DNA from: an uncultured Pseudomonadota bacterium
GTDB lineage: Bacteria; Desulfobacterota; Syntrophorhabdia; Syntrophorhabdales; Syntrophorhabdaceae
Direction of reading: 5' to 3'
DNA length: 47,908 bases
Assembly (NCBI GenBank): GCA_937862865.1
Contig: CALMFJ010000110.1
Span: forward strand, 1 to 47,908
A program made the position numbers and the translations under genes. Positions 1 through 47,908 of this stretch are shown piece after piece (within the stretch, counting starts at the first letter, position 1; each line of letters begins with the position of its first letter). Under the pieces are notes generated by a model, which saw only the letters and a program-made list of their open reading frames with translations, was not told the origin of the DNA and ran no database searches.

Positions 1-226
1 GCTCCACGCGGAGCAGAACGCCATCATCCAGGCGGCATACCACGGGGTGTCCATCAACGGGGCCGAGCTCTACTGCACACACCTGCCCTGCTCGATATGC
101 ATCAAGATGCTCATAAACGCCGGCATACGAGAGATCTTTTATGAAGAAGGCTACCCGGATGAATTGTCCCTTGACCTGATAGGGGAATCTAAAATCACAT
201 TGACAAAACTCGATCGTGAACGGTGA
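1..226 (+). CDS. dCMP deaminase-type cytidine deaminase, 3' part only
   Basis: The reading frame starting at base 2 is open from the window edge to a TGA at 224-226 and gives about 74 residues. It contains the zinc-site signature of the dCMP/cytidine deaminase fold: HAEQNAI at the very start (zinc His and catalytic Glu) and LPCSICIKM (two zinc Cys) about 30 residues later. This spacing fits the dCMP deaminase (ComEB-like) family, which makes dUMP from dCMP for dTTP synthesis. The 5' end is missing. Its neighbour nrdR also concerns nucleotide supply. The stop codon lies inside a 7-base tandem repeat array (216-236), so the last few residues (about DRER) may be repeat-derived. Confidence 0.85.
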
Positions 227-316
227 ACGGTGAACAGTAAAAGCCCAAACACGTCGCTCCTGGCCCCTTCCTGCTTAATCCCTGCCGTTAGCCGTTTGCC
301 GTTAGCCGTTAGCCGG
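216..316. repeat. Heptad repeat pair between dCMP deaminase gene and nrdR
   Basis: There are two arrays of 7-base repeats. At 216-236 the unit is GTGAACG, three times, the last degenerate. At 284-316 the unit is GCCGTTA, four to five times with one GCCGTTT variant. The reverse complement of the second unit is TAACGGC, which shares an AACGG core with the first array, so the two could pair imperfectly as arms of a stem-loop with a loop of about 47 bases. The upstream gene's TGA stop (224-226) is within the first array. Confidence 0.75.
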
Positions 317-324
317 GTACTATT

Positions 325-789
325 ATGAAATGCCCTTTTTGCCAACATCCCGAAAGCAAGGTCCTTGACTCCCGCATGAGCAGGGAGATGGATACGATAC
401 GGCGCCGGCGGGAATGCCACAAGTGCGGAAAAAGGTTCACGACGGCGGAGCGGCTCGAGGAAGGGCTCCCCCTTGTCGTAAAGAAAGACGGCAGACGGGA
501 GATCTTTGACCGCTCGAAGATCCTGTCGGGCCTCAACAAGGCGTGTGAAAAAAGGCCGATCAGCATCACAAACCTCGAAAAGATCGTATCGAGGATCGAG
601 TATAACCTCCTTGAAAAAGGTGAGCGGGAGATGAAGGCGACGGAAATAGGCGAAATGGTCATGGACGAACTGAAGAACCTCGATGAGGTAGCATATGTCC
701 GCTTTGCTTCCGTTTACAGGCAGTTCCGTGATATAAATGAATTCATGACCGAGCTCAAAGAGCTCCTTTTAAAGAAAAACGAAGCGTGA
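325..789 (+). CDS. nrdR: Transcriptional repressor NrdR
   Basis: This 154-residue protein has the usual NrdR length and layout. An N-terminal zinc ribbon (MKCPFC at 1-6 and CHKCGKRF at about 31-38) is followed by an ATP-cone domain ([21 protein letters not shown] from about residue 50). NrdR senses ATP/dATP and represses ribonucleotide reductase operons by binding paired NrdR boxes. The ATG at 325 is supported by the family-typical MKCPFC start; no strong Shine-Dalgarno is visible. It is followed by ribD after 7 bases, an nrdR-rib-nusB order that is common in Proteobacteria. No NrdR box was seen here, so its targets are elsewhere. Confidence 0.97.
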
Positions 790-796
790 CCCTATC

Positions 797-1900
797 GTGA
801 AAGACGAACAGTACATGCGCATGGCCCTTTCGCTCGCCCGCAAAGGGATAGGCACGGCATCGCCGAACCCGATGGTCGGCGCGGTCCTGGTGACGGATAA
901 CGCCATTGTCGGGAAGGGGTACCACAAAAAGGCCGGGTCTCCCCATGCGGAGGCCAACGCCATCGAGGATGCAGGGCCAAAGACGGCGGGGTCGACGCTT
1001 TATATCAATCTCGAGCCCTGCGTTCACCACGGCAGGACACCCCCGTGCGCAGACCGGGTAATAGCGGCAGGGATCAAGCGGGTTTTCGTGGCAATGCTCG
1101 ACCCTAACCCGCTTGTCAACGGCAAGGGTGTCGAAATGCTCCGCAAGGCGGGGATCGATGTGAAGGTCGGCTTGCTCGAAAACGAGGCACGCCGTCTCAA
1201 CGAGGCTTTTATCGGCTGGATGGAAAAGAAACGGCCGTACATTACAATGAAGGCCGCAGTGAGCCTGGACGGCAAGATAGCTACAAAAACATGCGACTCG
1301 CGCTGGATATCCAACGAAGAGTCGCGGCGCCAGGCAAATATCCTGCGTGTTGTCAATGACGGGATAATGGTGGGCATCAACACCGTCATATCCGACAATC
1401 CGCTTCTCCTGCCGAGGCTCAAGAACCCGCGCAAAATACCGACGCGGATCATTCTCGACTCGAAGCTCCGGATCCCCCTTGCATGTGATGTTGTCAAGAC
1501 GTCCGAAAAGTACAGGACATGGATCTTCACGAACGAAGATTCACGCACGGACAAGGAGGCAAGGCTCAAGGCCCTGGGGGTGGACGTCATCCGGGTCCCG
1601 AAGGACGATTCCGGCAGGGTGTCGGTCACTCACATATGCCAGGAGCTCTACAAGCGCGACATCATGAGCGTCCTCGTGGAGGGCGGCGGCGAGGTGAACA
1701 GCACCTTGCTTAAGGAAGGGCTTGTCGACAAAGTCGTGCTTTTTTACGGGACCATCCTGATCGGGGGGAAATCGGCGCTCAACCTCGTCGGGGGGAAAGG
1801 GATCGATTTCCTGAAGGACGCGTACAGGATCGACATCGCAACGCTGAGAAGGCTCAAAGAGAACATCTACATGGAAGGGTATGTTCACAGGAATCATTGA
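797..1900 (+). CDS. ribD: Bifunctional riboflavin biosynthesis protein RibD (deaminase/reductase)
   Basis: The 367-residue protein carries both domains that convert the GTP cyclohydrolase II product to 5-amino-6-ribitylamino-uracil phosphate. The N-terminal deaminase domain shows HAEANAI at about 50-56 and PCVHHGRTPPC at about 75-85 (zinc site). The C-terminal pyrimidine reductase domain starts at about residue 145 (KKRPYITMKAAVSLDGKIA) and includes the VEGGGEVN nucleotide-binding stretch. The GTG at 797 is chosen because family members normally have DEQYM-like residues before the conserved SPNPMVGAV; an ATG at 815 is the alternative. The 3' end overlaps ribE by 20 bases, suggesting translational coupling. 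Confidence 0.96.
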   Translation: MKDEQYMRMALSLARKGIGTASPNPMVGAVLVTDNAIVGKGYHKKAGSPHAEANAIEDAGPKTAGSTLYINLEPCVHHGRTPPCADRVIAAGIKRVFVAMLDPNPLVNGKGVEMLRKAGIDVKVGLLENEARRLNEAFIGWMEKKRPYITMKAAVSLDGKIATKTCDSRWISNEESRRQANILRVVNDGIMVGINTVISDNPLLLPRLKNPRKIPTRIILDSKLRIPLACDVVKTSEKYRTWIFTNEDSRTDKEARLKALGVDVIRVPKDDSGRVSVTHICQELYKRDIMSVLVEGGGEVNSTLLKEGLVDKVVLFYGTILIGGKSALNLVGGKGIDFLKDAYRIDIATLRRLKENIYMEGYVHRNH

Positions 1901-2528
1901 GGACATAGGGACCATCGCCGCGATCGAGAAAAAGAGCGGCAGCTGGGTATTCGTCATAAGGACAGCATTCGAAGCGGGGAGCGTCCGGGAAGGCGATAGT
2001 GTCAGCGTCGACGGGGTCTGCCTGACAGCAACAAAGATCGGCAGCGGGACGTTCGGGGCGGACGCCTCGCTCGAGACCCTCCGGCTTACGACCCTCAGGG
2101 ACAAGGCCGTCGGGCAGAGGGTGAACCTTGAGAGGGCAATGTCGGCTGACGGGCGGTTTGGAGGGCACATAGTCACTGGCCATGTCGACGGGACCGGAAC
2201 GATCTCCGACATACGCAGCGAGGGTGACTCGATACGGATAACTATAGAAATTTCCTCGGATTTAGCGCACCAGATCGTCAGGAAGGGATCGGTCGCCATC
2301 GATGGAATAAGCTTGACAGTCAATGACCAAAGTGATAATAAATTCACGATCAATATTATTCCGTACACCGCTTCGCGAACGACAATTCTTGAAAAGAACC
2401 AGCGGGATAAAATAAATATTGAGACGGATGTCATAGGAAAATACGTGGACAGTTTTCTGAAAAAAAGGGAGGGCAAGAAGCTCGATGTCGATTTTCTCGC
2501 CCGCCATGGATTCATAAAAGGAGAGTAG
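1881..2528 (+). CDS. ribE: Riboflavin synthase (alpha subunit)
   Basis: At 215 residues this is the usual length. It begins with the family signature [11 protein letters not shown] and consists of two tandem lumazine-binding barrels: residues 1-97 with GVCLTA and [13 protein letters not shown] at the junction, and about 98-190 with GISLTV. It dismutates two 6,7-dimethyl-8-ribityllumazine molecules into riboflavin and the RibD/RibBA pathway intermediate. It overlaps the end of ribD and is followed two bases later by ribBA, so the rib genes look like one transcript. No FMN riboswitch is visible upstream of ribD, where there is no room for one. Confidence 0.97.
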
Positions 2529-2530
2529 CA

Positions 2531-3736
2531 ATGGCAATCTCGAGCATCGAAGAGGTCCTTCAGGATGTGCGCGAAGGCAAGATGATCATCATTGTCGATG
2601 ATGAGGACAGGGAGAATGAGGGCGATGTCATGATCGCATCTGAAAAGGTGACACCCGAGGCGATCACGTTCATGGCGCGCTATGCGTGCGGCCTCATATG
2701 TCTGTCGCTCACCGAGGAGCGCGTTAAGCAGCTCGACCTCCCTCTTATGGTCCAGGACAACACGTCACCGTACAACACAGCGTTCACCGTTTCGATCGAG
2801 GCAAAGGAAGGGATAACGACCGGCATCTCCGCGTTTGACAGGGCGAGGACCGTTCAGGTCGCCGCCGACCCGAATTCCACGGGGGACGACATAACGCGGC
2901 CCGGACATATCTTCCCGCTTGCCGCCCGCGACGGCGGCGTTCTTGTCAGGGTAGGCCACACGGAGGCGTCCGTCGATCTGGCGCGGCTCGCGGGCCTTAT
3001 CCCGTCGGGCGTCATATGCGAGGTGATGAACGAGGACGGGACGATGGCACGCTTGCCGGACCTGGAGGTCTTTGCCGAAAAACACGGCATGAAGATCGTC
3101 ACCATTGCCGATCTCATCAAGTACAAGACACAGAAGGAAAAACTTGTCCGGCGTGTTGCCGAGACCCGGATACCGACACGGTTCGGCGGCGAGTTCACGC
3201 TCATCGCCTACGAGAACGACATCGACAAGAAGACGCATCTCGCACTCGTCAAAGGTGATATAGGACCGGACGACACGGTGCTCGTGCGCGTCCATTCGGA
3301 ATGCTTCACCGGTGACGTGCTCGGCTCCATGCGGTGCGATTGCGGGGAACAGCTCCAGAAGGCGCTCAAGATGATCGAACACGAGCAGAAAGGCGTTTTC
3401 GTTTACATGCGCCAGGAAGGGCGCGGCATCGGCCTCGCCAACAAGCTCAAAGCCTACAACCTGCAGGATTGCGGCCATGATACGGTCGAGGCGAACATCG
3501 CACTCGGTTTTCAGCCCGACCTGCGCGATTACGGCATCGGGGCCCAGATCCTCAAGGACCTCGGCATACACAAGATGCGCCTCATGACGAACAACCCGAA
3601 GAAGATAAAGGGCCTCGAAGGGTACGGGCTTACCGTCGTGGAACGCGTACCGATCGAGATGGCCCCGACAAAGGACAACATAGCGTATCTCACGACCAAG
3701 CAGAAAAAGCTCGGTCATATCCTAAATAACATATAA
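2531..3736 (+). CDS. ribBA: Bifunctional 3,4-dihydroxy-2-butanone 4-phosphate synthase / GTP cyclohydrolase II
   Basis: The 401-residue fusion protein supplies both precursors of riboflavin. Residues 1-200 are the DHBP synthase domain, with [10 protein letters not shown] (acidic metal and substrate loop), RPGHIFPL and [13 protein letters not shown]. Residues about 205-401 are GTP cyclohydrolase II, with [21 protein letters not shown] (three zinc Cys) and [11 protein letters not shown] (catalytic region). All key motifs are intact in both halves, so both activities are expected. It lies between ribE and ribH with only a few bases on each side. Confidence 0.97.
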
Positions 3737-3745
3737 GGGGTGAAC

Positions 3746-4234
3746 ATGGTGCGAGAGGGCAAGCTCAATGCGAAAGGCTTCAGGTTTGCAATCGTCGTAG
3801 GCAGGTTCAACAGCTTCATCACGGACCGGCTGGTGGAAGGCGCACTCGATGCCCTGAAACGGCACGGTGCCGACGATAACAAGGTCGACATATACCGGGT
3901 CCCCGGCTCCTTCGAGATCCCGCTCGCCGCGAAACTGGTCGCGAGGAAAAAGGAGATAGACGCGGTCATCTGCCTGGGTGCAGTCATCAAGGGCGCCACG
4001 CCGCATTTTCACTATGTCGCGTCCGAGGTCACCAAAGGCATAGCCCAGTCATCCCTTGAACTGGGAAAACCGATGGCCTTCGGTATAATAACGAGCGACA
4101 GCATCGAACAGGCCATCGAGAGGGCGGGCACGAAGGCCGGCAACAAGGGCTACGACGCCGCCATGTCCGCCATAGAAATGGTGAACCTCATCAAGGAAAA
4201 CAACTTGTGCGCAGAAGGAAAGCGAGAGAGCTAG
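3746..4234 (+). CDS. ribH: 6,7-dimethyl-8-ribityllumazine synthase
   Basis: This lumazine synthase of 162 residues condenses the RibBA and RibD-pathway products. Visible motifs are [17 protein letters not shown] (substrate loop) and [17 protein letters not shown] with the catalytic His. The ATG at 3746 is preferred because AAGGGG (3735-3740) sits five bases upstream; a GTG at 3740 is also in frame but would lie inside that ribosome-binding site. The 3' end overlaps nusB by 28 bases. Confidence 0.95.
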
Positions 4235-4629
4235 CCCTGAGGATGCTCTACCAGGTGGAGACACACGGGGAAGACCGCCTCGAGGCCCTCACCAAGTATT
4301 GCTCGCTGTTCCCGTACCAGGAAGATATTGCAGATTATGCCCGGTATCTCCTTACCGGGATTGGCACCCATCAGGAAAAGATAGACGAATTCATCCGGCA
4401 GGCCTGCGAACACTGGCGGATCGACCGGATCGCCTACGTGGATAAGAACGTCCTCAGGATAGGGATATTCGAAATGATATTCTCAGTGGACGTCCCGCCA
4501 AAGGTCGCCATCGACGAAGCCATAGAAATGGGAAAGAAGTACGGGAGCGAAGACTCCCGCGAGTTCATTAACGGAGTGTTGGATCGGATACTCAAGGATC
4601 ATTATAAAGAAAAGCCGGCTGACGGCTAA
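4207..4629 (+). CDS. nusB: Transcription antitermination factor NusB
   Basis: This 140-residue all-helical protein starts with the family signature [14 protein letters not shown] and ends with a conserved [14 protein letters not shown]...FINGVLDRI stretch. NusB binds boxA RNA with NusE and helps transcribe rRNA operons. The GTG start at 4207 lies inside the ribH 3' end, and a ribH-nusB pairing is very common in bacteria. The stop codon (4627-4629) and final residues lie in a heptad repeat array. Confidence 0.95.
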
Positions 4630-4690
4630 CGGCAAAAGGCAAAAGGAATGAATCCGTTTGCCCTTAGCCCTTAGCCCTTAGCCGTTTCCC
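4616..4690. repeat. Heptad repeat inverted pair at the nusB 3' end
   Basis: The left arm, 4616-4646, reads as heptads CGGCTGA, CGGCTAA, CGGCAAA, AGGCAAA. The right arm, about 4653-4690, reads as GCCCTTA three times followed by GCCGTTT. The arms are imperfect reverse complements with a short spacer and could form a long hairpin. The nusB TAA (4627-4629) is inside the second left heptad, and the next gene starts at 4692 immediately after the right arm. Confidence 0.75.
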
Positions 4691-4691
4691 T

Positions 4692-5192
4692 ATGCTTATC
4701 GTTATCGACGGATATAATTATGTTCACCGTGTCAACGGGCCGGCGGTCCGGAAAGGGGCGTCGATGGACCTGCTTCAGCGGGACTTCCTGGAAAAATGCG
4801 CGCGGTACAAGAAGGCGCGGTCGGCCCGGATAACGGTCGTCTTTGACGCGTACGCGAGTTTTTCACCGGGACGGCATTCGGAGAATTTCCGGGGCATCGA
4901 TGTCGTCTATTCGAAAGAGGGTGAAACGGCCGACGACGTCATCATCGGGTGGATAAGGAAAAGGCCGGCCGGCCTCATTGTGGTCAGTTCGGACCGTGCG
5001 ATCATCGACGAGGCGAAACTGCGGGGCGTGTCCTTCCTGACGCCGGTAGCATTCGCTGAAATGCTCTCCTCGCCCGCATACGAACCCGATGAAGAGGACG
5101 ACTACCCCGACACCCCCCGCCCCAAAAAGGGAAACCCCCGCAAGCTTCCGAAGAAAGTCCGGAAGGCGGTGAAGGGGATCGGCAAGCTGTAA
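4692..5192 (+). CDS. NYN-domain (YacP/Rae1-like) RNA endonuclease family protein
   Basis: The 166-residue protein belongs to the YacP/DUF901 branch of the PIN-like NYN nucleases. It begins MLIVIDGYNYVHRV with the first metal-binding Asp, followed by ITVVFDAYAS, GETADDVIIGWI and IVVSSDRAIIDEA, which carry the remaining acidic residues. In Bacillus the homologue Rae1 cleaves mRNA in the ribosomal A site; whether this copy does so is unknown. The C-terminus is a basic tail rich in Lys/Arg/Pro (about 137-166), plausible for RNA binding. It follows nusB directly after the heptad hairpin. Confidence 0.85.
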   Translation: MLIVIDGYNYVHRVNGPAVRKGASMDLLQRDFLEKCARYKKARSARITVVFDAYASFSPGRHSENFRGIDVVYSKEGETADDVIIGWIRKRPAGLIVVSSDRAIIDEAKLRGVSFLTPVAFAEMLSSPAYEPDEEDDYPDTPRPKKGNPRKLPKKVRKAVKGIGKL

Positions 5193-5274
5193 AATAGACG
5201 GGCCTTCAAGGACGCTGCTTCGATTCAAGCATCGTCAGGCCAGCCTTACGGAGACGGTGTCGCAATCCCCCGGT

Positions 5275-5398
5275 CCGTCACCCCGGCGCTTGACGCCGGG
5301 GTCCAAGGTTCTTCTTCTCAATCCTTTCAGGTGTCCGAAACGGGAAATAGGAATAGAAACAAAACCTTAGATCCCGGTGTCAAGCACCGGGATGACGG
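5275..5398. repeat. Dispersed palindromic element, copy A (paired mini-hairpins)
   Basis: Two 36-base arms, 5275-5310 and 5363-5398, are inverted copies with 31 of 36 positions matching. Each arm is itself a perfect 9-bp mini-hairpin with the loop CTTGA. Of the five differences between arms, four form two paired C-G to T-A changes that keep both mini-hairpins intact. The 52-base centre is AT-richer and not obviously coding. A related copy lies at 38736-38868. The rest of the gap (5193-5274 and 5399-5480) shows no gene, RNA or clear terminator. The element resembles REP/MITE-type intergenic repeats; its exact family is not identified. Confidence 0.8.
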
Positions 5399-5480
5399 CA
5401 ATCGATTATTCCGGAAAATGTGGCAAATGGCCCCCGGCAGGGAAATTGAAAGCACCGCCCGTTCATCAAGCCCGGGATGA

Positions 5481-6338
5481 CTAGCTGCGGGGTGGTGGTT
5501 TTATCCATTCGCCGTCGTCTTTGTAGGCTGCGATCGTCTGGATGATCTTCTTTTTGTTCTCCTGAAACTTTTTCTTCATGCCGCGCAGCCATTCGCGGTG
5601 AAGGAGCATGTGTTCGGGCGGGCCGATTATCCCGCCGTCTTTCAGGGGAATGAAATTGCCGTCCGCATCGATCCCAAGGGTGCCGTGACAGACGGTGCAG
5701 ATAAAATCCTTCTGTGCTATGCGTATGATCTGACTGCCGCAGAACGGGCAGCCGCGTTCGGGCTTTATGGAGTCCGGGGAAAACAGTATCTTGCCCAACC
5801 GGTCGGCAAGCTCAATGTTTTTTTCGTTCATAAGGGCCTCTCCCGGCAGGGCGGCCTCGATCAAAAGGCTTGCCTTGACAGAGATGCCCAGGAACATCGC
5901 GAACGTCTCAAGCATCTGGGGGGCCATGCCGGCCCGATCGGGGATGCCGAAGAAATTAAGGAGAATGACCGGCTTCCTGTATGTTTCCTCAAGAATGTTG
6001 AAGAAAAGAAAACCCCTGTCGCATATGCTCTTGATTATCGCGTTGGCCCCAAGATAATAGACCGGGGATGCAAGAATGAGCGCATCGGCGGCGGCAATCT
6101 GCCCGAGAAGGAACTGCATGTCATCCTCCTCGGGGCACGGATTGCCCATGACGCACCCATAACAGGCCCGGCACGGCCGTATCGTGAGCGACGTCAGCCG
6201 GAGGAGTTTCAGTGTATGCGCCTCCGGTATTCTGCGGGATATTTCCTTCGCGAACGTCTCGCAATTCCCGAGCGTCCGGGGTGACGCAATAAGGGCCAGC
6301 ACCCTTTTTGGCGCTATTGTTCCCGCTTTCCCCGTCAT
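5481..6338 (-). CDS. Iron-sulfur flavoprotein / NADPH-dependent FMN reductase family protein
   Basis: The protein of 285 residues has a flavodoxin-like FMN domain (VLALIASPRTLGNCETFAKEI near the N-terminus; LILASPVYYLGANAIIKSICDR). After the first strand-helix comes CRACYGCVMGNPC, which fits the CxxCxxCx(4-7)C pattern of [4Fe-4S] iron-sulfur flavoproteins (Isf). The C-terminal part has a CPFCG...CTVCHG zinc-ribbon-like pair. It is probably a cytoplasmic electron-transfer flavoprotein of anaerobes with unknown partners. The frame is open up to 6422, but the residues before 6338 are encoded by a heptad repeat (6360-6387), so the ATG at 6338 is preferred (start uncertain; GGGAG lies only two bases upstream). 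Confidence 0.85.
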   Translation of the reverse strand: MTGKAGTIAPKRVLALIASPRTLGNCETFAKEISRRIPEAHTLKLLRLTSLTIRPCRACYGCVMGNPCPEEDDMQFLLGQIAAADALILASPVYYLGANAIIKSICDRGFLFFNILEETYRKPVILLNFFGIPDRAGMAPQMLETFAMFLGISVKASLLIEAALPGEALMNEKNIELADRLGKILFSPDSIKPERGCPFCGSQIIRIAQKDFICTVCHGTLGIDADGNFIPLKDGGIIGPPEHMLLHREWLRGMKKKFQENKKKIIQTIAAYKDDGEWIKPPPRS

Positions 6339-6359
6339 TTCTCCCGGATCACCCCTATC

Positions 6360-6387
6360 GCCCATTGCCCGTCGCCCATTGCCCTGT
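6360..6387. repeat. Heptad repeat upstream of the iron-sulfur flavoprotein gene
   Basis: Four units of 7 bases follow one another: GCCCATT, GCCCGTC, GCCCATT, GCCCTGT. The array lies just upstream of the minus-strand flavoprotein start, in its divergent region with ftsH. It is single-armed here: no complementary array was found within about 150 bp. Unlike most arrays in this window, it does not contain stop codons. Confidence 0.65.
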
Positions 6388-6464
6388 ATCTTATTTAATC
6401 TCGCATTCTTATTACACACCAACCCCTGAATTGCAAGAAAAAGATCGCCAATAACGTGACAATA

Positions 6465-6492
6465 TTGATAAATATGCCCTTGATATGATAAA
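6465..6492 (+). promoter_or_regulatory. Candidate sigma-70-type promoter for ftsH
   Basis: TTGATA (6465-6470) and GATAAA (6487-6492) are separated by 16 bases. Initiation 6-8 bases downstream would fall just before the ATG at 6503, leaving a leader of only a few bases. No Shine-Dalgarno precedes this ATG, so the transcript may be nearly leaderless. Confidence 0.35.
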
Positions 6493-6502
6493 CTAATGAT
6501 CT

Positions 6503-8326
6503 ATGTCAAGAACTACACAGGGACCAACAAACAAAAGCATCGTAGCAGTTCTCGTTATCATCCTTCTCGGGCTTTTTGTGTTCCAGATCTACAACAAGCC
6601 GAAGAAGAACCACGAAAACGTACCGTTCAGCGAGTTTTCGGAAGCCGTTGCCCAGGATAAAGTGGTGTCTGTAGTGATGCAGGGAAAGAACATCACCGGC
6701 ACATACAAGGACGGCAAAGAGTTCAAGACGTTCGCACCGGAAGACCCTGACCTCGTAAAGCGCCTCAGAGAAAAAGGGGTCAAGATCTCGGCCAAGCCGG
6801 ACGAGGAATCCGGGATCTGGCAGAACATCTTTATATCCTGGTTCCCCATGCTCCTCCTCATCGGGGTATGGATCTTCTTCATGCGCCAGATGCAGTCGGG
6901 AGGCGGGAAGGCCATGGCCTTCGGCAAGAGCAAAGCCCGCCTCTTTACCGGACGGGAGAACCGGGTCACCTTTCAGGATGTCGCAGGGATCGATGAAGCC
7001 AAGGAAGAACTCCAGGAGATCATCGACTTTCTCGTTGACCCGAAGAAATTCACGAAACTCGGCGGGCGCATCCCGAAGGGCGTGCTTCTCGTAGGCCCTC
7101 CCGGAACCGGGAAGACCCTTCTCGCCCGGGCGATAGCCGGCGAAGCGAACGTCCCGTTCTTCACGATAAGCGGCTCCGACTTTGTCGAGATGTTCGTCGG
7201 GGTCGGCGCGTCGCGCGTGCGCGACCTGTTCACGCAGGCCAAGAAGAACGCCCCGTGCATCATATTCATCGATGAGATCGATGCGGTCGGGAGGCATCGC
7301 GGGGCGGGGCTCGGCGGCGGCCACGATGAGCGCGAGCAGACCCTGAACCAGCTTCTCGTCGAGATGGACGGTTTCGAATCCAACGAGGGTGTTATCGTCA
7401 TGTCGGCGACGAACAGGCCGGACGTCCTTGATCCGGCACTTTTGAGGCCGGGACGCTTTGACAGGCAGATCGTTGTCTCAACGCCCGACGTAAAAGGGCG
7501 GGAAGAGATCCTGAAGGTGCATACCCGCAAGACCCTTATCGCGGACAATGTGGATCTTTCTATTATAGCCCGGGGCACACCCGGTTTTTCGGGTGCCGAT
7601 CTCGCGAATCTCGTCAACGAGGCGGCCCTGATAGCAGCCCGGCGTGACAAGAAGGCCATCGAGATGGACGATTTCGAGCATGCCAAAGACAAGGTGCTCA
7701 TGGGCGTGGAGAGGCGCAGCATGATCATCCCTTACGAGGAGAGGCGGCTCACGGCCTACCACGAAGCGGGGCATGCCCTTGTCGCCAGGATGATCCCCGG
7801 CACCGATCCTATCCACAAGGTCACGATCATCCCGAGGGGCAGGGCGCTCGGGCTCACCCAGCAGCTGCCGATCGACGAGCGCCACACGTATTCAAAGGAT
7901 TATCTCCTCAACAGCATTTCGATACTCCTCGGCGGGCGCGTCGCAGAGGAACTCGTCATAGGACAGCTTACAACCGGCTCCGGCAACGATATAGAACGGG
8001 CAACAAAGATTGCCCGGAAGATGGTCTGCGAGTGGGGAATGAGCGAGAAGCTCGGCCCCCTCAATTACGGGAAGAATGAGGAACATATCTTCCTTGGCAG
8101 GGAGATCTCCCGCAACCGGGATTTCAGCGAGCACACGGCACAGGGCATCGACGCGGAACTGAAAGAGCTCGTCGATAAGTGTTACACCCGGGCAAAGAAC
8201 CTCGTCTCCAAACATATCGAATCACTCCACGCCCTTGCCAATGCGCTTCTGGAAAAAGAAGTGCTTGACGGCCAGGAGATCGATTCCATCATCAGGGTTG
8301 CGGATGCCCCGGGCCTTCCCGTGTAA
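6503..8326 (+). CDS. ftsH: ATP-dependent zinc metalloprotease FtsH
   Basis: The 607-residue protein is the membrane-anchored AAA+ protease that degrades misfolded and regulatory membrane and cytosolic proteins. It has two N-terminal membrane segments (about 14-31 and 107-125) with a periplasmic domain between them. The AAA domain shows Walker A GPPGTGKT, Walker [17 protein letters not shown] and the second region of homology [19 protein letters not shown]. The protease domain shows the zinc motif HEAGHA. Length and motifs are complete. It opens a plus-strand run of housekeeping genes; tilS or hpt, often upstream of ftsH, are absent here. Confidence 0.98.
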
Positions 8327-9119
8327 TAGCCCCGTCATAATGGGGATCCTCAACGTAACCCCCGATTCGTTCTCGGATGGGGGCCGGCACCTTGACCTTC
8401 AGGATGCCGTGGGTCATGCGAAGCGCATGATCGACGACGGCGCGAACATAATCGATATCGGCGGTGAATCGACGCGGCCGTTCTCTGATCCGGTAGACGA
8501 AGACGAAGAGCTTTCGCGCGTCCTGCCTGTCATAGAAACGGTCCGGGCTATATCAGATATCCCGATCTCCGTCGATACCTATAAGGCATCTGTTGCAGAT
8601 AAGGCCCTCCGGGCAGGGGCCGACATTATAAATGACATAAGCGGCCTCACATACGATGACAGGATGGCGGGCGTCATTGCCGAACACGATGCGTACGCGG
8701 TTATCATGCATATCAGGGGGACACCGAAACATATGCAGGAGAATCCTGTATATGAGAATGTTATCGCAGAGATCATGGCATTTCTGCGGCGGCAGTCGAG
8801 CTATGCCGTCCGTGCAGGGATAGATGAGGGGAAGATCATGATCGATCCCGGCATCGGCTTCGGCAAGCGCGTCGAGGATAATCTGCGCATCCTCAAGATG
8901 CTGAACGTGTTTAAGGAACTGGGGAAACCGGTGCTTATCGGAACGTCAATGAAATCATTCATCGGAAAGGTAACCGGCTCTCCCCTCGAGGAAAGGGTTG
9001 AGGGCACCCTCGCGACGCTTGCCGTCGCCTTCATGAACGGGGCCGATATTTTCCGGGTCCATGATGTGGCCGGGGCGAAAAAGGTCCTCACAATGGTCAA
9101 GGCGGTGATGGACGCATGA
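8304..9119 (+). CDS. folP: Dihydropteroate synthase
   Basis: This TIM-barrel enzyme of about 271 residues joins p-aminobenzoate to hydroxymethyl-dihydropterin diphosphate in folate synthesis. It shows the signatures [46 protein letters not shown] and [12 protein letters not shown], all intact. The ATG at 8304 gives the usual short lead before [10 protein letters not shown], overlaps the ftsH end by 23 bases and has a weak AGGG six to seven bases upstream. An ATG at 8235 in the same frame is possible but would be buried in ftsH. Its stop overlaps the cdaA start (ATGA). Confidence 0.95.
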
Positions 9120-9856
9120 TACCCGAGATACGCTGGCAGGACATAGTCGACATCGTGATCGTTGCCTTCATCATATACCGGGTGTTCGTCCTCATAAAAG
9201 GGACGCGCGCCATACAGCTTTTGCTCGGGCTCGTCATTGTCATGTTCGTTTTTGCCCTGGCGAAGAGGTTTGAACTTTTTACATTAAGCTGGATATTCAA
9301 CAGTTTTATAGGCTCTATCGTTTTCGTGGTCATTGTCATATTCCAGGACGACTTGAGGCGCCTGCTGCTTGCGCTGGGAAGAAGCCCGTTCTTCCGGAAG
9401 ATAAGCTATGTCAAGGAAACCATGTTCCTTGACGAGCTCGCCAACGCGTGCCTCGTTCTGAAAAAACGCACCATGGGCGCACTTATCGTCCTTGAGCGCG
9501 AGGTGGGGCTTGAGGAGTTCATGGAGGCGGGGGTCCGTTTCGATGCCGAGGTGAATGCCGAGCTGGTCGTAAGCATTTTCCAGTTCGCCTCGCCGCTCCA
9601 TGACGGTGCGCTGATCATCCGGGAAGGAAGGATCGTTTCGGCCGGCTGCGTCCTGCCTCTCACGACGGCGGATGAGATCGACAAGGACCTCGGCACGCGC
9701 CATCGTGCCGCCATTGGCATCACCGAGGTCACCGATGCCATTTCGATCGTTGTTTCCGAAGAGCGCGGGATAATATCGTATGCCGAGCACGGCCAGCTGC
9801 ACTCGAATATCGGTACCGATGAACTGAAAAAGGTACTGAAAGACGTGTTGAGCTAA
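9116..9856 (+). CDS. cdaA: Diadenylate cyclase CdaA (YbbP, DisA_N domain)
   Basis: At 246 residues it matches the membrane-bound CdaA family, which makes cyclic di-AMP from two ATP. Three N-terminal membrane segments (about 10-25, 28-48, 55-78) precede a DAC domain with both catalytic motifs: DGA in SPLHDGALII and RHR in LGTRHRAAIGITE. It overlaps folP by four bases and is followed after 21 bases by the YbbR-domain gene, its usual regulator. The glmM gene that normally completes this triad is absent. Confidence 0.95.
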   Translation: MIPEIRWQDIVDIVIVAFIIYRVFVLIKGTRAIQLLLGLVIVMFVFALAKRFELFTLSWIFNSFIGSIVFVVIVIFQDDLRRLLLALGRSPFFRKISYVKETMFLDELANACLVLKKRTMGALIVLEREVGLEEFMEAGVRFDAEVNAELVVSIFQFASPLHDGALIIREGRIVSAGCVLPLTTADEIDKDLGTRHRAAIGITEVTDAISIVVSEERGIISYAEHGQLHSNIGTDELKKVLKDVLS

Positions 9857-9877
9857 AGGGGAAAAGGGGATGCCACG

Positions 9878-10558
9878 GTGAAGAACGTGCTCGAACGCTA
9901 TGTGATCAAGGATTGGAAGCTGAAGCTGCTTTCCCTTGTCCTTGCCGTCATGCTGTGGTACGTCGTCTTCCAGATCGGGGAACCCAAGAAGGACCTGACG
10001 GTCCCTGTCACGGTATCCCATCTGCCCAAAAATATGATGATAACAAAAATGGACCCGGAGCGTGTCTTCGTGACCGTCAGCGGCCGCGTATCGCTGCTCA
10101 AGGAACTCAAAGACCGTGACGTCGGCGCCGTCATCAATGTGAGCGGCACAAAGGAAGGTGAGGGCGTATTCAACCTTTCAAAGGCAAATGTAAACGTCCC
10201 GAAAGGCATCGAGATCGTCGATGTGAGACCGGGGACGCTAAGGATCACCGTCGACAGGGTCCTCGAGAAGAACCTCAAGGTCCTTGCCAAGCTGGACAGG
10301 AAATGGCGAGGCAGGTATGACATCACCCAGGTCAGCCCCCAGCACGTTCTTGCCGAAGGCCCGCGCAGGGTGCTCGAAAAGGTGGCCACTATAGAGACAC
10401 TGGCGATCAACGGGGACCTGCATGGCAATGAAGAGAGCGTCACCGTCGGGTTCAATCTCGAAGGCCTGCCCCAGACAAGCGTACGGCCCGACAACGCCAG
10501 GATACTCCTGAAAAAGCGCCCGGGGAAAGATGTCCCGATGTCTGTTGACATCCGGTGA
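9878..10558 (+). CDS. YbbR-domain protein (CdaR-like regulator of CdaA)
   Basis: The 226-residue protein has one N-terminal membrane segment (about 14-30, KLLSLVLAVMLWYVVFQIG) followed by extracytoplasmic YbbR repeats (about 35-115 and 120-210). In Firmicutes the YbbR protein CdaR binds CdaA and modulates c-di-AMP synthesis at the membrane. Its position directly after cdaA supports the same role here. It carries fewer repeats than the four typical of Bacillus. The GTG at 9878 gives the typical short cytoplasmic start (MKNVLERYVIKDWKLKLLSL). Confidence 0.88.
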   Translation: MKNVLERYVIKDWKLKLLSLVLAVMLWYVVFQIGEPKKDLTVPVTVSHLPKNMMITKMDPERVFVTVSGRVSLLKELKDRDVGAVINVSGTKEGEGVFNLSKANVNVPKGIEIVDVRPGTLRITVDRVLEKNLKVLAKLDRKWRGRYDITQVSPQHVLAEGPRRVLEKVATIETLAINGDLHGNEESVTVGFNLEGLPQTSVRPDNARILLKKRPGKDVPMSVDIR

Positions 10559-10599
10559 CGACCGGCTTATGTGTATAATTCTATTGCGGAGGATGTCCC

Positions 10600-11319
10600 A
10601 TGCCTGAACTGATGGTGAACATAGATCATGTTGCAACTTTGCGGGAGGCCCGGGGGACCCACTATCCCGATCCGGTCTACGCGGCCGGGATAGTCGAAAT
10701 GGCGGGCGCAAAAGGGATCATAATCCACTTAAGGGAAGATCGCAGGCACATAAAAGACCGCGACCTCGCAATACTGCGCGATGTCGTGAAGACGAAGCTC
10801 AACCTTGAGATGGCCGCCACACCCGAGATGACGAAGATAGCCGGGCGGACAAAACCCGACATGGTAACGCTTGTCCCGGAAAAAAGGCAAGAACTCACAA
10901 CAGAGGGCGGGCTCGACGTCATCCGGTCGGCGGCGAAGATCGAGAAGGTCATCAAGGCGGCAAAAAAACATGCCATTACAGTGAGCCTCTTCGTCGATCC
11001 CGAGGAGCCGCAGATCAAGGCCTCGTCGAACATCGGGGCCGATATGGTCGAGATACACACGGGTGCCTACGCAGACGCCCGAACGCCCCGTATACGCGAA
11101 AGAGAGCTCAAGAAGGTGATCCAGGCGGCGGCCCTGGGAAGGCAGTTAGGGCTCGGGGTAAATGCCGGGCACGGGCTGCACTACCACAACGTGCGCGAGA
11201 TCGCCGTCATCCCCGAGATGCACGAGCTGAGCATAGGCCACAGCATCATCGCCCGCGCAGTCTTCGTCGGCCTCGACCGGGCGGTGAGGGAGATGATAGA
11301 ACTGATAGGTGATAGGTGA
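10600..11319 (+). CDS. pdxJ: Pyridoxine 5'-phosphate synthase PdxJ
   Basis: The 239-residue TIM barrel condenses 1-deoxy-D-xylulose 5-phosphate with 3-amino-2-oxopropyl phosphate to form pyridoxine 5'-phosphate. It begins with the family signature VNIDHVATLREARG and contains HLREDRRHIKDRD, EIHTGAYA and GHGLHYHNV, the catalytic and phosphate-binding loops. GGAGG lies eight bases before the ATG. The stop (11317-11319) and final residues IGDR are encoded by the start of a heptad array. Confidence 0.96.
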   Translation: MPELMVNIDHVATLREARGTHYPDPVYAAGIVEMAGAKGIIIHLREDRRHIKDRDLAILRDVVKTKLNLEMAATPEMTKIAGRTKPDMVTLVPEKRQELTTEGGLDVIRSAAKIEKVIKAAKKHAITVSLFVDPEEPQIKASSNIGADMVEIHTGAYADARTPRIRERELKKVIQAAALGRQLGLGVNAGHGLHYHNVREIAVIPEMHELSIGHSIIARAVFVGLDRAVREMIELIGDR

Positions 11320-11388
11320 TGGGTGATGGGTGATAGACCCATCATGCACCCACTTTTCCTATTGCCTATTACCTGTTGCCCATCACCC
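11304..11388. repeat. Heptad repeat inverted pair between pdxJ and acpS
   Basis: The left arm, 11304-11336, has GATAGGT twice, GATGGGT twice and a partial unit. The right arm, 11358-11388, has CCTATTG, CCTATTA, CCTGTTG, CCCATCA and CCCGG. The arms are largely complementary (GGT/ACC-type pairing in each heptad) around a loop of about 21 bases and could form a long hairpin. The pdxJ TGA is inside the left arm and the acpS ATG (11397) follows the right arm by eight bases. Confidence 0.8.
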
Positions 11389-11396
11389 GGTGTGTT

Positions 11397-11807
11397 ATGA
11401 TTGGAATTGACATAGTCGACATTCGCCGTATCGCGAAGATGGTCGAGCGGTACGGGGAGAGATTTCTCGAGAAGGTCTTCACGCCTGCGGAGGTGAGGTA
11501 TGCCGGGGGGAAGAGGCGGAAGGAAGAATCTCTCGCGGGGAGGTTCGCAGCCAAGGAGGCATTCATGAAGGCGTCGGGCCGCCGGCTCACATTCACGGAC
11601 ATCGAGGTGCTCAGCGAATCCGGAAGGCCCTTCATCATGTACCGCGGTGTGCGCTTCGACGATGTCAGCATCTCGCACGAAAGATCATACGCGGTATCCG
11701 TAGTGATACTGAAGGAACCCCCCGGGGTTTCTGTAAATAATTCGATTGTCGGGAACGCAGAACGCAGAACGCAGAACGAAAAAACGGGAACAGGGGGCGG
11801 CATATGA
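11397..11807 (+). CDS. acpS: Holo-[acyl-carrier-protein] synthase AcpS
   Basis: This 136-residue phosphopantetheinyl transferase activates acyl carrier protein. It shows MIGIDIVDIRRI (first metal Asp), FTPAE and LAGRFAAKEAFMKA (catalytic and CoA-binding). The ATG at 11397 gives the exact family start. Homologues usually end near AVSVVILK. Here about 30 further residues follow, part of which (NAERRTQNE) is translated from a heptad repeat. The stop overlaps the nnr start as ATGA, so translation runs through the repeat to the next gene. Confidence 0.94.
   Translation: MIGIDIVDIRRIAKMVERYGERFLEKVFTPAEVRYAGGKRRKEESLAGRFAAKEAFMKASGRRLTFTDIEVLSESGRPFIMYRGVRFDDVSISHERSYAVSVVILKEPPGVSVNNSIVGNAERRTQNEKTGTGGGI
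11754..11778. repeat. Heptad repeat AACGCAG inside the acpS 3' coding end
   Basis: Three exact copies of AACGCAG are followed by AACG. Unlike the other arrays, it contains no stop codon in the acpS frame and is read through, adding a short repeat-derived tail. An AACCCCCCGGGGTT palindrome lies about 30 bases upstream and may be part of the original gene end. Confidence 0.75.
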
Positions 11808-13378
11808 AGGTCCTATCACCTCAGAGAATGGCACAATATGACAGATACGCCATCGAAACGTGGGGCATCCCCTCCGCGGTCCTCATGGAAAATGCGGGGC
11901 GAAATACGTACCGGCTGATGAAAGAGCGGTATCTCGGCGGGCGCAAAAGGATCGTCATCGTATGCGGGCGCGGCAACAACGGCGGGGACGGCTTCGTGGT
12001 CGGCCGGTACGCCTTGACCGACGGTTACCGGGTGCAGGTTTTCCTTATCGGGCGGAAAACGGAGCTGAAGGGCGATGCTGCGTTGAATATGAACCTCTTC
12101 CAATCCCTTTCGGGAGAAATCACAGAGCTGACGGAGCCTTCGAAAGTCTTTGGAAGGGCCTTGAAGCATGCTGACATCATAGTCGATGCGATTTTCGGCA
12201 CGGGCCTGTCGAAACGCGTCGGCGGTGTGGAGGAGATCGTTATCGATACGATCAACGCATCGGGAAAACCAGTTATCGCCGTCGATATCCCGTCGGGAAT
12301 AGACGGCAATACCGGCAGCGCGCTTGGCAGTGCCGTTCGTGCAGAGCACACATATACCTATGCATACCCGAAGCTGGGCCAGATAATGCCCCCGGGCTCT
12401 GACCACACGGGAAAGCTCACCGTTATTGATATCTCCATCCCTCCTTTCGTCGAGGAAAAGATAGGTTATGACGCGGAGGTAACGGACGGGGAAATGTTAA
12501 GAGGGTTTCTCAAGCAGCGCGGCCGGGCATCGCATAAGGGCTCTTTCGGCCATGCCGTTGTCATTGCGGGATCGCCCGGCAAGACAGGCGCAGCACACAT
12601 GGCGTCGCTCGCCGCCCTCAAGATCGGTGCAGGGCTGGTTACACTCATCGTACCCGAGACATTGAACCCCATCCTGGAGATGAAAACGACAGAGGTTATG
12701 ACATATCCCGTCAGGGACGATGGCAAGGGGTTTCTTGTACCCGGGTCTTTTGACGACATCGCGTCGTTTGCCCGTGACAAGGACGTCATCATCCTGGGGC
12801 CGGGCCTTTCGCAGAACGACGGCGTGACGGAGCTCGTCCGGAAGATATATACAGAGATAGACAGGCCCTTTGTCATAGACGCAGACGGGATCAATGCTTT
12901 CCAGGGCCACACCGATGTTTTGAAAAGTACGGAACGGCAGGCAGTCCTCACGCCCCATCCGGGAGAACTGGCACGGCTTATCGATAGGTCGCCGAAAGAG
13001 GTCAATGCCGCAAGGATCGAAACGGCCCGATCGTTTTCAGCCGAATGGGGGGTGAATATACTCCTGAAAGGTGCAGCAAGCGCACTCGCGGCGCCCGGCG
13101 GCGTGACATTCTTAAACCCCACGGGCAACCCGTCACTCGCCAAGGGCGGAAGCGGCGATATACTGACCGGTTTTATAGGGGGCCTTGCCTCGCAGGGTTA
13201 CACCCTCATCGAGAGCGCCCTTCTCGGGGCTTACCTTCACGGCTACATGGCCGACACATGGGTCAAGGGCAACTCTGACATGGACCTTCTCGCCCTTGAT
13301 CTCTTAGCAGGGCTTGGCCGAACGATCGAGGACATCCGCAATGGAACGGACCGAATATATATCGAAAGGTCCCTCTGA
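11804..13378 (+). CDS. nnr: Bifunctional NAD(P)H-hydrate repair enzyme (epimerase + dehydratase)
   Basis: The 524-residue fusion repairs damaged NAD(P)H hydrates. Residues 1-215 are the YjeF-N epimerase domain (CGRGNNGGDGFVVGR, DAIFGTGL, VDIPSGIDG). Residues about 230-520 are the ribokinase-like ADP/ATP-dependent dehydratase, with HKGSFGHAVVIAGSPGKTGAA, LTPHPGELARL and GNPSLAKGGSGDILTG near the active site. It overlaps acpS by four bases and tsaE by 38 bases, in a conserved acpS-nnr-tsaE arrangement. Confidence 0.96.
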   Translation: MKVLSPQRMAQYDRYAIETWGIPSAVLMENAGRNTYRLMKERYLGGRKRIVIVCGRGNNGGDGFVVGRYALTDGYRVQVFLIGRKTELKGDAALNMNLFQSLSGEITELTEPSKVFGRALKHADIIVDAIFGTGLSKRVGGVEEIVIDTINASGKPVIAVDIPSGIDGNTGSALGSAVRAEHTYTYAYPKLGQIMPPGSDHTGKLTVIDISIPPFVEEKIGYDAEVTDGEMLRGFLKQRGRASHKGSFGHAVVIAGSPGKTGAAHMASLAALKIGAGLVTLIVPETLNPILEMKTTEVMTYPVRDDGKGFLVPGSFDDIASFARDKDVIILGPGLSQNDGVTELVRKIYTEIDRPFVIDADGINAFQGHTDVLKSTERQAVLTPHPGELARLIDRSPKEVNAARIETARSFSAEWGVNILLKGAASALAAPGGVTFLNPTGNPSLAKGGSGDILTGFIGGLASQGYTLIESALLGAYLHGYMADTWVKGNSDMDLLALDLLAGLGRTIEDIRNGTDRIYIERSL

Positions 13379-13769
13379 TACCATTGCGATAGGCGAACGG
13401 ATCGGCTCCGCTGCGAAGCCCGGTCAACTCTACGCCATCTACGGCGGCCTTGGCGCCGGCAAAACACAGCTGGTCAAGGGAATGGCCCGTGGCATCGGCG
13501 TTCCCGACTGGGAATATGTCGTCAGCCCGACATTTACCCTGATGAATGTGTATGAAGGCTCCATGACGCTGTGCCACGTCGACCTGTACCGTATCGGCAG
13601 CGGCGACGTTCCCGACCTCGATATCGAGGAATTCCTGGCAGGCGGGATCGTGGCCGTGGAATGGGCCGAACGCTCATCGTGGTGGGAGGGCATAACCGAG
13701 GTAAGTATAGAAATTACTGGAGAAATGGAGAGAAAAATTGTTATTATCAAGCAGGAAAACCAAGGCTGA
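13341..13769 (+). CDS. tsaE: tRNA threonylcarbamoyladenosine biosynthesis ATPase TsaE
   Basis: This protein of about 142 residues is the ATPase of the TsaBDE complex that makes t6A37 in ANN-decoding tRNAs. It shows Walker A GGLGAGKTQ, SPTFTL, HVDLYRI and AVEWAERS, the family signatures. The ATG at 13341 (MERTEYISK) is preferred over 13314 because it matches the usual N-terminal length. It starts inside the nnr end. Confidence 0.95.
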   Translation: MERTEYISKGPSDTIAIGERIGSAAKPGQLYAIYGGLGAGKTQLVKGMARGIGVPDWEYVVSPTFTLMNVYEGSMTLCHVDLYRIGSGDVPDLDIEEFLAGGIVAVEWAERSSWWEGITEVSIEITGEMERKIVIIKQENQG

Positions 13770-13839
13770 CAGCCGTGAAGACGGCAGAAAAGACCCATTG
13801 TTCCTTGCGTTGTCCATATTTTAATTCCGGAGGTTCACC

Positions 13840-15075
13840 ATGCTCGTAGTCCAAAAATATGGAGGCACGTCCGTGAGAGACGTGCAGAGGATCCAAAACG
13901 TAGCGAGGCGCGCGATCGATTACAAGAAGCGCGGGATGGATGTCATCGTCGTGGTTTCAGCGATGTCAGGCGAGACAGACCGTCTGCTCAACCTTGCCCA
14001 CGAGATTGCGAAGTTCCCCGATTTAAGAGAGACCGACGTCCTCATTTCGACCGGTGAGCAGGTCACATCAGCGTTGCTCGCCATAACCCTTGTTGAAATG
14101 GGTTACAAGGCGATCTCGCTCATGGCCGACCAGGTCAGGATCGTCAGTGATTCGACCTACGGGTTTGCCCGTATCGCGGATGTTGAAGAAGGAGCGATCC
14201 GTGCCCGGCTCAAGGAAGGCAATATCATCATAGTCCCCGGTTTCCAGGGTGTTGACGAGTTCGGCTATATCACGACCTTAGGCAGGGGCGGCTCCGACAC
14301 GACGGCCGTGGCCCTGGCAGCAGGCCTCAAGGCCGATGTGTGCGAAATATACACGGATGTCGATGGCGTTTACACGACAGACCCCAACATATGCGAAAAA
14401 GCACGGCGTCTCGACAGGATATCCTACGAGGAGATGCTGGAAATGGCGTCTCTCGGCGCAAAGGTACTTCAGATCAGGTCGGTAGAACTGGCCCAGAAGT
14501 ACAATGTCCCGATCCTGGTCAAATCGTCCCTCATCGAAGAAGGGAAAGGAACGCTTGTCTGCAAGGAGGAAAAAGACATGATGGAAAAAGTCGTGATTTC
14601 AGGAATCACCTATAATAAAAACGAAACAAAAATTACGGTCAACAGGGTCCCCGATAAACCGGGGATCGCCTCGAAGATCTTCACCGCGTTAAGCGAAGCG
14701 AATATCGTGGTCGACATGATCGTTCAGAACGTGAGCCATGAAGGTTACAACGATATAACGTTCACGGTCGTGAAAGCCGACGGCAAGAAAGCGTTCAAGA
14801 TAACGAGCGAGATCGGGGAGGCGATCGGTGCGAAGGTCGCCATCGATGAAGACATGGCCAAGGTTTCGATCGTCGGGCTCGGTATGCGCTCCCACTCCGG
14901 CGTGGCATCCAAGATGTTTACCGTCCTTGCGGCAGAGGGGATCAACATAGAGCTCATTTCCACCTCCGAGATCAAGATATCCTGCGTTATCGAGAGCAAG
15001 TACGGGGAGCTGGCGGTACGCGCGCTCCACAAGAACTTCGGCCTTGACGCCGAGGATGTGACGGAGGAAAGTTGA
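13840..15075 (+). CDS. lysC: Aspartate kinase
   Basis: At 411 residues this is a monofunctional aspartokinase, the entry step to Lys, Thr and Met synthesis. The kinase domain starts [12 protein letters not shown] and has [27 protein letters not shown] and [14 protein letters not shown]. Two ACT domains at about 265-335 and 345-405 provide feedback control ([28 protein letters not shown]). GGAGGT lies just upstream of the ATG. Internal start codons near residue 247 might produce a separate beta subunit, as in Bacillus; this is inference only. cimA starts on its stop codon. Confidence 0.96.
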
Positions 15076-16640
15076 GGGTAGAGTTCTATGACACCACCCT
15101 CAGGGATGGCGCTCAGTCAGAAGACATCGCCTTCAGCCTGACCGACAAGCTCCGGATAACGGAGAGGCTCGATGAATTCGGCATACATTATATCGAAGGC
15201 GGCTGGCCGGGCTCCAACCCGAAGGATCTGCAGTATTTTAAGGAAGTAAAAAAATTAAAGCTCAAAAATGCCCGGATCGTCGCCTTTTCGAGCACGATAA
15301 AGGCGAACGCCCGGCCGGGGACGGACCCCGTGATGAAGGCCCTCCTCGATGCCGGGACCGACTGTGTCGCCATCGTCGGCAAGGCCTGGGACCTTCATGT
15401 CCGCGACGCCCTGCGCGTCAGCCTCGAGGCCAACCTGAAAATGATCGCGGACACCATCGGCCATCTCAAAAAGCTGGGCAAGATGGTCTTCTTCGACGCC
15501 GAACATTTTTACGACGGGTACAAGCGGAATCCCGGATACGCGCGCGCCGTGCTTGGTGCCGCAAGCGGCGCCGGCGCCGACGTGCTCGTCCTGTGCGATA
15601 CGAACGGCGGCTCTATGCCGTTTGAGGTCTTCGACATAACCCGGGATGTCGGGAAGGCCGCAAAGGCGCGTCTCGGGATCCATACCCATAACGACACAGA
15701 ACTTGCCGTCGCCAACACGCTCATGGCCGTCAGGGCCGGGTGCACACAGGTCCAGGGGACCGTGAACGGGTACGGGGAGCGTTGCGGCAACGCGAACCTC
15801 TGCTCAATTATCCCGAACGTCATACTGAAAATGGGACACACGGGCATCGAGCGGGAGAAGATCGTCCGCTTGAGGGAGCTGAGCCTTTTTGTTGATGAGA
15901 TGGCCAATTTTATCCCGGACAAGCACCGCCCGTATGTCGGCGAAAGCGCCTTTGCCCACAAGGGCGGCATCCATGTGAGCGCCATCCGGAAGAACCCGGA
16001 GACATACGAACATATACGGCCCGACCTTGTGGGGAATTCACAGCGCGTTCTCATTTCGGACCTGTCCGGCGAGGCCTCTATCCGCTATAAGGCGAAGGAA
16101 TTCAACATCGACATCGAAAAAGACCCCGATCTCGCGAAGGAGATCATAAGCAGGATAAAAGAGATGGAGATGCGGGGGTACCAGTTCGAAGGTGCGGAGG
16201 GTTCGCTCGAGCTTCTCATCAAGAAGAAACTCGGTATCCACAGGTCTTATTTTGAGCTTATCGGTTTCAGGATCATCGTCGAGAAAAAAGAGCGGTCACA
16301 CCCCGTCACGGAGGCCACGATCCTCGTCAGGGTCGGCGACACGGTGGAGCACACCGCGGCGCTCGGGAAAGGCCCCGTCAACGCGCTTGACAATGCCCTG
16401 CGCAAGGCGCTTCAGACGTTCTACCCCGAGCTCAAGACGATGGACCTCGTCGATTACAAGGTCCGTGTCCTGTCAACTCGTGAAGGCACAGGGGCGCCGA
16501 CCCGCGTCCTTATCGAGTCGAGCGACGGGAAACACACGTGGGGAACGGTCGGCGTGTCCGAGAATATCATCGAGGCGAGCTGGCGGGCACTCGTTGACAG
16601 TATCGACTACAAGCTTCTTATCGAAGAGGAGAAGAAGTAG
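15072..16640 (+). CDS. cimA: (R)-citramalate synthase
   Basis: The 522-residue protein belongs to the CimA group of the LeuA family and should condense pyruvate and acetyl-CoA into citramalate, the threonine-independent route to isoleucine. It begins [20 protein letters not shown] (metal Asp and catalytic Arg), has [14 protein letters not shown] (metal His pair) and [12 protein letters not shown]. Residues about 385-522 are the LeuA dimerisation/allosteric domain. TTG at 15072 overlaps the lysC stop and is preceded by GGAGGAAA. The lysC-cimA order matches what I recall of Geobacter-type genomes. Substrate choice between CimA and LeuA is by family resemblance, not proven. Confidence 0.93.
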
Positions 16641-17107
16641 TGAACAGACTCGTCAATATCATCGATGCGACAAAGGACCTCAATATCCTGCGGTCCAAAA
16701 AGGATTACAGGGCACCCTTCGAAGTGGTTGGGACGTACCGGCTCATCGACGACGGGTTGAGGCCGGAAGCGACGGTGATAATAAAAGCAAGGAAGAGGCA
16801 GATGCACGAGGCGTCAACCGGTGTCGGGCCGGTCGATGCGCTTGCGAATGTCCTCAAGAAATCCCTGTCATCCATGTTCCCTGTCATCCAGGGGATATCG
16901 CTCGTAGATTTTTCGTCACGCATCCATGATTCCCGCTCCGGCACGGCGGCGAATGTCGAGGTGAACATCATCTTCTCGGACGGCGAGGACATCTGGAGCG
17001 TTGTCGCCATGTCTGAAAATATCAACCAGGCGTCATTCGTCGCCCTTGTCGACGGTTTCGAATATGCGATCCTCGCTTCAAAAGCCGGCCAGGGACGGAA
17101 GAAGTAG
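16640..17107 (+). CDS. Stand-alone LeuA/CimA-type allosteric (dimerisation) domain protein
   Basis: The 155-residue protein has no catalytic barrel. It aligns by eye with the last 130 residues of the upstream CimA: EATVIIKAR versus EATILVRV, a GVGPVDALANVLKKSL versus [16 protein letters not shown] core, then SENINQASFVALVDGFEYAI versus [20 protein letters not shown]. In LeuA-family enzymes this domain binds the feedback inhibitor (Leu or Ile). The GTG start overlaps the cimA stop by one base, so the two are surely co-translated. It probably acts as a separate regulatory subunit or a duplicated effector-binding module; this is inferred. Confidence 0.88.
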   Translation: MNRLVNIIDATKDLNILRSKKDYRAPFEVVGTYRLIDDGLRPEATVIIKARKRQMHEASTGVGPVDALANVLKKSLSSMFPVIQGISLVDFSSRIHDSRSGTAANVEVNIIFSDGEDIWSVVAMSENINQASFVALVDGFEYAILASKAGQGRKK

Positions 17108-17141
17108 GAAGATTTCCCCCGGCGAAAGGTGAACCGGGAGC

Positions 17142-18311
17142 TCACTTCGTCCGCAGGGCTTCGACGATATTCATGTGCGCGGCCCTGATCGCCGGGAGGA
17201 CGCCGCCCATGAACCCCATTATGACCGCGAATAAAACCCCTTTCACGGCAATGCCGAAGGTCAGGCTGAACTTGAAGGCAAGTTCCGAGAACGTCTGGAA
17301 ATTCACGGTGGAGACCGTCACAAGCTGCATGAAAGAAGCGAAGATGAGGCCCACGGCGCCCCCGGCAAGTCCGAGGAGGAGTGCCTCCATGAGAAAGGCA
17401 ATGAGGATGCTCCTTCGCCTGAACCCGAGTGCCCTCAAAGTGCCGATCTCGCCCACCCGGTTCGCCACGGCGGCATACATCGTGATCATCGCCCCTATGA
17501 TCGCACCGAGGGAAAAGATGAGCGTGAGAGAAATACCGAGTATGCGCAGGAATTTTGCCATCATCTCGGACTGCTCGAGGTAGTAGCGCGTCTCCCTTTT
17601 CACCTCCTGGGTGAGCCGGGGGTTCGTCTCTATCCTGTTCCTGAGTGCATCAAATTGTGAGGGGTCGCTCATGCGAAGGATCATCGACGAGAAGACCGGC
17701 CGCCTGAAGGCCGGCATAAGCTGTTCGACATCGCCCCATATTTCCGACGTGAACCCGGTATTCCCCGCGTCAAAGATCCCGACGATCCTCCATTGCCGCA
17801 TCCCGAAGCGGAGCTCCCCGTCAAGGTCTGCACCCTTGAAGCGCCGTGCAACGCTCGAACCGACGACGACCTCCGACGATCCCATCTGCGGCATCCGGCC
17901 CCGCAAGAGCTTATCCTGCGGGCGCAGGGCGGACGTGGCCTCGCTTATGCCGCGGATCGTCACGTTTGATACCTTCTCCGTGTCCTTCTTGGGAAGCCCG
18001 ATAAGAACGACCAGTTCGTGGGCGACAAGGGGCTTTCCGTCGGTGCCTGTTGCGACAAGCGGGTCCGTCTCTATGGTCCCCGCCTGCGCCCGGTCGATCC
18101 AGCTTTGCACCTCCGACCCCGAACCCTTGCGTATGATAACAGCATTGTCGTACGATCCTGTTTCGATAAGGGTCTTCTGAAGGCCCTGCGCAAGCATCAG
18201 GATCGTCGTGAAAACAAAGACGACAAGCGCCATGCCTGAAATGGTCAGGATCGTTGTGAGCCGCCGGGTCCCGAGGTTGCGTAAACTGTAGGAGAAGGGG
18301 ACCCCTTTCAT
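17142..18311 (-). CDS. ABC transporter permease (MacB/FtsX type), distal gene
   Basis: The 389-residue protein has the MacB-like permease layout: one membrane segment near the N-terminus (about 19-40), a long extracytoplasmic MacB_PCD-like domain, then three segments at about 265-290, 312-340 and 355-378 (FtsX domain with EIGTLRALGFRRRSIL). It is the last gene of a four-gene minus-strand operon (adaptor, ATPase, permease, permease). Its start overlaps the stop of the preceding permease by four bases. The substrate is unknown; families of this type move lipids, lipoproteins, antibiotics or peptides out of the inner membrane. Confidence 0.92.
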   Translation of the reverse strand: MKGVPFSYSLRNLGTRRLTTILTISGMALVVFVFTTILMLAQGLQKTLIETGSYDNAVIIRKGSGSEVQSWIDRAQAGTIETDPLVATGTDGKPLVAHELVVLIGLPKKDTEKVSNVTIRGISEATSALRPQDKLLRGRMPQMGSSEVVVGSSVARRFKGADLDGELRFGMRQWRIVGIFDAGNTGFTSEIWGDVEQLMPAFRRPVFSSMILRMSDPSQFDALRNRIETNPRLTQEVKRETRYYLEQSEMMAKFLRILGISLTLIFSLGAIIGAMITMYAAVANRVGEIGTLRALGFRRRSILIAFLMEALLLGLAGGAVGLIFASFMQLVTVSTVNFQTFSELAFKFSLTFGIAVKGVLFAVIMGFMGGVLPAIRAAHMNIVEALRTK

Positions 18312-19465
18312 TCCACCATCCTCAAGCCCTCGGCGATCCGCATCCTGAGCGTGCGGTAAATCGGCACCAGTGCCGCAAGGATGCCGACAACGAAGGAGAA
18401 GGCCACGTCGAGCAGGAGCGTCCCCGGGCTTACGTGAAAGACGGGGAAATATGCACCCATAGCCTTGCCGAAGATCTGCGCAGCGGGATATGTCGCTGCC
18501 ACCCCGAAGGCACAGCCTAACATCGTGATCACGATAGACTCCCCGAGGATGAGCCCCGCAACCCGCCAGCCCCCGAAGCCAAGGGTCTTGAAAACGGCAT
18601 ATTCATTCGTCCTTTCCCGGACGGACATGGCGACGGTGTTTGCAACGACGGCAAGGATAATGATGATGACGACGAAAGAAACAAGTTCGATCGCCGTAAT
18701 TATGGCATCGGACATGGCAACGAAACCAAGGGTGAACGCCTTCTCCGTTTCCGTAATTGTCTCGGCATACGAGTTTTTGAAAAGACTGTCGACAGCATCG
18801 GTTATGGATGTCGCCCGGGCAGGGTCCCTGATCCCGACCATGTAGAAACCGACCTGGTCGACGCGCGTGGACGCGGCCTTCTTCAGGGTCTCATTGAGAT
18901 AGTCCCAGTGAAAAACGAACACGGTTTCATCGGCGTTCGGGTCCCGTCCGCGGTAAATGCCGCGCATGACGAATTCCCAGTTGCCGGGGAAGATCGTCCC
19001 TTTCAGGACGACCGTGTCGCCTATCTTCCAGCCGAACCGCTGCGCGAGCTTGCGCCCCGCGACAAAACCTTTACGGTCGCGCATAAAGGCCGTTCTCTGG
19101 TCGTCGGGAATGGCGTACTCGCGGTACAGGTCGAAATATGTCCGTGCGTCCACGGCAAAATTAGCAAAAAAATTCTTTTCATCGATATAGATGCCCCCGA
19201 ACCAGTTCCCCCACGAAACCGCCGAAACGCCGTCAACCTGGCGGATCCTGTCCTTGTATGACAGGGGAAGCGGGAATATGATCGAAACGGCGTTCCGGGT
19301 CACGAGGCGATAGGCGGACGAGGCCTCGACACCCGCGTACCAGGCGTCGATGACCGTCCTCAAGAGCCCGAAAGCGAGAAGTGCGATCGTAATGGAAATA
19401 ATGGTGAGACCCGTGCGGAGTTTGTGCCGGAACGCATTTTTAAAGAGTATCTTGAGAATGTGCAT
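18308..19465 (-). CDS. ABC transporter permease (MacB/FtsX type), proximal gene
   Basis: The 385-residue protein is a paralogue of the next permease: an N-terminal membrane segment (about 14-35), a large extracytoplasmic domain, and an FtsX domain with three segments near the C-terminus, containing [16 protein letters not shown]. Two different permeases with one ATPase suggest a heterodimeric membrane channel, similar in layout to LolCDE. Its start overlaps the ATPase gene by 26 bases. Confidence 0.92.
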
Positions 19466-20141
19466 TCGTCAGGACCCCTTTGTCAAGGTGTCTCACGACA
19501 TGGGCCTTTTTCGCGGCCCTCGGGTCGTGTGTGACCATGATGATCGTCTTTTTGGATTCCGTGTTGAGGCGGTCCATGAGGCCCATGATCTCCTCGGCGG
19601 AAACCCTGTCAAGGTCGCCGGTCGGTTCGTCGGCGACCAGTATGGCCGGGTCCGTCACGATCGCCCGGGCTATTGCGACCCTTTGCTCCTGCCCGCCGGA
19701 AAGCTGTCCCGGGTAGTGGTCCATACGGTCTTCGAGGCCCACGACCTTGAGCGCCATCGTTACGTGTTCCCTGCGCTCGGCGCGGGAAAGCGACGTCAGG
19801 ATGAGCGGAAGTTCCACGTTCTCAAAGGCCGTCAATACGGGGATCAGGTTGTAGAACTGGAAAATGAAGCCGACATTGAGCGCGCGCCAGTGCGCGAGCT
19901 CTGTCTCGGTAAGCTGTGTGACGTCCACGCCGCCGATAACGATCGACCCGCTGTCCGGCTGATCGATCCCGGCGATAAGGTTAAGGAGTGTGCTCTTGCC
20001 CGACCCCGACGGCCCCATGAGGGCAAGGAACTCACCTTCTGCTATGTCGAAGGAGATGTCGGAGAGGACAGGGATGACCTGGCCCCCCCTGTGGTAGGAC
20101 TTGCACAACTTTGAGATTGAGACCACCATCCCGGGTTCCAT
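19440..20141 (-). CDS. ABC transporter ATP-binding protein (LolD/MacB-N type)
   Basis: The 233-residue ATPase is complete: Walker [11 protein letters not shown]-loop region [21 protein letters not shown], signature [14 protein letters not shown] (Q in place of the usual QQQRV spacing), Walker [13 protein letters not shown], and H-loop VTHDPR. The [16 protein letters not shown] stretch is typical of LolD/MacB-family exporters. It shares a TAATG junction with the adaptor gene upstream, indicating coupled translation, and powers the two permeases downstream. Confidence 0.95.
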
Positions 20142-21355
20142 TATTCGTTTATCTTTACCCGGGAACCGTTCGTAAGGCGTTTCGTGGGGTTGAGAACGAC
20201 CTTTTCGCCGGAAGCGGCCCCGCTCTTTATCTCTGTCATATCGCCGAAGGTGTCCTGTGTCGTGACCTCCACCAGGTATGCGCGGCCCTGCCGGACGACA
20301 AAGACGTACCGCCTGCCGTTCTTCTCGATCACGGCCTTGCGGTTGACAGCGAGCCGGGGGGACCGTTCACGCTCTGACACTTCCCGGGAAAGGAAGGCGA
20401 CCTTGGCGCTCATCTCGGGGAGTATCCTGCTGTCGAGGCGATTGAAATTCACTTTGACCATAACCGTCGCCTTCGTCCTGTCTGCCGTAGGGACGATCAT
20501 GTGGACCGTCCCGTCGAAGCGCTCATCGGGTATGGCATCGAGTTGTATCTGGCAGGGCTGGCCCAGCTTGAGCCTGCTGAGGTTTGATTCCGAAACATCC
20601 GTTTCAACCTTCAATGTCGACAGGTCGGCAAGCGTGACGACCGCCGCCTTGGCTGTGGTCGCGGCGCCGATAGGGGTCACGATGTCCCCGATATCGGCGT
20701 TCTTCGTGAGAACAACACCGTCGAACGGCGCCCGGATATACGTGTATTCAAGCGACACCCTTGCCTCCCGGACGCGGGCTTCGTTCGCCCTTACCTGGGA
20801 GCGTGCCCCCGAGACGGCTGCAAGCGCTTTCTTGTACCGCGCCTCCGCTGCATCATAGACGGACCGCGTCGTGTATTCCTTTGCAAGGAGCCGCTTTTCC
20901 CGTTCGAAGTTGACATGGGCATCGTTGAGCTCGGCCGCGGCCTGGTCAACCGACGACCGGGCGGCGCCGAGGTTGGCCTCCGCCTGTCTCAGCGACGCCT
21001 CAAGGTCCGCGTTCTCGAGCCGCGCAAGGACCCGGTCCTTTTTCACCCTGCTGCCTTCCTCGACGTACAATTCCTGGAGCCGCGCCGTTATTTTTGAAGC
21101 TACCGCCGCCTTTCTCTGCGGGACCACGTAACCGCTCGCATTGAGCAGCGTGAAGGATTGGGCGGGATAGAACTGCTGGACGCTCACGACATCGACGCGC
21201 ACGGCCGGCGAAAAAACCCCGGAGAGGGCAAGGATGATGAGAACGAGGAGCACCGCCCCGCCAGCGATGTAGATACGCCGTCTGCCCTTTCCCGGCTTCG
21301 TGAATACCGTCCGGGTCTTGTCGATCTTCAGTTTCGCGAGATCATCATCTGCCAT
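20141..21355 (-). CDS. Efflux periplasmic adaptor subunit (HlyD/MacA family)
   Basis: The 404-residue protein has a cytoplasmic start, one membrane anchor (about 27-48), then a membrane-fusion protein layout: lipoyl half-motifs at about 75-105 and 210-240 around an alpha-helical hairpin (about 110-200, Ala/Glu/Arg-rich), then beta-barrel domains (LSTLKVETDVSESNLSRLKLG; MIVPTADRTKATVMVKVNF). It would link the permeases to an outer-membrane channel such as TolC, encoded elsewhere. It is the first gene of the four-gene operon and is divergent from the NusG paralogue. Confidence 0.92.
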   Translation of the reverse strand: MADDDLAKLKIDKTRTVFTKPGKGRRRIYIAGGAVLLVLIILALSGVFSPAVRVDVVSVQQFYPAQSFTLLNASGYVVPQRKAAVASKITARLQELYVEEGSRVKKDRVLARLENADLEASLRQAEANLGAARSSVDQAAAELNDAHVNFEREKRLLAKEYTTRSVYDAAEARYKKALAAVSGARSQVRANEARVREARVSLEYTYIRAPFDGVVLTKNADIGDIVTPIGAATTAKAAVVTLADLSTLKVETDVSESNLSRLKLGQPCQIQLDAIPDERFDGTVHMIVPTADRTKATVMVKVNFNRLDSRILPEMSAKVAFLSREVSERERSPRLAVNRKAVIEKNGRRYVFVVRQGRAYLVEVTTQDTFGDMTEIKSGAASGEKVVLNPTKRLTNGSRVKINE

Positions 21356-21449
21356 GCCCGGGTCCCGTGTTCATAGGAGTATTTAATGTTAAACGACAGG
21401 CCCGGCCCTGTCAATAGAACTTCAAAACGCGGTCCGGCAGGCGATTGTC

Positions 21450-21478
21450 TTGAATTATGGGGATTTATGGCCGATAAT
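21450..21478 (+). promoter_or_regulatory. Candidate promoter for the NusG paralogue gene
   Basis: TTGAAT (21450-21455) and GATAAT (21473-21478) are separated by 17 bases. The ATG at 21484 lies only six bases beyond the -10 hexamer, and there is no Shine-Dalgarno, so the predicted transcript would start at or next to the start codon (leaderless). Confidence 0.45.
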
Positions 21479-21483
21479 AGAGT

Positions 21484-21984
21484 ATGCACACCCGACAATG
21501 GTACGTCGTGAACACGAAGGCCCGCAACGAAGAGCGTTCGGCAGTGAACCTCGCCCAGGGGGGTATCGAGGTGCTCGCACCGAAACTGCGCTTCAGGCGA
21601 TGGAAGGAAGGGAAATTCACCGAGATCATCGAGCCCATGTTCCCGGGGTACATCTTTGTGAGATTTCATCCCGTGGACGAGTACCGCCTCGTGAAGTATA
21701 CCCGCGGCATAAAGACCATCGTCAATTTCAACGGGCGGATGGTCCCGCTGCAGGACAACCTCATAGAATTCATCAAGGGGCGGCTGGTCGAAGGCGTAGC
21801 GACCGTCGAGAGAAAAACCTACGAGAAGGGCGAAAAGATCATCATACAGGAAGGTCCTTTCAAGGGCTTCAGCGGCATCTTTGAAAAAGAGCTCGACGGC
21901 AAGGAAAGGATCGCCATCCTTCTCGAGGGCGTCGATTATTGTGCACGTATGGAAATTGACCGGGAACTGATCGCGAAGGCGTAA
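21484..21984 (+). CDS. NusG-family antitermination paralogue (RfaH/UpxY/LoaP-like)
   Basis: At 166 residues it has the two NusG modules: an NGN domain (1-95: WYVVNTKARNEERSAVNLAQGGIEVLAPKL, EPMFPGYIFVRF) that binds the RNA polymerase clamp, and a KOW domain (about 112-150: YEKGEKIIIQEGPFKGFSGIFE). It is not next to secE or ribosomal protein genes, so it is most likely a specialised paralogue acting on a long operon, as RfaH or UpxY do for surface polysaccharides. No such operon is in this window. It is divergent from the efflux operon; hflX follows. Confidence 0.9.
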   Translation: MHTRQWYVVNTKARNEERSAVNLAQGGIEVLAPKLRFRRWKEGKFTEIIEPMFPGYIFVRFHPVDEYRLVKYTRGIKTIVNFNGRMVPLQDNLIEFIKGRLVEGVATVERKTYEKGEKIIIQEGPFKGFSGIFEKELDGKERIAILLEGVDYCARMEIDRELIAKA

Positions 21985-22094
21985 ATCATTCTAGGGGCGT
22001 ACCAATAGAGATCTACGGAAACATCCAGGGACTCAACCATCTCATAAGAAGACGCCTGACCAACCTTTACAAAAAACGGCTTGAACCTTCTGTC

Positions 22095-23657
22095 GTGATG
22101 ACGGCCGACCTCGCCCGGCAGGTCATGGAGATCTCCCGGGAGACGTCCCGCCAGATCGGCCTTATCATCAACCGGCGGGGGATCATCGAATATGTCATCG
22201 TCGGGGACAACCACCGCATCGAGATACCGCCGCTTAAGCACGAACGGACGGGCCGCGCCAGGTTCCGGGGGGTGCGCTTCATCCATACGCACCTGCGCGG
22301 CGAACTCCTCTCACGCGAGGACCTGACCGACCTCGCCCTCCTTCAGCTCGACCTCGTCGCGTGCATCACCGAGATGCCCGGTGAGCGGGGTGAAACGATA
22401 CATGCCGGGTATCTCGTGCCCGAGAATAAAGCGGGCAGGATGTGGGATTTCATGGAGCCCGTCCCCGTGACAGAATTGGACGTCGATTTTACCGAATTTA
22501 TAACAGAGCTGGAGAATGAATTCGTCCGGGACCGTGGCAAGTTCTATGTCACGAAAGAAAAACATGACAGGTGCGTCGTTGTCAGTGTCGTTCTACCCGG
22601 CCGGGAAAAACATGTCGACGATTACACGGCCGAAATGAGGGACCTGTGCTATTCGGCAGGCATCACGGTGGTCGACACGGTCGTTCAGCGACCGAAGGAG
22701 CTTCATCCGCGCTATCTCATCGGCAGAGGCAAGATCGAGGAGATAGTCATAAAATGCCAGCAGGCCGGCGCAGACCTTCTCCTGTTCGACGAGGAGCTCA
22801 CCCCCGGACAGATAAAGAACATATCCGCGATAACCGAGCTCAAGGTCATCGACCGCAACCAGCTCATTCTCGACATCTTCGCGAGCAGGGCGAACACGAC
22901 CGAGTCGAGGATCCAGGTGGAGCTCGCCCAGCTGCGCTATATTATGCCGCGCCTCACCGAAAAGAGCACCGCCTTTTCGCGCCTCATGGGGGGGATCGGT
23001 GGCCGGGGCCCCGGTGAGCAGAAGCTCGAGGTGGACCGCCGCAGGGTCCGGGATAGAATATCCTTTTTAGAGCGGCGGCTCACGGATATCTGCAAGGTCA
23101 GGGACAAAAAGAGGGAGCGGCGGCGAGCTTCGCTCATTCCCATCGTTTCTATAGTCGGCTACACGAACTCCGGCAAATCAACCCTGCTCAACCTCCTGAC
23201 AAAAAGCAGGGTGGAGGTCGAGGACAAGCCATTCTCCACCCTTAACCCGACAACACGGATCATGAAATATCCCGAGAGAAAAAAGATAATCCTGACGGAC
23301 ACGGTCGGGTTTATAACGCACCTCCCGGAGGTCTTGCTGCGTGCATTCATGGCGACACTCGAGGAGCTGGAGGATGCCCATTTGCTCCTTCACCTTGTGG
23401 ACATTAGCGCGGCAGATTTCGAGGACCGGATCGATTCGGTCGAAAACGTGATAAACAGCCTCGGGCTCTCACACAAAAAGCGATTGACCGTTTTCAACAA
23501 GACGGACAAGATCGACAGGACTTTTATTCCAAATGTCGAAAAACGCTATAATGCAGTATCGATCTCCGCATTTAAAAAAGAAGGGATCGACCGATTGGTC
23601 ACGGCCGTTGAAGGTGCCCTCGCGGCCGGCAACCCCGTGCTCTGCACTGACGATTGA
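22095..23657 (+). CDS. hflX: GTPase HflX
   Basis: The 520-residue ribosome-associated GTPase has a long N-terminal domain (to about 290), with RPKELHPRYLIGRGKIEEI, GEQKLEVDRRRVRDRISFLERRL, and a G domain with GYTNSGKST (G1), LTDTVGFI (G3) and NKTD (G4). HflX splits stalled or heat-damaged 70S ribosomes. The first canonical start is GTG 22095 (or ATG 22098). However, the same frame reads EIYGNIQGLNHLIRRRLTNL upstream, which resembles the N-terminus of long HflX proteins. The only plausible initiation site for that would be an ATA at 22005, preceded by AGGGG. The true start is therefore open. Confidence 0.94.
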   Translation: MMTADLARQVMEISRETSRQIGLIINRRGIIEYVIVGDNHRIEIPPLKHERTGRARFRGVRFIHTHLRGELLSREDLTDLALLQLDLVACITEMPGERGETIHAGYLVPENKAGRMWDFMEPVPVTELDVDFTEFITELENEFVRDRGKFYVTKEKHDRCVVVSVVLPGREKHVDDYTAEMRDLCYSAGITVVDTVVQRPKELHPRYLIGRGKIEEIVIKCQQAGADLLLFDEELTPGQIKNISAITELKVIDRNQLILDIFASRANTTESRIQVELAQLRYIMPRLTEKSTAFSRLMGGIGGRGPGEQKLEVDRRRVRDRISFLERRLTDICKVRDKKRERRRASLIPIVSIVGYTNSGKSTLLNLLTKSRVEVEDKPFSTLNPTTRIMKYPERKKIILTDTVGFITHLPEVLLRAFMATLEELEDAHLLLHLVDISAADFEDRIDSVENVINSLGLSHKKRLTVFNKTDKIDRTFIPNVEKRYNAVSISAFKKEGIDRLVTAVEGALAAGNPVLCTDD

Positions 23658-23744
23658 AAAATGACGGGTAAATGGGTTATGGAATAGATCAGGTGACAGG
23701 CCATGGGCGATAGGAAAAAATCGAGATAAGATAAAAGGTAGAAT

Positions 23745-24224
23745 ATGGACGGAGAGAACGGAACGAAGGAAAATAAGACGCAGGGGCGCTACCAGGTGCT
23801 CGGCGAGGAAACACTCCCGGCTGAAGCAGGGTCGATAGACGCATTCGTGGAATTCGCCTCTCAACATGCGCGGCAGCGCGGATTTGCCGACAGCAGGATC
23901 GACGAGATAAGGAAAGTACTGGGCGAAGCCCTTCGCAATATCATACGGTTCACCTTTGACAACTCCCCGGGAGAGATCAAGGTCTCGTGCAACATCGACA
24001 AGTTCGGAAAGTTCGTCCTCGCCGTGGTCGATTCGGGCAAGCCTTTCAACATGCTCCTCGAGGACGACCCATTCATCGGGTCCCTGGAAACCAACCCGGC
24101 AGGCCCCAGGCTCAACACAAAAACCATGAAAAGATTTTCAAGCAATATCGAGTACAAGCGCCTGGAGAACCGCAACCATCTCATCATCACCCTCGCACGC
24201 GACATGAAAAGCGGAAAAGATTGA
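23745..24224 (+). CDS. RsbW-like ATP-binding protein (HATPase_c_2, anti-sigma kinase type)
   Basis: The 159-residue protein is a stand-alone GHKL ATPase of the RsbW/SpoIIAB type. It shows the N-box EALRNIIRFTFD and a G1-like box VVDSGKPFNML; the G2 region is less clear. Such proteins bind and phosphorylate anti-sigma antagonists or act in partner-switching pathways. No STAS-domain antagonist or sigma factor gene lies nearby, so its partner is not evident. The 24-residue N-terminal extension is polar and probably disordered. Confidence 0.75.
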   Translation: MDGENGTKENKTQGRYQVLGEETLPAEAGSIDAFVEFASQHARQRGFADSRIDEIRKVLGEALRNIIRFTFDNSPGEIKVSCNIDKFGKFVLAVVDSGKPFNMLLEDDPFIGSLETNPAGPRLNTKTMKRFSSNIEYKRLENRNHLIITLARDMKSGKD

Positions 24225-24255
24225 TGCGCCACGATCAATGGCACGGAGGTGTTCT

Positions 24256-25107
24256 ATGGCTGGCTTTGATGCGGATAACTATAAAAGAATAGAGCGGGAA
24301 GTTTATAGCGCAACTTCGGGAAGCTATGAAAAGTATGGGAGCCGGAATTTTGAGGCCTATGCGGGGCCGCTCGTTGACGCTGCTTTTTTAAAGCCCGGTG
24401 AGCATGTGCTCGACGTGGCGTGCGGGCCGGGGATACCGTCGCTTATGGCTGCACCGCTCGTGACACCCGCCGGATCGATAACGGGTATCGACCTCGCCCC
24501 GGGGATGGCGGAACTGGCAAGCGAAAAGGCGCGGTCACGGGGCGTCGCCAATGTATCGTTCCGGCAGGGCGATGCCGAAGACCTTCCCTTCCCTGAAGGA
24601 GCTTTTGACGTGGTCCTGTGCAATCATGGCCTCGTCCATACCACGGACCGGAAGAAGGCGCTTCAGGAAATGCGCCGGGTCCTGAAGGGGAACGGCCGCC
24701 TTGCCCTGTCGGTGTGGAGCACCCCCGACAAGGCGTGCGTTGTCGGTGTAATAGCAGGCGTTATCCGTGAGGTATGGCCCGCCGCGATCGTTCCCGGAGC
24801 GCCGATGTGGTTTGATTTCGGGGCTCCGGGGGCAATTGAAAAGGTCCTCGCCGACACCGGTTTTTCCCACATAGAGACATCCAGGTTCACAATATTCATG
24901 GAAGCCGCATCCCCTCAGGAATACTGGGAGGCGGTCCTCGGGATAAGCGGCCGGCTGCAGATGCTGCTGAAAAACATTCCCCCCGATGCGGCGGAGCGTG
25001 TACGCGATTCCGTTTTGACCGCAGCGGAAAATTTCCGGTCGGGGGACATCATCAGGATGCCCTGCGAAGAGGTGATCGCCACGGCCCGGAGCTCAAACCC
25101 GCATTGA
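24256..25107 (+). CDS. Class I SAM-dependent methyltransferase (UbiE/Methyltransf_11 type)
   Basis: The protein of 283 residues has the Rossmann methyltransferase core: motif I VLDVACGPGIPSLMAA (about 52-67), acidic residue in ITGIDLAPGMAELA, motif II QGDAEDLPFPEGAFDVVLCNHGLVH, then MRRVLKGNGRLALSVW. The ATG at 24256 with GGAGGT 6-7 bases upstream is preferred over 24238. The C-terminal third resembles lipid or quinone-type methyltransferases, but the substrate cannot be assigned. It stands alone between the RsbW-like gene and a convergent dodecin-like gene. Confidence 0.88.
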   Translation: MAGFDADNYKRIEREVYSATSGSYEKYGSRNFEAYAGPLVDAAFLKPGEHVLDVACGPGIPSLMAAPLVTPAGSITGIDLAPGMAELASEKARSRGVANVSFRQGDAEDLPFPEGAFDVVLCNHGLVHTTDRKKALQEMRRVLKGNGRLALSVWSTPDKACVVGVIAGVIREVWPAAIVPGAPMWFDFGAPGAIEKVLADTGFSHIETSRFTIFMEAASPQEYWEAVLGISGRLQMLLKNIPPDAAERVRDSVLTAAENFRSGDIIRMPCEEVIATARSSNPH

Positions 25108-25158
25108 CGTTCCGTCCCGGTGTCCCGGGCCTCGAACGTTGTGTAAAGTCCGGGCCCT

Positions 25159-25374
25159 TTATCCCTCGAGGACAAAGATTATATCCAGTGTTACCCGAAA
25201 CCTCAGGATCTCCCCCTCCTGCACCTGGGCGTACTGCTCCTTCACCCGCACCCCCGTGATGCCCCGCAGGGTTTTCGACGCTCTTTTAAAGCCTGTCATG
25301 ATGGCGTCCTCGAAACTCTTGGTGGAATCCGCGACAATCTCCGTTATCCGTGCAACGTTTCCTTCAGTACGCAT
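25159..25374 (-). CDS. Dodecin-family protein, probably not flavin-binding
   Basis: The 71-residue protein aligns with dodecins along its whole length: VARITEIVADSTKSFEDAIMTGFKRASKTLRGITGVRVKEQ then GEILRFRVTLDIIFVLE. Classic dodecins stack flavin on a Trp (about position 36, in a DWFEV-like segment) and contact it with a Gln in the last strands. Here these positions read GITGVRV and RFRV, so both are missing. It may form the hollow dodecamer but bind something else. The ATG at 25374 is chosen because AGGAGG lies eight bases upstream; a TTG at 25380 is too close to it. Confidence 0.85.
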   Translation of the reverse strand: MRTEGNVARITEIVADSTKSFEDAIMTGFKRASKTLRGITGVRVKEQYAQVQEGEILRFRVTLDIIFVLEG

Positions 25375-25536
25375 CCTCAAGTCCTCCTTGTGCTATTCGC
25401 GTGGCCTTTCCATCCATATACACTTTAGGCACGAACGGGAGCGATCAACAATAAGGATATCCCTGATTTCGCACTGCTATTTTCCCGATGCCGGTCGGGG
25501 CGGCCATGTTTCGGGCGGGAAAAGGGGACGTGTGCG

Positions 25537-25565
25537 TGGATAAACAGGCCGCCGCATGCTATAGT
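25537..25565 (+). promoter_or_regulatory. Weak candidate promoter for the TauE-type gene
   Basis: TATAGT (25560-25565) lies eight bases before the ATG at 25574; 17 bases upstream of it is TGGATA, a 4/6 match to TTGACA. There is no Shine-Dalgarno. If real, the transcript would be leaderless or nearly so. Confidence 0.3.
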
Positions 25566-25573
25566 GTTGTGCT

Positions 25574-26332
25574 ATGACACGCTTCGTCAGGGACCAGTCA
25601 AAAGGGCTTCTTATCGGATTGAGCGGGGGATTTTTCGGGGGGCTGGCGGGCCTCGGCGGCGGTATAATCATGATCCCGCTCATGACCTGGGCCATGCGGT
25701 TAACACAGCATCAGGCCCACGGGACCAGCCTCGTCGCTATAATCTTCACGAGCCTGATCGGCGCGATAACATATTTTATCCACGGCTCCGCCGATTGGGC
25801 GGCGGCCGTTATCCTGGCGGGCTGCGCCATGATCACGGCCCGTTTCGGGGCCCTGTATGCACACTCGCTTCCCGAGAAACAGCTGAAGAAGGCGTTCGGA
25901 TGTTTTCTTATAGCGATCTCCCTCCTTCTCATATCAAAAGGAACTGTCCTGAAACTCTCTTTTCAGGCCGGTCCCGTTCTCCATTATGCGATACTCATTG
26001 TCACGGGAATGTTCACCGGTTTCCTCGCGGGCATGATGGGTGTCGGGGGAGGAGGGGTCATGGTGCCGCCCCTTGTCATATTCATCGGGATGCCCCAGCA
26101 CCTCGCGCAGGGGACATCGCTCCTCGCCATGCTGCCGGGCAGCGCCGTGGGCGCTCACACGCATTACAAACTCGGCAACGTGGCCAAGGCGATCGCCCTC
26201 GGCCTTATGGTGGGCGGCGCCGTCGGCGCCTACCTCGGCGCATCGCTCGCCCACCACATCCCGGAGCTCTATCTCCGCATTCTCTTTTCGTTTGTCGGGG
26301 TATGGATGGGAACGAAATATTTGAGATCGTAG
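25574..26332 (+). CDS. TauE/SafE-family sulfite/organosulfonate exporter
   Basis: The 252-residue integral membrane protein has about eight membrane segments arranged as two related halves. Each half begins with a glycine-rich motif: GLSGGFFGGLAGLGGGIIMIPLM (about 15-37) and GFLAGMMGVGGGGVMVPPL (about 147-165), the hallmark of the TauE family. Members export sulfite, sulfoacetate or similar anions. The substrate cannot be told from this isolated context. The gene is convergent with ftcD. Confidence 0.88.
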   Translation: MTRFVRDQSKGLLIGLSGGFFGGLAGLGGGIIMIPLMTWAMRLTQHQAHGTSLVAIIFTSLIGAITYFIHGSADWAAAVILAGCAMITARFGALYAHSLPEKQLKKAFGCFLIAISLLLISKGTVLKLSFQAGPVLHYAILIVTGMFTGFLAGMMGVGGGGVMVPPLVIFIGMPQHLAQGTSLLAMLPGSAVGAHTHYKLGNVAKAIALGLMVGGAVGAYLGASLAHHIPELYLRILFSFVGVWMGTKYLRS

Positions 26333-26347
26333 GGAGTTAAAAAATCC

Positions 26348-26481
26348 GGCTTACGGCTATCGGAAAAACCAAAAACATCCACTCAACTCCACATGAAGTG
26401 CCCTGATCACCAAATTGTGTTGTAAACACTTTTCATGGCCAGTGCAACCAACAACCATTTGCCTTTAGCCTTTAGCCTCGC
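26348..26481. repeat. Heptad repeat pair between the TauE-type gene and ftcD
   Basis: The left array, 26348-26368, reads GGCTTAC, GGCTATC, GGAAAAA. The right array, 26461-26481, reads GCCTTTA twice and GCCTCGC. The arrays are inverted and partly complementary across a 92-base interior. On the minus strand the right array is GCGAGGC, TAAAGGC, TAAAGGC and provides the ftcD stop codon and its last residues. The interior holds a weak GTGTT-GTA-AACAC hairpin followed by TTTT (26417-26433) but no gene. Confidence 0.65.
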
Positions 26482-27370
26482 CCAATTTCACTTCCAGTAT
26501 CTGCTCCGCCGAGAAATCCTCGAGGCCCATGTAGTAGGCGGAAGACTGGACGAGGGCGTCGAGCGGGACGAGGCCCACTATCTCGCTGCCTGTCACCGTC
26601 ACGCCATACCGCCGCGCCTCGCTCCTCACCATTTCCAGGGCGCGGTAAAGGGGCGTCTCGACGTAATTCGTCATGTTCATCGACACCTGGACTATCCCGC
26701 GCTTCCTTAAGTTTATCGGGATTGCACGGCAGTAGCGCAGGCCCCCGCCCTGGTGCCGGACCGCCTTCGCGATGGCCCCGGCGATCGCCATGCTGTCCGT
26801 GTCCAGGTTGACATTGAAGGCGATGAGCGGCATGCGCGCCCCGACCGCAACCGCACCGGCCGTCGGATGAGGGGATGGGCCGCCGAAATCGGGCTTCCAT
26901 TTCGGGTCCTTCATCTTTTGAGACAGGCCCTCGAACTCCCCTTTGCGAATATCGGGAAGGTTCTTCCGTTCAGGGTGTACCGCGGATTCTTCGTAGAGGA
27001 ATACGGGTACCCGGGATGTGAGCCAGATCTCTTTTGCTACACTTCGCGAGAGAGCGACAGCTTCTTCCATCGACGTACCCCCCACAGGAACGAAAGGAAT
27101 GACATCGACAGCCCCTATCCGGGGATGCTCGCCCTTATGCTTTCTCAGGTCGATCGTCTTTACTGCCGTATCGACCGCTCTCAGAACGGCATTCCTCAAT
27201 GCGCCTGCCTCTCCCGCCGCCGTTACGACGAGCCGGTTGTGGTCGGGGTCCTTGTGGTGGTCAAGCAGGGTGACGCCGCTGGCGTTTTCGAAGCAGGCCA
27301 GGATCTTTTTGATCTTCGCCGGATTCCGGCCTTCGCTGAAATTGGGTATGGTCTCGACGAGCTTCTTCAT
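26465..27370 (-). CDS. ftcD: Glutamate formimidoyltransferase (formiminotransferase domain)
   Basis: At 301 residues this is the formiminotransferase without the cyclodeaminase domain. It starts KKLVETIPNFSEGRNPAKI and shows LLDHHKDPDHNRLVVT, HPRIGAVDVIPFVP (catalytic His region) and DFGGPSPHPTAGAVAVGAR, all typical. It transfers the formimino group of formiminoglutamate to tetrahydrofolate in histidine catabolism, and related stand-alone forms act as formate/glutamate-linked folate transferases. No hut gene is nearby, so the pathway is open. The 3' end is in a heptad array. Confidence 0.95.
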   Translation of the reverse strand: MKKLVETIPNFSEGRNPAKIKKILACFENASGVTLLDHHKDPDHNRLVVTAAGEAGALRNAVLRAVDTAVKTIDLRKHKGEHPRIGAVDVIPFVPVGGTSMEEAVALSRSVAKEIWLTSRVPVFLYEESAVHPERKNLPDIRKGEFEGLSQKMKDPKWKPDFGGPSPHPTAGAVAVGARMPLIAFNVNLDTDSMAIAGAIAKAVRHQGGGLRYCRAIPINLRKRGIVQVSMNMTNYVETPLYRALEMVRSEARRYGVTVTGSEIVGLVPLDALVQSSAYYMGLEDFSAEQILEVKLGEAKG

Positions 27371-27467
27371 TGTCTGTAATTGTAACCTGTCAAGGGTCGT
27401 GAGTAAAGCTCAACGGCACGGAAGGGGGAATCGTGAAGAGGGCCCCGGGGGTTGCGGGAAAAACCAC

Positions 27468-28175
27468 TCATTCCTCTTCGTATGCGTCCTGGGCCATCTG
27501 CTTTTCGCAGAGTTCAATATACTTGATGATGGTCTTCGCCGCCTCTTCGGACAGGACCGAGAATTCTGCGCCGACCCTCGTCAAGTCCATGAGATGGATA
27601 ACGCTTTTTATGACGGCCCCGGCGGAAAGGTTGTTTACCCGGGGAATGGTTATGACGAGATCGACCTGGTCCCCGGATTTGAAATGTGTCACATACTCGG
27701 TCAGCATAAAGGCTATGCCGCCCTCCGAGATGTCGACCGGCTCCACGTCTATGACGTTCGAATTCGATATGAACACCCGTACCGCAACGGGGTGCATTTC
27801 AGGTGGTTTTATGCGAACATGCTGGCGCCTTTCCCTTTTCGTTATCGTTGTGGGAAGACTCAACGTCAGGCGCATGCGCCGTTTCGGGGTAATATCGATA
27901 GACACCATCGCGGTGCTGAATTTGTAGAGTGAAAACTCCCCGGCAAACGTGACGTCGGCATGGCCGGTCTCGGGGTATTCGCCGGACGTGAGGCAGGTAT
28001 CGAGAACGATGTCCGAGCTTCCTTTCTTTGAACAGATCTTGCAGTCCTTGAGCGTTATCGTTCCGTCGATGACGACGCGTGCGGTCAGGTTATCCCGGAT
28101 GATCTCATCGAGGTACCTGTTCACATGGTGTTTGTCCCTGAGGACGATCAGGCTCTTTTTTTCCGAAGAACTCAT
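27468..28175 (-). CDS. PilZ-domain protein (c-di-GMP effector type)
   Basis: The 235-residue protein has an N-terminal YcgR-like domain (about 1-95, with a KDCKICSKKG Cys pair at about 43-50) and a C-terminal PilZ domain beginning with the c-di-GMP-binding RRQHVRI (RxxxR) at about 116-121, followed by VDISEGGIAF, the (D/N)xSxxG motif. Both nucleotide-binding motifs are present, so c-di-GMP binding is likely. It probably controls motility or surface attachment; no flagellar or pilus gene is adjacent. Confidence 0.87.
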   Translation of the reverse strand: MSSSEKKSLIVLRDKHHVNRYLDEIIRDNLTARVVIDGTITLKDCKICSKKGSSDIVLDTCLTSGEYPETGHADVTFAGEFSLYKFSTAMVSIDITPKRRMRLTLSLPTTITKRERRQHVRIKPPEMHPVAVRVFISNSNVIDVEPVDISEGGIAFMLTEYVTHFKSGDQVDLVITIPRVNNLSAGAVIKSVIHLMDLTRVGAEFSVLSEEAAKTIIKYIELCEKQMAQDAYEEE

Positions 28176-28234
28176 ACCTTATTATTTTATCATTTTTCAC
28201 CAATTCGATATCATTTACAAGAGGAAAGTGAAAT

Positions 28235-28263
28235 TTGACATTGAGCGGGCCTTTGTCTAGGAT
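28235..28263 (+). promoter_or_regulatory. Candidate promoter for the phospholipase D-like gene
   Basis: A perfect TTGACA (28235-28240) and TAGGAT (28258-28263) are separated by 17 bases. The ATG at 28276 would be only about six bases from the predicted transcription start, and no Shine-Dalgarno is present. Confidence 0.5.
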
Positions 28264-28275
28264 TATGAGCAATAT

Positions 28276-28812
28276 ATGAAGAAGCAGTATTTTTGGCTTT
28301 TTGCCCTCATATTGTTTGCCCTGCCTGTCGCAGCCGCCGGCGCGGGCCAGGACAGGAGCGCGGCCATCGACCTGTGCTTCACCCCGGGCGGTACGTGCAC
28401 GGACAGGATAATAAACGAGATCAACGCGGCGCGGTCCGAGATACTGGTGCAGGCATACTCGTTCACCTCCGCCGGGATCGGCAAGGCATTGATCAATGCG
28501 CACAAACGGGGCGTCAAGGTGGAGGCGATCCTCGACAGGAGCCAGCGCACGGCAAAATACTCATGGGCCACGTTCCTGGCGAACATGAGGATACCCACCT
28601 ACATAGACTCCCAGCATGCCATAGCACACAATAAGGTTATCATCATCGACGCGTTCACAACGATAACCGGTTCTTTCAATTTCACGAAGGCCGCTCAGGA
28701 AAAGAACGCCGAGAACCTGCTTATCATCCGGTCACGAGAGATAGCGAAGGCATACCGCGAGAACTGGTTGGAGCACCGGAAGCACTCGGAAAAGTACGAA
28801 GCGAGATACTAG
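28276..28812 (+). CDS. Secreted phospholipase D-like nuclease (Nuc family)
   Basis: This 178-residue protein has one PLD domain, the size of the small endonuclease Nuc. A Sec signal peptide (MKKQYFWLFALILFALPVAAAGA, about 1-23) directs it out of the cytoplasm. The catalytic HKD motif is HNKVIIIDAFTTITGSFNFT at about 119-138 (His, Lys, Asp, then GSFNFT). Single-HKD proteins dimerise to form one active site. It could be a periplasmic nuclease or phosphodiesterase. It is divergent from the PilZ gene and followed by the hydrogenase promoter. Confidence 0.87.
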   Translation: MKKQYFWLFALILFALPVAAAGAGQDRSAAIDLCFTPGGTCTDRIINEINAARSEILVQAYSFTSAGIGKALINAHKRGVKVEAILDRSQRTAKYSWATFLANMRIPTYIDSQHAIAHNKVIIIDAFTTITGSFNFTKAAQEKNAENLLIIRSREIAKAYRENWLEHRKHSEKYEARY

Positions 28813-28852
28813 AGGCGGTTCCGCGTTCGCTGTTCTACGTTAAAAACAGATC

Positions 28853-28873
28853 ATTCGCGTATATGCCGCGAAT
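28853..28873. promoter_or_regulatory. Inverted repeat ATTCGCG-N7-CGCGAAT upstream of the hydrogenase gene
   Basis: A perfect 7-bp inverted repeat with a 7-base spacer lies about 105 bp upstream of the hydrogenase promoter and 40 bp after the phospholipase D-like gene. No T-run follows, so it looks more like a protein-binding site than a terminator. The rest of this 204-bp gap holds the hydrogenase promoter and an unassigned TGTGCACA palindrome. Confidence 0.4.
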
Positions 28874-28956
28874 CGTGACCTTTTCTTTTGCTATGTGCAC
28901 AAGAGGGCCATTGTGAAACATTGGGTCTTTTCTTAACGCAGAACGTTTTTCCGTTG

Positions 28957-28986
28957 TTGTACAATCACGCGCAAAAACTGTATAAT
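28957..28986 (+). promoter_or_regulatory. Promoter of the [FeFe] hydrogenase gene
   Basis: TTGTAC (28957-28962) and a perfect TATAAT (28981-28986) are 18 bases apart. Transcription would start near 28993, leaving a leader of about 24 bases that contains GGAGGG, a good ribosome-binding site for the ATG at 29017. Confidence 0.6.
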
Positions 28987-29016
28987 GTTTAGCTTTTTTA
29001 GCATTTGGAGGGAAGT

Positions 29017-32000
29017 ATGGCAAGAATCACTATAGACAATCACACGTGCACGGTGCGTGACGGGAGCACGGTCATCGATGCGGCGCGGGAGAACGGGATT
29101 GACATACCGACCCTGGGGTATGACCCGAGAGTGAGCCCCCCGACCAACGTCGAGATATCCATGGTCGAGATCATCGATAATGGAAAGTCGCACATACTAT
29201 CGGCAACCGGCACCGTCGTTTCCGACGGGATGACAATCATAACACGGTCGCCTGCGCTCGAAAGCTTCAGGAAGATCTATCTCCAGGCACTCTTGAGGAA
29301 CCATTATGGGGACTGCGAAGCCCCGTGCGTTACCCGGTGCCCCGCTCATATCGATATACAGAAATACCTTTATCACGTCGCGAACGGGAATTTTGTCGAG
29401 GCCCTGCGCGTCATCAAGGAGAACAACCCGTTCCCTTCTGTCTGCGGCCGCGTCTGCCCTCATCCGTGCGAGGCCGAATGCCGGAGGAACGCGGTGGATG
29501 CCCCGGTCAATATCAACGGGGTGAAAAGGTTCATCGGGGATTTTGACAGTTACCAGGCCGTCGAATATACACCGCGGACCATGCCGGATACCGGGAAGAT
29601 GGTTGCGGTGATCGGTGCGGGGCCGGCCGGCCTCACATGCGCCTATTTCCTGAAATGCCTCGGGCACCGGGTGACCGTGTTCGAAAGACAGGAAGCTGCC
29701 GGCGGAATGCTCAGGTGGGGCATCCCCTATTACCGTCTGCCGGAGGACATCCTTGAACGGGAGATCCGGGCGGTGCTCAACCTGGATATCGATATCCGCT
29801 ACCAGAAAGAGCTGGGCAAGGATTTCACGATCCAATCGCTGAAAAGGGACGGTTACGACGCGATATTCCTGGGAATAGGGGCCCAGAAATCATCCCGGAT
29901 GGCCATCCCCGGCGAGGACACCCCGGGCGTCATGACAGGGCTCGATCTTCTCGCGCGCTGCGCCCGGAACGAAAGGCCTGACCTCGGGGACGATGTCGTT
30001 GTGTTCGGAGGGGGCAACACGGCCATGGACGCCGCGCGCAGTGCGATCCGTCTCGGCTCCCGGAACGTGACCGTAGCCTACCGCCGGACCCGCAAAGAGA
30101 TGCCCGCCGAAGACGTCGAGATAGAAGAGGCGATAGAAGAAGGCGCGAAGATGATGTATCTGACCGCTCCAAAGACGATAACCGGCGAGAACGGTGCAAT
30201 AAAGCTCATTTGCATGAAAATGGAGCTCGGGGAGCCGGATGCGAGCGGCAGGCGCCGGCCGGTGCCCGTCGAGGGAGCCGACTTCATCCTTCCGTGTACG
30301 ACAATAGTCAGCGCCATCGGCCAGATCGTCGACAACGACTGTATAGCCCGCGACGACCTGACGACAAAACACGGGACGATCCTCGTGTCGAACACCATGG
30401 AAACATCCATACCCGGCGTCTTCTCCGGGGGGGATTGCGTGAGCGGGCCGGATATCGCGATCAATGCGATCGGCGCGGGGAAAAAGGCTGCGTACGAGAT
30501 AGACGAGTACCTCCGGACGGGAAAGTCCGTTCCCGACGTCGAACCGTACAATTGTTCCAAGGGGCGCTGGGATGAGATATCGCCGGACGAGTTCAGGTCC
30601 GTCGTCCCGTCGGAGCGTAATGAGATACCCGTACTCGACCCTGGCACGAGGAAAACGGGCTTTGAGGAATGCACAAGGACGTGGGATGGCGAAACCGCCA
30701 TGCAGGAGGCGGCGCGCTGTCTCGCCTGCGGGTGCATCGAACGCTACGGCTGCACCTTGAGGCGCCACGCAAGCGATTACCAGGTAGAATCAGACGGGCC
30801 GGCGCCGGCCCGCATTCTCCCCGTCGACGATAATCACCCCTTCATCGTGCGCGATCCCGGCAAATGCATCCTGTGCGGCCTGTGCCTCAAGGTTTGCCGC
30901 GAAATGGAAGGGTCGTCAGCCCTGTCATTCTACGAAACGGACAATGTCCTGACGATAGGGCCGAACGACCATCGCCCGCTCGATATGACGGTGTGTGTTG
31001 CATGCGGCCACTGCGCAACGGCATGCCCCACGGGGGCACTCTCCTTCAAACCTGTGATACCGACGATCTATCGCGTCCTGCACGATCCCAATATTATCGT
31101 CGTCGCACAGATCGCCCCGGCTGTCCGCGCAACGTTCGGACAGCACTACGGCCTCGAGCCGAGCACGGTCATGTCCGTCCTGGCGGCCGGGCTCAAGGAA
31201 GTGGGATTCAACTTCGTGTTCGACACATGCTGGGCGGCGGACCTCACCATCATGGAAGAGGGCACGGAATTTCTGAGCCGTATCGCGGAGCAGGGCGTCC
31301 TTCCCCAGATCACATCGTGTTGTCCCGCATGGGTGAACTATTGTGAAAAGATGGCGCCCGATATCCTCCCGCATCTTTCATCATGCCGGTCACCCCAGCA
31401 AATGTTCGGTTCCGTCATGAAGCATTATTTCGCCGGGCAGATGAAGGTCCCCCCCGAGAGGCTCTTCTTCGTTTCCATCATGCCGTGCAACGCAAAGAAG
31501 TATGAAGCGCGCCGTCCCGAATTCAACCGGGCCGGGATCGCCGACGTCGACGCCGTCCTGACGACGACAGAAGTGATCAAGATGTTCGAAGAACGGGGGA
31601 TGGACCCCCGGCTCTTCAATCCCGTCCCCGTGGATGCCTTCTTCGGGAAGGTGAGCGGCGCCGGCATCATTTTCGGGGCCTCGGGCGGCGTGGCGGAGGC
31701 CGCCTTAAGGCTCGCCGCCGAGCGCGTCATGGGAAAGAGAATGGAAAGCTTCACCTACGAGCAGGTCCGGGGACTGAACGGCGTCAAGGAAACCACGATC
31801 AGCCTTGGCGAAACGAAGGTGCGCCTTGCCGTCGTCAGCGGGCTCCAGAATGCGCAGGACCTGATAGACAGGATGCGGGCCGGGGATGCCCCGTATGATC
31901 TCATCGAGGTCATGGCCTGCCCGGGAGGGTGCATCAACGGGTCCGGGAACCCGGCCCCCAAGCTGACAAGCGACCCTGAAGACAGGCTCGAGGTCCTCTA

Positions 32001-32445
32001 CCGGCTTGACGAGATCGCGCCCATCAAGAAAAGCCAGGACAACCCGACCATACAGGCGATCTACACGAACTGGCTCGGAAAACCCGACGGGACCCTCTCT
32101 CACCATAACCTGCACACGACATACCGCCGCCGCTCGATGCGCCTGCAGGAATCCGTTGAAGAGCTGCTCCGGGACAATCAGCCAATCGATGTCGGCGTCT
32201 GCCTCGGGACAAGCTGCTACCTCAAGGGTTCGTTCCACCTTCTCGAAGGGCTTTCCGCCGAGCTGAAAAAACGCGGGCTCCTCGAAAAGTTCAGGATAAA
32301 GGCGCGCTTCTGCACGGACCAGTGCGCCGGCGGGCCGAATGTCGTCGTGGGCACGAGCGTCATCAACCAGGTCGACCCTGACGACCCGGTCGCCTTCGTG
32401 GAAAGCCACCTCCTGCCCGCCCTGAAGTTAATAGAAGGCGCATAA
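29017..32445 (+). CDS. Multidomain NAD(P)H-linked [FeFe] hydrogenase (GltD-HydA fusion)
   Basis: The 1142-residue protein joins several modules. Residues 1-80: a NuoG-type ferredoxin fold that lacks its four Cys. About 96-165: a Cys-rich GltD-like N-domain (C100, C104, C108 and SVCGRVCPHPCEAEC). About 190-520: an FAD/NAD(P)H oxidoreductase (GAGPAGL near 199, GGGNTAMDAAR near 331). C617-C627 and C660-C670: two [4Fe-4S] sites. About 690-1010: the H-cluster domain, with TSCCPAW (766-772), MPCNAKKYE (from 822) and EVMACPGGC (964-972), so C769, C824, C968 and C972 are expected ligands. About 1050-1142: a NuoE/thioredoxin-like [2Fe-2S] tail (C1062, C1067, C1099, C1103). It should be a cytoplasmic enzyme that couples NAD(P)H to H2, possibly by bifurcation. 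No maturase gene is nearby. Confidence 0.93.
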   Translation: MARITIDNHTCTVRDGSTVIDAARENGIDIPTLGYDPRVSPPTNVEISMVEIIDNGKSHILSATGTVVSDGMTIITRSPALESFRKIYLQALLRNHYGDCEAPCVTRCPAHIDIQKYLYHVANGNFVEALRVIKENNPFPSVCGRVCPHPCEAECRRNAVDAPVNINGVKRFIGDFDSYQAVEYTPRTMPDTGKMVAVIGAGPAGLTCAYFLKCLGHRVTVFERQEAAGGMLRWGIPYYRLPEDILEREIRAVLNLDIDIRYQKELGKDFTIQSLKRDGYDAIFLGIGAQKSSRMAIPGEDTPGVMTGLDLLARCARNERPDLGDDVVVFGGGNTAMDAARSAIRLGSRNVTVAYRRTRKEMPAEDVEIEEAIEEGAKMMYLTAPKTITGENGAIKLICMKMELGEPDASGRRRPVPVEGADFILPCTTIVSAIGQIVDNDCIARDDLTTKHGTILVSNTMETSIPGVFSGGDCVSGPDIAINAIGAGKKAAYEIDEYLRTGKSVPDVEPYNCSKGRWDEISPDEFRSVVPSERNEIPVLDPGTRKTGFEECTRTWDGETAMQEAARCLACGCIERYGCTLRRHASDYQVESDGPAPARILPVDDNHPFIVRDPGKCILCGLCLKVCREMEGSSALSFYETDNVLTIGPNDHRPLDMTVCVACGHCATACPTGALSFKPVIPTIYRVLHDPNIIVVAQIAPAVRATFGQHYGLEPSTVMSVLAAGLKEVGFNFVFDTCWAADLTIMEEGTEFLSRIAEQGVLPQITSCCPAWVNYCEKMAPDILPHLSSCRSPQQMFGSVMKHYFAGQMKVPPERLFFVSIMPCNAKKYEARRPEFNRAGIADVDAVLTTTEVIKMFEERGMDPRLFNPVPVDAFFGKVSGAGIIFGASGGVAEAALRLAAERVMGKRMESFTYEQVRGLNGVKETTISLGETKVRLAVVSGLQNAQDLIDRMRAGDAPYDLIEVMACPGGCINGSGNPAPKLTSDPEDRLEVLYRLDEIAPIKKSQDNPTIQAIYTNWLGKPDGTLSHHNLHTTYRRRSMRLQESVEELLRDNQPIDVGVCLGTSCYLKGSFHLLEGLSAELKKRGLLEKFRIKARFCTDQCAGGPNVVVGTSVINQVDPDDPVAFVESHLLPALKLIEGA

Positions 32446-32454
32446 GGAGCGCTC

Positions 32455-32709
32455 ATGGCAAAGCACACGCACTCATTTGTGGAGACACACGACGGTTTTC
32501 TCGGTTACGGCATGGACCGGCAAACGGACGAAGACACCGTCGCCGTCTACCTCCAGAAATTCTCAGACGACGACCTCATGAAGGTGATGCTGAAGCGCAT
32601 GTCCGACGCCGAACTGGCTGAGGTCTTCGAGATGGTCAGCAAGCTCCTCAAAGTGCACCTCACGGAACCCGAATACCACCGTTATTTCCTGAAAGACGAC
32701 GGGCCATAG
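32455..32709 (+). CDS. Small conserved protein downstream of the hydrogenase
   Basis: This 84-residue soluble, acidic protein begins nine bases after the hydrogenase stop, with AAGGAG upstream of the ATG, so the two are co-transcribed. It resembles, from memory, small cytoplasmic proteins of Geobacter-like bacteria with HSFVETHDGFLGYGMDR, then KFSDDDLMKVMLKRMSDAELAEVFEMVSKLLKVHL (amphipathic helices) and EYHRYFLK. It has no Cys, so it is not a redox carrier. Its function is unknown. The stop codon lies in the left arm of a heptad hairpin. Confidence 0.8.
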   Translation: MAKHTHSFVETHDGFLGYGMDRQTDEDTVAVYLQKFSDDDLMKVMLKRMSDAELAEVFEMVSKLLKVHLTEPEYHRYFLKDDGP

Positions 32710-32765
32710 GCGATGGGCAATAGGGCTTTCGTCCCGTGTTTCCCATCGCCCATTGCCTATGGCCC
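32701..32765. repeat. Heptad hairpin shared by two convergent gene ends
   Basis: Two 24-base arms, 32701-32724 and 32742-32765, are inverted with 21 of 24 positions matching and a 17-base loop. Each arm is built from heptads (GGCCATA, GGCGATG, GGCAATA). The stop of the small hydrogenase-linked gene (32707-32709) lies in the left arm and the stop of the VOC gene (32757-32759, minus strand) in the right arm. Both proteins therefore end in Gly-Pro from the same GGGCCATAG. It could serve as a two-way terminator, although no T-run is present. Confidence 0.8.
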
Positions 32766-33332
32766 GCTCTTCTCCATTATCTCTTCCGCAAGTTTTTTTG
32801 CTTCTTCTTTGGTCAGTTCGAGGCGGGATTTTCCGCCGCCGGGGTGGTTTGTTGTCAATGTAACACCGTTCGCCGCCGGGCTTATTTCCCATTTCACGCC
32901 TGCGGGAAACCTCAGGGGTTCGACAAGAAATTCTTCGGGTTTGAACTGCGCTATCTGGATAAGGACCCCGAACGCGTCCCGGGGATGGATGAAAAGCTCT
33001 TTCCAGTTTTCGGAATCGTCGTTGTAGCCGAAGGCCGGTATCCCTTTCTCGTCGAGGTATTCTTTCGCCCTTGCGATATCGAGGGTCTGAAAACATATGT
33101 GATGCACACCTTCACGTTCGGCAAGGAACTTGTCAAGAAAGCTGCCGTTTCCTGTGGGCGTTATCATCTCCACCCGTGTCAGGTCGCCCGCAGAAAAGAC
33201 CTGCCCCAGGTATTTAAGGTCTTCGAGGACAGACCACGCGCACGGCACAAGGCCGAGGACGTCGCAAAAGAACTGTTTTGCTTTTTCAATGTCTTTCACG
33301 GCAAGCGAAATATGGTCAATACGTTCTATCAT
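32757..33332 (-). CDS. VOC-family (glyoxalase / methylmalonyl-CoA epimerase-like) protein
   Basis: The 191-residue protein has the paired beta-alpha-beta-beta-beta modules of the vicinal oxygen chelate fold: RIDHISLAVKDIEKAKQFF...VEMITP (about 3-62) and GVHHICFQTLDIARAKEYLDEKGI...VLIQIAQF (about 76-130). Metal-ligand candidates are H7, E60, H78 and the Gln in LIQIAQ near the end. The first half most resembles methylmalonyl-CoA epimerase. About 60 C-terminal residues, Lys/Glu-rich, extend beyond the normal fold and are unexplained. A role in propionate or branched acyl-CoA metabolism is possible but unproven. Confidence 0.82.
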   Translation of the reverse strand: MIERIDHISLAVKDIEKAKQFFCDVLGLVPCAWSVLEDLKYLGQVFSAGDLTRVEMITPTGNGSFLDKFLAEREGVHHICFQTLDIARAKEYLDEKGIPAFGYNDDSENWKELFIHPRDAFGVLIQIAQFKPEEFLVEPLRFPAGVKWEISPAANGVTLTTNHPGGGKSRLELTKEEAKKLAEEIMEKSGP

Positions 33333-33489
33333 GTGCCCTCCGCAACGATCGTGAACTCATTATGTTAGCGTGCCGGAAATGTTGAGGCAAGTAAATATTT
33401 GACAATACGCGGGCGTCGGCGATAGTCCGAAAAGTGAAATGAAGGTCCTTTGTTCCCACGGCAAAGGTCCGGGATGTCCTGGAAAAAAA

Positions 33490-33732
33490 TTAATTCAATA
33501 TATTGAAGCTGGCGGGAATCTTCCGCTTGCAAATAGGGCACACCGGCTCAATAAGGGTGAATGTCCTGCCAAAGACATCGACACTTTTGAAAAATACGCC
33601 CGGTGCATCGCAGAGGTTTTTTTCGCTGAATATCTTTCCGCACTCGCAGACAGGGTACTCCTGACGTATCGTCTTGCCCCGGAATGCCTGATCAACGTAT
33701 TGGGATACCATCTTTTGTTCGTCTGTCGTCAT
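33490..33732 (-). CDS. Hypothetical small zinc-ribbon protein
   Basis: This 80-residue reading frame has two Cys pairs, CECGKIF (about 29-35) and EPVCPICKRKIP (about 62-73), spaced as in a zinc ribbon. AGGAG lies about 12 bases before the ATG, which is rather far. A plus-strand frame over the same bases (33439-33738) lacks such features. No function can be given. It sits between the VOC gene and the DUF5714 gene. Confidence 0.5.
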   Translation of the reverse strand: MTTDEQKMVSQYVDQAFRGKTIRQEYPVCECGKIFSEKNLCDAPGVFFKSVDVFGRTFTLIEPVCPICKRKIPASFNILN

Positions 33733-33854
33733 ATGTGAATATAATCTCCTTATCCCGGTTTGGCAACCCGTACCAAACGAGATGGTACGTCTTCTCCATC
33801 CCGTTCCGTCCCGAAGGGGTAATCGGTATATTGAGGCAAAAACTTAATGTATCC

Positions 33855-33863
33855 TGTTATACT
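33855..33863 (+). promoter_or_regulatory. Candidate extended -10 promoter for the DUF5714 gene
   Basis: TGTTATACT is an extended -10 (TG-N-TATACT) with no convincing -35 at the right distance. It would start a transcript near 33870 with a structured leader of about 75 bases before the GTG at 33946. Confidence 0.35.
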
Positions 33864-33881
33864 ATAGATGCTGCAAAGCGG

Positions 33882-33916
33882 GACCTCAAGACCGGTCTGC
33901 ACCCGGTTTGAAGGTC
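33882..33916 (+). other. Stem-loop in the leader of the DUF5714 gene
   Basis: A 14-bp stem with two mismatches and one G-U pair (33882-33895 with 33903-33916) encloses a 7-base loop, 14 bases before the AGGAGG ribosome-binding site. The outer AAGC (33876-33879) could also pair with GCTT (33924-33927). It does not match any riboswitch I know. It might influence translation of the downstream gene. A separate perfect 7-bp inverted repeat, CGTACCA/TGGTACG, lies at 33769-33789. Confidence 0.4.
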
Positions 33917-33945
33917 GCTGCGGGCTTTTGAGGAGGATGATAAAG

Positions 33946-34650
33946 GTGGACCATAAGAACGATTGCTTTGTCTGCGGGAGGGAACTCGTATATCTTGATA
34001 ACGACGAAGACGCGGTGTGCCTCTATTGTAAAGAGGCGCACCGTTCAAACGTCCGGTGCGAGGCCGGGCACTATGTATGCGACAGGTGCCACAGTCTCGG
34101 GGGAAACGAACTCATCGAAAAATACTGCCTGAAAAGTACCTCGCGGGACCCTGTGGAAATGGCCTTTGATCTGATGAGGCACCCTCAGATCAAGATGCAC
34201 GGACCGGAGCATCATTTCCTGGTACCGGCGGTCCTTCTTACCGCCTGCCATAACGTTCGGAAGACTGACGCCGCCCGGAGGGAAAGCGACCTGAAAAAAG
34301 CCAGGCAGCGGGCGGAGAAGGTCCTGGGCGGGTTTTGCGGTTTCTACGGTAACTGCGGGGCCGCGGTCGGGACAGGGATAGCGGTAAGTGTGCTTACGGG
34401 TGCCACACCCCTCTCCCGGGAAGAATGGAGGCTCGCGAACCTCATGACGGCCAGGAGCCTCTTCGCCATTGCCGCGCATGGTGGGCCGAGGTGCTGCAAG
34501 AGGAACTCATTCCTCGCCATCGGCGAGGCCGCCGCTTTCTTTGAGGAGCATCTCGGGATATCCCTGCCGGTCACCAGGGACGTAAAATGCGGTTTTCATG
34601 CCCTGAACAGGGAATGCCTGGCAGAAGAATGCCCTTTTTACGGAAAATGA
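33946..34650 (+). CDS. DUF5714-family Cys-rich protein
   Basis: The 234-residue protein matches my memory of DUF5714, found in methanogens and anaerobic bacteria. The N-terminal zinc-binding part has CFVCG, CLYC, RCEAGHYVCDRCH. The conserved core has MHGPEHHFLVPAVLLTA, GGFCGFYGNCGAAVGTGIAVSVLTGATPLS and GGPRCCKRNSFLAI, ending in CLAEECPFYG. Its biochemical role is unknown; the His/Cys motifs suggest a metal or Fe-S site. The GTG at 33946 is chosen because AGGAGG lies nine bases upstream; the ATG at 33937 abuts that site directly. Confidence 0.83.
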   Translation: MDHKNDCFVCGRELVYLDNDEDAVCLYCKEAHRSNVRCEAGHYVCDRCHSLGGNELIEKYCLKSTSRDPVEMAFDLMRHPQIKMHGPEHHFLVPAVLLTACHNVRKTDAARRESDLKKARQRAEKVLGGFCGFYGNCGAAVGTGIAVSVLTGATPLSREEWRLANLMTARSLFAIAAHGGPRCCKRNSFLAIGEAAAFFEEHLGISLPVTRDVKCGFHALNRECLAEECPFYGK

Positions 34651-34668
34651 CCGCCGACCCGCGCCCTG

Positions 34669-35316
34669 CTACTTCCCGTCCGCCCATCGGGCAACGATCT
34701 TCTGCCGCGCGGCCGGGTAATCGTCAAAAGAGCCGAGCTTAAAGGAATTGCAGCCCTCCGCGGTAAGGTACATCCCGTATATCTCCCCGCCGATATACGA
34801 TCTCCTACCGGGCTCTTCATTGTTTTGCTCTTCACGCTGCCTGTTCATGAGGCCGGGCACGTGGTCGATGAACCTGAAATCGCCTTCCGGTACGGGACAG
34901 GGAGGCTTGACGGCGAGCCCGTACGCCAGGGGTTCGGGCTTGAAGTCGCCGGATGAGTCGTAGGCAAAGGAACGTATCCTGCCGTCTTTCTCAGAAAAAC
35001 CGATATGATAAACGGTGACCTCTTCGGGAGACCCGCATTCATTCACCGAATTGAACCACTCGTAGAGCTTCGCCAGGTTTCCCGGCGAATACCCGTTCAG
35101 ATCGTGGATATCGCTTACCGGCATCTGATTGACGATACAGAACCATTGCTCCATGAAACGGGGAAGGCCCGTCGAGGCGACAATTGTCCTGAGATGCGGC
35201 ACATATATCGCCCCGGTAGCAAAATAGGCCGGTTCCCTGTCCTCAGGAGAGACGACGAGCGTATCGAATGCAACGAGGGCCTGTTTCTCATCCGTATAAA
35301 ATATGAGAGATGACAT
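34669..35316 (-). CDS. Hypothetical protein, possibly Ntn-hydrolase-like
   Basis: The protein of 215 residues has no signal peptide, membrane segment or recognised catalytic motif. Its start (SSLIFYTDEKQALVAFDTLVVS...FATGAIYVPHLRTIVASTG) is faintly reminiscent of proteasome-like Ntn hydrolases in strand order, but this is only an impression. GGAAGGTA lies four bases before the ATG. It is convergent with the DUF5714 gene and divergent from the PurF-like gene. Its function is unknown. Confidence 0.7.
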   Translation of the reverse strand: MSSLIFYTDEKQALVAFDTLVVSPEDREPAYFATGAIYVPHLRTIVASTGLPRFMEQWFCIVNQMPVSDIHDLNGYSPGNLAKLYEWFNSVNECGSPEEVTVYHIGFSEKDGRIRSFAYDSSGDFKPEPLAYGLAVKPPCPVPEGDFRFIDHVPGLMNRQREEQNNEEPGRRSYIGGEIYGMYLTAEGCNSFKLGSFDDYPAARQKIVARWADGK

Positions 35317-35450
35317 TTTCTACCTTCCTTACGGTGACCCCGGAAACCGGAGGTTCATTCCTGTGGAAATTTAACCGGAATGTATATATCATATCCTTGC
35401 CGGGAAGTTCACCATCAAACAAACGAATCAGAAGACCGAAGGAGGATCTC

Positions 35451-36857
35451 ATGAGCGGTGTTTTCGGTATAGTATCGAGAAACGATTGCGCAAGCAGTCT
35501 CCTGTACGGCACCGATTATCATTCACATATGGGTACGGAGTATGGCGGCATGGCCGTCCTCGGCGACAGGTTCCACCGCAGCATCCATGACATACGCAAG
35601 TCGCAGTTCAAATCGAAATTTTACGAAGATTTCAAGGAAATGCACGGCAGCGCGGGGATAGGCGTCATAAGCGACCGCGATGCGCAGCCGCTTATCATCT
35701 GTTCAAAGTTCGGGACGTTCGCGATCGTCGCCACGGGGATCGTCGAAAACACGAATGAACTGGCTAAAGGGATCCTCGATTCCGGCGAGACCTTCAGCGA
35801 AATGTCCGGCGGACAGATCAATTCCGTTGAACTTATCGCCAAGCTGATCACGCAGGGGAACACGATCATCGACGGGATCAAGGGCGTCTATGACCGCATA
35901 GAAGGTTCCGCGTCCATCCTGCTTCTCACGGACACGGGCATTTTTGCGGCGCGCGACAGGTTCGGCCGGACGCCGCTCGTGATCGGGGAGAAAGAAGGCG
36001 ATTATGCGGTCGCCACCGAAGACTGCTCGTTTCTGAACCTCGGGTTCCATATCGTACGGTACGTCGGACCCGGCGAGATAGTGTCGATCAGCCGCGAGGG
36101 CCTCAAGACCCTGTCGCCGGGAGGGGCACGGAACCAGATATGCAGTTTCCTCTGGATATACACGGGCTACCCGGCGTCAAGCTACGAGGGGATCAGCGTG
36201 GAGGTGGTCAGGGAACGCTCCGGCAGGTTCCTGGCGAAGAATGACAACGTCGAGGCCGACCTCGTCGCCGGCGTCCCCGATTCCGGGGTCGGGCACGCCA
36301 TCGGCTACGCGATGGAATCGGGCCTGCCCTACCGCAGGCCGCTCGTCAAGTACACACCGGGGTACGGCAGGAGCTATACACCCCCCTCCCAGGAGATCCG
36401 GGACCTCGTCGCAACGATGAAGCTCATCCCTGTCAGGGACGTCATAAAGGGCAACAGGATCGTCCTGTGCGAAGACTCGATCGTCCGGGGTACCCAGCTC
36501 AAGAACTTCACGGTGGTGAAGCTTTGGGAATCCGGCGCGAAAGAGATCCACGTCAGGCCGGCATGCCCCCCGCTCATGTTTCACTGCAAGTTCGCCCTGT
36601 CCACCCGGTCGATCGATGAACTGGCGGCCCGCCGCGCGATCGACGCCATCGAGGGGAAACATGTGGAAGACGTTACGGAGTACCTCGATGACACATCGGA
36701 AAAATACAGGGCCATGGTCGACTGGATCGCGCGTGAGATCAACGTGACGACATTGAAGTACCAGAAGATGGAGGACATGATAACCGCTATCGGCCTGCCC
36801 CGCGAAAACCTCTGCCTTCACTGCTGGATGGGGGAAGGAGCGGCATGCTGCACCTGA
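35451..36857 (+). CDS. PurF-like amidophosphoribosyltransferase with degenerate glutaminase site
   Basis: The 468-residue protein has the two PurF domains. The phosphoribosyltransferase half is intact, with the PRPP loop RIVLCEDSIVRGTQLKNF at about 339-356. The N-terminal Ntn glutaminase half is degenerate: it starts MSGVFGIVS, so the Cys nucleophile is Ser; the normal HRGQE and RYST glutamine-binding motifs read HMGTE and ISDRD; and the oxyanion NG reads TG. The C-terminal ENLCLHCWMG keeps Cys residues expected for a [4Fe-4S] site. The ATG at 35451 follows GGAGG by five bases. A similar PurF-like group exists in other phyla (memory). It may use ammonia or another amine, and a true PurF may lie elsewhere. 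Confidence 0.88.
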   Translation: MSGVFGIVSRNDCASSLLYGTDYHSHMGTEYGGMAVLGDRFHRSIHDIRKSQFKSKFYEDFKEMHGSAGIGVISDRDAQPLIICSKFGTFAIVATGIVENTNELAKGILDSGETFSEMSGGQINSVELIAKLITQGNTIIDGIKGVYDRIEGSASILLLTDTGIFAARDRFGRTPLVIGEKEGDYAVATEDCSFLNLGFHIVRYVGPGEIVSISREGLKTLSPGGARNQICSFLWIYTGYPASSYEGISVEVVRERSGRFLAKNDNVEADLVAGVPDSGVGHAIGYAMESGLPYRRPLVKYTPGYGRSYTPPSQEIRDLVATMKLIPVRDVIKGNRIVLCEDSIVRGTQLKNFTVVKLWESGAKEIHVRPACPPLMFHCKFALSTRSIDELAARRAIDAIEGKHVEDVTEYLDDTSEKYRAMVDWIAREINVTTLKYQKMEDMITAIGLPRENLCLHCWMGEGAACCT

Positions 36858-36880
36858 CAGGACAAAATTAACGAGATGCT

Positions 36881-37078
36881 ATGAAGGGAAGAGACCTCTT
36901 CCATCGACCTGCCTGCCGGGAACCCTTTACCGGTTTGGACCCTTTAGCAGCCCGGTTTTTCCGGGACCACCTGCCGCACCCGGTGGCACCGCCCGGCGCC
37001 GCTGTCGTTAATGTCATTCATGATCACATTACGTATGCTGCACGGATGGATACCGCAAGCGGGGCGCGGGGGTCATGA
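36881..37078 (+). CDS. Possible small ORF before glucokinase
   Basis: The frame gives 65 residues, rich in Ala, Pro and Arg, and its TGA overlaps the glk start as ATGA, which hints at coupling. There is no clear ribosome-binding site or known domain, so it may be chance. It otherwise fills the 217-bp gap between the PurF-like gene and glk, in which I see nothing else. Confidence 0.25.
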   Translation: MKGRDLFHRPACREPFTGLDPLAARFFRDHLPHPVAPPGAAVVNVIHDHITYAARMDTASGARGS

Positions 37079-38037
37079 TGAACATACTTGCCGTCGACAT
37101 CGGCGGAACGAACAGCCGCTTCGCCCGCTTCCGGGCCTCCGATGCTGGTGAATTAATCCGTGTAAATGGGTTCTGGCTGAAAACCCACAGCGCCTTGTCG
37201 TTCGAGGACCTCATGGACAGGGCCCTCGAAAGGGACGAGCTTGCGGTGAACACCGGCTGGGACGCCGTGGTCTTTGCCGTGCCCGGGGTTGTAGAGGACA
37301 GGACACGCGCCAAACTGGCGAATGTTCCGTGGGCGGTGGACATTTCGGGGCTTAAGGCCCGTTCGCCGAAGACAAGGACCTTCCTTGTAAACGATTTCGT
37401 TGCACAGGCCTTTGCATGCCCCATCGTCAAACACCTCGAAACGCGGACGATCCAGCAGGGAACGGCCGAAGACGGCGCGAACATGGCCGTCATCGGGGCG
37501 GGTACCGGGCTCGGGCACTGTGCGCTCGCCCTGACCGGCAGGGGAACGTTCGTTCCGCTTCCATCGGAAGCGGGCCACGCCGCATTCCCCTTTTTCGGAG
37601 AAGTTGAGACCGCGTACCGCGATTACCTGTTCGAGAAGACCGGGGCGGAGTATCCGTACGGTGATATCGTCGTGAGCGGGCCGGGCCTTGCGTACCTCCA
37701 TTCCTTTCTGACGGGGCGCGACCTCACGCCCGCCGAAGTGGTGGGAGAGATCGGCCCCGGCTCACAGACGACCGAGCTTTTTGCGCGCTTCTATGCCCGG
37801 GCTGCGCGCAATTATGCGCTTACCGTCGTTGCGCTGGGCGGGGTCTATATTGCCGGGGGTGTTGCCATGAAAAACCCTTTCCTGGTCGACAACGACCATT
37901 TCAGGAAAGAGTTCAGAGACTCGCGGCATTTCGGCCGGCTTCTCGGGAATATTCCCGTAACGCTCCTCTTGAGCGAGGACAGCGGTTTGTGGGGGGCCGC
38001 ACATTACGCGGCCCTCAGCCTGCAGCGAACGGTCTGA
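37075..38037 (+). CDS. glk: Glucokinase (Glk, hexokinase-fold type)
   Basis: At 320 residues it matches bacterial Glk, which phosphorylates glucose with ATP. It shows the phosphate-1 motif LAVDIGGTNSRFARF, the sugar-binding and catalytic LVNDFVAQAFA, GAGTGLGHCAL (phosphate-2), SEAGHAAFPF, and IYIAGGVAMKN (adenosine). The start may be 37075 or the next codon, 37078; GGGGG just upstream fits the latter slightly better. It stands alone, without other glycolytic genes. Confidence 0.93.
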   Translation: MMNILAVDIGGTNSRFARFRASDAGELIRVNGFWLKTHSALSFEDLMDRALERDELAVNTGWDAVVFAVPGVVEDRTRAKLANVPWAVDISGLKARSPKTRTFLVNDFVAQAFACPIVKHLETRTIQQGTAEDGANMAVIGAGTGLGHCALALTGRGTFVPLPSEAGHAAFPFFGEVETAYRDYLFEKTGAEYPYGDIVVSGPGLAYLHSFLTGRDLTPAEVVGEIGPGSQTTELFARFYARAARNYALTVVALGGVYIAGGVAMKNPFLVDNDHFRKEFRDSRHFGRLLGNIPVTLLLSEDSGLWGAAHYAALSLQRTV

Positions 38038-38125
38038 GGAACAGATGTAAAGGATGTAAGAAACGGATGCGAGCATGGTTCAAAGAAACGTAATTCAAGA
38101 ATGACACAATTATAAGGAGACCGAA

Positions 38126-38626
38126 ATGAAAAGAAAACTTGCGATCCTTTGTTTGGCCGTGCTGATCGTCGCGTCCTTTGTTACCGGCTGCGGCAAGAGC
38201 GCAGAAGAAAAGGCGGTCGAGAAATTTGTCCAGAAACAGAGCGGGGGCAAGGTGAGCGTCGATATGTCACAGGGCAAGGTGACGGTAAAAGAGGGGGATG
38301 CGACGATAACGTCCGGCGGGAACGTTCAGGTCCCCGCTTCGTTTCCGAAAGATGTCCCTGTATACCCCAACACGCAGGTCCTGAACGCGATGACGTCCCC
38401 CGATGTCGTCCACCTTACCCTGATAAGCAAGGAAAGCGTCGAAAAGATCGCGGCCTCGTACAAGGAACAGATGAAGCGTGAGGGGTGGAAGGAAACCGCG
38501 TCTTTGACGATGGGAACAACCGTAACACTGGCGTACGAAAAGGACAAACGGAACGCAACGGTGGCGGTCAGCAAGATGGACAAGGGGGACAGCGGGATAC
38601 AGCTGCAGGTATCGCAGAAGAAGTGA
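38126..38626 (+). CDS. Putative lipoprotein
   Basis: The 166-residue protein has a lipoprotein signal peptide (KRKLAILCLAVLIVASFVTGC, lipobox VTGC with Cys at about 22). The rest is a small mixed domain with VPASFPKDVPVYPNTQVLNAM and KESVEKIAASYKEQMKREGWKE, a pattern seen in several uncharacterised periplasmic proteins. AAGGAG lies before the ATG. Its function is unknown. The stop is directly followed by a heptad array. Confidence 0.85.
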   Translation: MKRKLAILCLAVLIVASFVTGCGKSAEEKAVEKFVQKQSGGKVSVDMSQGKVTVKEGDATITSGGNVQVPASFPKDVPVYPNTQVLNAMTSPDVVHLTLISKESVEKIAASYKEQMKREGWKETASLTMGTTVTLAYEKDKRNATVAVSKMDKGDSGIQLQVSQKK

Positions 38627-38627
38627 C

Positions 38628-38655
38628 CGTAAGGCGGCTAACGGCTAACGGAAAA
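38628..38655. repeat. Heptad repeat after the lipoprotein gene (left arm)
   Basis: The units are CGTAAGG, CGGCTAA, CGGCTAA, CGGAAAA. The first unit is the reverse complement of the array at 38883-38896, so the two can act as arms around the whole intergenic region, including the palindromic element at 38736-38868. Confidence 0.65.
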
Positions 38656-38735
38656 AATACATCATTCCCCGTCATAGGGTGTAAGAATTTTTCAATCTTC
38701 CTCGTCACTATTACGTCCGGTACGACGCCGTGTCG

Positions 38736-38868
38736 TCGTCATTCCGGCGCTTGACGGCGGAATCCAAGGTTTTTCTTACAGGTATTTTGAGAAGGTGCTA
38801 ACCGGGAAAAAGAATAAAAACAAAACCTTGGATTCCGGCACCCAGAGGGTACCCGGCCGGAATGACGG
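38736..38868. repeat. Dispersed palindromic element, copy B
   Basis: The inverted arms are 38736-38774 and about 38824-38868. The left arm has the ATTCCGGCG-CTTGA mini-hairpin (one mismatch), as in copy A. The right arm keeps the ATTCCGG/CCGGAAT stem, but its loop is an 18-base segment containing ACCC/GGGT. The AATCCAAGG next to each stem is shared with copy A (GTCCAAGG/ATCTAAGG). No gene lies in this 259-bp gap. Confidence 0.75.
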
Positions 38869-38882
38869 ACAAGGGGGTAGAA

Positions 38883-38896
38883 GCCTTACGCCTTAC
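38883..38896. repeat. Heptad repeat at the metallopeptidase-like gene 3' end
   Basis: GCCTTAC occurs twice in tandem. On the minus strand this reads GTAAGGC, GTAAGGC and supplies the TAA stop and last codons of the gene at 38886-39386. It is the inverted partner of 38628-38655. Confidence 0.6.
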
Positions 38897-39386
38897 GGTT
38901 CTTATTCTTCTTCTCCGCCCGGGCCTCTTTTTCCTGTTCGTAGATGTCTTCGGTGAGGGTCGCGACGCGCTCGCGCCAGCGGGGGTCGCTCTTGTTCAGC
39001 TCGACCTCTTCATAAAAGTCGGAAACGCTGTGGTTCAAAAGCTTATAGGGATTATCCTCCGATTCAATATCGAAGAACGTGTGCCTTAATTCATGTCTGA
39101 GTATCTTCACCCTGTCGAGGTCTGTGATATTGTCCCAGCACTTCCTGTCGAGGGTGATAATGTAGTCGTAGCCGTCGTGCAGGTCGGCACCGTCCCGGGT
39201 CAGGTGGCGCATGAGGTCGTTCGTTTTCATTATCCTTGCAAGCACGACCATTCCGCCCGATTTCCTCTTTTTCAGATCAAAGAGCACTTTTATCTTCGCG
39301 TTCACCAGCTCAGGGAAGTCTTTGGACCTGACCTCTTTGAGCAGTTCGATCGCGTGATTGTTGACCTCGTCATACCGTAATCCCAT
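38886..39386 (-). CDS. Putative metallopeptidase-like protein (HELRH motif)
   Basis: This 166-residue soluble protein contains ILRHELRHTFFDI at about 93-105, with an HExxH-type zinc motif, and FDLKKRKSGGMVVLARIMKTND before it. This resembles small phage- or plasmid-type putative metallopeptidases. The C-terminal third is highly charged (EQEKEARAEKKNKNRK). It stands alone. The substrate is unknown and proteolysis is not proven. The stop lies in a heptad array. Confidence 0.7.
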   Translation of the reverse strand: MGLRYDEVNNHAIELLKEVRSKDFPELVNAKIKVLFDLKKRKSGGMVVLARIMKTNDLMRHLTRDGADLHDGYDYIITLDRKCWDNITDLDRVKILRHELRHTFFDIESEDNPYKLLNHSVSDFYEEVELNKSDPRWRERVATLTEDIYEQEKEARAEKKNKNRKA

Positions 39387-39465
39387 GGTGCCTCCCGTTT
39401 TTTTGTGACGCCGAAGATTATCACGAAGGCCGGTCGAAAAGCAAGGCGGGCCTCAGGGCCAGCGC

Positions 39466-39495
39466 TTGACATACGGGCGCCCTAACCGTTATAAA
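39466..39495 (+). promoter_or_regulatory. Promoter of the alpha/beta hydrolase gene
   Basis: A perfect TTGACA (39466-39471) and TATAAA (39490-39495) are 18 bases apart. The frame reads open from a TTG in the -35, which argues that the protein starts later, at 39538. AAGGAG (39520-39525) follows, 12 bases before the ATG. Confidence 0.65.
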
Positions 39496-39537
39496 AATTC
39501 CGCACAGATAAACCTCGATAAGGAGACCGGACCGCAC

Positions 39538-40497
39538 ATGGCACATTTTCCCAGATATTTCCGCTGCATGCTCGCCGGGTGCCTCGTCCTCGCATGTCTG
39601 TCGATCTGCGCCTGCGCGATCCATCCCGGGCGGCCCGTACGCGAGGGCTACCTCCCGGTTACCGGCGGAAAGGTCTGGTACCGGGTAACAGGTTCGGGAG
39701 ATGCGACGCCGGTTATCCTTGTTCACGGAGGGCCGGGCAGTTCGAGCGATTACCTCCGGCCCCTCGAGAGGCTTTCGATTGACCGGCCCGTCATCGTTTA
39801 CGACCAGCTGGGCTGCGGCCGGTCCGATAACCCGGACAACGATGACCTCTGGCGGATTGAAAGGTTCGTCGAGGAACTTGGCCAGGTCAGAGCCGGGCTC
39901 AATTTGAAAGAGGTCCACCTGTACGGTCACTCCTGGGGGACGATGCTGGCTGTGGACTATATGTTGACACGACCGAAAGGGGTAAAGAGCCTCACCCTTG
40001 CCAGTCCGTGCCTGAGCGTTAAGCGCTGGACGGACGACGCGCGCGGGTTGATCGAGAAACTGCCTTTCATGACCCGTCAGGCCATCGGGCGCCATGAACA
40101 AGCGGGCACGACCGATTCGAAGGAATACCAGGCGGCTGTAGCAGAATACCTGAAGCGTCATCTCTGCCGCCTGTCCCCGTGGCCATCGGAACTCCTTCGG
40201 GCGTTCGACAGGGCAAATCAAAGGATTTACAGGATAATGTGGGGGCCGAGCGAATGGTTTCCCACGGGAAATCTCAAGACATATGAGCGCGTCGCAAGGC
40301 TCCGCCAGATAAAGGTGCCGACACTTTTCACTGCCGGCCGGTACGATGAAGCAACCCCCGCGGCTGCGTCCTGGTACAGGTCGCATGTGCCCGATTCAAG
40401 GCTCCGGATATTCGAAGGAAGCTCGCACCTTGCGATGTTCGAGGAACAGGACGCGTATCTTGAATGCATCCGTGAATTCTTGAAGACACATGACTGA
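39538..40497 (+). CDS. Alpha/beta-hydrolase lipoprotein, proline iminopeptidase-like
   Basis: The 319-residue protein has a signal peptide ending in a Cys-rich LSICAC region (about 19-24), probably a lipoprotein. The hydrolase fold is complete: VILVHGGPGSSSDYL (oxyanion), GHSWGTMLAVDYM (nucleophile Ser), GRYDEATP (Asp) and GSSHLAMFE (His). The HGGPG motif and GxSWG nucleophile elbow place it near proline iminopeptidases (family S33). It probably trims peptides or hydrolyses esters at the cell envelope. Confidence 0.87.
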   Translation: MAHFPRYFRCMLAGCLVLACLSICACAIHPGRPVREGYLPVTGGKVWYRVTGSGDATPVILVHGGPGSSSDYLRPLERLSIDRPVIVYDQLGCGRSDNPDNDDLWRIERFVEELGQVRAGLNLKEVHLYGHSWGTMLAVDYMLTRPKGVKSLTLASPCLSVKRWTDDARGLIEKLPFMTRQAIGRHEQAGTTDSKEYQAAVAEYLKRHLCRLSPWPSELLRAFDRANQRIYRIMWGPSEWFPTGNLKTYERVARLRQIKVPTLFTAGRYDEATPAAASWYRSHVPDSRLRIFEGSSHLAMFEEQDAYLECIREFLKTHD

Positions 40498-40527
40498 TCG
40501 GAAGCCCCGGTTCCCAGGCGCCCGATA

Positions 40528-40746
40528 CTACTTGCAGTACCATTCCCGGTCCGGTTTCTTCACAAAAAAGCGGATGATCGTGCCGCACACAGTACACACG
40601 TCCGCGTATAATGTCTCCGTTCCGATTAACAGGAATTTCATCTTATAGGCAAGGCCTATATTGCCGGCCTCAGCGGTCTGGTTTACCCTGACGCCTTGTG
40701 CGATGTTTTGTCCCCCGCAACGGGGACATTTGCCGAGATCTTCCAT
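40528..40746 (-). CDS. Small zinc-ribbon protein
   Basis: This protein of about 72 residues has two zinc knuckles, CPRCGGQNIA (about 6-15) and CTVCGTIIRFFV (about 51-62), and LYAD-like beta strands, a layout common in uncharacterised nucleic-acid-binding zinc ribbons. The ATG at 40746 is preferred over 40788 because conserved sequence begins there. It is the end of a minus-strand group. Function is unknown. Confidence 0.65.
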   Translation of the reverse strand: MEDLGKCPRCGGQNIAQGVRVNQTAEAGNIGLAYKMKFLLIGTETLYADVCTVCGTIIRFFVKKPDREWYCK

Positions 40747-40808
40747 GGTGATCACCGTAAGCCTATCATACCCGGGACATCCTGTCATCTGCCGGCGTAT
40801 TGCCCTGT

Positions 40809-41147
40809 CTATTGCCCGTCATCATCCGGCTCGAGGTCAGGAACGCCGATGGTGGCCCCCTCTCCCGGAAGGCGCGCCGCCTCCCGGTCGACAACGAGCA
40901 CATCATCCATTTTCACGGTCTTTATCCGGGACATGAGAGAATCGATATTGTCAACGAGCTCACGTGCGGATATCTTCCCTGTCATATATCCTTCTTTTTG
41001 AGCTGTTATAAAGCCGGCAATGTCTATAACCACCGTTTTCTGCGAAAAAAGCACGTGATACGCGGCCACGGTCAGAACAGAGCACGCCATCGAGCACACA
41101 AGTACGATCACGAGTCCGGCAAGGCTCCGTCCCGGGGTCAAGAGCAT
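40809..41147 (-). CDS. Small single-pass membrane protein, possibly TrbI-like
   Basis: The 112-residue protein has one N-terminal membrane segment (about 9-30) and an extracytoplasmic part with SQKTVVIDIAGFITAQKEGYMTG and VKMDDVLVVDREAARLPG. This order faintly resembles the TrbI protein of F-type conjugation systems, but no other transfer genes are present. It overlaps the NusA-like gene by ten bases and is therefore co-translated with it. Confidence 0.6.
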   Translation of the reverse strand: MLLTPGRSLAGLVIVLVCSMACSVLTVAAYHVLFSQKTVVIDIAGFITAQKEGYMTGKISARELVDNIDSLMSRIKTVKMDDVLVVDREAARLPGEGATIGVPDLEPDDDGQ

Positions 41148-41818
41148 GGGGCCGCTTTCGTCTGCATTTCCGTGCCGTGCGCATACTGTTCCGCGCTCTT
41201 CACAAGGATCTTCACGTCGAGAAGTTTAGCGGCCGTTGCTACATTCGCGCCGCCTTTACCGACAAAGAACCCGCAATAGCGCGGGTCGACCCTCACGATC
41301 GCCTCCCGAAGGCTCTGGGAATACAGGACCTGCACCACCTTGTCGACCGGCGCAGGGACAAGAGCATTGACAATGTACTCCTTCATGTCGGGACTGTACC
41401 GGACGATGGTCACCGTGTCGCCGGTGTATCTCTTCACCCCTTCGAGATATTGCAGCGCAATACCTAAAGGGTCGAGGCCCCCAAGCCCTTCAACCGACAC
41501 CTTGGCAAAAGCGCTGTTCGCTATCGAGGCCGCCCTTCTGACCCGTATCTTTCCGTCGCGTATGGCGGGAGCAAGGGCCGCTTCGGTGACGCGGCGAAAG
41601 AATTGAGGTGACCTCTGGCTCAGGTAGATCCTGCCGTCGCGTACCATGTGAACGGCAGCCGTACATTCTTCCCTTTCCCTGTACTTCCTGCACGCCGAGC
41701 TTTTCGGAAGATGTCCGACGAGGCCCGTTTCCCCTATCAGGGACAGGTACATGTCCCTGCCCGGCACCTCTCTGATGATACAACATGACACAAGACGACC
41801 GACCTTAATGACTGGCAT
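41138..41818 (-). CDS. NusA-like S1-KH protein lacking the polymerase-binding domain
   Basis: The 226-residue protein resembles the middle of NusA. About 1-75: an S1-like segment ending in GRIYLSQRSPQFFRRVTEAAL. About 85-145: KH1-like (GKIRVRRAASIANSAFAKVSVEG...DPLGIALQYLEGVKRYTGDTVTIVRYSPDMKEYIVNALVPA). About 150-205: KH2 with the GxxG loop GKGGANVATAAKLL. The KH1 loop, normally GxxG, reads QYLEG. The RNA-polymerase-binding N-domain of NusA is missing. It may bind RNA with a role separate from general NusA. GGGGGGT precedes the ATG by nine bases. Confidence 0.8.
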   Translation of the reverse strand: MPVIKVGRLVSCCIIREVPGRDMYLSLIGETGLVGHLPKSSACRKYREREECTAAVHMVRDGRIYLSQRSPQFFRRVTEAALAPAIRDGKIRVRRAASIANSAFAKVSVEGLGGLDPLGIALQYLEGVKRYTGDTVTIVRYSPDMKEYIVNALVPAPVDKVVQVLYSQSLREAIVRVDPRYCGFFVGKGGANVATAAKLLDVKILVKSAEQYAHGTEMQTKAAPCS

Positions 41819-41976
41819 TTTTCTTGACCCCCCTGTTTTATTTCTGGGAGAGTATTACTTTTGAAAACGCAGGAAGGTCCCAGGAAGTTTTATTTTTTTA
41901 TCCGGGGCATGTATGATATCTGTGTGACTGTTCCTGAATACAGCGATGTATGCGGGGTAAATGACGGAGGTGAAAG

Positions 41977-42168
41977 ATGGAATGCACCGTTGAGAAAAAT
42001 ATGGCGGCATGCACCTGCACATACGAGGGCTGCTCCCGGAAGGGCAAATGCTGCGAATGCGTCGCATATCACAGAAGCAGGAAAGAACTCCCCGCCTGCT
42101 TCTTCTCCCGGGAGGCCGAAGCCTCGTACGACAGGTCTTATCGGCGCTTCATCGATGAAAATCGATGA
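41977..42168 (+). CDS. DUF6485-family small Cys-rich protein
   Basis: The 63-residue protein has eight Cys residues, in [43 protein letters not shown], a pattern I recall for DUF6485 in anaerobic bacteria and methanogens. It probably binds zinc or an Fe-S cluster. GGAGGT lies five bases before the ATG. It stands alone in the 41819-42256 interval; the 158 bp upstream hold no other gene. Confidence 0.85.
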
Positions 42169-42172
42169 AGCT

Positions 42173-42252
42173 GTTTCAAGTTTCAAGTTTCAGGGAAATT
42201 ATCCCGGGGATAATGGTTTTTAACTTGAAACATGCAACGTGAAACTTGAAAC
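42173..42252. repeat. Heptad inverted repeat with central palindrome between convergent genes
   Basis: The left arm, 42173-42193, is GTTTCAA twice then GTTTCAG. The right arm, 42225-42252, is TTGAAAC, ATGCAAC, GTGAAAC, TTGAAAC. The arms are complementary (GTTTCAA/TTGAAAC). Between them lies a perfect 8-bp palindrome, ATTATCCC-G-GGGATAAT (42198-42214). The element follows the DUF6485 gene by four bases and precedes the stop of the convergent gene at 42257. Confidence 0.8.
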
Positions 42253-42256
42253 GGTT

Positions 42257-42748
42257 TTAGTCCTCGAGTTCTTCCATTATTTCGCTTGCCTTGATGCGCA
42301 CTTCCTTGATGCGGTGGCCCATTGCGGCGATGGATATCTTGCGCCTCGTGTCTTCCTTCTGGCGGGGCTTGAGATCGGGGAAGATGATGAGCAGTTTGTC
42401 AAGCGTGGCGCTGCATATGTCGATGTCTTTCAGGTCGAGGAAAAGGATGAGGGTTGCGGCGTCGTCAGGCAGGCCGTACTTGGCGACATATTTTTCCGCC
42501 TGCTTCGCAAAGGCCTCGGAGCCGTAGGCATTATGAAGCCTGGCGTATAGTTTGTCGTGTTCAGGCGTGCCTTTTTCCCCTTTGAACAGCCGGTCGAGGG
42601 CGTCCTTTACCCTGCCCTGCTGCCAGCGGTCTTTTGGCGCTTCCTTCTTTTTCCCCGCGCCTTTTTCCTGCCTGCCGTAGAATGTGCTCCTGTCCCTTCG
42701 GCGGTCGAGTTCACGCCAGTCGGGCCTTTCGTCGTCGTAATCTCCCAT
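42257..42748 (-). CDS. Conserved hypothetical protein
   Basis: The 163-residue protein has a strongly charged, probably disordered first half (residues 1-50, many Arg/Lys/Asp) and a helical second half (HDKLYARLHNAYGSEAFAKQAEKYVAKYGLPDDAATLILFLDLKD...). It has no signal peptide or membrane segment. I cannot name a family with confidence; it recalls hypothetical proteins of Geobacter-type bacteria. AGGGG precedes the ATG. It is convergent with DUF6485 and divergent from sdhC. Confidence 0.78.
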   Translation of the reverse strand: MGDYDDERPDWRELDRRRDRSTFYGRQEKGAGKKKEAPKDRWQQGRVKDALDRLFKGEKGTPEHDKLYARLHNAYGSEAFAKQAEKYVAKYGLPDDAATLILFLDLKDIDICSATLDKLLIIFPDLKPRQKEDTRRKISIAAMGHRIKEVRIKASEIMEELED

Positions 42749-42771
42749 GCGAGCCCCTGCTTTTTCATTTT

Positions 42772-42799
42772 ATTATAATAACAAAATCCAAAAAATCAA
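42772..42799 (-). promoter_or_regulatory. Promoter for the conserved hypothetical gene at 42257-42748
   Basis: On the minus strand TTGATT (42794-42799) and a perfect TATAAT (42772-42777) are 16 bases apart, placing a start about 18-20 bases before the ATG at 42748. An AT-rich stretch surrounds it. Confidence 0.55.
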
Positions 42800-42872
42800 A
42801 TTTCACACCTAACGGAGCATGGAACTCTGCGCCCCTTTTATGGTATTGTTCAGAATTAAACGAGGGGCATGA

Positions 42873-43178
42873 ATGTTCATATGGTTTTTCCACAGGATAA
42901 GCGGGGCAGCGCTTATCATCCTCATCGGCATCAAGATCCTGACGAGTTACTTCCTGATGGGGCAGGACAGGAAACCGGACTGGGCGCTCAGCCTTCACCG
43001 ACAGCCCGTCGTCGACGCTCTCATTCTCATTCTGTTCACATTCCACAGCATCTACGGGGTCCGGACCATTGTCATGGACCTCGGGTACAGGAATGAAAAG
43101 CATCTTTTTCTGGCTGCAAACATCGTCGCCTCGGCCATTTCGGCATTCCTGCTCCTCATGTACTTCGTCACCGTATGA
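42873..43178 (+). CDS. sdhC: Succinate dehydrogenase/fumarate reductase membrane anchor
   Basis: The 101-residue protein has three membrane segments (about 9-27, 46-66, 80-99). His residues in MFIWFFHRISGA (H7) and LFTFHSIYGVRTIVMDLG (H58) are placed as possible heme b ligands. It lies directly upstream of sdhA and overlaps it by four bases. The protein is short for a sole anchor: the enzyme usually has either two subunits with three segments each or one with five. No second anchor gene is seen. GAGGGG lies just upstream. Confidence 0.85.
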   Translation: MFIWFFHRISGAALIILIGIKILTSYFLMGQDRKPDWALSLHRQPVVDALILILFTFHSIYGVRTIVMDLGYRNEKHLFLAANIVASAISAFLLLMYFVTV

Positions 43179-44884
43179 TAACGCGTACCCATGATGTCAT
43201 TATAGTCGGGGGCGGGCTTGCGGGGCTCCGTGCCGCCGTCGGGCTTTGCCGAAAATATGATGTCGCGCTCATCTCCAAGGTCCACCCCGTAAGGTCCCAT
43301 TCCATTGCGGCCCAGGGGGGCATCAATGCGGCCCTCGGGAACAACCCGGATTCCGCCGACGATTCCTGGGAAAAACATGCGTTCGACACGATCAAAGGGA
43401 GCGATTATCTTGCGGACCAGGATGCCGTGGAGATCATGTGCAGGGAGGCGCCCGCGGTCGTGTACGAAATGGAGCACTGGGGATGCCCGTTCAGCCGGTT
43501 TCCCGACGGCACTATCGCGCAGAGGCCTTTCGGCGGGGCCGGGTACCCGAGAACATGCTATTCCGCAGACCTCACCGGGCACGTCCTTCTTAATACATTG
43601 TTCGAAAAGGCGGTCAGCCTGGGTGTTGCCATATATCCCGAATGGCATGTGACATCCCTCGTGGTCGATGACAATGCCTGCCACGGGGTCGTTGCCTTCG
43701 ACCTCATGAACGGGGAACTCGTGTCCCTGAACGCGAAGGCGACCCTTTTTGCGACCGGGGGGTACGGGCGCGTCTATCTTTACTCGACCAACGCGCTTAT
43801 TAACACGGGGAGCGGGATCGGGATGGCATACAGGGCGGGTGTCCCGTTGAAGGACATGGAGTTCGTCCAGTTCCACCCGACAGGACTTATCGGGACCAAC
43901 ATACTGATGACGGAGGCCTGTCGCGGCGAAGGCGGATACCTGATCAACGCACAGGGCGAGCGCTTCATGGCAAAATATGCGCCGAAAGCCATGGAGCTTG
44001 CCCCCCGCGATATAGTTTCCCGGAGCATCCAGACGGAGATTGATGAAGGCCGGTGCTTTGAGCACCCCCTCGGAAAATATATCCGGCTCGACCTCATGCA
44101 CCTCGGGGAAAAGAAGATCAGTGAAAAGCTGCCGGGTATCCGCAAGATATGCATAGATTTCATCGGCATCGACCCTGTCAGGGAACCCATCCCCATAATG
44201 CCCTGCCAGCATTACTCCATGGGGGGCATCGACACGGACGCCACGTGCGCGACCGAGGTCAGGGGCTTCTTCGCGGCCGGAGAGTGCGCCTGCGTCAGCG
44301 TCCACGGGGCGAACAGGCTGGGGGGCAACTCGCTGCTCGAAACCATCGTGTTCGGAAAGATCGCTGCGGCAAGCATCGACCGGTATCTATCCTCCACCGG
44401 ATTTGAGCCCGGGGGAAAGGCTTGCCTGCGGGCAGCCGGGTCCGTAGAAACAAAGATCCGGGACCTCGTCGCAGGAGGGAACGAAAAGACCTTTAAGCTT
44501 CACGGGGAACTCGCAAAGGCAATGAGCACGTACGTGGGCATCTTCAGGACCGGAGGCGATGCGGAAAAGGCCCTTGCGGACATGGAGGGCTTGAGGGAAA
44601 GATACCGGAATGTCGGGGTTTCTTCTCCGTCCCTCTCTATGAACTACGAACTCATGAATGCCATTGAACTCGATCATATGTTCGATGTGGCCCTCGTGAT
44701 AGCGCGCGGGGCGCTCCTGCGCGAAGAAAGCAGAGGGGCGCATGCGCGGACGGATTTTCCGAAAAGGGACGATGAGAAATGGCTCAGGCACTCGATCGCG
44801 CGCTTGAAGGGCGACGGGATGCCCGAAATGTTTTACAGGGACGTCACGGTCACCCGCTATGAGCCGATGGAGAGGACCTATTGA
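43175..44884 (+). CDS. sdhA: Succinate dehydrogenase/fumarate reductase flavoprotein subunit
   Basis: The 569-residue catalytic subunit carries covalently bound FAD (likely on the His in RSHSIAAQGGINAALG). It shows the dinucleotide motif VGGGLAGLRAAV, GGYGRVYLYSTNA, FHPTGL, and RLGGNSLLE with the FAD contacts, and HYSMGGIDTD, the substrate-binding region. Length and motifs are normal. Direction (succinate oxidation or fumarate reduction) cannot be deduced from sequence; the menaquinone-type cluster fits either. Confidence 0.96.
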   Translation: MITRTHDVIIVGGGLAGLRAAVGLCRKYDVALISKVHPVRSHSIAAQGGINAALGNNPDSADDSWEKHAFDTIKGSDYLADQDAVEIMCREAPAVVYEMEHWGCPFSRFPDGTIAQRPFGGAGYPRTCYSADLTGHVLLNTLFEKAVSLGVAIYPEWHVTSLVVDDNACHGVVAFDLMNGELVSLNAKATLFATGGYGRVYLYSTNALINTGSGIGMAYRAGVPLKDMEFVQFHPTGLIGTNILMTEACRGEGGYLINAQGERFMAKYAPKAMELAPRDIVSRSIQTEIDEGRCFEHPLGKYIRLDLMHLGEKKISEKLPGIRKICIDFIGIDPVREPIPIMPCQHYSMGGIDTDATCATEVRGFFAAGECACVSVHGANRLGGNSLLETIVFGKIAAASIDRYLSSTGFEPGGKACLRAAGSVETKIRDLVAGGNEKTFKLHGELAKAMSTYVGIFRTGGDAEKALADMEGLRERYRNVGVSSPSLSMNYELMNAIELDHMFDVALVIARGALLREESRGAHARTDFPKRDDEKWLRHSIARLKGDGMPEMFYRDVTVTRYEPMERTY

Positions 44885-45621
44885 TACGGGCATCCGCGTA
44901 TACCTTCAAGATATTGCGCTTTGACAGGAAAAAACCGGAAGACAGGGCCCGTTTCCAGACCTACCGGGTCAGGGTCATCCCCGGGCTTACCATCCTCGGC
45001 GTCCTCAACAGGATACGCGACGAGATCGACGGGACGCTTTCGTTCCGTTCATCGTGCAGGTCTGCGGTCTGCGGTTCTTGCGCAATGGTAATAAACGGAA
45101 GGATAGACCTCGCCTGCAGGACACAGGCGGCCTCGTTCGGAACGGACACCATAATTCTCGAGCCTCTTCCGAACATGGAGATCATAAAGGACCTTGTCGT
45201 TGATATGACCCCTTTCTGGACGATGTACGAAAAGGTGAGGCCCTGGCTTGACCGGCCCGGCCCCGGCCCTGAAAAAGAGATGAGGCAAAGCCCCGAGGAC
45301 AGGGCACTGATCGACCAGTTCGTGAACTGCATCCTGTGCGCATGCTGTTACGGGGCATGCCCGGTCATCTCCCGCGACCCTCAGTATCTGGGGCCGGCGG
45401 CCCTTGCCAAGCTCGAGCGCTTTATCCTCGATTCACGAGATGAGCGCCCGGTATCCGCCCTCGACGAGGTCAATAACGAACACGGCGTCTGGGGCTGCGA
45501 CACCGTCCTTAAGTGCATCGAAGCGTGCCCGAAAGGCGTACGGCCGACCGATGCGATAATCGACCTGAGAAAGAGGCTTTTCGTGGAAAAGGCAAAAAAA
45601 CTCCTGGGTATCGGCAGATGA
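44881..45621 (+). CDS. sdhB: Succinate dehydrogenase/fumarate reductase iron-sulfur subunit
   Basis: The 246-residue protein has all three cluster sites: [2Fe-2S] SSCRSAVCGSCAMVING with LACRTQ, [4Fe-4S] CILCACCYGACPV, and [3Fe-4S] CIEACPKGV region. It passes electrons from the flavin to the quinone site at the anchor. The TTG start overlaps the sdhA stop. The Rieske gene starts four bases before its stop. Confidence 0.95.
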   Translation: MIRASAYTFKILRFDRKKPEDRARFQTYRVRVIPGLTILGVLNRIRDEIDGTLSFRSSCRSAVCGSCAMVINGRIDLACRTQAASFGTDTIILEPLPNMEIIKDLVVDMTPFWTMYEKVRPWLDRPGPGPEKEMRQSPEDRALIDQFVNCILCACCYGACPVISRDPQYLGPAALAKLERFILDSRDERPVSALDEVNNEHGVWGCDTVLKCIEACPKGVRPTDAIIDLRKRLFVEKAKKLLGIGR

Positions 45622-46088
45622 AACTCGATTATTCACTCATCAGCCGCAGGGCCTTTCTCAACACGCTGTTCGGGGGCTGGCTCATCGCTGTGCTCTCCGG
45701 CGGCATCTATGCCTTCCTTAAATTCATCTTTCCGACCGTCGGGAAGGAACCGGATTTTGTCGTTCTCAACAGGGCAGATTTTCTCGACATACCCGGAAAC
45801 ACCGTTAAGACCTTCGCATGGGGAGGAAAGCCCGGTTTTTTCTTGAAGAGGACCGACGGGACCATGCTTGCCCTGAAGGGGGTCTGCACCCATATGGAAT
45901 GCAACATTTCCTACATGCCCGATGCAAAAAAATTCTATTGCGCGTGCCATAAGGGGTGGTTTGACGACAACGGCAGGAACATCGAGGGCCCTCCGCCGCG
46001 GCCCCTTGAAAGCTTCGATATCATCACGGCCGGGGAGAAACTCGTCATAGCGAAGAAAGGGGTGAAGGTTGATCTGCCGAAGGTGTAG
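45618..46088 (+). CDS. Rieske iron-sulfur protein
   Basis: The 156-residue protein has one N-terminal membrane anchor (about 18-40) with a twin-Arg-like SRRAFL before it, so Tat export is likely. The Rieske centre is CTHMECN (about 93-99) and YCACHKGWFD (about 112-121), giving the Cys-His and Cys-His ligands. It pairs with the cytochrome b below and overlaps its start by 20 bases. Such proteins take electrons from quinol to a high-potential acceptor; a c-type partner is not encoded here. Confidence 0.94.
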   Translation: MKLDYSLISRRAFLNTLFGGWLIAVLSGGIYAFLKFIFPTVGKEPDFVVLNRADFLDIPGNTVKTFAWGGKPGFFLKRTDGTMLALKGVCTHMECNISYMPDAKKFYCACHKGWFDDNGRNIEGPPPRPLESFDIITAGEKLVIAKKGVKVDLPKV

Positions 46089-47133
46089 GGACTGGATCAC
46101 GGAACGCTACGACGTCGACGCCCTGCGCAGGCTGTTGCGCACAAAGTACGTCCCGTCGCACCGCTACGAGATCTCTTATTTTACGGGGGGGCTTACCCTT
46201 TTCCTCTTCGTTGTGCAGTTCCTGACAGGTATGGGGCTTGCCCTTTACTATGTCCCCCATTCCGAACATGCATACAAGAGCATCGTCGACATCATGACGA
46301 AACTCCGCATGGGCTGGTTTTTCCGTTCGCTCCACCACTGGGGGGCACAGCTCGCGATAGCATCATTGTTCGTTCATTTTTTCGCCAATCTTCTCCTGAA
46401 GGCATATCGCAAGCCCCGCGAACTGCTCTGGGTGACCGGCTTTATCATGATCACGGTCCTCGTCTTTTTCGGGTTGAGCGGCTACTTCCTTATCTGGGAC
46501 GAAAGGGCCTTCACCGCGATCCGGGTCGCGACGGGAGGGGCGGGCAGCCTCCCTTTGATCGGCGCACCGGTCAAGATATTCCTGCGCGGGGGCATCGACG
46601 TCACGCAGGAGACCCTGACGCGGTTCTATGCCTTTCATGTCAGTGTTCTGCCCATGATAAGCCTTGTCATCATCGGTCTTCACGTACTGCTTGTCCAGGT
46701 GCACGGCATGAGCGTCCCTCTCTCGCAGAAAAACAGGCAGAAAGAAGCGCAGCCGTTCTTTCCGAACGTTTTCTACAAAGACCTTATCGTCTGGCTCCTC
46801 TGCGCGGGCGTTCTTGTCACCCTTGCTGTGGTCTTTCCCGCGGCGATAGGGACAAAGGCCGACCCGATGGCGCCCGCCCCGGAAAACATAAAACCGGAGT
46901 GGTACTTTCTCTTCCTTTTCCAGACCCTGAAGCTTTTCCCCGGCGAAATAGCGGGGCTCAACGGCGAGATGATCGCCGTAACCGTCATTTCCCTCGGTGT
47001 GCTCTTCGCATTCCTGATGCCGTTTTTCGACAGGAGGTCCTCGGCCGGCCGGCCGAGCCCGGTTTTTACATATGCAGCGGTCTTTTACCTTGTGTATTTC
47101 GTAGTAATGACGGTGATCGGTTTTCTCAACTAG
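46069..47133 (+). CDS. Cytochrome b (b6/IV-fusion type) of a bc-type complex
   Basis: The 354-residue integral membrane protein has about eight segments. Heme b ligands are H89, H103 (helix B) and H190, H205 (helix D, 14 intervening residues as in cytochrome b6). The quinol-site motif PEWY is at KPEWYFLFLFQTLK. The N-terminal b6-like segment YVPSHRYEISYFTGG lacks the Cys that binds heme ci in b6f. The start is a TTG inside the Rieske gene. Together with the Rieske protein it should form a quinol-oxidising core. Confidence 0.92.
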   Translation: MICRRCRDWITERYDVDALRRLLRTKYVPSHRYEISYFTGGLTLFLFVVQFLTGMGLALYYVPHSEHAYKSIVDIMTKLRMGWFFRSLHHWGAQLAIASLFVHFFANLLLKAYRKPRELLWVTGFIMITVLVFFGLSGYFLIWDERAFTAIRVATGGAGSLPLIGAPVKIFLRGGIDVTQETLTRFYAFHVSVLPMISLVIIGLHVLLVQVHGMSVPLSQKNRQKEAQPFFPNVFYKDLIVWLLCAGVLVTLAVVFPAAIGTKADPMAPAPENIKPEWYFLFLFQTLKLFPGEIAGLNGEMIAVTVISLGVLFAFLMPFFDRRSSAGRPSPVFTYAAVFYLVYFVVMTVIGFLN

Positions 47134-47142
47134 GGGGTAAAG

Positions 47143-47391
47143 ATGATGTGCATCTTTTCTGCAGCTTGTATTCTCCTTCTTGCGCTGCCCCTGTTGTGCC
47201 CCGCCGGGCAGGCCCCTTTCGAGCCGGCCTTGTCCCCGTACGACCGCCACATTCTGTATCAGGCACTGGTGCTTTTCTGGATCGGCATCATCGGTCTCAT
47301 CGTCATTATCGTCATGAAACTCAAGGAGGCAAAACGCACCCAGGGCATGGGCGTGCATCAAGACGAGGAGAATGCTCCTTTCCTTGACTAA
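47143..47391 (+). CDS. Small membrane protein of the Rieske/cytochrome b cluster
   Basis: The 82-residue protein has an N-terminal hydrophobic segment (about 3-21, possibly a signal peptide), a short loop with SPYDRHILYQ, and a second membrane segment (about 41-58), then a charged tail. The ATG at 47143 follows AGGGGG; 47146 is an alternative. It is probably an accessory subunit of the bc-type complex; no heme motif (CxxCH) is present. Confidence 0.75.
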   Translation: MMCIFSAACILLLALPLLCPAGQAPFEPALSPYDRHILYQALVLFWIGIIGLIVIIVMKLKEAKRTQGMGVHQDEENAPFLD

Positions 47392-47423
47392 GAACTGCCA
47401 AACCTTTATTATGTTTCAACCCC

Positions 47424-47908
47424 ATGCAGCCAACCATCGTCCGGAATTCGCTCATATCACGCCGCGGGATCGATGAGCTCCTTCGCGTCCCCCAGGACGA
47501 CCTCGTCTATGTCTCTCTTCTCGAGATACTCGCCCGGTTCCAGGACAAAAAGCAATTTGCGAGCGAGATACACACCGAGATACACCTGATAAAACCCATT
47601 CTCAAGATACTCGGGTTCACATACGAGTCAAAGCCGAAGTATTTTGACGACACCGTCAAGGGGCCCGACGCGGCCCTCTTCACAAGCGAATCCGAACGGG
47701 ACAGGGCATCGTCACTGTGGGGGACTCCCGAATACTATGCCAGCACGCTTGGCGTGCTCCTTCTCAAGCGGTTCGGCCGCAATCTCGAAGAGGGGGTGAG
47801 CGGTTTTTTTCTCGCGTTCGAGAACGGCATTCCCCTGTACCAGCTGTTCTATTATCTCAAGAACACGAAAACCCCGTGGGGCATCCTCACGAACGGCAAG
47901 CACTGGAT
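47424..47908 (+). CDS. Eco57I/type IIG-like DNA methyltransferase, 5' part only
   Basis: The frame from ATG 47424 stays open to the window end (161 codons). It includes FDDTVKGPDAALFT, LLLKRFGRNLEEGVSGFFLAFEN and PLYQLFYYLKNTKTPWGILTNGKHW. The last motif (P..QLF.YL..T...WGILTNG..W) is characteristic of the N-terminal region of large Eco57I-type restriction-modification enzymes and BREX PglX-like methyltransferases. The catalytic domain would lie beyond the window. Confidence 0.8.
   Translation, partial: MQPTIVRNSLISRRGIDELLRVPQDDLVYVSLLEILARFQDKKQFASEIHTEIHLIKPILKILGFTYESKPKYFDDTVKGPDAALFTSESERDRASSLWGTPEYYASTLGVLLLKRFGRNLEEGVSGFFLAFENGIPLYQLFYYLKNTKTPWGILTNGKHW

Follow-up and report, generated by a model that had tools for sequence, protein, structure and literature searches.

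A GltD-inserted [FeFe] hydrogenase with a ligand-free N-terminal ferredoxin domain, a predicted single-chain NADP(H):H2 oxidoreductase

The window, i.e. the whole stretch of 47,908 nucleotides analyzed here, encodes a fusion protein in which a GltD module is inserted into the chain of an [FeFe] hydrogenase and in which the N-terminal ferredoxin domain has lost all four cysteine ligands of its [2Fe-2S] cluster. The fusion is probably a non-bifurcating NADP(H):H2 oxidoreductase that is complete in itself and has given up the port to a partner subunit. A first-pass annotation had proposed that the single chain may be a complete NAD(P)H-H2 enzyme, and this is still the best reading, as a prediction: NADP(H) use, the electron route, catalysis and the absence of a partner are what we infer from the sequence. 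The gene and its domains are arranged as follows.

29017 to 32445, + strand: GltD-inserted [FeFe] hydrogenase of 1142 aa (open frame; full-length orthologues)
29017 to 29301, + strand: N-terminal NuoG/HydA-type beta-grasp ferredoxin domain without cluster ligands, aa 1-95 (Pfam Fer2_4, AF2 model, PDB matches)
29302 to 29343, + strand: HxxxCxxxCxxxCP motif, H96-P109, the N-side junction at which GltD enters the NuoG/HydA chain (sequence)
29311 to 30516, + strand: GltD/NfnB-type FAD and NADP(H) module with its own [4Fe-4S] cysteines, aa 99-500 (domain scans, structure match)
30718 to 30753, + strand: CxxCxC...C motif (C568, C571, C573, C579), the C-side junction, predicted [4Fe-4S] (conserved cysteines)
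30844 to 31056, + strand: 2x[4Fe-4S] ferredoxin domain, C617/620/623/627 and C660/663/666/670 (Pfam; invariant in the alignment)
31096 to 31941, + strand: H-cluster domain of group A type (L1 TSCCPAW, L2 MPCNAKK, L3 MACPGGCINGSGNP)
31981 to 32133, + strand: Fe_hyd_SSU segment (Pfam)
32185 to 32427, + strand: NuoE-like thioredoxin-fold [2Fe-2S] tail, C1062, C1067, C1099, C1103 (Pfam, invariant cysteines)

The reading frame starts with ATG at 29017, with an alternative TTG four codons upstream. Pfam recognizes Fer2_4 (aa 3-78) above its cut-off despite the missing ligands, GltD as Fer4_20 plus Pyr_redox_2 (aa 100-488), Fer4_7 (616-674), Fe_hyd_lg_C (694-975) and Fe_hyd_SSU (989-1039); the 2Fe-2S_thioredx match (1057-1124) lies marginally below the cut-off. 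Together with the invariant cysteines, these scans bear out the early proposal that one chain combines a FAD/NAD(P)H module, an H-cluster and a NuoE-like [2Fe-2S] tail. The score for TIGR02512 is 451 bits against a cut-off of 406, as expected of an [FeFe] hydrogenase of group A, and the H-cluster motifs L1-L3 are present with intact ligands in 19-20 of 20 window-type sequences. On the basis of its motifs, the fusion is a group A [FeFe] hydrogenase for which H2 activity is predicted; the maturase HydG is encoded in the source genome. With PRK12814 (NADPH glutamate synthase small subunit-like) it reaches 659 bits, below the curated cut-off of 916. The L3 motif extends past the H-cluster domain to 31953 and ends in GSGNP in all 20 window-type enzymes, where relatives have GAGQP, GAGHP or GGGQP. 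The departure from GGGQP seen at first pass is a clade signature; a functional signal was rejected, since the variation is specific to the clade.

Only two [4Fe-4S] sites had been counted initially, an undercount which overlooked seven cysteines in the N-terminal part of GltD (C100, 104, 108, 143, 147, 151, 155) as well as C568/571/573/579. All of these are invariant among the aligned orthologues, C573 and C579 in 40 of 40 aligned relatives; across the fusions, StnC-type proteins and HydA, H96 does not vary and C100 varies hardly or not at all. The same part of GltD contains K170, the counterpart of the StnC ligand lysine. The fusion is therefore expected to carry about five [4Fe-4S] clusters in addition to the H-cluster and the [2Fe-2S] cluster of the tail. 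The GltD module matches NfnI (5jca_L) in structure (VIA) over 401 residues with a Z of 37 and has the GGGNTAMD...YRRT motif also found in StnC, an NADPH-binding protein. Since the module is of the StnC/NfnB type, NADP(H) is most likely the pyridine nucleotide used.

The claim that the [2Fe-2S] ligands of the N-terminal domain are replaced held true in the alignment of 19 window-type sequences, which placed the four former cysteines at the following positions.

29116 to 29118, + strand: lost ligand 1, Cys to Gly34 (G in 19/19)
29149 to 29151, + strand: lost ligand 2, Cys to Val45 (V/F/I/T/A among the 19)
29158 to 29160, + strand: lost ligand 3, Cys to Ser48 (S/A among the 19)
29206 to 29208, + strand: lost ligand 4, Cys to Thr64 (T 18, I 1 among the 19)

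At none of the four positions is a substitute ligand-type residue conserved among these 19 sequences, and the orthologues beyond them likewise have no ligand cysteines. Altogether the four cysteines are absent in 32 of 32 orthologous loci examined (Syntrophus/Smithellaceae-type Desulfobacterota), a count in which some loci are the same protein taken from two collections. On the contrary, they are kept by all compared StnC-type proteins (n = 19) and by the HydAs having an N-terminal ferredoxin domain. The loss across GltD-HydA fusions, whose extent the first-pass annotation had wanted to see checked, covers the whole window clade (32 loci) but spares the sister clade of type-2 fusions, which keeps all four. 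It is extremely improbable that the domain is an ordinary ferredoxin domain, binding its cluster via other residues or stripped of cysteines by an error in the data, even if the conserved fold and loop motif YDPRVSPP would fit to this. A sequencing or assembly error was rejected, because 32 loci from many assemblies agree, and non-cysteine ligands were rejected because the four positions offer no conserved candidate; C11, conserved in most window-type proteins, lies outside the cluster site, and some orthologues have Phe instead.

The loop that would once have held the cluster, YDPRV-S/T-PP, hardly varies among window-type proteins. The AF2 model of aa 1-103 has a pLDDT of 84.6, and the best PDB matches of this isolated domain are NuoG-type subunits of complex I, StnC and CpI (Z 10-12). 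Pairwise dN/dS for aa 1-95 ranges from 0.06 to 0.24, commonly higher than in the other domains by a factor of 1.5-3 and yet far below 1, as it is for every domain of the fusion; the ligand-free ferredoxin domain is under purifying selection and not junk. The full-length model, of moderate confidence (pLDDT 77.8; loop 35-46 below 50), matches subunit A of Nfn-ABC with a Z of 49.3, StnC with a Z of 48.0 over 681 residues, and T. kivui HydA across 551 of 571 residues. The N-terminal half (aa 2-678) aligns end to end with Nfn-ABC subunit A (9bov) and StnC (8oh5).

The iron-sulfur relay of HydABC and complex I is Y-shaped; one arm, the N-terminal [2Fe-2S] cluster, leads to the flavin of NuoF/HydB, and GltD could feed electrons into the other. 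For HydABC of T. maritima, the path from the H-cluster to FMN includes the [2Fe-2S] cluster A1; A4, with its His ligand, forms a side branch located at the HydA-HydA interface (PMC9499530). Electrons of a third substrate may enter via A3 in NiFe-Bfu and T. sibiricus Nfn-Bfu (PMC8880783, PMC9304861; naming of Feng and Schut), which we read as the N5-type cluster. The junction signature HxxxCxxxCxxxCP plus CxxCxC...C has already been described for StnC (PMC7483475), and this mark of GltD insertion in StnC / Nfn-BfuA was also found in the fusion, where the CxxCxC...C cluster is predicted to correspond to the StnC C5 / NuoG N5 place.

The GltD/NfnB module is built into the HydA chain where NuoG has its N5 cluster, a position it shares with the module of StnC. 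Electrons would pass from NADPH to the FAD in GltD, over the GltD [4Fe-4S] clusters to the C568-C579 cluster and from there via the ferredoxin-domain clusters to the H-cluster; the reverse direction would also be possible. GltD at an N5-type site would give a continuous route from NADPH to the H-cluster on paper, in which the [2Fe-2S] cluster would be needed only toward NuoF/HydB. Since electrons would enter inside the chain and no NuoF/HydB partner would be present, the N-terminal arm would have become useless and its four ligands would then have been lost, the fold being kept for structure or packing. The earlier statement that electron routing must differ from NuoG-type hydrogenases would thus apply to the partner port, lost with the [2Fe-2S] cluster, but not to the wire from GltD to the H-cluster, which need not use this branch. 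Whether the fusion stands for a natural one-subunit NADP(H)-H2 class, whose Y-shaped relay has become a single straight wire with no HydB port, a fold kept as scaffold and electron entry at the N5-type cluster from a GltD within the chain, is evenly balanced in our judgment.

Opposite arms appear to be lost in relatives, namely the ferredoxin-domain cluster in T. sibiricus NfnA and the tail cluster in type-2 fusions. T. sibiricus Nfn-Bfu is still active with A4 absent (PMC9304861). NfnA was, however, rejected as an earlier example of this ligand loss, because the paper describes 'A4' as absent and the alignment shows missing ferredoxin-domain cysteines, i.e. another cluster.

The path through StnC is given as C7-C6-C5-C4-C3, with C4 being the [2Fe-2S] cluster (PMC10482914), which is at odds with the route derived from homology. 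If this order is literal, the ligand loss could break the wire, and the two halves of the fusion would no longer be coupled; the chain would then combine a separate diaphorase and ferredoxin-type hydrogenase, or be a decaying enzyme, in line with the faster evolution of the ferredoxin domain (commonly 1.5-3 times the rest). This is very unlikely, as the N5-type cluster adjoins the ferredoxin-domain cluster in HydA and complex I (PMC9499530), none of the remaining cofactor ligands varies, every domain has a dN/dS far below 1 and the gene has been kept across several genera.

The intact [2Fe-2S] tail suggests another redox contact of the fusion. Its cysteines C1062, C1067, C1099 and C1103 are invariant in the window-type fusions, and type-2 fusions show the opposite state, with the N-terminal cysteines kept and the tail degenerate. 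The N-terminal port might hence have been abandoned for the tail cluster as contact for a second carrier, either ferredoxin or the NuoE-like protein of about 100 aa whose ORF, together with a PAS-bearing HydS sensor, follows the fusion in Smithellaceae-type genomes (L010, L033-L040, L043); the enzyme would then have two inputs and not be simply NADPH-H2. We consider this rather unlikely: the NuoE-like ORF downstream is absent in the window's genus, the C-terminal domain of T. maritima HydA is flexible and works via the HydB bridge (PMC9499530), and the contrast rests on two clades only.

With regard to partners for the preferred lone enzyme, no NuoF-type gene is present on the 47.9-kb contig of the window, and no hydBC was seen beside the window-type gene in three loci of the genus (L118, L119, L121) or HydB/HydC beside two type-2 genes (L116, L134), the latter inspected by eye from ORF starts. 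Next to the fusion lies a small frame, whose place in the hydrogenase system is uncertain.

32455 to 32709, + strand: 84-aa ORF just downstream of the fusion (conservation limited to the two closest relatives)

Its sub-threshold Pfam match to RXLR_WY was taken as chance. Elsewhere the source genome encodes five NuoF-family genes on other contigs, three of them on one contig (C13) beside HydA genes. HydB-type subunits encoded there could act in trans, so that the fusion would be a BfuA-type subunit of a bifurcating complex linking NADPH, NADH/ferredoxin and H2, in the way StnC-type chains pair with StnAB (PMC10482914). We regard this as improbable, since the [2Fe-2S] cluster linking HydA to HydB is missing and hydBC was not seen beside the gene in any of the loci named above. 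A further counterpoint to the preferred reading comes from the type-2 fusions, which also have no adjacent HydB/HydC yet keep the cysteines; a lone enzyme therefore need not lose them.

Among 99 genomes searched, full-length orthologues were found in 8 of 12 members of the genus, the source genome counted, and beyond it in one further genus of the same family and one further family of the same phylum. A genome collection added 13 loci from Syntrophus, Smithellaceae and Desulfobacterota-type MAGs, several being proteins already found, and in one family (f32) the window-type fusion occurs in 13 of 51 genomes, one of which has two copies. Type-2 fusions were found in Desulfobacterota (L112 of genome G288, 45% identical to the window protein; a contig-split copy in G246) and Bacillota (L126 of G785); in both L112 and L126 all four N-terminal cysteines are present and the tail is degenerate. 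In the tree of the hydrogenase half, both types form one clade (SH-aLRT 100), nearest to which are free-standing HydAs, mostly of ~670 aa and mostly with the same NuoE-like tail. The N-half tree agrees on the joint clade (support 94), although open to a long-branch artefact. The ligand loss is therefore derived, and the simplest history is one fusion event followed by a single N-terminal ligand loss in the ancestor of the window's Desulfobacterota clade. No intermediate with partial loss turned up in 46 class genomes, in family f32 (51 genomes) or in two phyla sampled at ~400 genomes each.

If true, the fusion would be a single-gene NADPH-H2 catalyst, of use in redox biochemistry and NADPH recycling, and a NuoG/HydA relay with one arm knocked out by nature, with which the role of the N-terminal [2Fe-2S] cluster in HydABC, CpI and StnC can be probed. 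Furthermore, it would tie NADPH directly to H2 in the metabolism of syntrophic Desulfobacterota, for which the route studied is that of NADH-dependent hydrogenases.

Among known systems, StnC / Nfn-BfuA were compared using Sporomusa ovata StnABC (8oh5), Caldicellulosiruptor Nfn-ABC (9bov) and Thermococcus sibiricus NfnABC (9n5u). Like the fusion they have an N-terminal ferredoxin fold, GltD between HxxxCxxxCxxxCP and CxxCxC...C and then 2x[4Fe-4S], with K170 conserved; where the structures align, the sequences are 39-45% identical. In contrast, their C-terminal half is an inactive formate-dehydrogenase-like domain and not an intact H-cluster hydrogenase, 8oh5 and 9bov keep the [2Fe-2S] cysteines, and they have StnA/StnB-type partners, for which no genes lie beside the fusion. 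HydA of HydABC and CpI-type group A enzymes (8a6t, 7p5h, 1feh) share the H-cluster motifs, the ferredoxin-domain clusters, the SSU segment and the ferredoxin fold in the same place, but have no GltD insert and possess the four [2Fe-2S] cysteines; HydA of HydABC further partners with HydB/HydC, unlike at the fusion locus. The two marks of HydABC (A3) / Bfu type 1, N-terminal A1 ligands and a NuoF/HydB gene in the operon, are both missing here.

The putative, glutamate synthase-linked group A2 of HydDB also ties GltD to a group A hydrogenase (PMC5037454). However, its rule places the GltD-type domain in the product of the next gene downstream (PMC5037454); this label was rejected for the fusion, since the next gene is the 84-aa ORF and GltD lies within the chain. 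In the open-access literature, where most subscription papers are missing, no description of a GltD-HydA single chain was found. The type-2 fusions identified in this analysis share the full architecture of the window protein. A coupling of pyridine nucleotide and H2 has been proposed to be direct for the single-chain fused NADH hydrogenase of Nyctotherus ovalis (PMC2216082) and shown for HydAB of Syntrophus aciditrophicus, a non-bifurcating NADH enzyme (PMC7311640). Both of these use NuoE/NuoF-type modules and NADH, whereas the fusion has GltD.

GltD-HydA single-chain fusions also form a second clade, spread over two phyla, in which the N-terminal [2Fe-2S] cysteines are intact and the NuoE-like tail is degenerate. 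Such fusions are found in the genomes G288, G246 and G785, and are represented by the following loci:

L112 (Desulfobacterota; G288, with a copy split between contigs in G246), 1348-4935: second-clade GltD-HydA fusion
L126 (Bacillota; G785), reverse strand: second-clade GltD-HydA fusion

Among the fusions lacking these cysteines, the orthologue at L009 and L031 comprises 1173 aa, roughly 31 aa more than the window protein, and the GltD module holds the extra residues, around aa 307-314 (window protein numbering). One genome, G880, harbors two such fusions, on contigs C150 and C260.

In the window, the hydrogenase gene is directly followed by an 84-aa ORF (32455-32709), which is conserved (80-83%) in the two closest relatives only. 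Upstream (27468-28812), PilZ-like and phospholipase D-like genes are present, whose position is conserved in most genus members. Several relatives that belong to other genera have further genes downstream of the fusion:

L010, L033-L040, L043: fusion, then a NuoE-like ORF (~100 aa) and a PAS-bearing sensor hydrogenase of the HydS type

At L120 (4254-7147 and 11255-12496), inspection by eye revealed a SpoIIE-like phosphatase after the fusion and a HydF-like GTPase upstream.

On contig C13 (8239-9954), the window's own genome additionally encodes a NuoF/HydB-family protein of 1022 aa that includes a GltD domain and adjoins HydA genes. An enlarged HydB has been reported from Vallitalea guaymasensis (PMC6163223), and the 1022-aa protein resembles it.
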